42,966 nt of DNA from Gemmatimonadota bacterium (GTDB lineage: Bacteria; Gemmatimonadota; Gemmatimonadetes; Longimicrobiales; Gaopeijiaceae). Position numbers and translations under genes: made by a program. Location: contig JBBEBG010000004.1 in assembly GCA_040882465.1 (NCBI GenBank), positions 1 through 42,966 of the forward strand, in the 5' to 3' direction. Each line of letters begins with the position of its first letter. The stretch's first letter is position 1. The notes under the pieces were generated by a model, which was given only the letters and a program-made list of their open reading frames with translations, was not told where the DNA came from and searched no databases. This document shows positions 1 to 42,966 of this stretch, in pieces.

Positions 1-144
1 GCATCGCACGGACCGTGACGAGGCGAAGGGTTACAGCGGAGGCGCTTCAGCGCCGCAGCCGGCACACGCGTTGTTATCGGAAGTGCCTCGTCGCTCGTTG
101 AACGGTTGCGTGATCCATCTTAACGGACCGGACGGAGTCGACAC
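1..144. other. Intergenic edge with nested inverted repeats
   Basis: No gene is visible here. The octamer GACGAGGC (17-24) is the reverse complement of GCCTCGTC (85-92). Between them lies the near-palindrome GGCGCTTCAGCGCC (41-54). On the minus strand this follows the end of the gene at 145-687, so it may be a terminator or processed 3' structure. There is no clear T-run, and the window edge cuts the context. Confidence 0.35.
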
Positions 145-687
145 TCAGCGCGCGTTTACGCCCGCGATCAACTCCCAATGCCGATACCGGCGGCCAAACT
201 GACGGCTGTCAACGCGATAACGGGCCTCGAGACTGAGATCATGTGTAAGGAAGGCTTCCGGAAACCTCGTGCCGACGCCGACGCCAAGCATGGTCGACAT
301 ACGAGCGAGATTCACTCCCGCCGTGCCGGCGACATATGGGCGCGCCCCCTGTTCGCCCATCTCAATCCTCATGAGTCCCGATATCGTGGGCCTCACTGCA
401 AGGCCAAGTCCGTCTCCGCAATCGGCGCCCACGGCGGCCACACAGCTTTCCTCTTCGTGAACAAAGGAGGCGGTCGCATCCGCTCCGATCCACACGTGTT
501 GCCAGGGCAAGCCTTCGAGGCGAAGCGCCACCTGCGGTGAGAAGGGGAAGCGTTCCTCAAACTCGTTGGTCCCACCACCAATCCATGCGGAGAAGGCGGT
601 TTCGTCGAAGAGCTGGGCCTGCCCTGCCGTTGGTCCGGCGAGACTGAGCGCGCTAAGAATGAAGACAGCTCGGCGTGGTGCACTCAT
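145..687 (-). CDS. Small secreted beta-barrel-like protein, unknown function
   Basis: This 180-residue protein is not a family I recognise. The N-terminus has the form of a signal peptide: positively charged MSAPRR, a hydrophobic stretch, then an AGQAQ-type cleavage region near residue 24. The rest alternates polar and hydrophobic residues in short strand-like stretches rich in Gly and aromatics, as in small outer-membrane or periplasmic barrels. Two cysteines lie close together (SCVAAVGADC), suggesting a loop disulfide. The start is well supported, because GAGGAGG lies about 5 nt upstream of the ATG. The next gene upstream on the same strand is over 400 bp away, so this looks like a single-gene unit. 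Confidence 0.6.
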   Translation of the reverse strand: MSAPRRAVFILSALSLAGPTAGQAQLFDETAFSAWIGGGTNEFEERFPFSPQVALRLEGLPWQHVWIGADATASFVHEEESCVAAVGADCGDGLGLAVRPTISGLMRIEMGEQGARPYVAGTAGVNLARMSTMLGVGVGTRFPEAFLTHDLSLEARYRVDSRQFGRRYRHWELIAGVNAR

Positions 688-1127
688 CGACCCTCCTCAA
701 TTGGGGCAGCCGCAGCCGCGAGGCCCCATAAGAACACGCAGAGACCGTGCCTGTTCTGCGACGGTACTGATACAGCGACTTCGGGCTCTTACCTTCCCGA
801 TCGTCGATGAAAAACCGTGACTCCTATGACGAAAACGCGAAACGTACGGGGTGTTGGAAAGGAAACGAGGCATTTCCGATAACGACCGAAATCGGCCGCA
901 GGGTTCTGGTATTCTGGTCTCTGGGCGCCGGCGGCCAATGTTACATGGTACGCTTCGGCGCCTACGGGGTCCACAAACGCGTGGCTGGGTTCTGGTATTG
1001 GCGGGACTGCCGAAATAGGCCGGACCGGGGTTCGCGAGGGCGCATAGCGACGCTTGTAGCGCGAACGCGAAGACCTGCGGTGGGGTGATGTCCGCGGGCC
1101 GCCGAGGGCTGCGGCCGCGCGAACCCT
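688..1127. other. 440-bp gene-poor gap with a 13-bp direct repeat
   Basis: No convincing gene is seen. An open frame at 807-1088 (+) has no ribosome binding site and no recognisable domain. GGGTTCTGGTATT occurs at 901-913 and again at 987-999, 86 bp apart, and the first copy is followed by further TTCTGG/CTCTGG repeats. The stretch between about 780 and 1000 appears more AT-rich than the neighbouring genes. It may hold the promoter of the minus-strand gene at 145-687 or the remains of a decayed element. Confidence 0.4.
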
Positions 1128-2516
1128 TCAGGGAATGCGCAGCTCGTCCCCGATGTGGATGAGCTCGCCGAGAGCCCGTCCGTTCGCGGCCGCGAGCGCG
1201 GGCGTCGAGATGCCGTAGCGTCGCGCGATGGTCCAGAAGCTTTCTCCGGACGAGACCGTATGTACGCTTCCGCTGGCGCCCTGATTCGTGGCGATCTGCG
1301 TGGCGACCGGGGATGCCACACGCCCGCCACGGGATCCCACCGGAACCACGATGGTCATCCCGATCCGGAGGCGCCGCTCGTTCACGCTCGCGTTCATTCC
1401 CGTAAGCTCCGAGAGCGCCACCCCGTAACGCGCCGCGATATGCGAGAAAGTCTCGCCCGAAGCCACGACATGCTCGACGAATGTGAGCCGCTCTTCGGGT
1501 GGAATCAGGGCGAAGTTTCGTTCGAACTCGAAGGCCCGGCCGAAGGGGACACGCACGGTCCGGGTCTCCCCCGCGGGAGTGAAACCGCGCACGTAATGCG
1601 CGTTCAGCGCGAGGACCTCCTCCTCGTGGACCCCCGCCGCGAAGGCGACGACGTCAAGCGAGGTGGCGTCGGGGACCAGGACTTCGTCGAAGAGCCAGGG
1701 CGTCGAGCGGGAGGCGGGGAACCCGAAAGCTTCGGGATCGCCCGCGAGCGCGGCCGCCGCGAGAAACTTCGGGACGAAATCGCGCGTCTCGGCAGGAAGG
1801 TGAGGCCGGATCGCGAGGAATCGAGTTTCACCCTCCAGCGACAGACCTTCCGCATGTTGCTCCAGGAGCCTTCGGATTCTCCCGGGACCGGCGTTGTATG
1901 CCGCCAGCGTGAGGAGCCAGCACCCGAACTGGGCATGGAGCTCCTCCATGTAGTCGAGGGCCGCCAGCGTGGAGGCGACCGGATCGCGCCGGTCGTCTAC
2001 GATCCCGCTGACGGAAAGCCCGAGGCCCCGCGCCGTCGGGGTCATGATCTGCCAGAGACCGGAGGCCCCCACCCGCGAAACCGCACTCGGGAGGTAGCCG
2101 CTCTCGACGATCGGGAGGTAACGAAGGCTCGCCGGAAGCCCGCGCCGCTCGAGCTCTTCGTCCACGAGCTCCACGTACCGCCCCATCCGGTCGAGATAAC
2201 GGGTGAAGAGGTCGGGCTGGTCGTTCCCCCAGAGCTCGATCCAGAAGGCCACGCGGTCACGGATGAAGGGATCCGTGGACGCCGCGGTCGAGAGGATCGG
2301 GTCCGCCGGAGTGGCCGGCGCGCGGAGCTCCCCGAGAGAGGCCAGGCCGGCCGGGTCGGGGGCCGCCGTCACGAGCTCGGGATCGGCCAGCGCGCCAAGC
2401 GGAGCGGGCGCGCGAGGAAGGTCGGTCGTTCCGGCCCTCGCGCAGGACGATAGGGCCAGGGCGAGGACCGTCACGCCCCAGAAGCGCAAGCCGTCTACCA
2501 CCCGTCCTCTCCTCAT
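1128..2516 (-). CDS. mltD: MltD-like membrane-bound lytic murein transglycosylase with LysM domains
   Basis: A lipoprotein lytic transglycosylase of 462 residues that cleaves the MurNAc-GlcNAc bond of peptidoglycan. The N-terminus has a lipobox (LSSC, Cys about 25). An SLT domain covers roughly 85-250, with the catalytic Glu in IVESGY (about E138), followed by GLWQIMTPTARGLGL and LTLAAYNAGPGRI. Two LysM domains follow at about 340-390 and 417-462; these bind the glycan strand. The domain order matches MltD. The ATG at 2516 overlaps the stop of the aminotransferase gene as ATGA, so the two are probably translationally coupled. A longer open frame continues upstream, but the lipoprotein signal fixes this start. 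The gene is probably last in an operon with guaB and the aminotransferase. Confidence 0.93.
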   Translation of the reverse strand: MRRGRVVDGLRFWGVTVLALALSSCARAGTTDLPRAPAPLGALADPELVTAAPDPAGLASLGELRAPATPADPILSTAASTDPFIRDRVAFWIELWGNDQPDLFTRYLDRMGRYVELVDEELERRGLPASLRYLPIVESGYLPSAVSRVGASGLWQIMTPTARGLGLSVSGIVDDRRDPVASTLAALDYMEELHAQFGCWLLTLAAYNAGPGRIRRLLEQHAEGLSLEGETRFLAIRPHLPAETRDFVPKFLAAAALAGDPEAFGFPASRSTPWLFDEVLVPDATSLDVVAFAAGVHEEEVLALNAHYVRGFTPAGETRTVRVPFGRAFEFERNFALIPPEERLTFVEHVVASGETFSHIAARYGVALSELTGMNASVNERRLRIGMTIVVPVGSRGGRVASPVATQIATNQGASGSVHTVSSGESFWTIARRYGISTPALAAANGRALGELIHIGDELRIP

Positions 2517-3646
2517 TGGCCCAGGAAAAGTTGGTCCACGGCGGCGAGAAGCCGGTCCACCGACTCGTCGCGGGCGCCGTGCCCCATGAGTCCGACGCGC
2601 CAGATCTTTCCCTTCGCCGGTCCGAGCCCACCGCCCACCTCGATTCCGTGCGTCTCGAGTAGCATGGCACGGAGGGGCGCTTCCTCGCGTGCGTCCGGAA
2701 GGTAGACCGCCGTGAGCTGGGGGAGCCGATGGCTCGGATCGGTGAATGGACGGAAGCCCCGAGCCCCGAGCTCGGCCTTCAGGCGGTCGCCCACTCGCTG
2801 GTGCCGCTCGACGCGGGCCAGCATCCCCTCCTCGTCCAGCTCGCGGAGCGCCTCGTGCAGAGCATAAAAGAGGTTGATGGGCGCTGTGTGGTGATAACGA
2901 CGCTCGGCGCCGAGATAGTTCTGAATCAGGGAGACGTCGAAGTACCAACTCGTGGACGGGGTCTTCCGTGTGCGGACACGCTCCATCGCACGGGGCGAAA
3001 AGGTGATCGGCGCGAGCCCGGAGGGTCCGCCGAGGCACTTCTGCGTCCCCGAATAACAGACGTCCGCCCCGAGCGCGTCCACCTCCACCGGAATCCCGCC
3101 GAGCGAGGTGACCGCGTCCACGACGAGGAGAGTCTTCTCGCCCTGGAGGTATGCACCGAGCTCCGTCAGGGGTTGGCGTGCGCCCGTCGAAGTCTCGGCC
3201 TGCACGACGGCGAAGAGCCGCGCCTCCGGATGCGCGCGGTGCGTCTCGATCAGCTGCTCCTGATCGAGGACTTGCCCCCACTGCGCCTCGACGGTGACAA
3301 CCCTGGCCCCCATCCGCTTCGCCATCTCCGCGAGCCGCGCCCCGAAGAAACCACAGATCCCGACGATCGCGGTGTCTCCAGGCTCCAGGAGATTCACGAG
3401 AGAAGTCTCCATCCCCGCGGAGCCCGTCCCTGAGATGGCGAAGGTCGTTTCGTTCTGCGTGCCGAAGACTCCCCGAAGCCGGTCGCTCACGTCATCGAGG
3501 AGAGCGAGAAACTGCGGGTCGAGGTGACCGAGAGCGGGCCGAGAGAGGGCGTCCGCGACGCGAGGCGAAACGGGGGACGGCCCCGGGCCCAGGAGGAGGC
3601 GCGGGGTGAGGGTCGCGACAGTCAGCTCGAGTTGTGAGACGTCCAT
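2513..3646 (-). CDS. Class V aminotransferase (serine/alanine-glyoxylate type)
   Basis: A 377-residue PLP enzyme of fold type I, close to alanine-glyoxylate/serine-pyruvate aminotransferases. The N-terminal LLLGPGPSPVSPRV is the family's opening motif. SGTGSAGMET forms the phosphate-binding region, VVDAVTSLGG carries the Asp that contacts the pyridine nitrogen (about D177), and YSGTQKCLGGPSG holds the PLP lysine (about K203). The likely reaction is transfer of an amino group from serine or alanine to glyoxylate or pyruvate; the substrate cannot be fixed from sequence. The ATG at 3646 lies directly before the conserved domain. The gene follows guaB by about 160 bp on the same strand and overlaps the MltD-like gene by 4 bp. 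Confidence 0.9.
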   Translation of the reverse strand: MDVSQLELTVATLTPRLLLGPGPSPVSPRVADALSRPALGHLDPQFLALLDDVSDRLRGVFGTQNETTFAISGTGSAGMETSLVNLLEPGDTAIVGICGFFGARLAEMAKRMGARVVTVEAQWGQVLDQEQLIETHRAHPEARLFAVVQAETSTGARQPLTELGAYLQGEKTLLVVDAVTSLGGIPVEVDALGADVCYSGTQKCLGGPSGLAPITFSPRAMERVRTRKTPSTSWYFDVSLIQNYLGAERRYHHTAPINLFYALHEALRELDEEGMLARVERHQRVGDRLKAELGARGFRPFTDPSHRLPQLTAVYLPDAREEAPLRAMLLETHGIEVGGGLGPAKGKIWRVGLMGHGARDESVDRLLAAVDQLFLGQ

Positions 3647-3807
3647 TCCGGAAATCCAGGTCCAGTTTTGGGTGCGCGTCCGTCCCGCGAAGCGGAAAAG
3701 GTAGGCGGAGGAGGCGAGGCAGCAAGGGTGACCGGTTGCGCGGGTCGGGAGTTGCAAGGATCGATCCAGCCGATCGCCGCGCCGTCCGGAGAAACACACC
3801 GCCGGGA

Positions 3808-5286
3808 CTACAGGTGGTAGTTGGGCGCCTCGCGGGTGATCGTGACGTCGTGCGGATGGGACTCGCGGAGCCCTACGGTGCTGATCCGGCAAAAACGGGC
3901 ACGTTCGCGAAGTTCTCGAAGAGTGGCGGCCCCGCAGTACCCCATCCCGCTCTGGATCCCGCCCACGAGCTGAAAGACGGTGTCCGAGAGAGGACCCTTG
4001 TAGGGGACGCGCGCCTCGATCCCCTCGGGGACGAGCTTCCGCACGTCGTTCTGCCCTTCCTGGAAGTACCGGTCGGCCGAGCCCTCTTCCATGGCGGAGA
4101 GGGATCCCATCCCTCGCACCATCTTGAAGCGCCTTCCTTCGAGGAGGAAGCTCTCCCCCGGCGACTCGTCAGTGCCCGCGAACATCGAGCCCATCATCAC
4201 GACCTCGGCGCCCGCCGCGAGCGCCTTGACGAGGTCTCCTGAATAACGAACACCGCCATCCGCGATCACGGGCACCTTTCCCTTCGTCCCTTCGACCGCC
4301 TCCATGATCGCGGTAAGCTGCGGGACGCCGACCCCGGTCACGATGCGAGTGGTGCAGATGGAACCCGGCCCCACCCCGACCTTCACCGCATCCACGCCGC
4401 GCTCCACGAGCGCCTCGGCACCCTCGCGGCTTCCCACGTTTCCCGCGATGAGCTGCACGCCGGGGAGGGCTTCGCGGGTCCGCGTCACGGCGGTCAGCAC
4501 CCCTTCGGAGTGCCCGTGCGCGGTGTCGATCACGAGGACGTCCACGCCGGCGTCCACCAGGGCCCGCGCCCGGTCGAGGTCCACCTCGGAGGCCCCGATC
4601 GCCGCTCCCACGCGGAGACGGCCGCGCTCGTCCTTGCAGGCGTTGGGGTACTGCCGCCGTTTCACGATGTCCTTCACCGTAATGAGCCCGGCGAGCGAGC
4701 CCGCCTCATCCACGACGGGGAGCTTTTCGATCCGGTGGCGGTGCAGGACCACCTCGGCTTCCTCCAGCGTCGTCCCGACGGGGGTGGTGACGAGCCTCTC
4801 CGAGGTCATGACTTCACGGACTTTCCGATTCAGATCGCCTTCAAACTGGAGATCCCGATTCGTGATGATCCCGATGAGTCTTCCCTTCCCATCCACGACC
4901 GGAACCCCGGAGATGGAGAAGCGGGCCATGAGGGCGAGTGCCTCTCGAAGCGACGCGTCCGGGCCCACGGTGATCGGACTCAAGATCATCCCGCTCTCCG
5001 ACCGCTTCACCCGGTCCACTTCGGCGGCCTGCCGCTCCGCGGGCATGTTCTTGTGGATGATCCCCATCCCCCCTTCCCGGGCCATGGCAATGGCCATCCG
5101 GGACTCGGTGACGGTGTCCATCGCGGCGCTGAGGAGCGGAATGGAGAGCCGGATCGCGCTCGTCAGCGCCGTTTCGACCTTCGTGTCCCGGGGATGAACC
5201 GTCGAGTGCCCCGGATAGAGGAGCACGTCGTCGAAGGTAAGGGCCTCGGAGATCGAATCGGCGGTGCGGCGGGGAGAGTCCGCCAT
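3808..5286 (-). CDS. guaB: Inosine-5'-monophosphate dehydrogenase
   Basis: IMP dehydrogenase oxidises IMP to XMP with NAD, the committed step to GTP. It is 492 residues, the usual bacterial length. The TIM barrel starts with [16 protein letters not shown] pair of CBS domains is inserted at about 101-210 ([20 protein letters not shown] and the second [19 protein letters not shown]). The catalytic Cys is in [15 protein letters not shown] (about C311), followed by the [11 protein letters not shown] phosphate site, the [15 protein letters not shown] loop and the GMGS flap. GAGGAGG lies about 4 nt before the ATG. A promoter-like sequence and a strongly structured leader sit just upstream. Confidence 0.98.
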
Positions 5287-5301
5287 GGGTCCTCCTCAGC
5301 G

Positions 5302-5382
5302 CGCCGGCGTGAAAACGAGAACGCGCCCGCCGAGAGTCCACCCGCCGAAGCGGGATTCCCTCGAAGGGCGCGCGAGCCGGCG
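5302..5382 (-). promoter_or_regulatory. Nested hairpin in the guaB 5' leader
   Basis: Three inverted repeats are nested inside one another. The outer arms are 5302-5308 and 5376-5382 (7 bp). The middle arms are 5322-5328 (CGCGCCC) and 5366-5372 (GGGCGCG). The apical hairpin is 5341-5354, which on minus-strand RNA reads CCCGC-UUCG-GCGGG, a C(UUCG)G tetraloop. The structure ends about 16 nt before the guaB start codon. It may control translation or mRNA stability. I recognise no known riboswitch class in it. Confidence 0.5.
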
Positions 5383-5413
5383 ATCTGGGCTGTCGGCTGA
5401 TTCCATGGAAGAG

Positions 5414-5441
5414 TTTATCGGGCCCGGGACTTAGGTGTCAA
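5414..5441 (-). promoter_or_regulatory. Probable sigma-70-type promoter for guaB
   Basis: On the minus strand, a perfect -35 box TTGACA (5441-5436) is followed after 16 nt by GATAAA (5419-5414), which matches 4 of 6 bases of the -10 consensus. Transcription would start near 5407 and give a leader of about 120 nt ahead of guaB. The -35 box overlaps the last codons of the small gene upstream. Confidence 0.5.
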
Positions 5442-5784
5442 CCGGGCCGCCGGCGCTTCCCTCTTTTCCCTTGGTCTCCCGTACTTCCGCAGCTGGTTGG
5501 ATCTCGGCGAGAAGCCCCTTCCCGGCCTCGGAAATCGAGTGTAGGACCTTGTCCGCGGCGGAGATGATCTGAAAGGCCTCCCGGAGCGTATTGGGGCTCA
5601 GCGTGCGCTTCCGAAGTCCGTCCTCCAGGCGTTCCGCGAGGGTCTGGAGCGTGGAGATGTCCTCGGTAACTCCTTTCCCGTAACGGGATTCGAGGAATTC
5701 GATGTAATCCAGGACCTGGTAGAGCTGGGGCTCGGGTAGGGTCTCCAGCCGACGTAGGATTCGCCTCCGCAATGTCTCGTGCAT
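5431..5784 (-). CDS. Small DUF2281-like helical protein
   Basis: A 117-residue protein of unknown function. The N-terminal half carries LPEPQLYQVLDYIEFLESRYG, which resembles the core of DUF2281-type small proteins (leucine-rich, DYIEFL). The C-terminal half is predicted to be helical and ends in a charged tail rich in Lys, Glu and Gly. No signal peptide or membrane segment is seen. I chose the ATG at 5784 because it precedes the conserved helix; an upstream extension of the frame runs into the divergent promoter region. GGAG lies upstream, somewhat distant from the ATG. It precedes guaB on the same strand, but guaB seems to have its own promoter. The family assignment is tentative. Confidence 0.65.
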   Translation of the reverse strand: MHETLRRRILRRLETLPEPQLYQVLDYIEFLESRYGKGVTEDISTLQTLAERLEDGLRKRTLSPNTLREAFQIISAADKVLHSISEAGKGLLAEIQPAAEVRETKGKEGSAGGPVDT

Positions 5785-5827
5785 GGGTCTCTCTCGCCGC
5801 TCCTTCCGCGCACCGCGCGATTGCCTC

Positions 5828-5835
5828 AGTATAAT
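5828..5835. promoter_or_regulatory. Overlapping divergent -10 boxes
   Basis: The plus strand carries a perfect TATAAT (5830-5835), about 62 nt upstream of the acyltransferase start at 5898. The minus strand carries TATACT (5833-5828), 5 of 6 consensus bases, about 43 nt from the small gene starting at 5784. No good -35 box is seen for either. One shared AT-rich site in a GC-rich intergenic region suggests a divergent promoter. Confidence 0.4.
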
Positions 5836-5897
5836 GGGGCTGATTTTGCGGCCTGCCGCCATGAATCCTTCTGCGAACCCGATACGGTCAGGACCTC

Positions 5898-6713
5898 ATG
5901 CCCTTTCTTCCCCTACGGTCCGTGCCCCTGCCGGATTCGACCCGGCGCGCCTACGACTCGTGGCTGAAGGCCCTCGACCGCGAGCTGGACCGTCCCGACT
6001 GCGACCGGAACGAATTGTGCCGGAAGGTCCTGACCGAAATCTATTACCCGGGATTGGCAGGCGCCGACCCGTCTTCGCTTCCCGAGGCGTCGCGGATCGC
6101 GCTCCTCCAGATGGATCCGAGGAATATCACTCTCGAGCCCGAGTACTACCAGGAAACGGACGCCGAAAAGTATGCGCGAACGAAGCCGTTGATCTGGCTC
6201 TGGGAGATGTTCGACAAGAGCGCGCTCGGAGAAAATGTGGACCTGGGCATCCGCTTTCGCCGGATCCTGGCCAAGAGGATTTTCCGAAAGTGCGGGAAGA
6301 ACTTCAAGGCCTTCCACTTCGTGAAGTTCTCCTTCGGTTACAACATCGAGGTGGGAGACGGGTGCGTCGTGCACCGGCACGTGCTCCTGGACGACCGGGG
6401 CGGGATCCGGCTGGGGAACGGAGTGAGCGTCGCGGACTTTGCGAACATCTATTCGCACACGCACGACATCGTGGACCCGCACCTGATCGAGAACCCCACG
6501 ACGATCATCGGGGACGGAGTGCGGATCACCTATCACGCGACAGTGCTGGCTGGCGTGCATGTGGCCGAACACTCGATGGTCGGCGCACTCGCGGTCGCGA
6601 CGCGCGACACGGAGCCGTATACCCTCCACCTCGGGATCCCGGCGAAGCCGGTTCGGAAAAAGCCCGAGGGGAAAAGGCAGCCGAGCCCGCCTGACCCGCT
6701 CGCGACAGACTAA
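5898..6713 (+). CDS. Left-handed beta-helix (hexapeptide) acyltransferase
   Basis: A 271-residue protein related to WcaF/maltose O-acetyltransferase-type enzymes, which move an acetyl or other acyl group from CoA to a sugar or similar hydroxyl. A helical N-terminal part of about 150 residues comes before the hexapeptide coils at about 150-255 (GYNIEVGDGCVVHRHVLLDD, GIRLGNGVSVADFANIYSH, TTIIGDGVRITYHATVLAG). THDIV supplies the catalytic-type histidine, and LGIPAKPVRKKP is the usual C-terminal signature of these transferases. AGGA lies about 7 nt before the ATG. The long N-terminal extension is unusual against the roughly 180-residue typical family member. The substrate is unknown. Confidence 0.85.
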   Translation: MPFLPLRSVPLPDSTRRAYDSWLKALDRELDRPDCDRNELCRKVLTEIYYPGLAGADPSSLPEASRIALLQMDPRNITLEPEYYQETDAEKYARTKPLIWLWEMFDKSALGENVDLGIRFRRILAKRIFRKCGKNFKAFHFVKFSFGYNIEVGDGCVVHRHVLLDDRGGIRLGNGVSVADFANIYSHTHDIVDPHLIENPTTIIGDGVRITYHATVLAGVHVAEHSMVGALAVATRDTEPYTLHLGIPAKPVRKKPEGKRQPSPPDPLATD

Positions 6714-6738
6714 GCCAATCGGGGAAGGACAGACGGGG

Positions 6739-6851
6739 GACGGGCAGAGGGTGGGAGCTGGCCGACCGTCCGGGAGCGGGGGAAGAAGGAGGGAAGCCCT
6801 CGAAGCAGTACCGCGTACGGCAGGGAGGCCGGCTCCCACCTTCTGCCCGTC
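6739..6851 (+). ncRNA. Hairpin element A, putative structured RNA or mobile hairpin
   Basis: Arms 6739-6763 and 6827-6851 pair over all 25 positions when read as plus-strand RNA; two of the pairs are G-U wobbles. The 63-nt core between them begins GACCGTCCGGGAGCGGGGGAA and ends ACGGCAGGGA. The core closely matches that of element B at 11707-11770. Inside the stem, GA faces CAGGGA as an asymmetric internal loop, then CCGT (6766-6769) can pair with ACGG (6817-6820). The element lies between two plus-strand genes. A simple terminator is unlikely: there is no T-run and the core is conserved. Confidence 0.55.
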
Positions 6852-6937
6852 GCCCGGGAATGTCGGCCCAGTTCTTCGGTTAGGACGCTCGCCCCGACCG
6901 GCGGCCTCCGCCCTCACGAATCTCGGACACTCGATCG

Positions 6938-6967
6938 TTGCCCGCTTTCCCTTCTTCGGCGTATGTT
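6938..6967 (+). promoter_or_regulatory. Possible promoter for the DUF4159 gene
   Basis: TTGCCC (6938-6943, 4 of 6 bases of the -35 consensus) and TATGTT (6962-6967, 4 of 6 of the -10 consensus) are separated by 18 nt. They lie about 60 nt upstream of the GTG start at 7025. The spacing is acceptable but both matches are partial. Confidence 0.35.
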
Positions 6968-7024
6968 TTGGATAGGGCCATCCCACACGACGGCGGCCCC
7001 CTTCCCCATCGGATCGAGAGCAAC

Positions 7025-7852
7025 GTGATCCCTCGAGCGCTCACCGCGCCCCTCGCCCTCTCGGCGCTCCTCCTGTGCTTGGCTTCCCCGGGCGAGGCCC
7101 AGCGATTCCGCGGCAGCGGCGGTTATTCGACTGTTCGGGTCGGATCCGGTCTCCCCGACGTACCGGGCGGGTTCACCCTTTGCCGCCTCGCCTATGATTC
7201 GTACCGCAATGACCCGTCCGGCGGAGGCTGGGACACCGACTTTCCCAACGCGGACCGGAATCTCCCGACGCGCCTGGGCGAGTTGACCCCGACGCCGGTC
7301 GCGCGTTGGTCCGATGGGCAGCCCGGCCACGCGATCGTCCGCCCTTCGGATCCCGACCTCTTTCGGTGCCCCTTCCTTTACGCCACGGATGTGGGCGAGC
7401 TCGGATTCTCCCCCGACGAGGCCGACGCGATGAGGACGTTTTTCCTCAAGGGTGGCACCTTCTGGGCGGATGACTTCTGGGGTTCGCGAGCCTGGGTGGA
7501 TTTCCAGCGGGAGATGCAGCGGGTCCTCCCCGAGTACGCCTTCGAGGAAATCCCGCGGGACCACCCGCTCTTCCGGATCGTGTACGACATCCTTCGCATT
7601 CCGCAGATCCCTTCGATTCAGCACTGGAATCAGTCTGGCGGCGGTACTTCGGAGCAAGGCGCGGACAGCGCGATTCCTTCGATGCGCGCGATTTTCGACG
7701 AAGATGGCCGCCTCCTCGTGATCGCCACGCACAATACGGACATCAGCGACGGGTGGGAGCGCGAAGCCGAAGACCCCCGCTTTTTCAGCCTCTTTTCACC
7801 GGACGCCTATGCCATCGGCATCAACATCGCCGTCTGGCAGATGACGCATTGA
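7025..7852 (+). CDS. Secreted DUF4159 family protein
   Basis: A 275-residue exported protein. I chose the GTG at 7025 because it gives a clean signal peptide (hydrophobic APLALSALLLCLASPGEAQ, cleavage after about residue 26). A longer frame from 6938 would put this segment in the middle of the protein and overlap the promoter-like sequence. The mature part resembles DUF4159: GFTLCRLAYDS, GGGWDTDFPNADRNLPTRLGELT, a central DVGELGFSPDEADAMRTFFLKGGTFWADDFWG, and the late HNTDISDGWERE. The glutamine amidotransferase-like fold seen in relatives may not be catalytic here. The function is unknown. The gene stands alone and is convergent with the MurU-like gene. Confidence 0.8.
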   Translation: MIPRALTAPLALSALLLCLASPGEAQRFRGSGGYSTVRVGSGLPDVPGGFTLCRLAYDSYRNDPSGGGWDTDFPNADRNLPTRLGELTPTPVARWSDGQPGHAIVRPSDPDLFRCPFLYATDVGELGFSPDEADAMRTFFLKGGTFWADDFWGSRAWVDFQREMQRVLPEYAFEEIPRDHPLFRIVYDILRIPQIPSIQHWNQSGGGTSEQGADSAIPSMRAIFDEDGRLLVIATHNTDISDGWEREAEDPRFFSLFSPDAYAIGINIAVWQMTH

Positions 7853-7978
7853 GGCGGGGCCCGAGCGCACTTCTTTCCGCGGCACCTTTTTTCCCCTCCG
7901 CCACGAGCCGGCACTTTTTCCGGCGTCCCCTCGAGGAGCGCGAACCCGCCGCTGACGCGGCCATTCAGGGCGAGCCCC

Positions 7979-8722
7979 CTACCTCGACCCGGGCCTCCGC
8001 TCGGATTCCTCCAGGACGGCGCGCGCCGCCGCGAGGCGCTCCGGCGTTCCGACCTCCATCCAGAGGGCGTCTCCGATCGAGGCGGGACGGATGGCGGACC
8101 CCATCCTCGCGAGCCGGAAGTACGGATCGAGGATCGAAAAGACCCCCTCCTCCGTGATCAGATCGAGAAGCGCGGGCGACGCGACGTGGATGCCGGTGAA
8201 TGGCCAACGCTGGACTTCCCCCCTTGGCTCACGAATTCCCGCGCCCCTTCCGGTGGTTTCGTTCACCCATCCGTAAAGTCCGTCGTCGTCGAAGAGGAGC
8301 TTTCGTGGACTCGGCCGGCCGCTCACCGCGAGGGTGACGAGCGCACCGGACTCGTAGTGAGCCGCGAGAAGGGCTCGGTAGTCAGGGTCTGCGATCACGT
8401 CCACGTTTTGAATGAAAAAAGGTTCTTCGCGCCGGAAGAGATGGCGCGCGTGGACGAGGGCCCCGCCGGTTTCGAGCGGGCGCTCCCTCTCGAAAGAAAC
8501 CAGAACCTCGACCCCGAGGTCGTGGGAGGCCACGAAACGCTCGATCTGGTCGGCGTGATGGTGCGCGTTCACGATGACGCGATCCACCCCCGCGGCGGCC
8601 AGGCGCCGCGCTGCGTGTTCGAGCATCGTGCGCCCCGCGACCTCGAGAAGGGCCTTGGGCGTCTCCTTTCCGATCTCCCCGAGCCGCGTCCCCAGTCCCG
8701 CTGCGAGGATCAGGGCTTCCAC
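7979..8722 (-). CDS. MurU-like sugar-1-phosphate nucleotidyltransferase
   Basis: A 247-residue nucleotidyltransferase with the signature LAAGLGTRLGEIGKETPKALLEV at the N-terminus, followed by NVDVIADPDY (metal-binding Asp) and WPFTGIHVASPALLDLI. The length fits MurU (MurNAc-1-phosphate uridylyltransferase) and mannose-1-phosphate guanylyltransferase-like proteins. The start is a GTG at 8722 and overlaps the upstream kinase-RapZ gene by 13 bp, so the two are almost certainly co-translated. In Pseudomonas, AmgK and MurU together convert MurNAc to UDP-MurNAc during cell-wall recycling; this pair of genes suggests the same role. The substrate is inferred from context. Confidence 0.85.
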   Translation of the reverse strand: MEALILAAGLGTRLGEIGKETPKALLEVAGRTMLEHAARRLAAAGVDRVIVNAHHHADQIERFVASHDLGVEVLVSFERERPLETGGALVHARHLFRREEPFFIQNVDVIADPDYRALLAAHYESGALVTLAVSGRPSPRKLLFDDDGLYGWVNETTGRGAGIREPRGEVQRWPFTGIHVASPALLDLITEEGVFSILDPYFRLARMGSAIRPASIGDALWMEVGTPERLAAARAVLEESERRPGSR

Positions 8723-10161
8723 GGCTTCTCCGGCCAGCGGTCCGCTTCACGGTGCGCGACCTTCGCCGCCACGTCCGGGAAGCGCTCGCGCAGGTGGCGC
8801 GCCAGTCGCTCGGCGAAATACACGGAGCGGTGTTGTCCTCCCGTGCATCCGAAGGAGACGGCGAGGTCTGTGAAGCCCCGCCCTCGATAGTTCTCCACAT
8901 GAGCTTCGACGAGCGGCACGACCCGGGTCCAGAAGTCCTCCACTTCCGGTGCCCGTTCGAAGAAGGCCGCGACCGACGGGTCCAGCCCGGTGACGCCGGC
9001 GTATTCGGGGCTTCGTCCCGGATTGGGTAGGGCCCGGCAGTCGAAGACGAATCCCCCGCCGTGCGGGCCTTCGTCGCGCCGCACTCCGGCGCGGTAGCTG
9101 AAGCTCGAAATCCGAACGGTGAGGCCGAGCGAATCCGGGGCTACCCCTGCCGGGAGAGGCCACCGCTCGACGATCTGGTGGAAGGCTGCGGTGAGCTCGG
9201 GGAGCGCCACGGGAAGCCCCGCGTCGAGGAGACCCTGGAGGTTTCGGGCCGCGTAAGGGATGCTCTCGAGGAAAAGGGGCTTTCGCTCGTAGAGCCCGCG
9301 CTGCCCGTACGCGCCCATGGCCTGCATGATCCGGATCAGGACGTACCCCCGAAAGTGCGCATCGAAGGGCTCGCGCTCGATTGGAAGGACGTCGCCCAGG
9401 GCCTGAAGGTAGTGATCGAGGAGGTGGCGACGAACCTTGTCGGGAATGGCGGCCTTTCCGTCGTAGAGGAGCGACGCCACGTCGTACTGGAGGGCACCCC
9501 GGCGTCCCCCCTGGTAGTCCACGAACCAGGGTGTCTCATCACGGAGGAGGATGTTGCGGGACTGAAAATCCCGGTAAAGGAAGTGTGCGCGATCCGCCTC
9601 GAGGAGAAACGCGGTCAGGCGGTCGAAGTCCTCCTCGAGCCGCCCTTCATGAAAGGCGACCCCCGAGAGTCGCAGGAACTGGTACTTGAAGTAGTTGAGG
9701 TCCCACCGCATGGCCCTCGCGTCGAACTCCCCCCGGGGGTGGGCCACCGAAAAGTCGATCGACCGCCCGCCTTCGATCTGAAATCGGACGAGCGCCTCCA
9801 GGGCCCGCTCGTAGGTGGGAAGGATCGCGGAGGGAAACAAGACACCCTCCGCACTCCGAGCCACCGACAGCGCACCGAGGAGGGTGAGGTTGCCGAGATC
9901 CTCGAGGAGCCAGGCCCCGGCGGATTCATCCACGGCATAAAGCTCGGGGACGGGAAGTCCGGTCTCGCGAAATGTCCGCGTATAGGAGAAGAAGGCCCGA
10001 TTTTCGTCCGGGTCCGGGCCATAGGCGCCGATGACCGAACCGTGCGGACCGCCGCGGAGCCGGTGGTACTCCCGCCGGGACCCGTCGGCCGCGACGCGCT
10101 CGATGGATTCGGCCGGCGCCCCGAAGGTGCGCTCGAAGAGCCGGGAGATGGATTCACGCAT
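8710..10161 (-). CDS. Fusion of AmgK-like sugar kinase and RapZ C-terminal domain
   Basis: A 483-residue two-domain protein. Residues 1 to about 335 are an aminoglycoside-phosphotransferase-fold kinase like AmgK: WLLEDLGNLTLLGAL in the hinge region, the catalytic loop FLYRDFQSRNILL (D198) and the metal-binding VDYQGGRRGALQYDVASLL (D215). Residues about 346-470 match the C-terminal domain of RapZ: FVFDCRALPNPGR, TGLDPSV, and the binding motif GCTGGQHRS (438-446) followed by VAHRE. RapZ's own N-terminal P-loop ATPase domain is absent. In enterobacteria the RapZ C-terminal domain senses glucosamine-6-phosphate and binds sRNA. The adjacent MurU-like gene suggests an amino-sugar salvage kinase with a built-in sugar-phosphate sensor; this is inference. 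Confidence 0.88.
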   Translation of the reverse strand: MRESISRLFERTFGAPAESIERVAADGSRREYHRLRGGPHGSVIGAYGPDPDENRAFFSYTRTFRETGLPVPELYAVDESAGAWLLEDLGNLTLLGALSVARSAEGVLFPSAILPTYERALEALVRFQIEGGRSIDFSVAHPRGEFDARAMRWDLNYFKYQFLRLSGVAFHEGRLEEDFDRLTAFLLEADRAHFLYRDFQSRNILLRDETPWFVDYQGGRRGALQYDVASLLYDGKAAIPDKVRRHLLDHYLQALGDVLPIEREPFDAHFRGYVLIRIMQAMGAYGQRGLYERKPLFLESIPYAARNLQGLLDAGLPVALPELTAAFHQIVERWPLPAGVAPDSLGLTVRISSFSYRAGVRRDEGPHGGGFVFDCRALPNPGRSPEYAGVTGLDPSVAAFFERAPEVEDFWTRVVPLVEAHVENYRGRGFTDLAVSFGCTGGQHRSVYFAERLARHLRERFPDVAAKVAHREADRWPEKPWKP

Positions 10162-10201
10162 CTCTCAAGATACCACCGAGATCCCGCGAAGGAGGCGACC
10201 C

Positions 10202-10714
10202 CTACATCCAGGGCTCGTCCCCCGACGGCCCGTAGATGGAGGGCACTTTCCCCTCCGCCATGCGGAGATAAATCGAGAACTGGCCGCGGTGGTGGATCTG
10301 ATCGTGCAGGAGAAACCAACAGAAGTCGATGCGCGTCCAGTCGTCCATCTTCCCCGGGCCGCTGAAGAACTTGACGGTCTCCGTCATCTTTTCGTCGGGG
10401 ATGGACTTCACGAGCTCCGCGAACTCGGTGTGAGCCTTTTCCAGCGCACCCAGGATCATATCCCAGGATTCGGGGGCCTCGGGCATCTCGCCGGAGGGCG
10501 GTCCGCTTGCGAAGGCGTCACTCATCACCATAGTGCCGAGCCCGCGCTCAAGCACGAAGACCCAGGCGAGCTCGCGGGCCGACTTGCACTTCGGATGGGG
10601 ACGCAGATCGAGCTTGTTCGTGGGGTACGCGTGAAGCACCCGCATCGTCGTGGCGTGCTCACGCTCGTAGACGTCCAGGAACTGTTCCTTCGAAGTCGGT
10701 ATTCGCTTGGTCAT
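10202..10714 (-). CDS. DinB/YfiT-like metal-binding four-helix protein
   Basis: A 170-residue protein of the DinB superfamily, small four-helix bundles with a metal bound by three histidines. Conserved features are an N-terminal ERE-HATT helix, ARELAWVFVLERGLG in the middle and LLHDQIHHRGQFSIYLRMAEGKVPSIYGPSGDEPW at the end. The HDQIHHRGQ block and the first histidine supply the likely metal ligands. Some family members are thiol-dependent transferases, but no substrate can be read here. GAGGG lies upstream of the ATG at 10714. It is followed on the same strand by the kinase-RapZ gene after about 40 bp. Confidence 0.88.
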   Translation of the reverse strand: MTKRIPTSKEQFLDVYEREHATTMRVLHAYPTNKLDLRPHPKCKSARELAWVFVLERGLGTMVMSDAFASGPPSGEMPEAPESWDMILGALEKAHTEFAELVKSIPDEKMTETVKFFSGPGKMDDWTRIDFCWFLLHDQIHHRGQFSIYLRMAEGKVPSIYGPSGDEPWM

Positions 10715-10969
10715 GACAACCCTCGCTCTCAGGGGATCGGCGGACGAATGGCGACCGGGCCAATGTTGGGAAGATCTGCGGGGGATGCCAGTGGATCTCG
10801 ATTTCTGAGGCGTCCCGGTCGTGAAACGAGGGAATCGTAGACCCTGTCTCACCCTGTCCTCGATGCCCAGCGACTCACTACATTGGGAATCCCCTCGGAG
10901 TTTCCGTTGGGGCACTTCGCACACACCATCCCGCGGCTCCGCACGGAAGCCCGCGGAGGAGGAATGACG

Positions 10970-11635
10970 ATGGCTGGACCTCTCGCGATCGGGAGTGAAG
11001 CTCCCGATTTCACCGCTGAAACCACCGAGGGCCCGATTCGCTTTCACGATTGGCTCGGCGGCTCCTGGGGTGTCCTCTTCTCCCACCCGAAGGATTTCAC
11101 CCCGGTATGCACGACGGAGCTTGGCACCATGGCCCGCATCAAGCCCGAGTTCGACCGGCGTGGTGTGAAAATCATGGGGCTGAGCGTAGACCCGGTGGAG
11201 AGCCACAAGGGCTGGTCGAAGGACATCGAGGAGACGCAGGGGACGGCGCCGAACTACCCGATGATCGCGGATACGGACCTGAAGGTCTCGAAGTTGTACG
11301 GGATGCTTCCCTCGGAAGCAGGGGATAGTTGCGACGGACGGACCGCCGTGGACAACCAGACCGTCCGAAACGTCTACGTCATCGGGCCCGACAAGAAGAT
11401 CAAGCTCCTCATCTCTTACCCGATGAGCACGGGGAGGAACTTCGACGAGGTGCTTCGCGTCATCGATTCGATGCAGCTCACCGCGAACCACAAGGTCGCG
11501 ACCCCCGCGAATTGGAACAACGGCGACGAGGTGATCATTCTCCCCTCAGTGCAGGAAGCCGAGGCCAAGGAGCGCTTTCCCAACGGGTGGCGCGCCCCGA
11601 AGCCGTACCTCCGCTACGTCGAGCAACCGCGGTAG
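10970..11635 (+). CDS. 1-Cys peroxiredoxin (Prx6-type)
   Basis: A 221-residue thiol peroxidase that reduces hydrogen peroxide and alkyl peroxides. The peroxidatic cysteine is in HPKDFTPVCTTELG (C47), and the extended C-terminal region with NWNNGDEVIILPSV and FPNGWRAPKPYLRYV is typical of the Prx6 subfamily. No standard resolving cysteine is evident, though one more Cys occurs in AGDSCDG. Two ATGs are close together; I chose 10970 because AGGAGG (10957-10962) sits 7 nt before it, whereas the ATG at 10964 would almost touch the ribosome site. The 250 bp upstream is gene-free. Confidence 0.95.
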   Translation: MAGPLAIGSEAPDFTAETTEGPIRFHDWLGGSWGVLFSHPKDFTPVCTTELGTMARIKPEFDRRGVKIMGLSVDPVESHKGWSKDIEETQGTAPNYPMIADTDLKVSKLYGMLPSEAGDSCDGRTAVDNQTVRNVYVIGPDKKIKLLISYPMSTGRNFDEVLRVIDSMQLTANHKVATPANWNNGDEVIILPSVQEAEAKERFPNGWRAPKPYLRYVEQPR

Positions 11636-11644
11636 TTCTATTTC

Positions 11645-11660
11645 TCCCCCTGATGGGGGA
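11645..11660 (+). terminator. Short hairpin after the peroxiredoxin gene
   Basis: TCCCCC and GGGGGA form a perfect 6-bp stem with a TGAT loop, 9 nt after the peroxiredoxin stop. No T-run follows, so a classic intrinsic terminator is not proved. The much larger element B comes next. Confidence 0.3.
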
Positions 11661-11670
11661 AAGTGAAAAG

Positions 11671-11806
11671 TAGGGCGAAGGGTTCGGGGGGGAGGCGAGC
11701 TCGGACGACCGTCCAGGAGCGGGGGAAAGAGGAGGATTGCGCCGATCCCCCGCACCGCGGATGGCAGGGAGTCCGAGCTCGCCTTTCCTCCGAACCCTTC
11801 GCCCTA
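11671..11806 (+). ncRNA. Hairpin element B, second copy of the element A family
   Basis: Arms 11671-11706 and 11771-11806 pair over all 36 positions as plus-strand RNA, with three G-U wobbles. The 64-nt core (11707-11770) begins GACCGTCCAGGAGCGGGGGAA and ends ATGGCAGGGA, nearly identical to element A at both ends. The arms differ in sequence from those of A but keep the pairing. The element fills the gap between the convergent peroxiredoxin and acs genes, and its right arm includes the acs stop codon (11804-11806). It could end transcription from both sides. Confidence 0.6.
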
Positions 11807-13762
11807 TCCTTCCCCCTCCTCGTACTTCTCCTTCAGCTGCCGCACCACCTCCGGATCCGCGAGCGTCGTCGTATCCCCGAGCGCTTTCCCTTCAGCGATG
11901 TCCCGGAGTAGCCGCCGCATGATCTTCCCGGAGCGTGTCTTCGGAAGATCCGCCGTGAAAAGCACGTCATCCGGCCGCGCGATCGCCCCGATCTTCGTCG
12001 CGACGTGGGCGCGGAGCTCCTTGACGAGCTCCTCCGAAGGAGAGCGCCCGTCCTTGAGCGTCACGAAGGCCGCGATCGCCTGACCTTTCAGGTCGTGCGC
12101 CTTCCCGACCACGGCCGCCTCCGCAACCGCCGGGTGATCCACCAGCGCGCTCTCCACCTCCATCGTTCCGATGCGGTGCCCCGCGACGTTCAGGACATCG
12201 TCCACCCGCCCGAGGACCCAGAAAAACCCGTCCTCTTCGCGCTTCGCGCCGTCACCAGGGAAATAGATGCCGTCCCACTTGGACCAATAGGTGTCCCGGT
12301 ATCGCTGGTCGTCCCCGTAGATCGTCCGGAGCATCGCGGGCCAGGGACGCGTGATCGCGAGGTAACCGGCGTTCACCTCCTGCCCGGCCTCGTTCAGGAT
12401 CGAGGCTTCGATACCCGGGAAGGGGAGCGTGGCGCTCCCCGGCCTGGTCTCGGTTACCCCCGGAAGGGGGGTAATCATGATCGCCCCCGTCTCCGTCTGC
12501 CACCACGTGTCCACGATCGGGCACCGCTCCGCCCCGATGAACTTGTGGTACCAGATCCAGGCTTCCGGATTGATCGGCTCACCCACGGTGCCGAGAAGGC
12601 GGAGCTGCGAGAGGTCGGACCTCTGGGGCCAATCCTCGCCCCATTTCATGAAGGCACGGATGGCGGTCGGCGCCGTGTAGAAGACCGTCACCCCGAACTT
12701 CTCGCAGAGACGCCAGAAACGCCCCCGATCGGGGAAGTCGGGCGCGCCTTCGTACATGAGGACGGTCGCGCCATTCGAGAGGGGTCCGTACACGATGTAG
12801 GAGTGCCCGGTGACCCAACCGACGTCCGCGGTACACCAGTAGACGTCGTCCTCCTTGAGGTCGAAGACCCACTTCGTGGTCGCGTAGACCTGCGTCAGGT
12901 AGCCCCCGGTGGTATGCACGACCCCCTTCGGTTTCCCCGTCGTCCCGGAGGTATAGAGGATGAAGAGGAGATCCTCCGAGTCCATCGGCTCGGGGTCACA
13001 CCCCCGTTCCACCTCTGCCAGGAGGTCGTGATACCAGAGATCCCGGCCCGGCTTCATCACAGTCTGCGTCGTGCGGGAGATGTCCCACCCGCGCGCGACG
13101 ACAACCACGTGTTCGATCGAAGGACAGCTCTCGAGCGCCTGGTCGGCATTTCGTTTGAGCGCGACGACGCTCCCTCGCCGGTACCCGCCGTCGGCGGTGA
13201 TCAGGAGCTTCGCCGTGGCGTCGTTGATCCGGTCCGAGAGCGACTCGGGGGAAAACCCGCCGAAGACCACCGAGTGAGGGGCCCCTATCCGCGCGCAGGC
13301 GAGCATCGCGATCGCCGCCTCCGGGATCATCGGCAGGTAGATCGCGACGCGGTCCCCTTTTTGGACGCCGAGGTCCTTCAGCGCCTGCGCGAAGCGCGAC
13401 ACTTCCCGGTGCAGGTCCCAATACGTGTAGGTGCGGACGTCCCCCGGCTCCCCCTCCCAGACGAGGGCGGCTTTGTTGCGACGCGCGCCCACGAGGTGAC
13501 GGTCGAGGCAGTTGTAGGAGACGTTGAGCTGTCCGCCCTCGAACCAGCGGGCGTGAGGCGGATTCCACTCGAGGACCATATCCCACTTCCGGAACCAGTC
13601 GAGCTCTTCGGCCCACGACGCCCAATACGCCTCTGGGTCGGCCTCGGCCCTCTCCCTGACGCCGTCGTCGGAGACGTGAGCCCCCTCCCTGAAGTCGTCC
13701 GGGGGTGCAAAGCGGCGGTCTTCGCGAAGGAGGTCGTCCAGCGTGCTGGCCGCGCGGGTCAT
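11804..13762 (-). CDS. acs: Acetyl-CoA synthetase
   Basis: A 652-residue AMP-forming acetate-CoA ligase that activates acetate to acetyl-adenylate and then acetyl-CoA. The signature motifs are intact: the P-loop [30 protein letters not shown], the acetyl pocket [13 protein letters not shown], the DGYFWVLGR-like hinge region ([20 protein letters not shown]) and the A10 lysine in TRSGKIMRR (K613), which is the residue regulated by acetylation in other bacteria. The ATG at 13762 has AGGAG at optimal spacing. A longer frame extends upstream but lacks homology to the family. The 3' end lies inside hairpin element B. Confidence 0.98.
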
Positions 13763-13900
13763 CCGAAGCTCCTGTCGGGCGGTTTGGTGCGGGGGTGCCG
13801 AGGGGGGGAGAGAGTAGGCAACCGAACCGCACGGGGGCAAGTCCGATCGGGTTCCGAGGGGCGGCTTGGCGGGCGGGTGGCCTCCTCCTTCAGGTGCGAT

Positions 13901-14470
13901 TCAATCCACGACGGGTGGAAGGAGCTCCGCGAACTCAGGACGCTCCAGAAGCGATTCGAACGCTCCGACCGTGTACGCTGCGAGCGAAGAGACGGCGTCC
14001 GCGCCCGCTTCGACCGCGGCCGGCGGGATGATCAGCTTGATCCTCACTTCCACCCCCGCCTCTTCCAGGGGAGCGCCCCGCCGTTCGTGCGTCAGGCGAA
14101 GGGCGACGGGGGTGCGGTACGAGGCGGCGAGCGTCTCACCCGACGCCCGCACGAGTCGCTCGAGGACTGCGGCGGCGGACCCGACCCTTCCCAATGAGGG
14201 GCCGTCCAGCACGATCGAGAGGTTTCCCCTGAGCCCCTGGGAAGTCTCGTCGAGGAAGGCTTCAACGCCGACGCTTTCGGGAAGATCGTCGCGATGGAAG
14301 AAGAGGTAGGCGCTGCGAGTGGACTCTCCCGCCCAGGCCCCTGAGAATTCGTGGCTCGTCGTCTTCTGAAGGCCCGACAACGTCCACCCGGCCTGCTCCA
14401 CCCCTTCCCTCACGGCGTCGAGAAGGGGCTCGAGGCTCAGGAGCGACGCACTCCCCTGGGGTGCGCTCAC
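13901..14470 (-). CDS. Hypothetical protein, unknown family
   Basis: A protein of about 189 residues with no recognised domain. It is rich in Ala, Leu, Glu and Val and looks soluble, alternating amphipathic helices with strand-like VEVRIKLIIPP. No signal peptide is seen. Three starts are possible: GTG at 14506, ATG at 14494 and GTG at 14470. I chose 14470 because GGAG lies 7 nt before it; the other two have no ribosome site. The gene is divergent from the PerR-like gene and shares the roughly 165-bp region between them. It follows no operon on its own strand; acs begins 139 bp beyond its end. Confidence 0.6.
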   Translation of the reverse strand: MSAPQGSASLLSLEPLLDAVREGVEQAGWTLSGLQKTTSHEFSGAWAGESTRSAYLFFHRDDLPESVGVEAFLDETSQGLRGNLSIVLDGPSLGRVGSAAAVLERLVRASGETLAASYRTPVALRLTHERRGAPLEEAGVEVRIKLIIPPAAVEAGADAVSSLAAYTVGAFESLLERPEFAELLPPVVD

Positions 14471-14529
14471 AACCCGGCTCCGTCGGGGCGGCATGGCCGT
14501 TGCCACGAAAGGGAAAAACCGTCACGACG

Positions 14530-14535
14530 TTGACA
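14530..14535 (+). promoter_or_regulatory. -35-like TTGACA upstream of the PerR-like gene
   Basis: A perfect TTGACA lies about 100 nt upstream of the regulator start. A good -10 box at 16-18 nt is not evident, so this is only a candidate. No PerR or Fur box can be recognised nearby by eye. Confidence 0.25.
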
Positions 14536-14634
14536 CACTTTTTCGCGATCCCTTAGCTTTTTCAAAGATTCCACATCCTCGGCACGCCAATTTACCGCTG
14601 GGTGCGAACGCTTTTGCCGGGAGCTTTCGCACCT

Positions 14635-15114
14635 ATGGCCAGAGCTATGCAGACACCGAGCCTCACCGCCGACGACATCCTCCGCCACGCCCTCGAGGCG
14701 AACGGTCAACGCTTCACGGACCAGCGCGCGGCCGTGTACCGATTCCTCGTGTCCACCGACAAGCACCCGACCGCGGACGAGGTGTTCCTCGCGGTACGGG
14801 CCGAGATCCCGGTGATCTCTCTCGCGACCGTGTATAAGAGTCTCGAAACGCTCGTGGGATGCGACCTCGCGGTGAAGCTCTCCTTCGGCGACGGATCGGC
14901 CCGCTACGACGGCCGCACCGATCCGCATCACCACGCGCGCTGCCTCCGCTGCTCGCGCATGTTCGACCTTCCCGGACGTCCCCCTTCCCAGGACCTCGCG
15001 GAGTTCGAAGACCGCCCCGAGGGATTCCGGGTAACGGGGTACCGCCTCGAGCTGACCGGGTATTGCAGCGCCTGTTCTCCGAAGCCCTCACGAGAGTCGC
15101 TGGAGCCGGTCTGA
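14635..15114 (+). CDS. Fur family transcriptional regulator, PerR-like
   Basis: A 159-residue metalloregulator. The winged helix covers the first 80 residues (HPTADEVFLAVRAEIPVISLATVYKSLETL). The structural zinc site is complete, with CLRC (103, 106) and CSAC (144, 147). The regulatory metal set appears intact: H44, D92 in SARYDG, the HHH at 98-100 and D111, where PerR has Asp and Fur usually has Glu. A peroxide-sensing role is therefore favoured, consistent with the peroxiredoxin gene 3 kb away. ATG at 14635 has GGGAG 11 nt upstream; ATG at 14647 is an alternative. The FAD oxidase downstream overlaps its end. Confidence 0.9.
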   Translation: MARAMQTPSLTADDILRHALEANGQRFTDQRAAVYRFLVSTDKHPTADEVFLAVRAEIPVISLATVYKSLETLVGCDLAVKLSFGDGSARYDGRTDPHHHARCLRCSRMFDLPGRPPSQDLAEFEDRPEGFRVTGYRLELTGYCSACSPKPSRESLEPV

Positions 15115-16661
15115 ACCATCTCTCGCGGCCACTCACCTTTCCGGCCGCCTTCCAGGGAACCGTCTTTCAGGGAGAGGAGGCCGCGCGCCGGGCCTCCCTG
15201 GTCTCCGGCCCCTTCTCCGCGAGTCCCGCCGCGTACGTCATCCCGTCCGGAGTGGAGGGGCTCGCGACGCTCGTGCGCTGGAGTTGGAGCGAAGGAATTC
15301 CGCTGATCCCGCGCGGCGGCGGAACGGGGATGCCCGGGGGAAATCTCGGGCCCTTCATCGTCGTCGAGATGGACGGCATCGGACGCGCGGCCGCCATGCT
15401 TTCGCCGGAGGAAGGGCGGATTCAGGCGGACGCCGGGGCGATCGCCTCGGATGTGGAGCGCCTTGCTCGCACCCACGGGAGGTTTCTCCCCTTCCTCCCG
15501 TCGTCCGCGCGGTGGTGCCAGATGGGCGGGATCGTCGCGAACAACGGAGCGGGAGCCCGGAGCTTTCGCTACGGCTCCGTGGCCGCGTCGCTCCTTCGGA
15601 TCGAAGGATTCTTCGCCTGGGGGGAGCCCTTCCAGGTCGGTGCCGACCTCCCCGTTCCCGACGAATTCCGGAGGATCGAAGACGGCCTGAGGGAAAACCC
15701 GGGAGCGGCGCTCCCCGGGTGGCCGAAGCTCCGCAAGAACTCTTCCGGATACGCCCTCGACCGCTACCTCGCGGCGGGGGACCCTGCCCAGCTCCTCGCG
15801 GGGAGCGAGGGGACGCTCGCCATCATCACCCGTGTCGAGCTCCGCGCGCTTCCCCTCCCTCCCGCGCGCGGCCTGGCCGTTCTCGCGGCCGGATCCTCCG
15901 AAGAGCTGACCCGGATCGCCCTCGGCGCTGAGGCGCTCGGGACGGTCACCTGCGAGTTCCTCGGACGGCGATTCCTGGAGATGGCCGACGTCGGAAGCGA
16001 TCCCGAGGTCGGCGCTCTGGCGGAGGGAGCTTATGCACTCGTCCTCCTCGAGACCTGTGGGAGTGAAGAGGAGGTAGAAGCGGGACTGGCGGGCGCCCTG
16101 AGACTCGGCGAATCCGCCGGACGGGGAGCGGTTGTGGCGAGGGAGCCGGACACCGTCGCACGCCTCTGGGGCCTCCGGCACGCCGCGGGCCCGATGATCG
16201 CGCGGGAGGCCGGTCGCGGGCGGATCTCCACCCAATTCATCGAGGACAGCGTCGTCCCGCCCGAGCGGCTCGGCGCCTACCTCGACGGGCTCGACGAGAT
16301 CCTGGCGGCGCACCGGTTCGACGCCCTGGTCTTCGGCCACGCGGGAGACGGGAACGTCCACGTGAATCCCCTCGTGGATGTTGGGAGCTCGGACTGGGAA
16401 GCCCGGGTGCGTGGAACGCTCGACGAGGTCGTGGAGCTCGTCGCGTCGCTCGGGGGGACTCTTTCGGGCGAGCATGGGGACGGCCGGCTCCGTGCGCCCT
16501 TCCTGTCCCAGATCTGGGCGCCCCCGCTTGTGGAGGCGTTTCGGCGCGTGAAGGATGCCCTCGACCCACGGGGGATTCTCAACCCGGGAGTCGTGATTCC
16601 TCGCGCGGGACAGGATCCGCTGGAGGGGTTGACGCCGAGGCCGCGCTCTTATCCAATTTGA
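15063..16661 (+). CDS. FAD-linked oxidase (GlcD/D-lactate dehydrogenase type)
   Basis: A protein of about 532 residues that oxidises a 2-hydroxy acid such as glycolate or D-lactate, using FAD. The FAD-binding type 4 domain shows LIPRGGGTGMPGGNLGP, GGIVANNGAG and KNSSGYALDRYL. The C-terminal domain shows VFGHAGDGNVHVNPL, GGTLSGEHGDGRLRAPF and VKDALDPRGILNPGVV, all typical of GlcD and D-lactate dehydrogenases. The start is uncertain. I used the TTG at 15063, which overlaps the regulator by 52 bp; a CTG at 15111 overlaps its stop as CTGA and has GGAG 5 nt upstream. Either way the gene is coupled to the PerR-like gene. Confidence 0.88.
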   Translation: MQRLFSEALTRVAGAGLNHLSRPLTFPAAFQGTVFQGEEAARRASLVSGPFSASPAAYVIPSGVEGLATLVRWSWSEGIPLIPRGGGTGMPGGNLGPFIVVEMDGIGRAAAMLSPEEGRIQADAGAIASDVERLARTHGRFLPFLPSSARWCQMGGIVANNGAGARSFRYGSVAASLLRIEGFFAWGEPFQVGADLPVPDEFRRIEDGLRENPGAALPGWPKLRKNSSGYALDRYLAAGDPAQLLAGSEGTLAIITRVELRALPLPPARGLAVLAAGSSEELTRIALGAEALGTVTCEFLGRRFLEMADVGSDPEVGALAEGAYALVLLETCGSEEEVEAGLAGALRLGESAGRGAVVAREPDTVARLWGLRHAAGPMIAREAGRGRISTQFIEDSVVPPERLGAYLDGLDEILAAHRFDALVFGHAGDGNVHVNPLVDVGSSDWEARVRGTLDEVVELVASLGGTLSGEHGDGRLRAPFLSQIWAPPLVEAFRRVKDALDPRGILNPGVVIPRAGQDPLEGLTPRPRSYPI

Positions 16662-16686
16662 GGGCGGGAATGAATGGCCGCCCCTC
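16660..16686 (+). terminator. Hairpin after the FAD oxidase gene
   Basis: GAGGGCGG (16660-16667) pairs with CCGCCCCTC (16678-16686) with one bulged C. It starts within the oxidase stop codon. No T-run follows, so it may terminate transcription inefficiently or protect the 3' end. Confidence 0.35.
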
Positions 16687-16817
16687 GGATCAGGTGCTTC
16701 AGTCTGGGGCCCGGATCTTGCAACGTCTTCGATCTCGTAGCTTGCCCAAAGGCCCAGGGTCTCCACATCTTCCGAGCGGCAACGTAGCCGGCAGCTTCCA
16801 GAGAACGGACTGAATCC

Positions 16818-18461
16818 TTGATCCGACTTCAACCCGGACTCGTGCTCGCGCTGGGAGCCGCGCTGACCCTCCAGATCCCGCTGGAGGCCCAGGATACCGC
16901 CACTTCTCCGAACCTTTTTCCACTCCAGAACGAGATCGCGCGGCTCGTCGGAAGCCCCGGATGGCGGGGCGCCGAATGGGGAGTCCTCGCGATCTCCCTC
17001 GAGCGCGGCGACACGCTCGTGGCGCTCTCCTCCGAGGCCCGGCTGGCCCCGGCCTCGAATCAGAAACTTTTTACGAGTGCGGCGGCCCTTTACCACCTCG
17101 GTCCGGAATTTCGTTTCCCTACGTACATGCTGACGGACGGGACGGTTCGGGACGGGATCCTGGACGGAAACCTGATCCTTTACGGCACCGGAGATCCGGC
17201 GATCTCGGACCGCATCCTGTCCGGGCCCACCGAGCCGTTCCGCGAGTTTGCGCGGGCCCTGGCCCGGTTGGGGATCCACACGGTAACCGGAGACGTGATC
17301 GGCGACGCCTCCTTTTTCGAAGGACCGTCGCGGCACCCCTCCTGGAACGCCCGCGACCTCGACGATTGGTACGCCGCTCCGGTCTCCGCCCTCACCTTCA
17401 GCGAAAACGTCGTGACGCTCCAGGTGCGCGGTGGCGAGCCGGGGACGACCCCTCAGCTCGCCACCGATCCGCCGGGTGCCGGCATCCTCGTCACGAACTC
17501 GGCAACCACCGTGAGCGGAAGGCCGAGTTCCCCCGTACTCCTGGTTCGCGACGGGCCCGAGGGGGCGATCGAGCTCCGCGGAGAGGTCCGCTCAGGCGCC
17601 GGGGAGCTCTGGCGGGTCCTCACGGTCGCGGACCCGGCTGCGTACGCCGCCTCCGTGCTCCGGCACGTTCTCGCCGAGGAAGGGATCCGCATGGAGGGAT
17701 CGGCCCGCGCGCTTGGACCGGAGGAGACCTCCCCGGTCACCCGCGCCAACGTCGTCGCGCCCGCTTTCGATCGCGGCGGCGCGGCCCCGCTTCGGACCCT
17801 CGCGGTGCACTACTCGCCGCCGGTCCGCGAGCTCCTCCAGGTGATGAACAAGGTGAGCCACAACCTCTACTCCGAGCTCTTCCTTTTCGCCGTGGGCCGC
17901 ATCACCACGGGGACCGGTTCGTTCGCTTCCGGCGCGCAGGCCCTCACGGACTATCTCATCAACGTCGTGGGAGTCGCACCCGGGGACATCTACATCGAAG
18001 ATGGCTCGGGGCTCTCTAGGTTCAATCGCGCGACCGCGTCATCCTTCATCTCGCTTTTGACGCACGTCTCGGAGACCTCGTACGCCGACGACTTCTGGGC
18101 CTCGCTCCCCGAAGCGGGGAACCGGAGGGAGTTGGGGCGAATGTATCAGTCGCTGGCGGCTGGGAATCTTCGGGCGAAGACGGGGACGATCAGTCGCGTC
18201 TCCGCGCTCTCCGGTGTCGTCCGTGGCGTGGGGGGAGAGCCGATCCTCTTCAGCATCCTCTCGAACAACGTCCCCTCGACTTCGACGGCGAAGAGCGTGG
18301 AGGACCGGATCGGGATCGAGCTGGCTTCGTTTTCGCGAAGTTGGGGACCCTCCGAGGGCGAACTCGCCAGGGTCGAGTACGGGGATTACGGACCGCGTAT
18401 GAACCCCGTTTCTGAAGTCTCCGAGGCCTTGGACGCCTCGGTGGACGCCGCCCGGCGCTGA
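16818..18461 (+). CDS. dacB: D-alanyl-D-alanine carboxypeptidase/endopeptidase (PBP4 type)
   Basis: A 547-residue periplasmic penicillin-binding protein of peptidase family S13. It removes the terminal D-Ala from peptidoglycan stem peptides or cuts cross-links. All three active-site motifs are visible: SNQK (S80-K83), SHN in NKVSHNLYSELF, and KTGT in RAKTGTISRVSALSG. A large inserted domain lies between the first and second motifs, as in PBP4. The TTG at 16818 gives a signal peptide (LQPGLVLALGAALTLQIPLEAQ) but has a weak ribosome site. The gene is convergent, by only 13 bp, with the small gene on the other strand. Confidence 0.95.
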   Translation: MIRLQPGLVLALGAALTLQIPLEAQDTATSPNLFPLQNEIARLVGSPGWRGAEWGVLAISLERGDTLVALSSEARLAPASNQKLFTSAAALYHLGPEFRFPTYMLTDGTVRDGILDGNLILYGTGDPAISDRILSGPTEPFREFARALARLGIHTVTGDVIGDASFFEGPSRHPSWNARDLDDWYAAPVSALTFSENVVTLQVRGGEPGTTPQLATDPPGAGILVTNSATTVSGRPSSPVLLVRDGPEGAIELRGEVRSGAGELWRVLTVADPAAYAASVLRHVLAEEGIRMEGSARALGPEETSPVTRANVVAPAFDRGGAAPLRTLAVHYSPPVRELLQVMNKVSHNLYSELFLFAVGRITTGTGSFASGAQALTDYLINVVGVAPGDIYIEDGSGLSRFNRATASSFISLLTHVSETSYADDFWASLPEAGNRRELGRMYQSLAAGNLRAKTGTISRVSALSGVVRGVGGEPILFSILSNNVPSTSTAKSVEDRIGIELASFSRSWGPSEGELARVEYGDYGPRMNPVSEVSEALDASVDAARR

Positions 18462-18474
18462 GGGCGGGGCTTTC

Positions 18475-18750
18475 CTACGCCGGGGGGCTCGCCGCCCTGC
18501 CTCTGGCGGAGCGGAGCCGACGCCGAAGCTCCACTTCCGACATCGTCTGAAGAGTCCGCCGCGCGCTCAGTTCGCTGTTCCAGCGCACGTCGTGCAGCTC
18601 GATCTCTTCTTCGGACTTCGCGCCGACGGGGCGCGCCACGAAGCTGAAGCGCCCCTTGAAGTCGAGCCCCGGCCGCTCCAGGACGCCCGCCGTCCAGCTC
18701 CGCCCGTGCTCGTCCTTGAATTCTCGCATGCCTCGGTGCGTCTCCATCAT
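18475..18750 (-). CDS. Small hypothetical protein coupled to the SH3 gene
   Basis: A 91-residue basic protein of unknown function. The central part FKGRFSFVARPVGAKSEEEIELHDVRWNSE looks like a small beta domain, followed by a charged helix RTLQTMSEVELRRRLRSARGR. Its ATG at 18750 overlaps the stop of the SH3-domain gene as ATGA, so the two are translationally coupled and probably act together. No signal peptide or membrane segment is seen, so it is likely cytoplasmic. Confidence 0.65.
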   Translation of the reverse strand: MMETHRGMREFKDEHGRSWTAGVLERPGLDFKGRFSFVARPVGAKSEEEIELHDVRWNSELSARRTLQTMSEVELRRRLRSARGRAASPPA

Positions 18751-19799
18751 CGAATGCGTTCGAGCTCGATCAGGTCGAGGATCGGGCTTCCGGTAAAGGC
18801 CGCCGCGCCGGCGCGCACCCGAGCCAGGACCCGGATGGACTCGAGGGGGGTCAAGCTTCCCACATCGTCCAGGTGCTCCGGAGGCACCGCCACATAGACG
18901 AAGCTCCGGTCCTCGTCGAGGGAGCGCGTGAGGAGGAAAGGTTCCCCCTCGCGAAAGTCGGTGCGGACCTGTTCGGCCCTCTCGAGAGAGATATACTGGA
19001 GCCGCATCTCGACGAGGCGGCCGCGGAACCGATCGTACTCTCGCGAGAGATCGCCGGCGCGCACGTCGGAGAGGATCGTGGGCTCGCCGCCGAGGGGTTC
19101 AGTGCCGGCCTCGACGGAGGGAACCCAAACCCATCCCTCGAGCTGGATGCGGGCCCAGTTCCCTTGTCGGGATACGATGCGGAACTCGGACCCGGGGTGC
19201 GCCTGTCCCAGCGTGTCGCCATCCGGAGCCGAGAGAATCGCGGCCCCCTGACTACCTCCCCGGAGCCAGTCGCCGCCGAGAGGTGCGGCGTTCGCCACCG
19301 GCGGGCTCGTCCCCGCGGCCGGCGCTGCCGCGACCGCCGGCTGGGCCGCGTCCAGGGAGGCGTTCCAGATCCAACCGGTTCGCCGGACCTCCACCCATCC
19401 CGGAATCCGCTCGAGCTCTTCGAGGACGGTGCCGGTGAGGAGCCGGCCGGCGATCCTACCGGCGGGGACATCGCGAAGGTTCTCTCCGTCAGCCACCGAA
19501 ATGACCAGGCCGTGGGGCCCCGTCGTCTGGCGGTCCTGCACCGAGGGCATCCAGATGAACCCCTGGATCGTCGCGCGCGCCCAGTTTCCATCTCTTTCTT
19601 CGACGGAGACGCGCGTGCCTTGAGCGAGCTGTCCGAGGATTGCCCCATTGGGCTCCGCCCGGAAGTTCTCCTCCACACGAACGACGGTTTCCTGCGCGTA
19701 GAGGGGGGTAGCATGCGCGACCGTCCCGCCGATCCCGAAGAGGGATACCGCGACGCCGGCGAGGGGAATCGCTCGAAGCGTCGGCGGGCAAGGAACCAT
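18747..19799 (-). CDS. Secreted protein with three SH3-like domains
   Basis: A 350-residue exported protein. The signal peptide covers about residues 1-35 (LAGVAVSLFGIGGTVAHATPLYAQ). Three bacterial SH3-like repeats follow at about 37-90, 96-150 and 178-232; each has a strand pattern ending in aromatic motifs (GFIWMPSV, GWIWNASL, GWVWVPSV). An Ala/Pro-rich linker (AAQPAVAAAPAAG) separates the second and third. The last 100 residues form a different domain with no obvious family. Bacterial SH3 domains often bind peptidoglycan, so a cell-wall role is plausible. The ATG at 19799 gives the signal peptide. It is coupled to the small gene at 18475-18750. Confidence 0.85.
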   Translation of the reverse strand: MVPCPPTLRAIPLAGVAVSLFGIGGTVAHATPLYAQETVVRVEENFRAEPNGAILGQLAQGTRVSVEERDGNWARATIQGFIWMPSVQDRQTTGPHGLVISVADGENLRDVPAGRIAGRLLTGTVLEELERIPGWVEVRRTGWIWNASLDAAQPAVAAAPAAGTSPPVANAAPLGGDWLRGGSQGAAILSAPDGDTLGQAHPGSEFRIVSRQGNWARIQLEGWVWVPSVEAGTEPLGGEPTILSDVRAGDLSREYDRFRGRLVEMRLQYISLERAEQVRTDFREGEPFLLTRSLDEDRSFVYVAVPPEHLDDVGSLTPLESIRVLARVRAGAAAFTGSPILDLIELERIR

Positions 19800-20028
19800 C
19801 AGCGGAAACGAACCGGGAGCGAACGGGTTAAAGGAACGGCGCCGGAGAACAAAATCTGACGGAGCCCCGGGAACCCGTCAAATTCCGCGGGGCGCGCGCA
19901 TCGACGGGTTGCAGCCTCGCGGATCGCCTGGGTAGCTTCCCGCGGCCGAGCCGGAAGGGTGCCCCGATGCGGCCGCAACCACCCATTCGACCCCGAGCTG
20001 GAGCCGGACCCACTTCGATCGGAGCCCG

Positions 20029-20739
20029 ATGCGCCCTGTCATTCCCTTCGCCCAGCCGGCTGTCTTTGTCTGCGTCCTCGCCGCCATCCTGTGCGGACCG
20101 GCCGGCGCCGCCGCCCAGACGGTGCCTTCTCCGTACGAGTTCATCGAAACCCGCCATGAAGTGAGCGTGTTCGGGGGAACGGCCACGGACGACCGGGGCA
20201 CCCTCCGCCTGGGTCCCGGGGGCGGACCGATGTTCGGCGCGCGTTACGCATTCGATCTCACGGGAGTCTTCGCGATCGAGACGGGCTTCTCTTATCTCAT
20301 GGCGGACCGGGAAGTCTACGATCCCGAGGTTCAGGCCGTCGAGCCGGAGCTCCTCGGAGTGGCCGACGCGCATGTGGGCATCCTCGACGCCCGCGCCCGC
20401 CTCAACGTCACCGGCCCCCGCACCTGGAACCGGCTCGCTCCCTTCCTCTTCACGGGTATCGGCATCGCCTTCGATCTCTCCGGAGAAACCGAGCTCGATG
20501 ACGGTCTGGATCCGACTGCGCGTTTCGAGTTCGGTCCCTCGTTCGCCGGAACGTTCGGCGGAGGGGTCCGCTGGCTCGCCGGCGACCGATTCGGAGTCCG
20601 CCTCGAGAGCACGGTGCACTTCTGGCGCATCGCCCATCCGCTCGGCTTCCGAACGCGCCAGCAAGACCTGCAGGCGGTGCCGGCGGACGAATGGTCACAA
20701 TCGATCGCAGTGACGATCGGAGCGACCTACCGCTTCTGA
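20029..20739 (+). CDS. Outer membrane beta-barrel protein
   Basis: A 236-residue protein with a signal peptide (FAQPAVFVCVLAAILCGPAGAAAQ, cleaved after about residue 30) and a beta-barrel pattern throughout. It ends in TIGATYRF, where the final Phe is the usual outer-membrane assembly signal. Strand stretches with alternating residues include FGARYAFDLTGVFAIETGFSYL, LAPFLFTGIGIAFDL and FAGTFGGGVRWLA. No enzyme motif is seen; it is probably a small porin-like or structural barrel. The moeA gene begins 11 bp after its stop. Confidence 0.85.
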   Translation: MRPVIPFAQPAVFVCVLAAILCGPAGAAAQTVPSPYEFIETRHEVSVFGGTATDDRGTLRLGPGGGPMFGARYAFDLTGVFAIETGFSYLMADREVYDPEVQAVEPELLGVADAHVGILDARARLNVTGPRTWNRLAPFLFTGIGIAFDLSGETELDDGLDPTARFEFGPSFAGTFGGGVRWLAGDRFGVRLESTVHFWRIAHPLGFRTRQQDLQAVPADEWSQSIAVTIGATYRF

Positions 20740-20750
20740 GGAGCGGGGCG

Positions 20751-22097
20751 ATGCCAGAATTCGAGACACGAAAGGCGGACTGGGTCCCCTTCAGGGACGC
20801 CCTGAGACATGTCCTCGCGTCCGCCTCTCCCCTGCCGTCCCGCCCCATACCACTCAACCAGGCCGCGGGACTCGCCCTTGCGGAGACGATTCGAAGCCCG
20901 CTGACCCTCCCCCCCGGACCGACCTCGCATATGGACGGATACGCGGTGCGGGGAAGTGACCTTTCCGCGGAGCGGAGCTCCGGGGATCGTGGGGACTCGA
21001 AGGGGGAAGGACCGCGCCTGCGCGTCATCGGGCGGAGCCTCCCCGGGCGGCCCTGGGGTGACCCGTTGGAAGCGGACACGGCGATCCGGATCATGACGGG
21101 CGCACCCCTCCCCGAGGGAGGGGACACGGTCGTTCCCGTCGAGCACACGGACCGTGAGGCCGGTGAAGCGGGGTGGGTCCGGGTCGAGCTTCGGGGCGAA
21201 GGGGGTCGCCCCCGCATCGAAGTGGGACAACATGTGCGTGGCCCCGGGGAGGAGATGAAAGAGGGCGACGTCCTCGGGAGGCCGGGAGACACGCTCGGAT
21301 TCGGGCTCCTCGCCCTCCTCGCCGCCGCAGGCGAAACCAGGGTGTCCGCCCATCCGGCGCCACGTGTGGCCCTTCTCGTGACGGGCGACGAGCTGGTCCC
21401 CCCAGGGGATCGCGCCGGCCTCGAGGGCGGAATCCGGCGCGCCGACATCCTCTCTCCCTCCCTCCCTCTCCTCCTCGCCCAAGCGGGCGCCGCTCCCCTC
21501 ACGCCGGTGCGCGTTCGGGACGACATGGAGGCCCTTCTCGACGCGCTCGCTGCCGCATCCGCGGAATCGGACCTCGTCATTACGACGGGAGGCGCCTCGA
21601 TGGGGGAAGCCGACCTGGTCAAACGGGCGCTCGAGGCTCTGGGAAGCGAGCCCATCTTCTGGCGCATTCGAATGCGCCCCGGGAGCCCCGTCAGCCTGAG
21701 TCGCCTCCCACGATCAGCTGGAGGCGGGATGGTCCCGGTGCTCGGCCTCCCCGGAAATCCAGTGTCGGCGATCGTCACCTGCCTGACTCTCGCCCTCCCC
21801 GCGATCCGCGCGATGGGTGGGCATCGCGCCCGCCTCCTCAGGCGCATCCGCGCCACGGCCCGCGATTCCTTCTCCGGCCCCGAGCATCTGACCCGGTTTT
21901 TCCGCGTGACCCTCTCGCCCGAGGAGGACGGGGGGCTCGGAGCGCGCTCCGCCGGGCCCCAGGGATCCGGAGCGATCCAGAGCATCGCGAACGCGGACGG
22001 TCTCGCGGTCCTTCCGGAGGGGGCCCCGTCTCCGGAGCGGGGCGCCCCCGTGGACGTCCTCCTCCTCCCCTCCTCCAGCTGGACGGAGGCCCCATGA
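20751..22097 (+). CDS. moeA: Molybdopterin molybdenumtransferase
   Basis: A 448-residue MoeA, which inserts molybdate into the pterin to make the molybdenum cofactor. The family motifs are present: PPGPTSHMDGYAVR, IMTGAPLPEGGDTVVPVE, VALLVTGDEL, TTGGASMGEADLVK, and MRPGSPVSLSR with VLGLPGNPVSA. The ATG at 20751 has GAGGAG about 8 nt upstream, so the longer frame starting inside the OMP gene is rejected. No other cofactor gene lies in the window. The gene overlaps the M23 peptidase by ATGA. Confidence 0.95.
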   Translation: MPEFETRKADWVPFRDALRHVLASASPLPSRPIPLNQAAGLALAETIRSPLTLPPGPTSHMDGYAVRGSDLSAERSSGDRGDSKGEGPRLRVIGRSLPGRPWGDPLEADTAIRIMTGAPLPEGGDTVVPVEHTDREAGEAGWVRVELRGEGGRPRIEVGQHVRGPGEEMKEGDVLGRPGDTLGFGLLALLAAAGETRVSAHPAPRVALLVTGDELVPPGDRAGLEGGIRRADILSPSLPLLLAQAGAAPLTPVRVRDDMEALLDALAAASAESDLVITTGGASMGEADLVKRALEALGSEPIFWRIRMRPGSPVSLSRLPRSAGGGMVPVLGLPGNPVSAIVTCLTLALPAIRAMGGHRARLLRRIRATARDSFSGPEHLTRFFRVTLSPEEDGGLGARSAGPQGSGAIQSIANADGLAVLPEGAPSPERGAPVDVLLLPSSSWTEAP

Positions 22098-22540
22098 GAC
22101 GCGGAATCCTCCTTTCGATCGTCGCCGCGTCCGGGGCCCTCGCCCCGGGATGCACGATCCCCCGGATCCCGGTCGAGTCCGCCGTGACCTCTCCCTTCGG
22201 CGTGAGATGGAGCGGTGTTCTCCCGCGGGTGCATCGGGGCGTGGACCTCCGCGCCGCGCAGGGGACGCCGGTTCACCCGATGGCATCGGGTCGGGTGCGC
22301 TTCGCCGGGTGGATGGAGGGATACGGCAACGTCGTCTGGCTCGATCACCCCGGCGGGGTCCTCTCCGCTTATGCCCACCTCTCCGAGATCCACGTCACGC
22401 AGGGTGCGCCGGTCGAAGAGGGTGCGCTCCTCGGCCTCAGCGGAAGCACCGGAACCGTGAGCGGCCCGCATCTTCACTTCGAGGTTTGGAAGGGGGGGCG
22501 TCCGGTGGATCCGATCGCCTACCTCGGCGCGCGGCCCTGA
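22094..22540 (+). CDS. Small M23 (LytM) peptidase lipoprotein
   Basis: A 148-residue lipoprotein reduced to a single LytM domain. The lipobox is LAPGC (C20). The zinc-site motifs HRGVDL (H47, D51), SAYAH (H95) and PHLHFEVWKG (H126, H128) are intact, so it is probably an active peptidoglycan endopeptidase rather than a degenerate activator. At this length it lacks the coiled coil or LysM domains of EnvC/NlpD-type proteins. Its ATG overlaps the moeA stop as ATGA, an unusual pairing of cofactor synthesis with a cell-wall enzyme. It is convergent with etfA, 69 bp downstream. Confidence 0.93.
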   Translation: MRRGILLSIVAASGALAPGCTIPRIPVESAVTSPFGVRWSGVLPRVHRGVDLRAAQGTPVHPMASGRVRFAGWMEGYGNVVWLDHPGGVLSAYAHLSEIHVTQGAPVEEGALLGLSGSTGTVSGPHLHFEVWKGGRPVDPIAYLGARP

Positions 22541-22578
22541 TCGCAGGTCACAGTCCGAGAGGGGGCAGTGGGGGATGT

Positions 22579-22592
22579 GCGGAGTGCTCCGC
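22579..22592. terminator. Hairpin between convergent M23 and etfA genes
   Basis: GCGGAG and CTCCGC form a perfect 6-bp stem with a 2-nt centre, in the 69-bp gap where the two genes converge. No T-run follows on either strand, so terminator function is only suggested by position. Confidence 0.3.
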
Positions 22593-22609
22593 GCGGTCTC
22601 CGCCGCCGC

Positions 22610-23599
22610 TCAACTCTCCTTCCGCGCGCGTATCTCGGCCGCGAGTCGGGGTACAACCTCGAAGGCGTCCCCGACGATCCCGTAGTCGGCGACGCGGAAG
22701 ATCGGGGCGTCCCGGTCGCGATTCACGGCGACGATCGTGCGCGCCGTGCGCATGCCGGCGAGGTGCTGAACCGCGCCGGAAATCCCGATAGCGAAGTAGA
22801 GGCGCGGTGCGACGGTTTTCCCCGTCTGTCCGACTTGCTCGGAATGCGACCGCCATCCGGCGTCCACAACGGCGCGGGAGGCGCCCAGGCCCGCCTCGGA
22901 GCCGAGCGCGGCCCGGAGCTCCTCGAGCATCGCCCAGTTCGCCGGGTCTCTGAGACCACGCCCCCCGGACACGACGATCGCCGCTTCGGAGACGTCCGGG
23001 ATGTCACCGCCCTCCGGTTCGAAGGATAACCTTCGCGTCGGCCACCGCTCCGGATCGAGAGCGAGGGACAGGGGCTCGATCTCCGCGTGGGAGATCCCTT
23101 CCACGGCGGAAATGGCTCCGGGACGAATCGTCGCGAGGACCGGGGCCGCGTCGTGCTCGATCGTGGCGTTGGCCTTTCCCGCGTAGACCGGGCGGACCAT
23201 GCGCACCCGCCCGCCCAGCCCCGAGATTCCCGTCACGTCCTGCGCGAGCGGAAGGTCGAGCAGGGCGGCGACGCGGGGCGCGAGGTCCTTCCCGGTCGCG
23301 GTCGCCGAAAAGAGCACCGCGGCGGCGGTACCTCCCTCCCGGATCATCCCGGCGAGCGCCTCCGCGTATCCCTCGGGCCGGTAGTGCGCGAGCGCTTCAT
23401 GCGATCCGACCCGGATCCGGCGCGCACCGAATGCTTGAGCGGCATGCACCGTCTCTTCGATTCCTGGCCCACCGAGCACGATCCCCTCGGCCTCCCCCCC
23501 CAGATCGCGGGCCAGGGCGGCCGCGGCCGACACGACCTCCGCGCTCACGCCGCGAAGACGACCATCCCTTTGCTCCAACACGGCGAGAACACGGGTCAT
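22610..23599 (-). CDS. etfA: Electron transfer flavoprotein alpha subunit
   Basis: A 329-residue FAD-binding subunit of the ETF heterodimer, which carries electrons from acyl-CoA and other dehydrogenases to the quinone pool. The C-terminal FAD domain is clear: VVSGGRGLRDPANWAMLEEL, ASRAVVDAGWRSHSEQVGQTGKTVAPRLYFAIGISGAVQHLAGM, and VAVNRDRDAPIFRVADYGIVGD. The ATG at 23599 follows the etfB stop by 13 bp. Together with the adenylate-forming enzyme in the same gene run it may serve fatty acid oxidation. Confidence 0.97.
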   Translation of the reverse strand: MTRVLAVLEQRDGRLRGVSAEVVSAAAALARDLGGEAEGIVLGGPGIEETVHAAQAFGARRIRVGSHEALAHYRPEGYAEALAGMIREGGTAAAVLFSATATGKDLAPRVAALLDLPLAQDVTGISGLGGRVRMVRPVYAGKANATIEHDAAPVLATIRPGAISAVEGISHAEIEPLSLALDPERWPTRRLSFEPEGGDIPDVSEAAIVVSGGRGLRDPANWAMLEELRAALGSEAGLGASRAVVDAGWRSHSEQVGQTGKTVAPRLYFAIGISGAVQHLAGMRTARTIVAVNRDRDAPIFRVADYGIVGDAFEVVPRLAAEIRARKES

Positions 23600-23612
23600 G
23601 CGCGAGCCTCCC

Positions 23613-24362
23613 TCACAACGCCCCCGCCTCGTCTCGGAGGAGGCGGACGAGCTCGGGCACGGCGTCGGGACCTTCGCCCACGATCCTTCCCTCCTTCCGC
23701 GCCGGCGGCAGCTCCAGAGCGACGACCCGCACGCGGGGGGACACGACTTCGGCTTCGCGCACCTCGAGCGGCTTTTTTTTCGCCGCCATGATCCCCGGTA
23801 ACGACGGGCGCCGGAGCTCGAAGGGACCTTTCGTGAGCGTGACGACCGCCGGGAGTGTGAGCTGCACACGTTCGCGGCCCCCCTCCACCTCGCGGACCGC
23901 GATCAGGACGCCGTCGCCTCCCTCGATCTCCGATACGCAGGTCGCGCAGGCCCACCCGAGGAGGGTCCCGAGCATCGGCCCCACCTGTTCCTGGTCGCCG
24001 TCAACACTTCGGACACCGGCGAGAACGAGGTCCGGGCCCTGGGCCTCGACCGCGGAGCGGAGGATCTTGGCGGTCGCGAGGCCGTCCGGGCCCGACACTC
24101 CGCGGCACAAAACGCCGCGATCGGCGCCGACCGCAAGCGCCCCCCGAAGTGTCTCCTGGGCGGATTCGTCCCCAAGGGTGACTACGGTCACTTCCGACGC
24201 GCGCCCACTCTCCTTCAGCCGCAGGGCGGCTTCCAGGGCAAATTCATCGTACGGATTCATGACGAAGCGGACGCCGGCCGCATCGAAGGTCGTGCCGTCC
24301 GCGGAAATTTGGATCCGGGTATCCGTGTCCGGCACCCGTTTCACGCAGACGAGAATCTTCAT
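23613..24362 (-). CDS. etfB: Electron transfer flavoprotein beta subunit
   Basis: A 249-residue subunit that forms the AMP-binding part of ETF. Visible motifs are the N-terminal KILVCVKRVPDTDTRI, FVMNPYDEFALEAALRLKE, the central DGDQEQVGPMLGTLLG and the late GIMAAKKKPLEV. The ATG at 24362 precedes the conserved start; the longer frame adds only low-complexity sequence. The antiporter gene ends 16 bp upstream, so the pair is read with it. Confidence 0.97.
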   Translation of the reverse strand: MKILVCVKRVPDTDTRIQISADGTTFDAAGVRFVMNPYDEFALEAALRLKESGRASEVTVVTLGDESAQETLRGALAVGADRGVLCRGVSGPDGLATAKILRSAVEAQGPDLVLAGVRSVDGDQEQVGPMLGTLLGWACATCVSEIEGGDGVLIAVREVEGGRERVQLTLPAVVTLTKGPFELRRPSLPGIMAAKKKPLEVREAEVVSPRVRVVALELPPARKEGRIVGEGPDAVPELVRLLRDEAGAL

Positions 24363-24378
24363 GCGGCCCCTCCTCCCA

Positions 24379-25791
24379 TCACATCGCCAACCCGGCGAGG
24401 GCGAAGCAAAGCGTCGCCACCGCCCCCGCAAGGAGAGCGTACGGAAGCTGGGTCCGCACGTGGTCTATGTGGTCCGTGGCCGCGGCCATCGAAGAGATGA
24501 TGGTCGTGTCGGAGATTGGCGAGGAGTGGTCCCCGAAGACGCCTCCCGAAAGGGCCGCCGCCACGAAGGGCGAAGCGGGAAGGCCGAGCGTGATCGAAGC
24601 CGGCACGACGATGGGAAGCATGATGGCGAAGGTCCCCCAGCTCGTCCCCGTGGAGAAGGCGATTCCGGAAGAGACGAGGAAGATGACGGGGAGAAAGATC
24701 ACCGGGGGCAGGACCCCGGCCGTCACGCTCGCCACGTAGACTCCGGTCCCGAGCGCGCTTGCGACCGACCCGAGGGCGAGGGCGAGGACCAGGATGAGCG
24801 CCAGGGGGAGGAGTCCTCCGCCCCCTTTGAGCCCGGTGCTCACCAATTCGTCCAGGGTCGCGCCCCGCTGGGCGAGGAGAAGGGCCCAGCTCACGGCCAA
24901 AGCGGCGAGAACGGCCCAGAGGACGGAGGTGGACCCCGAACCGGCCCGGAAGTCACCCTCGCCGGTGATCCAGAGCCCGAGAGGCATCATGAGGACCATC
25001 ACTGCGATCGGAAGGAGCATGTTGACGGCTCTGGGCTCGATCCGCTCGTTCGGCGGCGGCGAGAGGATCTCCTCGTCAATCAACGGCCGCGCTTCCGGCC
25101 AGTGCAGGAGCCCCTCCTGCGTGCGCCGCTCCGCCGCCCTCATCGGCCCGAAGTCGAGCTTCCAGACGATCGTGGCTCCGGCGAGGAGGACCGCGGCGAT
25201 CGCGTAAAAGTTCAGGGGGATCGCGCCGATGAAGACCCCGAGCGGATCCTCGACTCCCAGCCCGCTCAGGATCCCGAGATTGTACGCGCCCCAGGCGTTC
25301 AGGGGGATCAGGATGCAGATCGGGGCAGAGGTCGAGTCGATGAGGTAGGCCAGCTTCTCGCGCGAGACGCGAAAGCGGTCGAAGAGGGGACGCGAGACGG
25401 CCCCCGCCACGAGCACCGTGATGTTCGATTCGATGAAGATGACGAGCCCCGTGACCCAGGCGAGACCCTGCGCCCGCTTGGGCGTGGTCACCCACTCACG
25501 GTGTTCCAGGTATCGCACGAAGCCGCGTACCCCGCCCGAGCTTTCGACCGTCGCAATCAGCGCACCGATCACGAGAGTGAAGAGGATGACGTTCGCGTTT
25601 CCGGAGTCACCGAAGACACCCACGATCTCCGCGATGGCCCGGGCGAGCCCGGCGAGGGGATTCCACCCCTCCACGATCGTCCATCCGATCCAGACGCCGG
25701 CCGCGAGGGAGAGATAGACCTGGCGGGTCCAGATCGCGAGGACGATCGCGAGGACCGGGGGGAGGATCGAAATCCAGCCGGGCTCGATCAT
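24379..25791 (-). CDS. NhaC family Na+/H+ antiporter
   Basis: A 470-residue inner-membrane protein with about 11-12 hydrophobic segments, related to NhaC and related ion antiporters. Family features are the early VESSGGVRGFVRYLEHREWV, FIESNITVLVAGAVSRPLFDRFRVSREKLAYLIDSTSAPIC, IAFSTGTSWGTFAIMLPIVVP and GGVFGDHSSPISDTTIISSMAAATDHIDHVRTQLPYAL. The exchanged ions cannot be read from sequence. Its ATG at 25791 overlaps the alkyladenine glycosylase stop as ATGA. An alternative upstream start would lie inside that gene. Confidence 0.93.
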   Translation of the reverse strand: MIEPGWISILPPVLAIVLAIWTRQVYLSLAAGVWIGWTIVEGWNPLAGLARAIAEIVGVFGDSGNANVILFTLVIGALIATVESSGGVRGFVRYLEHREWVTTPKRAQGLAWVTGLVIFIESNITVLVAGAVSRPLFDRFRVSREKLAYLIDSTSAPICILIPLNAWGAYNLGILSGLGVEDPLGVFIGAIPLNFYAIAAVLLAGATIVWKLDFGPMRAAERRTQEGLLHWPEARPLIDEEILSPPPNERIEPRAVNMLLPIAVMVLMMPLGLWITGEGDFRAGSGSTSVLWAVLAALAVSWALLLAQRGATLDELVSTGLKGGGGLLPLALILVLALALGSVASALGTGVYVASVTAGVLPPVIFLPVIFLVSSGIAFSTGTSWGTFAIMLPIVVPASITLGLPASPFVAAALSGGVFGDHSSPISDTTIISSMAAATDHIDHVRTQLPYALLAGAVATLCFALAGLAM

Positions 25792-26435
25792 ATGGCGGTT
25801 CGCTCGATCGAAGGTGCCGGCCGCCCCTGAGAGACGTCCGGGTGTCCGGAAAGGAAAAAGCGAAGCGGCCAATCTGCCGCCTCGCGGATCCCGATGCGAG
25901 GGGAGACCTTGACCACCTCCCCGGGTCCGGGCGCTCCGTCGAGGAGGAGGAGGGGGGGCGCCGTGAGGGAAAGGTCGTTGTGCTCGCCCTGTATGGCGAG
26001 TGCCTCACAGAGTCGTGCCGGACCGTTCGTCAGATCCCCGCGGCGCCCACGCCGCCGAGCCATCGTCTCCCGGCCGATTCCGGCTTCGATGGCGCGAACG
26101 AGAACGGCCTGTGGGTCCCCCGCCGCTCCGGTGACGACGTTGAAGCACCAGTGCATCCCGTAGACGAAGTAGACGTAGGATCGCCCTGGCGGGCCGAACA
26201 TGGGAGCGTTCCGCGCCGTGCGCCCGATGCGGGCCGCCGCATGGCTCGCCGGATCGTCCGGACCGGTGTACGCCTCTACTTCGACGATCCTCCCGCCGGT
26301 CGCGACGCCTCCCACCAGAGAGAGAAGGGTGCAGCCGAGAAGGCGTGGGGCGACCTCCTCGGCGGGCCCTTCGAGGCGCCCCGTGGCCAGCGGCTCCAGC
26401 CCCAGAACGAGCGAACGCCATGCCCGATCGGACAT
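25788..26435 (-). CDS. 3-methyladenine DNA glycosylase (AAG/MPG family)
   Basis: A 215-residue DNA repair enzyme of the mammalian-type AAG family, which excises alkylated purines such as 3-methyladenine. The signature block includes GRIVEVEAYTGPDDPASHAA (the catalytic Glu is in EVEAY), RTARNAPMFGPPGRSYVYFVYGMHWCFNVV and LTNGPARLCEAL. I chose the ATG at 26435, which begins just before the conserved domain; it has no ribosome site and lies inside a 34-bp palindrome. A TTG at 26489 would add 18 residues. The gene overlaps the antiporter by 4 bp. Confidence 0.93.
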   Translation of the reverse strand: MSDRAWRSLVLGLEPLATGRLEGPAEEVAPRLLGCTLLSLVGGVATGGRIVEVEAYTGPDDPASHAAARIGRTARNAPMFGPPGRSYVYFVYGMHWCFNVVTGAAGDPQAVLVRAIEAGIGRETMARRRGRRGDLTNGPARLCEALAIQGEHNDLSLTAPPLLLLDGAPGPGEVVKVSPRIGIREAADWPLRFFLSGHPDVSQGRPAPSIERTAI

Positions 26436-26444
26436 GGCGTTCGC
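26411..26444 (-). promoter_or_regulatory. 34-bp palindrome covering the AAG start codon
   Basis: GCGAACGCCATG (26411-26422) is the exact reverse complement of 26433-26444, and the spacer contains the self-complementary CCGATCGG. The single mismatch (26423/26432) becomes a G-U pair in minus-strand RNA. The start codon of the glycosylase is the inner end of the 5' arm. It could block translation initiation as RNA or be a protein-binding site as DNA. Confidence 0.55.
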
Positions 26445-26501
26445 ATGCGAGGGCGCGGGCCGTCGCGCGCGGCGGGGCGAGCTCGGCAACTTACCCGGTC
26501 G

Positions 26502-28469
26502 TCAACGTCCGCCGCGCGTCCGGCGAAGCCGAGGCTGGAGGAGGGAGGGAGGCTCGCCCCCGAAGTCGTCGCCTGGGGACGCGAGAGCCTCGGCGGCCTC
26601 AGCCGGGATTCCGGCCGCAACCGGCTCCTCCAGCTCCACTCGTGTGGAACCCTCCCCGGGCGCCCCGGTCTTCGGCGGTTCGAAGGGGGTGGGATGGGCG
26701 TGCTCGCCGCGCGGCGCCCCCTGTCCCTCCCCGAATCGCTCGCGCCGCCGCGCGAAATCCGCCGTCCATCCTTCGAACAGCTTCTCGGCCCGGGCGGGGG
26801 GAAGAAGCTGCGCGACGCGCGCGGGGTCGGTCTGGAGGACGACGAAGAGACGGTCGCCTAGCGCATCCACGAGCGTTTCAGCCGTTTTTTTGCCGACCCC
26901 GCCGTAGGAATTGGTGAGGTACTGAACCACACTGTCCGGCTCAGTCGGGAGACGGAGCGCAACCGGATCCAACGCTTCACCAGGGGGAACGCCCGTCCTC
27001 TCGGACGCGGTCACGGCTCCTTCCCTCCGGGGACGAGATACCACCTGGCCCTCGAGGAAGGGCGGGGGTTCGTCGCCGCCCGTTCGGCCGTGGGCCGTTC
27101 CTTCGCGTGGCCGGAGCCGGCTCGCGACCGGCACGTCCACTCCGGAGACGGCCAGTTTCGGGCCGGTCATTGCCGCCGCACCGTCGGTCCCCGCTCCCGT
27201 CAACTGGAGGCCAGGTCCTTCGGGCGGTGCGGTCTTCGGCCCGAGGGCGACCTCGTAGTTCCCGCCTTCGCCCTTGCGGAGGTCGATCACCTCGTGATCG
27301 TGCGCCTGCTTGAGGAAACGCGAAAACTTGGGGAACCCGAGGTCCGCCTCGTCGAATCCGGCCTGCAAGGCGAGCATCCGGCGCTTCACGTCCGAGTCAC
27401 GGACCGCGTCGGAGTCCTCGTCCGCGAGGAGCTCGGTGATGGCCTGACGGAGAAGTGAGTACGCCGCCGCGAGGGAACCGCGATCGGGCGCCGGGAGCCC
27501 GGCTCCCGCCGGCGCCCGTCCTTCACCCTCCCCGGCGCTCGCAGGCGCTTCCCGCATCCCCTCTTCCCTCGCACGACTGGAGTCACTGGACCCGCGCGAC
27601 TCGCCGGTCCCGCGCCCCCGGTCGCCCCGGCCGCGCTCGGGGCGGCGGCCACCTTCGCCACCTCTCCGATCTTCGCCCTTCTTCACCCCCTTTCCGGGAA
27701 CGATCTCGTATTGACCGTTCTCCATCTTCTGGAGCTGCACCAGGCCTTTCTTCCCCGCCTCGGAGACGAAGCGCGAGAACTTGTTGAAGCCGATGCTCTT
27801 TTCGTCGAAGTTCGGATCGATCTCGAGCATGACCTGCTTCAGGCGATCCGAGCGCATGACGTCGCCGCGGCGTCCCATTTGCTCGACGGCACGCTCCACG
27901 AGCGCCCATGGATCCGACGGGCTCGCGCCCCCGATTTCATCCGTCTTCCGGAGACCGGAGAGGGAGGTGTAGGAGTAGTACTCGTCGCAGTTCTGGACGA
28001 GGATGTCCGAGGAAGACTCCTGGATCCCCACGCCGATGACGTATTTCCCGTACTCCTTCAGCTTGAGCACTAGGGAGGAAAAGTCGGAGTCCCCGGTGAG
28101 GAGGATGAAGGTCCCGATCTCCGGACGGGTGAAGACGAGCTCGATCCCGTCGATCGCCATCCGGATGTCGGTCGCGTTTTTTTTGCTGCTCCCGTACGCC
28201 GGGGCGAAGATCAGGTCGATCGAGGCCTCGGAGAGAGGGACGATGTACTGCGGATACCGACGCCAGTCGGCGTAGGCCCTCTGGACCGTGACCTTCCCCC
28301 GAATGACATCGGAGGAGAGGAGCGTCTTCAGCTCCTTCGAAAGGTCGCTCCGCATCCCCATCGTGACGTTGTCGAAATCGATGAGGAGGGCGGCGTTCGG
28401 CGCGTGGGGAGAATGAAGGGCGACGCCGGTCCCCTCGATGTGGGGGGCCCTCGAAAACGGAATGCTCAT
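26502..28469 (-). CDS. NYN ribonuclease-like protein with two OST-HTH domains and a HhH domain
   Basis: A 655-residue multidomain protein. The NYN (PIN-fold) nuclease domain covers about 25-170 with the acidic set DFDNV (D31, D33), DIRMAIDG (D101, D107) and TGDSDF (D127, D129). OST-HTH/LOTUS domains lie at 186-257 and 332-409, both ending in the FSRF...G-YEV pattern; a basic RG-rich linker (262-300) joins them. A C-terminal helix-hairpin-helix segment at about 513-575 (GGVGKKTAETLVDALG, LPPARAEKLFEGW) resembles the N-terminus of RecD2-type helicases. The acidic residues suggest an active RNase and the other domains nucleic-acid binding. The target is unknown. Confidence 0.88.
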   Translation of the reverse strand: MSIPFSRAPHIEGTGVALHSPHAPNAALLIDFDNVTMGMRSDLSKELKTLLSSDVIRGKVTVQRAYADWRRYPQYIVPLSEASIDLIFAPAYGSSKKNATDIRMAIDGIELVFTRPEIGTFILLTGDSDFSSLVLKLKEYGKYVIGVGIQESSSDILVQNCDEYYSYTSLSGLRKTDEIGGASPSDPWALVERAVEQMGRRGDVMRSDRLKQVMLEIDPNFDEKSIGFNKFSRFVSEAGKKGLVQLQKMENGQYEIVPGKGVKKGEDRRGGEGGRRPERGRGDRGRGTGESRGSSDSSRAREEGMREAPASAGEGEGRAPAGAGLPAPDRGSLAAAYSLLRQAITELLADEDSDAVRDSDVKRRMLALQAGFDEADLGFPKFSRFLKQAHDHEVIDLRKGEGGNYEVALGPKTAPPEGPGLQLTGAGTDGAAAMTGPKLAVSGVDVPVASRLRPREGTAHGRTGGDEPPPFLEGQVVSRPRREGAVTASERTGVPPGEALDPVALRLPTEPDSVVQYLTNSYGGVGKKTAETLVDALGDRLFVVLQTDPARVAQLLPPARAEKLFEGWTADFARRRERFGEGQGAPRGEHAHPTPFEPPKTGAPGEGSTRVELEEPVAAGIPAEAAEALASPGDDFGGEPPSLLQPRLRRTRGGR

Positions 28470-28635
28470 AGGATGTGCTCGAACTCTCGCAGCGGAGAGG
28501 GGGTTTGGAGTCCCCTCTCGTGAATTATTGCCGCGAAACCTCCCCACCTGCCCCCCCATCCGCCTCGCTCCACACCATGCGGAGAACGAGGTTCTGGATG
28601 ACCGGGGGACGGGTCAGGGGAAGTCTCTCGGAGAC

Positions 28636-30237
28636 TCATGGCGCCGGATCTTCCCGGTGCGCCTCGAATAGGCGTCCGAGTCCGACTCGACGTACTTCCC
28701 CGGTTCCCGTCTTGGGAAGCGACTCGACGAAACGCACGAGATCCGGAGCTTTGTAGCTCGCCAGCGTGCGGCGGCACCACTCCCGAACCTCGTCCGCGGT
28801 CACGATCGCACCCTCCACGGGAACTACCAGCGCGCAGACCGCCTCGCCGAGGAACTCGTCCTCGACCCCGATCACGGCCGCGTCTCGAATGGCCGGATGG
28901 GCGTGAAGGCGGTCCTCCACTTCCCGTGGATAGACATTGGAACCACTGCGAATGATAACCTCCTTGTGCCGCCCCACCAAATGAATGGAGCCCTCCTCGT
29001 CTACCATTCCGAGATCCCCCGTCCTGAAGAAACCCGCGCCGTTGAAGGACTTGGAGGTCTCCTGCGGCTGGCGGTAGTAGCCGCGCATGACCCCGGGACC
29101 ACGCACGGCCAGCTCACCCAGGCTCTCCGGGGGAAGCTCGGTTCCGCCGGCGTCGAGGACCCGCACCTCGGTCCCGGCGACCGGCCGTCCCAGCGTCAGC
29201 CACCGGATCCCCGGGGGATCGTCAACGGAAGTCACGGCGAGGGTCGAAGAGGTCTCCGTCATCGAATAGGCCGCGAGCATATTGGGGCAAAGCTCTCCTT
29301 CCACCTGCCGAAAGAGGGCTTCCCCCATCGGCGCCCCCGCGACGAGCCCCGTGCGGAGGGCGGAGAGGTTTCGCGGGAGCCGCCGCTGCTCCCTGAGCTC
29401 GGCGGCGAAGACGGTCGGGACACCGTAGTGGACGGTGACCCGGTGCTTGGCGATCAGATCGAGGGCCTTCCCCGCATCGAACTCCAGCTGCATCACGAGC
29501 GGCGCCCCGGAAAGGGCGGATCCGAGGAGTCCGGGACCCAGCCCAAAGACATGAAAGAGGGCGGTGACTCCGAAGACGCGGTCCCCGGGGCCCAGGCCGA
29601 CCGCCTCTGCGGTGACCGCGGCGGCATGCAGGAGGCCACGCGCCGACAGCTCCACACCCTTGGGTTTTCCCGTCGTCCCGGACGTGTAGACGATCGCAAA
29701 AGGTTCGTCGGGACTCCGCTCCTCGGCGCGGGCGAAGCTGCGCCCCCGGCCCGCGGATACGAGGTCCTCGAACTGGAAGATGCGGTCGTCGTACCAGAGG
29801 TCCTCTTGCCCGACCGTGACTACGTACTGGAGCTCGGGCAGAAGGGGAAAGAAAGTCTCGAAACGCTGGAGAAAGTCCACCCCGTGGAAGCTTTCCACGG
29901 TGATCGCGCAAACTGCTTCCGAGTGGCGAAGCATGTAACGCAGCTCCGGCTCCGTGAGTCCGGGATCGAGGGGCACGAGCACGGCGCCGAGCTTCGCGAC
30001 GGCGAAGAGGGAAACGACGAACTCGGGACACCCCGGGAGGACGATCGCAACGCGATCTCCCACCTCGATCCCCAGGTTCGCCAGGGCCGCGGCGAGGGCC
30101 TCCGATTCCTCTTCGATCCGGCCGAAGCTGACCGCGCGGTCCTCGAAGATGAGGTAGGTCCCCAGTGGATCCGACTGCGCGCGTGCCGCAAGGGCGCCGG
30201 AGATCGTATGTCCTCGGGAGTGCTCCATCGGCGCCAT
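28636..30237 (-). CDS. Acyl-CoA synthetase-like adenylate-forming enzyme, A10 lysine replaced by Glu
   Basis: A 533-residue ANL-superfamily protein close to long-chain fatty acid-CoA ligases. The P-loop [78 protein letters not shown] are all intact. The A10 motif, however, reads LPKTGTGEVRRV, so the lysine needed for adenylation is Glu (about 514). One base change (AAA to GAA) would explain it. The protein may carry out only the second half-reaction, bind acyl-adenylates, or be losing activity. Two starts, 30237 and 30228, are possible. It follows aroB by about 105 bp. Confidence 0.88.
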   Translation of the reverse strand: MAPMEHSRGHTISGALAARAQSDPLGTYLIFEDRAVSFGRIEEESEALAAALANLGIEVGDRVAIVLPGCPEFVVSLFAVAKLGAVLVPLDPGLTEPELRYMLRHSEAVCAITVESFHGVDFLQRFETFFPLLPELQYVVTVGQEDLWYDDRIFQFEDLVSAGRGRSFARAEERSPDEPFAIVYTSGTTGKPKGVELSARGLLHAAAVTAEAVGLGPGDRVFGVTALFHVFGLGPGLLGSALSGAPLVMQLEFDAGKALDLIAKHRVTVHYGVPTVFAAELREQRRLPRNLSALRTGLVAGAPMGEALFRQVEGELCPNMLAAYSMTETSSTLAVTSVDDPPGIRWLTLGRPVAGTEVRVLDAGGTELPPESLGELAVRGPGVMRGYYRQPQETSKSFNGAGFFRTGDLGMVDEEGSIHLVGRHKEVIIRSGSNVYPREVEDRLHAHPAIRDAAVIGVEDEFLGEAVCALVVPVEGAIVTADEVREWCRRTLASYKAPDLVRFVESLPKTGTGEVRRVGLGRLFEAHREDPAP

Positions 30238-30342
30238 CTCAGTTCCAGGAGGGGCTCGGAAAGTCGGGGAGCCGCGACGTCCGCGGGAGGCCGGAACCGC
30301 CACCCGCGCCGGAGTGGAGAATAGAAACGCCTCGGACCCGCG

Positions 30343-31470
30343 TCAAAGGGCCTCCGGGGCCGCCTCCAGGAGCACTTCCCGCACGAGCTCGGGGGCGGCC
30401 GCATGGCTCCACCCGATCCCCGGATCCACCGTCCCGAGGTCGCGAAGGAGAACGTATCGCGCCACTCCCTCCCGCACCTTCTTGTCTCGAGAGACGAGGG
30501 CGAGAAGGCGCTCCGTGTCCACGGCCTCCGCCGGATCTCCCGAGAGTCCGATCCGTCCCACCGCCGCCGCGATCTCATCCGCGACGCCGGCGCGCGTCAC
30601 CCCCATCCGCTCCCCCAGCCTCGCTTCCAGGACCATCCCGATCGCGACAGCGTTTCCGTGGGGAAGCCGGTACTGCGATGCCGTTTCAAGCGCGTGGCCC
30701 AGGGTGTGTCCGAAATTCAGGATCTGGCGAAGCCCCACCTCCTTCTCGTCCCGGCTCACGACGCTCGCCTTGAGCTCCACCGATCGGGTCACGACAGCGG
30801 CCGTCGCCAGGGGCGCACCCCCGAGGAGCGCGTCGGCTTCCTCGACGATGCTCCGAAAATATTCCGCGTCCAGGATTGCCCCATGTTTGAGGGCCTCTGC
30901 GAGCCCCTGACTCCGTTCCGCGCGCGGCAGCGTCGAGGTGAGGTTGGTGTCCGCGAGGACGAAGCGCGGCGGATGAAAAGCGCCCACGAGATTTTTCCCG
31001 GAAGGGAGGTCCACGCCCGTCTTCCCGCCGACCGAGGCATCCGCCATCGCCACGAGCGAGGTGGGGATCTGCACAACCGGGATTCCCCGCATGTAGGTCG
31101 CCGCCACGAAGCCGGCGAGATCTCCGGCCACCCCGCCTCCGAGGGCGATCACACAACCGTCGCGCCCGACGCCGGCCGCCACGAGCTCGTCCGTGAGCCT
31201 CTCCCACTCGGCGCGCGTCTTCCGCTCTTCTCCCGCGGGAAAGGTGTGAACCGAGAGTGCGACGCCGTCCGCGGTGAGGAGGGAGACGACACGGTCCCCA
31301 TGGATCGAATGGACGCGCGCATCCGCGATCAGGGCGTACCGGTGTACATGTGCGTGGCGACGGAGAAGGAGGGGGAGATCTTCGAGGACGCCAGGCCCGA
31401 CCACGACCGGATATCCAGCCTCCTTACCCGCTTCCACGCCGACCTCCCAGCGGGGACCCATGCCGGTCAC
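30343..31470 (-). CDS. aroB: 3-dehydroquinate synthase
   Basis: A 375-residue NAD- and metal-dependent enzyme of the shikimate pathway that converts DAHP to 3-dehydroquinate. Visible motifs are the nucleotide-binding IALGGGVAGDLAGFVAATYMRGI, QIPTSLVAMADASVGGKTGVDLPSGKNLVGAFHPP, GLAEALKHGAI and the metal-site block ILNFGHTLGHALE. The start is a GTG at 31470 that overlaps the folK stop as GTGA and has AAGGAG about 8 nt upstream; a GTG at 31479 would fall on the ribosome site itself. Confidence 0.96.
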   Translation of the reverse strand: MTGMGPRWEVGVEAGKEAGYPVVVGPGVLEDLPLLLRRHAHVHRYALIADARVHSIHGDRVVSLLTADGVALSVHTFPAGEERKTRAEWERLTDELVAAGVGRDGCVIALGGGVAGDLAGFVAATYMRGIPVVQIPTSLVAMADASVGGKTGVDLPSGKNLVGAFHPPRFVLADTNLTSTLPRAERSQGLAEALKHGAILDAEYFRSIVEEADALLGGAPLATAAVVTRSVELKASVVSRDEKEVGLRQILNFGHTLGHALETASQYRLPHGNAVAIGMVLEARLGERMGVTRAGVADEIAAAVGRIGLSGDPAEAVDTERLLALVSRDKKVREGVARYVLLRDLGTVDPGIGWSHAAAPELVREVLLEAAPEAL

Positions 31471-31964
31471 GCCCCCCACTCCTTCGCCGCGGCCGCCATC
31501 CCGGCGAGAGCTTTCCCCGTTCGGGGATCCCTGAGATCGCCCGCCACTTCAGCGAGAAGATCCCGGACGAAGGGACGCCCTTCCCAGCGGGGGTGCGGAA
31601 GGGTCAGGGAGGGGGTCTCCAGAACGAGTCCGCCGAAAAAGATGATGTCCACGTCCAGGGTGCGCGGCCCGAAGCGAACGCCCCGGACCCTCCCTGCGGA
31701 CAGCTCGGCTTCCCGCGCCCAGGCGAGAAGCGCGAATGGATCCGGAGCGCCATGGCCGCGCAACGCGAGATTCAGGAAGTGCGGCTGGGTCACCGGACCC
31801 CAAGGTGCCGTCTCGATGGTCCGGGAGATGGCGTCCACGACGATCCGGTCGCCCAGGTAAGCCAGACCGAGTCGCAGGTACCCGGCGCGGTCGCCCTGAT
31901 TGGATCCCAGGGAAAGGATGAACGGGACGGACTCCATCCCTCCGGCGCTGGGCTCGAGGATCAC
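31467..31964 (-). CDS. folK: HPPK, 2-amino-4-hydroxy-6-hydroxymethyldihydropteridine pyrophosphokinase
   Basis: A protein of about 165 residues that transfers pyrophosphate from ATP to the pterin in folate synthesis. Motifs are LSLGSNQGDRAGYL at the N-terminus, VTQPHFLNLALRG, RFGPRTLDVDIIFFG with the metal-binding Asp pair, and LTLPHPRWEGRPFVRDLL. Two starts are possible, GTG at 31964 and ATG at 31937; the latter begins immediately before the conserved core but has its GGAGG touching it. I kept the longer form, which begins 4 bp after the cupin gene. It overlaps aroB by 4 bp. Confidence 0.93.
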   Translation of the reverse strand: MILEPSAGGMESVPFILSLGSNQGDRAGYLRLGLAYLGDRIVVDAISRTIETAPWGPVTQPHFLNLALRGHGAPDPFALLAWAREAELSAGRVRGVRFGPRTLDVDIIFFGGLVLETPSLTLPHPRWEGRPFVRDLLAEVAGDLRDPRTGKALAGMAAAAKEWGA

Positions 31965-31968
31965 TCGC

Positions 31969-32472
31969 TCAGGACCGCCTCATGTGCTTTTTCGGCACGC
32001 CCTTTTTCGGCACGTCCTCGTCTGGCACGCCCTCGTCCGGTGCTCGTCCATATCGGTCCCGGACCCGGACTACGTCGTCGAGCTCCGGCGTGCTCACTTC
32101 CAAGATCGTGCAGTCGGAAATCGCCTCCATGCGATGTAGCGTTCCCGGAACGATGCGGAACGACTCCCCGACCATCCAGGCGACGGGCCCCAACGTGTTG
32201 ATCCCGCTTCCAACCTGAAGCCGCACCTCTCCTTCCAAGAGGAAGAGAGTTTCGTCCTTTTCTTCGTGGAGCTGGAGCGAGAGGGCTTCACCGGCACGAA
32301 CGTGAAGGAGTTTTCCCGCGTAGTCGTCGGTGTGCGCCCAGATGAGCTCGTACCCCCAGGGTTTCTCCACCCGCCGAGGGGCGCGGCTCACCGCATGCGT
32401 GTCTCCGCGCGCCGCATCCACGACAGACTCGGGTGTCCCGAGTTGCCCTCCATCCCTTCGCCCCGGTGTCAT
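31969..32472 (-). CDS. Cupin protein like the C-terminal domain of mannose-6-phosphate isomerase
   Basis: A 167-residue protein with a single cupin barrel: VEKPWGYELIWAHTDDYAGKLLHV, LSLQLHEEKDETLFLLEGEVRLQVG and FRIVPGTLHRMEAISDCTILEVSTPELDDVVRV. This resembles the phosphomannose isomerase half of bifunctional GMP/PMI enzymes, so a sugar-phosphate isomerase role is possible. It ends with a low-complexity tail built from short VPDE/VPKK repeats that is not part of the fold. The ATG at 32472 has no strong ribosome site. It is followed by folK after 4 bp. Confidence 0.83.
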   Translation of the reverse strand: MTPGRRDGGQLGTPESVVDAARGDTHAVSRAPRRVEKPWGYELIWAHTDDYAGKLLHVRAGEALSLQLHEEKDETLFLLEGEVRLQVGSGINTLGPVAWMVGESFRIVPGTLHRMEAISDCTILEVSTPELDDVVRVRDRYGRAPDEGVPDEDVPKKGVPKKHMRRS

Positions 32473-32560
32473 CGAGAACAAGCTACCCCCTCGCGTCTTT
32501 TGCCTCCAGCCCCCGCCGCGTCGAGTTCGGCCGACTCGAGGCGGGCGTCTCATCGAGTTT

Positions 32561-33988
32561 TCAGCTCCAACCGCCGGAGATCTGCCCGGCGGGACAGGCC
32601 TGCCCGGGGCTCAGATTCGGGTTGTTGTCGAGCTCGCGGAGGACGATGGGAAAGGCGATGTCGTCTCCACCCGCAATCCCAGCCCCCTTCACGGGGGGAA
32701 AGAGATTGATGGTGACGGCCGGATCGCGCCGGAGGCGGCGTGACGTCGCCTGACGGTCTCCGGTGAGCCAGAGCTCCCGGGCACGTTCGTCCGCGACCCG
32801 CTTCACGTCCGCCGTCAGATCGCCGGTAAGCACGAGGGGCTGAAGGGCACTTTGCGGCGAGGGCGGCGCGACTCCCCACCGGAGTGTCGCCCGGAGTGAA
32901 TAGTCCGATCGCAGATCGTTCAGGAGTCCTTCCGCGGCCCCCGTATTTCCCTGCCGAACCAGAACCTCCGCGCGGATCAACTGGGCTTCGACGCCCGAGG
33001 CCATCAAGATCTCCGCTTCGGGCCGGCTGTACAGCGTCTGCAGAAGCACGGGAATGGACCCGTGGAGCGTGGTGAATCCGGGCGGACGATTTCGGATCAG
33101 ATTGAGACCGATGAACTGCCCGAGGTGCTCCCACGCCTCGTTTCCGCGGATCGAAGAGCTCCCGTCTCCCACCGTCCAACGGAGCCCCTCCGTGTCCCCG
33201 TACGTGAGCGTATAGACCTGGTTGTACTGGTCCGGGTTGCGATTGGAATACTCGGAGAGAAAGGCGAACGAGCGGGGGACCAGCACGGCGAGTGCCGCAG
33301 CCTCCGCGTAGTTGCCGAGCCAGAGGTGCGCGCGCGCCTGCCCCACGATCGCCGCATGCCGGATGTCCGCGAGCCCGGCGGCCGCCGCGAGTGTCTGGGC
33401 CTCCGCGAGAAAGGTGATGGCCTCGTGAACGCGGGCATCCGGCATGACGGGAGCGGTCTCGGGAAAAACGCCGGTGAGAATGCTCCAGCAGAAGAGCTCG
33501 GCGAGCCAGAGCCGCGTGTATCCGCCATACAGCGTGCCGAGCGCGATTCCCTCCTCCATCTGGTCCAACACTTCCTCGAAAGCGGGATCGGCGAGGCGGG
33601 CCTCTAGAATGACGACTGTCGTGTCGGCCTGGAACCGCGCCGCGTGAAGGGGCGTGTAGAGCTCGTCCGTAACCGAGGCGTTGCTCGACAGAATTCGACG
33701 CCGGTCCACGTCGAAACGATCCGGGAAGGTTCCTCCGAGGATCATCTCGTCCGTCAGAAGGGCGGCGTACCGGGCCACGTTGTCCGCCGAGGCGTTGTAG
33801 CTCCCCACCATCCCGTTCACGAGCGTGGGAACCCCGGCGGGTCCCGCCGCGTCCAGGTCCCCCGGGACGATGACCCCGGACGTCTCCACATCCAGGATTC
33901 CCTCGCACCCGCAGATTCCCACCAACGAAGCCGCGAGCAGGACGAGCCCTCGCCGCGAACCGCACCCCCTCTCCCATACCCTGGTCAT
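32561..33988 (-). CDS. SusD/RagB-like surface lipoprotein
   Basis: A 475-residue outer-membrane lipoprotein that forms the binding lid of a SusCD-type transporter. The lipobox gives Cys at about 28 (VGICGC), followed by EGILDVETSGVIVPGDL, the typical SusD start. The TPR-like helices include GYTRLWLAELFCWSILTGVFPE, AHLWLGNYAEAAALA and IRAEVLVRQGNTGAAEGLLNDLR, and the conserved late ADERARELWLTGDR is present. It follows susC by 31 bp. The ligand is unknown. Confidence 0.9.
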   Translation of the reverse strand: MTRVWERGCGSRRGLVLLAASLVGICGCEGILDVETSGVIVPGDLDAAGPAGVPTLVNGMVGSYNASADNVARYAALLTDEMILGGTFPDRFDVDRRRILSSNASVTDELYTPLHAARFQADTTVVILEARLADPAFEEVLDQMEEGIALGTLYGGYTRLWLAELFCWSILTGVFPETAPVMPDARVHEAITFLAEAQTLAAAAGLADIRHAAIVGQARAHLWLGNYAEAAALAVLVPRSFAFLSEYSNRNPDQYNQVYTLTYGDTEGLRWTVGDGSSSIRGNEAWEHLGQFIGLNLIRNRPPGFTTLHGSIPVLLQTLYSRPEAEILMASGVEAQLIRAEVLVRQGNTGAAEGLLNDLRSDYSLRATLRWGVAPPSPQSALQPLVLTGDLTADVKRVADERARELWLTGDRQATSRRLRRDPAVTINLFPPVKGAGIAGGDDIAFPIVLRELDNNPNLSPGQACPAGQISGGWS

Positions 33989-34019
33989 CTAGGCTGCTCC
34001 CCTGGTCCGGGAATTCGGC

Positions 34020-37000
34020 TCAAAAGGTGATGGAGACCCACCCGGAAACCCGTCGCGCCGGGGGAAGCGTCAAAAAATCCACGCGGAGGTCCTGCCTCCC
34101 CCCGGCTCCGTTGACCTCGGGATCCATCCCCGAATAGTCCGTAAAGAGGGCGAGATTTTCCCCGGCGAGAGTAAAGCTTCCCCGCGTGGCGCCAATGTGT
34201 GCCAACCATGCGCCCGGAATCTCGATTCGGGCCGAGACGGTCCGGAGCCGCGCGAAGCTCGCGTCTTCGATCCAGGGTCCGAACTCCACGTCGCTCGCCG
34301 CCTGGGCCTTGATCCGCGCCGCGTCCGTCCGCTCGCCCTCGGTGTCCTCCTCGAAGATGGCGTCACACGTCCCCCCGTACGTGCCGCCCCCGAGGAGCCC
34401 GCAGCGGAACTCCTCGGTGCTGTTGAGCTGTTGATGCCCGCCCGCAAAGCCCAGCTCCGCGAAGAGGGTCACCCAGTCGAACAGGGTGAGGGAAGTGGAA
34501 AGGGATCCGTCGTACTCCGGCGTGGGATGTCCCAAGAACACCGGCTCATCCGTGGAATGGACCTCCCCGTCTCCGCCGATGGAGTAGCTCCGGGAGAAGT
34601 AGGCGCCAAAGGGATACCCTTCGGTGTGCCGCTGCGACCGGCTATCCACACCGAAATGGATCGGTTCGTCGAGCCGCGTGATCTCGCCGTCGTTGGTGCC
34701 CAGAGTCAACTGCCAATCCCAGCGGGCTCCCGGCACGTCGAGGGCCGACGCGTATGCGCCAATCTCGACTCCACGATTGCGGATCTCTCCGATGTTGGTC
34801 GAGACCGGGGCTGGAAATCCCGAAGATGGGGGAACGTCCCGCTGCACGATCGCATCTTTTGTGATCTGGTGGTAAAAGGTGAAGTCCACGCCGAGCCGCC
34901 CTCCCAACACGGAAGCCTCCCAACCCAGCTCCACCTCGGTACCGGTCTCGGGTTCGAGATCGGGATTTCCCTGATCAACGAAGACGACGCCGGCCACGTC
35001 TTCGCCCCGAAAGGTCGTGCGCTGAAGCGCGAGGAGCTGAAGAGAGGCGAGTGTCCCGGGCTGCTTGGCCGACTGACCCCAGGCGCCCCGAAACCGGAAG
35101 GATTCGACGAGGTCGCGCGGAAACCAGTCCTCCTCGCTGATCACGTAAGAGGCCATGATTCGCGGATAGACCTTGCGCCCCAGATTCATCCCAAAGGCGC
35201 TGCTTTCATCCACGCGGACCGCCGGCGTCACGAAGAGTCGGTCGCGCCAGGCAATCTGCTCCTGGATGTAGAGGCCGAGGATCCGGTTCTCGGCCACGCC
35301 TTCCGTCCCTTCGGTCCGAAGAGCGTTCGCCACTGTCGTCGGCCCGGCCGGAAAGATGCGGCCGAGGGAGCCGGCGACCTCGGTTCGGGTCCGGAAGAAC
35401 TGGGCCCCCACGGTGGTCGTGGAGCGGAGCTCCGGCGTCAGGTCGAAGGTTCCGGCGACGTACCCTTCGAGGCTGAAGTTCCGGTTGACCAGGTTGTTGA
35501 TGCTCCGGGCCCCGAGGGAGAGGTCTCCGAAGACGAGACTCGGATCCACCGGATAAAAGGTTCCCGTCTGGTCCGAAAACTGGTCGTACCCGATGGTCCC
35601 GCTCGCGCGGAGGAACGATGCGGGGCGGTAGTCCACGGTCACGCTCCCGATGAAGCGCTCGATCTTCTGGTCGTTTTCGATCGAAGCGACATCCTCCCAG
35701 GCGTGTCCGGAGAAAAACGGGTTCTCCGCGCATGGCGGGAGGCCGAGAGCGGGACCGAGAAAAGCGATCGGAACCCCGGTGGCGCGGGACACCTCGTAAT
35801 GGAGGGGACAGGTGGAGACGCCGGGCGCTCCCGTCACCGGATCGTCCCGCGTGATTGGCATTTCCCAGGGAAAGCCCACGAGCGCGGCCGCGATGAATCC
35901 GTCGGTCGTGTTGTCGTTCAGAGGAAGGGCGACACGGTTGCTGGAAAAGCTCGTGGACACCGCGATGTCCACATTCTCCGACGGATGCACGTTCAGGTTC
36001 CCGCGCACGTTTCGGCGGGCCGCCTCGTTGTTGATCAGCGTCCCCTCCTGGCGAGCCAATTCACCTGAAAAGTAGTAGGTCACTCCCTCGACTCCTCCGC
36101 GGAGCGAGGCCCCGTAGCTCTGCTCGAGCCCGGTCCGCCACGGTGTTCCGTACACGCCTTCTCCGGCGGTCCCATCGTTGAGGAGATTCATGCGATAGAC
36201 CGTGTCCGGGACCGCAGGGCCCAGGAACCCGAGGAGCCCACGCGGATTGAACACGACATCGGGCCAGTCGGTGGCGTCCCAGACCCCCGAGAGCTGGGAC
36301 CGGAAAGTCCACTCGGCGGCCCCCGAACGCCCCCGCTTCGTGGTGATTCGAATCACGCCGGCCGCGGCCTCGGTCCCATACAGGGTGGCCGCCGACGGGC
36401 CACGCACGATCTCGACGGATTCGATGTCGTCGAGCGTGAGGTCGTTCAGGCGGCTCGTGGTTTGACCCCCGATCGGCGGACCCGAGAGCGTCTCGTTCGA
36501 GATGCGCGCCCCGTCCACGTAGACGAGCGGCGTGTTGTCCAGGCCGAGTGAGCTGTTTCCGCGGATCTTCAGCATGGACGCGGCGCCGGTCGTGCCGGAA
36601 TTCTGGAGGACCTGGACGCCGGCCGCGCGCCCCTGAAGGAGGGCGGTCAACGTCCTGGGCGCGGTCCGCTCCAGCTCGCGCCCGACTTGGAGAGTCGTCG
36701 TTGCGTTTCCGAGCTCGCGGCGCCGCTGGAGCCCGGTGGCGGTGATAACCAGGGCGTCGAGGGAAACCGGCGTGAGGAGAAGGGCGATGTCTTGGATCGC
36801 GGTCACCGCCGCCGCGACCGAGACGAATCGAGTGGCCGGAGAGTAGCCGAGCATGTTCGCCCGGAGCTCGACCTCGCCCGGAGAGATATTTGCGACTCTA
36901 TACTCCCCTGCGGGGGAAGTGACCGCTCCGAGCGCCGTCCCGACGACCTGGATCAAGACCCCACTCAGCGGAAGCCCGGTGCCGGCATCCGTGACCCGAC

Positions 37001-37115
37001 CGGCGACGGCGCCTTGCTGCGCGGTGAGGGCCCCGGCCGCGAGCGTAAGAAGAGCGAGTGCGAGAACCCAGGCACCCAAGACCCTTCCCAACGGGGTGCG
37101 AAACTGCAGATCCAT
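34020..37115 (-). CDS. SusC/RagA-type TonB-dependent outer membrane receptor
   Basis: A 1031-residue TonB-dependent transporter. A signal peptide (about 1-33) is followed by a carboxypeptidase-regulatory-like domain (QGAVAGRVTDAGTGLPLSGVLIQVVGT), a plug (ALLQGRAAGVQVLQNSGTTGAASMLKIRGNSSLGLDNTPLVYVDGARI, ESVEIVRGPSAATLYGTEAAAGVI) and a large barrel ending in SGWVSITF. I chose the ATG at 37115 because it gives the signal peptide and has GGGAG about 8 nt upstream. Together with SusD it should take up a glycan, peptide or other large nutrient. No polysaccharide-degrading enzyme lies nearby, so the substrate cannot be guessed. Confidence 0.95.
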   Translation of the reverse strand: MDLQFRTPLGRVLGAWVLALALLTLAAGALTAQQGAVAGRVTDAGTGLPLSGVLIQVVGTALGAVTSPAGEYRVANISPGEVELRANMLGYSPATRFVSVAAAVTAIQDIALLLTPVSLDALVITATGLQRRRELGNATTTLQVGRELERTAPRTLTALLQGRAAGVQVLQNSGTTGAASMLKIRGNSSLGLDNTPLVYVDGARISNETLSGPPIGGQTTSRLNDLTLDDIESVEIVRGPSAATLYGTEAAAGVIRITTKRGRSGAAEWTFRSQLSGVWDATDWPDVVFNPRGLLGFLGPAVPDTVYRMNLLNDGTAGEGVYGTPWRTGLEQSYGASLRGGVEGVTYYFSGELARQEGTLINNEAARRNVRGNLNVHPSENVDIAVSTSFSSNRVALPLNDNTTDGFIAAALVGFPWEMPITRDDPVTGAPGVSTCPLHYEVSRATGVPIAFLGPALGLPPCAENPFFSGHAWEDVASIENDQKIERFIGSVTVDYRPASFLRASGTIGYDQFSDQTGTFYPVDPSLVFGDLSLGARSINNLVNRNFSLEGYVAGTFDLTPELRSTTTVGAQFFRTRTEVAGSLGRIFPAGPTTVANALRTEGTEGVAENRILGLYIQEQIAWRDRLFVTPAVRVDESSAFGMNLGRKVYPRIMASYVISEEDWFPRDLVESFRFRGAWGQSAKQPGTLASLQLLALQRTTFRGEDVAGVVFVDQGNPDLEPETGTEVELGWEASVLGGRLGVDFTFYHQITKDAIVQRDVPPSSGFPAPVSTNIGEIRNRGVEIGAYASALDVPGARWDWQLTLGTNDGEITRLDEPIHFGVDSRSQRHTEGYPFGAYFSRSYSIGGDGEVHSTDEPVFLGHPTPEYDGSLSTSLTLFDWVTLFAELGFAGGHQQLNSTEEFRCGLLGGGTYGGTCDAIFEEDTEGERTDAARIKAQAASDVEFGPWIEDASFARLRTVSARIEIPGAWLAHIGATRGSFTLAGENLALFTDYSGMDPEVNGAGGRQDLRVDFLTLPPARRVSGWVSITF

Positions 37116-37422
37116 ACGGATGCTCCCGGTCGGAGTCGAGGACGAACACTGAGTAAGGGCGGGGAGATGTGCCGAAAGGACTCGGACCATCGAGGGCCCC
37201 GCGATGCGGCCGCCCCCGTGTCCCGTGCCTCGTCGGGCGCTCGCAATCACTCTCGCGATGGGAAATTCAAAATCAATAGGCGAGCCCTGAGTGGCTGTCA
37301 AGAAAAGCGCGGATCTGTAGGCTTGTGGAATTTATGGCGCCCGGGCGGGAAGGGACCCGGTACCGCAGCGCCGGGGTATCCCTGCCGATGACCCCGCGAT
37401 TGAGTCGGCCTGGAGGGACGAC
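37116..37422. other. 307-bp divergent intergenic region between susC and PBP1A
   Basis: The region carries the susC promoter (37273-37301) and an AT-rich patch around 37258-37345. Nothing else is recognisable. No clear promoter for the PBP1A gene is seen, though GGAGG lies 7 nt before its GTG start. Confidence 0.6.
37273..37301 (-). promoter_or_regulatory. Strong sigma-70-type promoter for susC
   Basis: On the minus strand, a perfect TTGACA (37301-37296) is followed, after the ideal 17 nt, by TATTGA (37278-37273; 4 of 6 of the -10 consensus). Transcription would start near 37266 and leave a leader of about 150 nt before the susC ATG. This is one of the best promoters in the window and probably drives susC-susD and perhaps genes beyond. 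Confidence 0.65.
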
Positions 37423-39654
37423 GTGAACGAACGGTTCAATCGAATTCTCTCCAAGACCTGGGCTACGCTGCGCGGTGCGACCGAGTGGGTCGCCAGCCGC
37501 CCCTGGGTTTGGGCGACCCTTCTTTTCGTGTTCGCGGTCGGGGTGGGATTAACCACCGGGGCGTGGCGAAACCTGTGCGCCAATTGCCCATCCGTCGCCC
37601 AGATCCACACCTGGGAGCCGCAGGAGACCTCCAAGGTCTTCAGCCACGACGGACGTCTCATCGCCGAGCTCGGAATCGAACGCCGGACGGCGGTCACGAT
37701 CGACGCCCTTCCCCCGCACCTCCCCCAGGCCTTCATCGCGATCGAGGACGGCCGGTTCTACACCCATGGCGGCTTCGATCCACGTGCGATTTTGCGTGCG
37801 GTGGTCTCCCGCGTGATCCCTACGGGGCTGGTCCGGTCGGTCACGGGGTTGTCGCTCCGGACCGGTGGCGCGAGTACGATCACGCAACAACTCGCCCGGA
37901 ACATTTTCGTGGAGGAAGTCGGCTTCGATACGAGCCTCCAGCGCAAGCTGAGGGAATTGCAGGTCGCGCTCGAGATCGAACGGGCGTACACGAAAGATCA
38001 GATCCTAGAAGCCTACATGAACCAGATCTACCTGGGGCCGGGGTGGTACGGTGTTCAGACGGCATCACGGAACTACTTCGGGAAGGACGTAATCAACCTG
38101 AACCCCGCCGAAGGCGCCCTATTGGCCGCAGTCGGAAACAATCCGGGCAATTACTCTCCCTTCCGCTATCCCGAGGCAGCCCGCTCCCGGCGAAATCTGG
38201 TCCTCGATCGGATGGCCGGAGAGGGATTCCTGACCGAGGCGGAGGTCGACGAATGGAAGCGCTTCCCGCTTCCGACAGAGCGGGGCTACGCATCCGAGGG
38301 CTCGGCTCGGTACTTCGTCGAAACGGTCCGGCAGGCGATGCAGGATCTCTTCGGAAGTGACCTCTATACGGCCGGGTATCGGATCTTCACGACCCTCGAT
38401 GTCGGGATGCAGCGCGCCGCCGAGATTGCCCTGGAACGTGCCCTTGTCGCGGTCGAGGCGCGCCCCGGGTATCCCCGCGCGGCTTACGCGGCATACATGG
38501 AGACGACGCCGGAGGGCGAGAAGCTCGCCTCCACGCCCTATCTCCAGGGCGCGATGATCGCCATCGAGCCCCAGACCGGGGCCATCCGCGCCTACGTGGG
38601 GGGACGGGATTTCGAGCACTCGGAGTTCGACCGCCTCCGCCTGGCGCGCAGGCAGCCGGGGTCGTCCTTCAAGATGTTCGTGTACGCCTCGGCATTCTCG
38701 ATCGGGATCCCCGCATCGTTCATCATCGCGGATAACCCCTACTTCTGGGAGCAAGGGCCCGGTCTGGAACCGTGGGCGCCCAGCAACTTCGAGTCCAACG
38801 AGTTCCTGGGAGACATGACGTTGCGCGAGGCTTTCCGGCTGTCCATCAATACGATCGCCGCGAAGCTCGGAAACGACGAGGTGGGGCTCGAGACGATCGC
38901 ACAGACCGCGCGGCGTCTGGGAATTCGGACCGATATTCCACGCTTTCCGGCGATGCCGATCGGATCCCCCGACGTGATTCCCCTCCAGCTCGCCGAGGCG
39001 TACGCCGCCATCGCGGCGCTCGGAGTCCGCACGCCCGCATTCACCGTCCTCCGGGTCGAAAACGCGGACGGTGAGGTGGTTTGGGAGCCGAGGATCGAAC
39101 GTACGCAGGCGCTCGATCGGCTCAGCGCCCGGATGACATTGAGCCTCATGGAGACCGTCGTGGACCGCGGGACGGGTTCGAGCGGTGTGCGGGTGACCGC
39201 CGGGCTCCCGTACGAGGTCCCCACGGGTGGAAAGACGGGAACCACCAACGAAGGCACGAACGTCTGGTTCGTCGGTGCCACTCCGACCCTCCAGGCCCTG
39301 GTCTGGATCGGGATGGACCAACCCCAGACGATCCACCCCCTCGCGACCGGGGGCGGATTCGCGGCCCCGGCCTTCGGGGAGTTCATGCGCCAGGTCTATG
39401 TGGGGGACATCTTCCCGGACGAATCATCCGAGGGGGGGCCGAACCAGGGCCCGATCCTCCCGATTCCCGACCGCTGGCCCCTCGACGGGCTCATCACCCG
39501 CGAGGTTGACTCGAAGACCGGCCTCCTGGCGTCGCCCTGGTGCCCGCGCGACCGCGCCTACGTCGAGTACTTCATCCCGGGCACCGAGCCCACCGAAGAG
39601 TGCGACGACTCGGTCCGGAGCGCCCCCTCCTCCCTCCGTTGGCCTTGGCGATGA
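37423..39654 (+). CDS. Class A penicillin-binding protein (PBP1A-like)
   Basis: A 743-residue bifunctional peptidoglycan synthase. A membrane segment lies at about 28-47. The GT51 glycosyltransferase domain has EDGRFYTHGGFD (E108), GASTITQQLARN and the later conserved LGPGWYGVQTASRNYFGK. The transpeptidase domain has SSFK (S414-K417), SIN (474-476) and KTGTTNEGT (604-607). It polymerises lipid II and cross-links the stems. The GTG start has GGAGG 7 nt upstream. A short Cys-containing tail (WCPRDRAYVEYFIPGTEPTEEC) ends the protein. It is convergent with the YtxH gene by 13 bp. Confidence 0.97.
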   Translation: MNERFNRILSKTWATLRGATEWVASRPWVWATLLFVFAVGVGLTTGAWRNLCANCPSVAQIHTWEPQETSKVFSHDGRLIAELGIERRTAVTIDALPPHLPQAFIAIEDGRFYTHGGFDPRAILRAVVSRVIPTGLVRSVTGLSLRTGGASTITQQLARNIFVEEVGFDTSLQRKLRELQVALEIERAYTKDQILEAYMNQIYLGPGWYGVQTASRNYFGKDVINLNPAEGALLAAVGNNPGNYSPFRYPEAARSRRNLVLDRMAGEGFLTEAEVDEWKRFPLPTERGYASEGSARYFVETVRQAMQDLFGSDLYTAGYRIFTTLDVGMQRAAEIALERALVAVEARPGYPRAAYAAYMETTPEGEKLASTPYLQGAMIAIEPQTGAIRAYVGGRDFEHSEFDRLRLARRQPGSSFKMFVYASAFSIGIPASFIIADNPYFWEQGPGLEPWAPSNFESNEFLGDMTLREAFRLSINTIAAKLGNDEVGLETIAQTARRLGIRTDIPRFPAMPIGSPDVIPLQLAEAYAAIAALGVRTPAFTVLRVENADGEVVWEPRIERTQALDRLSARMTLSLMETVVDRGTGSSGVRVTAGLPYEVPTGGKTGTTNEGTNVWFVGATPTLQALVWIGMDQPQTIHPLATGGGFAAPAFGEFMRQVYVGDIFPDESSEGGPNQGPILPIPDRWPLDGLITREVDSKTGLLASPWCPRDRAYVEYFIPGTEPTEECDDSVRSAPSSLRWPWR

Positions 39655-39667
39655 GGCGCCCGAGGGG

Positions 39668-39910
39668 TCAGGAAAACCGCTTCCGGGCCCCATCCAGGAC
39701 TTCCTCGACGCGGTCCTTCACATCCTCAGCGACATCGTCCCAGCGGTCGGCGGCCGTTTCCCGAAGGTCCACTGCAGCCTTCTGAAGCCGTTTCCGCGTC
39801 TTTCTTCCGGAGTCCGGGGCCATGAGGATCGCGACTCCGGCTCCGATGGCGGCCCCGCAAATCAATCCTGCGACGAATCCGAGGATCTGTGGGTCTTCCT
39901 CGTGTGCCAT
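39668..39910 (-). CDS. YtxH-like small membrane protein
   Basis: An 80-residue protein of the YtxH type. One N-terminal glycine-rich membrane segment, GFVAGLICGAAIGAGVAILMAP, is followed by the signature DSGRKTRKRLQKAA and a highly charged amphipathic helix. Such proteins are often stress-related and of unknown mechanism. The ATG at 39910 has AGGAG upstream; a longer frame is rejected as it runs through a divergent promoter region. It is divergent from the V4R gene. Confidence 0.88.
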   Translation of the reverse strand: MAHEEDPQILGFVAGLICGAAIGAGVAILMAPDSGRKTRKRLQKAAVDLRETAADRWDDVAEDVKDRVEEVLDGARKRFS

Positions 39911-40088
39911 AGGGGAAATCTCCTCTGAATACGTTAGTGCGGTCATCGGGACGAGGACCCTGGGAGCGGCACCAAACGAGGCACCATTCTCCGACCAGCC
40001 CTCTCCTCCGCATACCGCCTGGACCCGCCGAAGGTCCCCCGAGCCGGGACCGGAGGCCCGGCGCATCGGCCGCCTGGGCACCTCGTAG

Positions 40089-40094
40089 TATATT
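40089..40094 (+). promoter_or_regulatory. -10-like TATATT upstream of the V4R gene
   Basis: TATATT matches 5 of 6 bases of the -10 consensus and lies 37 nt before the V4R start. The region upstream is very GC-rich and lacks a clear -35 box. It may drive the V4R-ruvX-mltG-thiE run. Confidence 0.35.
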
Positions 40095-40130
40095 GTGTTC
40101 GAGACCCGGACGCCGGCGAAAGGGAGCCCC

Positions 40131-40688
40131 ATGGAGGACGGCGTGACCCGACGTGTGACAATCGAACGGGACCTGACCCTTCCCGCGGCGACTCTTTTTC
40201 ACCTGCGCCGGGCAATCCAGACAGAGGTCGGCGTGCGCGAAGCGACCCACGCGCTCCACGAAGCGGGATTCGCCGCGGGGGAAGACTTCTTCCAGGGGTT
40301 CGCGCGGGAAATCGGTGCCGATCCCGCGGCCCTCACGGAAGCTGTCTTTTGGCAAGAGCTGGATCGGTACTTCGACGCGCGTGGGTGGGGACGCCTGGAA
40401 CAGGAGAGAATCCATCCGGCGTTCGGGTTTCTGCGAGCCCGCTCCTGGGGCGAAAGCAACCCTACGCTCAATGGTGACGAAGAGCTCGGGTGCGCTTTCT
40501 CCGCCGGAGTTTTTGCCTACATCCTCGGACGCGTCGGCGGCGGACCCATCGCGGTCCTGGAAGCGGGATGCCGAAGCCGGGGAGACGACGAGTGCTCCTT
40601 TCTCGTTGGCTCGGAAGGCGCGATCCAATCCGCCTATGGCCACCTCCTCAGCGGCGACGCGCTGGATGCGGCCCTCGCCCGGATCTGA
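40131..40688 (+). CDS. V4R (4-vinyl reductase) domain protein
   Basis: A 185-residue protein with the V4R fold: a helical N-terminal part, then AFGFLRARSWGESNP, CAFSAGVFAYILGRVGGGPIAVLEAGCRSRGDDECSFLV. The two cysteines of the AGCRSRGDDECSF signature are present. V4R domains bind hydrophobic ligands or metals and occur in regulators and in bacteriochlorophyll synthesis; no DNA-binding domain is fused here. The ATG at 40131 has AGGGAG about 5 nt upstream. ruvX follows after 7 bp, suggesting an operon. Confidence 0.85.
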   Translation: MEDGVTRRVTIERDLTLPAATLFHLRRAIQTEVGVREATHALHEAGFAAGEDFFQGFAREIGADPAALTEAVFWQELDRYFDARGWGRLEQERIHPAFGFLRARSWGESNPTLNGDEELGCAFSAGVFAYILGRVGGGPIAVLEAGCRSRGDDECSFLVGSEGAIQSAYGHLLSGDALDAALARI

Positions 40689-40695
40689 GGAACCG

Positions 40696-41157
40696 GTGCA
40701 GGAAGGCGCGCCCTTCCCGCTCCTCCCCGTGCGAGCCCTGGGCGTGGACTTTGGCGAAGCGAGGATCGGACTCGCCCTCTCCGACGAGACGGGAACGCTG
40801 GCGACCCCCCTCGCGACCATTCGGCGGCGTCCCGGAAAGCGCCCACCCTTCAAGGCCATGGAAGAGGTGGCGCGCCGCTGCGGCGTCGAGGCGATCGTCT
40901 TTGGACTTCCGCTGGAGCTCTCCGGGGAGGATTCCGAATGGAGCCACGAAGTCCGAGCTGTCGCAGCGAAGTTCGGCGAGAGGCTCGGACTCCCCGTCCA
41001 CCTCGTGGACGAGCGGATGAGCTCGGTCCGGGCCGAACGGATGGTCCGCTCGTCGGGGCTCCCCCTCCACAAGCGCGAAGAAAAGGGACGGGTGGACGGA
41101 GCGGCCGCGGCAATCCTTCTCCAGGAGTGGCTCGACCGGCGACGGAGAGTGCCATGA
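40696..41157 (+). CDS. ruvX: RuvX/YqgF family Holliday junction resolvase-like nuclease
   Basis: A 153-residue RNase H-fold protein involved in pre-16S rRNA processing and proposed as a resolvase. Motifs are LGVDFGEARIGLALSD (catalytic D18), IVFGLPLELSGEDS, VHLVDERMSSVRAE (conserved Glu) and KGRVDGAAAAILLQEWLD (final Asp). I chose the GTG at 40696, 7 bp after the V4R stop, because AGGAA is suitably placed; the ATG at 40666 lies inside the previous gene. It overlaps mltG as ATGA. Confidence 0.95.
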   Translation: MQEGAPFPLLPVRALGVDFGEARIGLALSDETGTLATPLATIRRRPGKRPPFKAMEEVARRCGVEAIVFGLPLELSGEDSEWSHEVRAVAAKFGERLGLPVHLVDERMSSVRAERMVRSSGLPLHKREEKGRVDGAAAAILLQEWLDRRRRVP

Positions 41158-42179
41158 CGCCGCGACGAGCGCCACCCGCGCTCCACCTTTTCGCGGTCGC
41201 CCTCGCTTCCACGCTCGCGGCCGGATGTTCCGACGGCGAAGCGACCAGTGAGTTAGTGGAGTTCACGATTCCGGCCGGGGCCACCTTCGCCGAGGTCACG
41301 GATACCCTCGTGGCCCGGAATCTCGTGGGAAGGCCGCTCATATTCCGCACCTATGCTCGCCTTCGGGGAGACGACCGGGAGGTGCGGGCTGGAAGTTACG
41401 AGGTCCCCGGCGACGCCGGATGGGGAGCTCTGCTCGATCAACTCGTGGCGGGACGGATGGTCACCTTCCCACTGACGATTCCCGAGGGCTTCACTCTCCG
41501 GCAAATCGCCGCGCGCATCACCGCCTTCGCGGAGCTCGATTCGATCCAGGTGGAAGCGGAGCTCCTGGAGACCGGAGTCGAGGAAGAGTGGGAAGTTCCG
41601 GGTCCCGGCCTCGAAGGATACCTCTTCCCCGACACCTATTTCTTCGCCCCGGGGGTGGGTCTCGAGTCCATCGTCGGAACCCTCGTCGAGGCGTACCGCT
41701 CCTTCTGGACCCCGGAGCGGAGAGTCGCCGCGGAGGCGCGCGGGCTCAGCGAGCGCGAGGTCGCGACCCTCGCCTCGATCGTGCAGGCGGAAGCTGTCCT
41801 CGACGCGGAGATGCCGATGATCTCGGGCGTGTTCCACAATCGCCTTCGTCTCGGAATCCCGCTCCAGGCGGACCCGACGGTTCAATACGCCCTCGGCGAG
41901 CGGCGAAGCCGGCTCCTTTACGCGGATATCGACTCCGTCGCCGATCACCCGTACAACACGTACGCGCAGGCCGGGCTCCCTCCGGGGCCGATCGGGGCAC
42001 CCGGGCGGGCGGCCCTCGAGGCTGTCCTCAACCCGGCGGACGTCCCCTACCTCTATTTCGTCGCCCGTCCCGACGGGACCCACATCTTTTCGTCGACCCT
42101 CGACCAGCACAACAACGCGCGAATCCAGGCCCGGAGAGAGTGGGATGAGATCGAGCTGAGGGACGAGGAGGGAAGCTGA
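41154..42179 (+). CDS. mltG: MltG-type endolytic transglycosylase with lipobox
   Basis: A 341-residue YceG/MltG enzyme that cuts nascent glycan strands. The catalytic Glu is in LASIVQAEAV (about E213), and the family blocks EGYLFPDTYFF, GVFHNRLRLGIPLQADPTVQYAL, YNTYAQAGLPPGPIGAPG and YFVARPDGTHIFSSTLDQHN are intact. A LysM-like part covers about 35-100. Most MltG proteins have an N-terminal membrane helix; here the N-terminus looks like a lipoprotein signal (LAAGCS, Cys 25). The ATG overlaps the ruvX stop by 4 bp. ruvX and mltG are often neighbours. Confidence 0.95.
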   Translation: MTPRRAPPALHLFAVALASTLAAGCSDGEATSELVEFTIPAGATFAEVTDTLVARNLVGRPLIFRTYARLRGDDREVRAGSYEVPGDAGWGALLDQLVAGRMVTFPLTIPEGFTLRQIAARITAFAELDSIQVEAELLETGVEEEWEVPGPGLEGYLFPDTYFFAPGVGLESIVGTLVEAYRSFWTPERRVAAEARGLSEREVATLASIVQAEAVLDAEMPMISGVFHNRLRLGIPLQADPTVQYALGERRSRLLYADIDSVADHPYNTYAQAGLPPGPIGAPGRAALEAVLNPADVPYLYFVARPDGTHIFSSTLDQHNNARIQARREWDEIELRDEEGS

Positions 42180-42208
42180 CCCCCGGGGAAAGGGCGGATC
42201 GGGACGGG

Positions 42209-42892
42209 GTGGTTCCCCCGGGGTCGAGCCGTCGCGGGGGCGGCAGGGAAGGACTCGCCGAACGCCTTCGCCTCATCGTCGTCATGGATGAAGCGCAGGC
42301 CGCGCCACGAGGGGTCATCGAGGTCGTACGGCTCGCACTCTCCGCTGGAGCCCCCGCGATCCAGCTCCGCGCGAAGGAACAGAGTGCGCGGGAGCTCGCC
42401 GGCCTGGGACGCGAGCTGCGCCGCGAAACGACCGCACACGGCGCTCTTTTGTTCGTGAACGACCGCGTGGACGTGGCGCTCACCGTGAGCGCCGACGGCG
42501 TTCACCTCGGACCCGACGACCTTCCGCTGGCCGCAGTGCGCCGATCGACTCCTCCGGGCTTTCTCATCGGGTATTCCACCGACGATCCCGAGGAGGCGCG
42601 TGTAGCCGAGCGGGAAGGTGCCGACTACCTCGGAGTGGGAGCGGTTTGGGCAACGCCCTCGAAAGAGGATGCGGGCGAATCGATCGGCCCGGACGGGCTC
42701 GCACGCGTTGCGCGGGCCGTTTCGATTCCGGTGGTGGGGATCGGCGGGATCACCGTGGAGCGCGCTCGACTTCTCGCGGGCACCGGTGCGGCCGGGATCG
42801 CCGTCATCGGAGCGGTCATGGGAGCGGCGGATCCCCGAGCCGCGGTGAGGCTTCTGCTCGAGCCGTTCACGACTGGCCGTGGAAGGACTTAG
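42209..42892 (+). CDS. thiE: Thiamine-phosphate synthase
   Basis: A 227-residue TIM-barrel enzyme that joins the pyrimidine and thiazole phosphates to make thiamine phosphate. Motifs are IQLRAKEQSARELAG, LFVNDRVDVALTVSADGVHLGPDDLP, LIGYSTDDPEEARVAEREGADYLGVGAVWATPSKEDAG and VVGIGGITVERA. The GTG start at 42209 is the only likely one, and a GGGA lies nearby. It follows mltG by about 30 bp. A few residues before RLRLIVVMDE are Gly/Arg-rich and may not be part of the fold. Confidence 0.92.
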   Translation: MVPPGSSRRGGGREGLAERLRLIVVMDEAQAAPRGVIEVVRLALSAGAPAIQLRAKEQSARELAGLGRELRRETTAHGALLFVNDRVDVALTVSADGVHLGPDDLPLAAVRRSTPPGFLIGYSTDDPEEARVAEREGADYLGVGAVWATPSKEDAGESIGPDGLARVARAVSIPVVGIGGITVERARLLAGTGAAGIAVIGAVMGAADPRAAVRLLLEPFTTGRGRT

Positions 42893-42917
42893 TTCTTTCC
42901 GGTACGAACACGAACGA

Positions 42918-42952
42918 AGCGGCCCATCACCCCTGAGGGGGCGTGGGCCGCT
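42918..42952 (+). terminator. Hairpin after thiE
   Basis: AGCGGCCCA (42918-42926) pairs perfectly with TGGGCCGCT (42944-42952), with an inner CCCC/GGGG stem (42930-42933, 42937-42940). It lies 26 nt after the thiE stop. No T-run follows before the window ends, so it could be a terminator or the start of a structured RNA cut by the edge. Confidence 0.45.
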
Positions 42953-42966
42953 AAGTAGACGAAGGC

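Follow-up and report, generated by a model that had tools for sequence, protein, structure and literature searches.

The genome of this Gemmatimonadota bacterium carries at least nine dispersed copies of a hairpin element in which a conserved core (GACCGTCC...AYGGYAGG) is held between long arms whose sequence is specific to each copy. Two copies, A and B, occur in the window (the whole 42,966-nt stretch of DNA analysed here, which is the complete contig C4) and seven are found elsewhere. The elements are about 108-138 bp long, with arms of 26-37 bp and a core of 54-64 nt. We think it somewhat probable that they represent a non-autonomous, lineage-specific hairpin element that occupies at least nine sites, prefers short gaps past stop codons, and has a plus-strand RNA fold that is under selection. 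The original prediction that element A founds a structured family is borne out, given nine copies that covary.

The stem of element A at 6739-6851 had been predicted to pair at 25 positions. All 25 pairs form, 23 as Watson-Crick and 2 as G-U pairs. The palindrome reaches 6734-6856 with a single mismatch: a G-rich 5' arm (30 bp, 6734..6763, plus strand) pairs with a C-rich 3' arm (30 bp, 6827..6856, plus strand) through 27 Watson-Crick and 2 G-U pairs, and the predicted minimum free energy is -96 kcal/mol (z = -9.8 vs shuffles). Between the arms lies the 63-nt conserved core (6764..6826, plus strand), which matches the shared core exactly, scores 90 bits with covariance model R1 and 87 bits with R2, and is laid out as GA / CC / GU / CCG / GGA / GCGG ... 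CCGC / GUA / CGG / CA / GG / GA. Element B (11670-11807) has 37 paired positions, 33 Watson-Crick and 4 G-U, between its 5' arm (37 bp, 11670..11706) and its 3' arm (11771..11807), with a folding z of -11. Its 64-nt core (11707..11770) was located by the core match and the covariance model, and all of these parts are on the plus strand. The core said to be common to A and B is indeed so: GACCGTCC-N-GGAGCGGGGGAA ... GGCAGGGA is identical in the two. Element A begins 20 nt past the stop codon of a hexapeptide-transferase-like gene (5898..6713, plus strand; Pfam Hexapep on the product, E 5e-6, narrowly below the cut-off). Element B begins 34 nt past the stop codon of a peroxiredoxin gene (10883..11635, plus strand; AhpC-TSA and 1-cysPrx_C domains), and its 3' arm runs over the stop codon of acs, the gene for acetyl-CoA synthetase (11804-13840, minus strand). 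A partial second peroxiredoxin gene, ~80% identical to the one in the window and with an in-frame TAG, occurs elsewhere in the genome (C28:87349-87693).

The remaining copies came from searches of the 41 contigs (3.53 Mb) of the genome. A core-pattern search returned copies C, D and E, covariance model R1, built on five copies, added F, G and H, and a two-part pattern search gave the ninth copy, I. With the nine-copy model R2, all nine score 68-94 bits in this genome and there is no other match up to E = 10. Copies A-E have cores of 63-64 nt and copies F-I shorter ones of 54-56 nt; G-I share a second core type (GACCGTCCGGGGGC ... GUACGGYAGG), and the sequence of F is near that of A-E. The arms are only ~48% identical between copies. 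Retention of the core at nine sites while the arms differ to this degree implies that the core is constrained, and the same divergence speaks against a recent mobile burst, which would have left near-identical arms: the copies are old, unless their arms have been remade.

The search for other hairpins in this genome covered stretches of it, such as the 113 kb surrounding the copies, where the nine elements are the sole hairpins with at least 16 net Watson-Crick pairs and a loop of at most 150 nt. A second hairpin family occurs on contig C7 (L136:11633-11801 and L137:13379-13541), with 26-28 bp arms (TAGTG...CGTCCCCG...TTG) and a loop of 111-113 nt that opens with AGCACCGAGGGT. Its arms differ between the two copies and match within each, and the L137 copy lies 7 nt past a stop codon. 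In 800 kb sampled from the relatives G025, G004 and G022, no long hairpin built around another core was similar to the element. G004 has four evenly spaced 188-bp hairpin units with 28-bp arms and a 132-nt loop (L113:8719-10068). Between H and I (L084:6900-7053, contig C36) there are degenerate direct repeats of the 5' half of the element (CACCGACCGTCGG..., GCCGAGCGTCCGG...), perhaps broken copies, and the 86-bp gap between the divergent D and C holds an 8-bp inverted repeat, TTGGGGAA/TTCCCCAA (L080:6735-6762).

All nine copies are extragenic save for 2-3-nt overlaps with stop codons, and for eight of them a stop codon is no more than 34 nt away, the element facing either way (H alone is farther off). 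Besides A and B, D lies 1 nt past a 95-aa ORF, C is 26 nt from the stop of an ABC-2 permease gene, E is 11 nt past an amino-acid-kinase (aspartokinase-like) gene, F is separated by 9 nt from the stop of a 2-hydroxyacid dehydrogenase gene and by 10 nt from that of mazG, G is at the stop of lepB, and I is 1 nt from the stop of a gene with a delta-aminolevulinic acid dehydratase domain. Five of the nine sit between convergent genes, and D/C and H/I are divergent neighbour pairs. Orientation relative to the abutting gene is mixed, with antisense the more common.

No copy was detected outside this genome. Covariance-model searches returned none from 77 other genomes of the family (R1), 153 other genomes of the order (R2) or about 394 other genomes of the phylum (R2), in a set where the genus is represented by this one genome; for each genome these searches scored a restricted set of candidates from a first look, and strongly diverged relatives may escape them. 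Laxer filters applied to 37 relatives yielded no copy either. Across 84,980 species the exact core pattern matched three times, always without arms and at the level of chance, and no copy was found in viral contigs (by core pattern), plasmids or phages. We set aside the matches to a short core pattern with one mismatch allowed in relatives, which are mostly chance in G+C-rich genomes and were obtained with controls too. The original prediction had looked to related genomes across the phylum for further copies, an expectation that failed, as the family was found in its own genome only. Its view that the element falls outside known RNA families stands: Rfam has no match in the window at the gathering threshold, and at relaxed thresholds gives only miRNA-like chance hairpins far below threshold. 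Overall, the evidence speaks for a hairpin element that is dispersed, restricted to this lineage and probably mobile, and not for a family of RNA genes found across the phylum.

One locus offers a direct comparison with relatives. Most relatives have, side by side and convergent, the two genes that we take from their sequences to be lepB and rlmN. Here their spacer is 189 nt long and element G starts at the lepB stop; in the 20 related genera where the positions of both stops were established, it ranges from -92 to +66 nt and lacks the element. The simplest reading is that the element was gained at this site in this lineage. Direct repeats of 8 bp, TCGAATAG, flank copy G (p = 0.013, one of nine such tests), and no target-site duplication was found at the other eight copies. 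In relatives, no acs adjoins the peroxiredoxin gene, so the Prx-acs order at element B allows no such comparison.

As a test of membership among structured non-coding RNAs, we compared covariation of paired positions with shuffled and slid controls, and it exceeds both. With P1 and CCGU/AYGG taken as the pairs, 98.2% of cells in the nine-copy alignment are paired, a value as high as which was reached in 0 of 500 shuffles, and slid structures are 41-54% paired. Two-sided change occurs in 12 of the 15 inner P1 pairs. RNAalifold prefers a core in which P1 is followed by GA facing GA, CC/GG, GU facing YA, and then CCR/YGG. The core pair at columns 25-72 covaries (G-C in five copies, A-U in three and G-U in one), and in A-E a GGA/GNA internal loop follows, and then GCGG/CCGC. 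The GA/GA opposition is kept in seven of nine copies (H has GA/AA and I has GA/UC). In one register, the tandem G.A beside P1 may resemble a kink-turn, with GA opposite GA by a C-G closing pair and extra unpaired 3'-strand nucleotides. Unlike a kink-turn, the element would require a 4-nt bulge, and the alternative register is predicted to give GA/GA and then a CC/GG helix. At positions 12-15 bp outward from the core, the 5' side is G in 8-9 of the nine copies, and the inner arm is otherwise mostly variable.

Two structural details of the original prediction hold in part. The region described as a GA/CAGGGA internal loop with a CCGU/AYGG helix is conserved, but CCGU/AYGG is an alternative register to the RNAalifold core. 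Covariation, first proposed from the outer stems GGGCAGAGGGT in A and GGGCGAAGGGT in B, is much better borne out on the nine-copy alignment; that particular comparison is weak because the segments start 22 vs 34 bp from the core and aligning them requires a 12-bp paired indel. Covariation alone is no proof of RNA function, since template switching at the DNA level perfects inverted repeats as well (PMC8794818). Of the arm positions that depart from Watson-Crick pairing, nine are G-U and one is A-C (p = 0.011, symmetric counting), a bias of modest weight because the counts are small. Judged from sequence, this G-U excess and the conserved non-Watson-Crick core favour a putative RNA-level role of the plus strand.

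Could the element be an RNA of the host? A multicopy regulatory or processing RNA, either a structured RNA in 3' UTRs or a small RNA with a protein-binding core, known from one lineage, is possible, if unlikely. The core is kept at all nine sites despite arm divergence, and the preserved non-Watson-Crick positions and the G-U bias would be expected of such an RNA. However, the sites have no gene function in common, six copies are antisense to the nearest-abutting gene, scans for sigma-70 promoters at A and C/D returned no promoter-like signal, and the element is absent from the relatives searched. A bidirectional terminator or 3'-end hairpin between genes, with the core merely hitch-hiking, we regard as distinctly unlikely. 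Placement directly past stop codons, often between convergent genes, and long G+C-rich stems are what this reading would predict, but the loop is 54-64 nt rather than 3-8 nt, no U-tract follows the stems, and scans at A and C/D called no intrinsic terminator, so we rejected assignment to that class. In addition, there are only nine copies in 3.5 Mb, and termination has no need of a conserved core. Very improbable, in our assessment, is a pure DNA palindrome lacking RNA function, whose arms arise and stay perfect through template switching during replication: such switching makes and repairs stems (PMC8794818; PMC8604942), pairing in copy I runs deeper into the core (GACC/GGTC) as such correction would produce, and the second, unrelated hairpin family also has copy-specific, self-matching arms, but a G.A-mismatched core survives in most copies beside near-perfect arms, G-U outnumbers A-C by 9:1, and dispersal to nine sites requires another process.

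Known classes of dispersed repeat resemble the element in some respects. Like REP and REPIN sequences, it is short, non-coding, dispersed, extragenic, hairpin-forming, at times paired in inverted orientation (D/C and H/I), and thought to be mobile. REPINs are RAYT-mobilised miniature elements whose inverted ends are conserved and whose middle varies (PMC3116915); the arrangement here is the reverse, with a conserved middle and variable ends, and there are only nine copies. We rejected membership of this class, as conserved inverted terminal REPs are absent and the genome has no match to RAYT (Y1_Tnp, PF01797), a search whose control matched in 5 of 14 genomes. The 92 SLS stem-loop families of bacterial genomes are intergenic, share a common predicted secondary structure within each family, and are mostly of unknown function (PMC2267715). 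The element is likewise intergenic and structured, but SLS families were derived by sequence clustering, whereas its arms share little sequence and the family is defined by core and pairing. It also has the small size, non-coding nature, inverted repeats and gene-adjacent insertion of MITEs. Derivation from an insertion sequence as a MITE was rejected because conserved terminal inverted repeats are missing, the outer ends differing in all copies; unlike MITEs, moreover, target duplication is inconsistent, with an 8-bp repeat only at G.

The reading that we favour, a small non-autonomous element with a selected plus-strand fold, draws its first part from dispersal, position and the empty site. 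At only about 108-138 bp, the element is too short to code for a mobilising protein. No mobilising gene was identified in the assembly, where Y1/RAYT transposases are absent, and neither a terminal repeat nor a consistent target-site duplication was found among the nine copies, which counts against a mobile element. Each copy may have been inserted by transposition with a factor supplied in trans, or by template-switch copying. It would then be read within 3' UTR transcripts and could fold as a rod consisting of the long P1, tandem G.A pairs, CC/GG and CCR/YGG. Selection may act on this plus-strand fold, which might, for instance, serve to protect or process 3' ends, or be bound by a protein or by the mobilising factor itself. 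Such selection would preserve the core and accept any arm sequence that pairs, and DNA template switching, with its capacity to create and repair stems, probably hastens the co-change of both arms. We tentatively extend this to a possibility in which we place little confidence: the inner core may be the heritable, recognised part and the long arms may be rewritten per site or over time, through template switching or copying directed by the core, making this a new class of mobile or dispersed genetic element, defined by pairing and not by sequence, that would act via a folded RNA with a tandem-G.A core.

Dispersed hairpin repeats in bacteria are usually recognised through conserved ends or similarity over their whole length. 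When the core is fixed and the arms vary freely yet always match, a family evades sequence clustering. The copies also provide a natural test of compensatory change, in which selection on RNA may be weighed against template switching during replication. The element is a marker family of one lineage so far, and the clean empty site in relatives makes its mode of spread testable.
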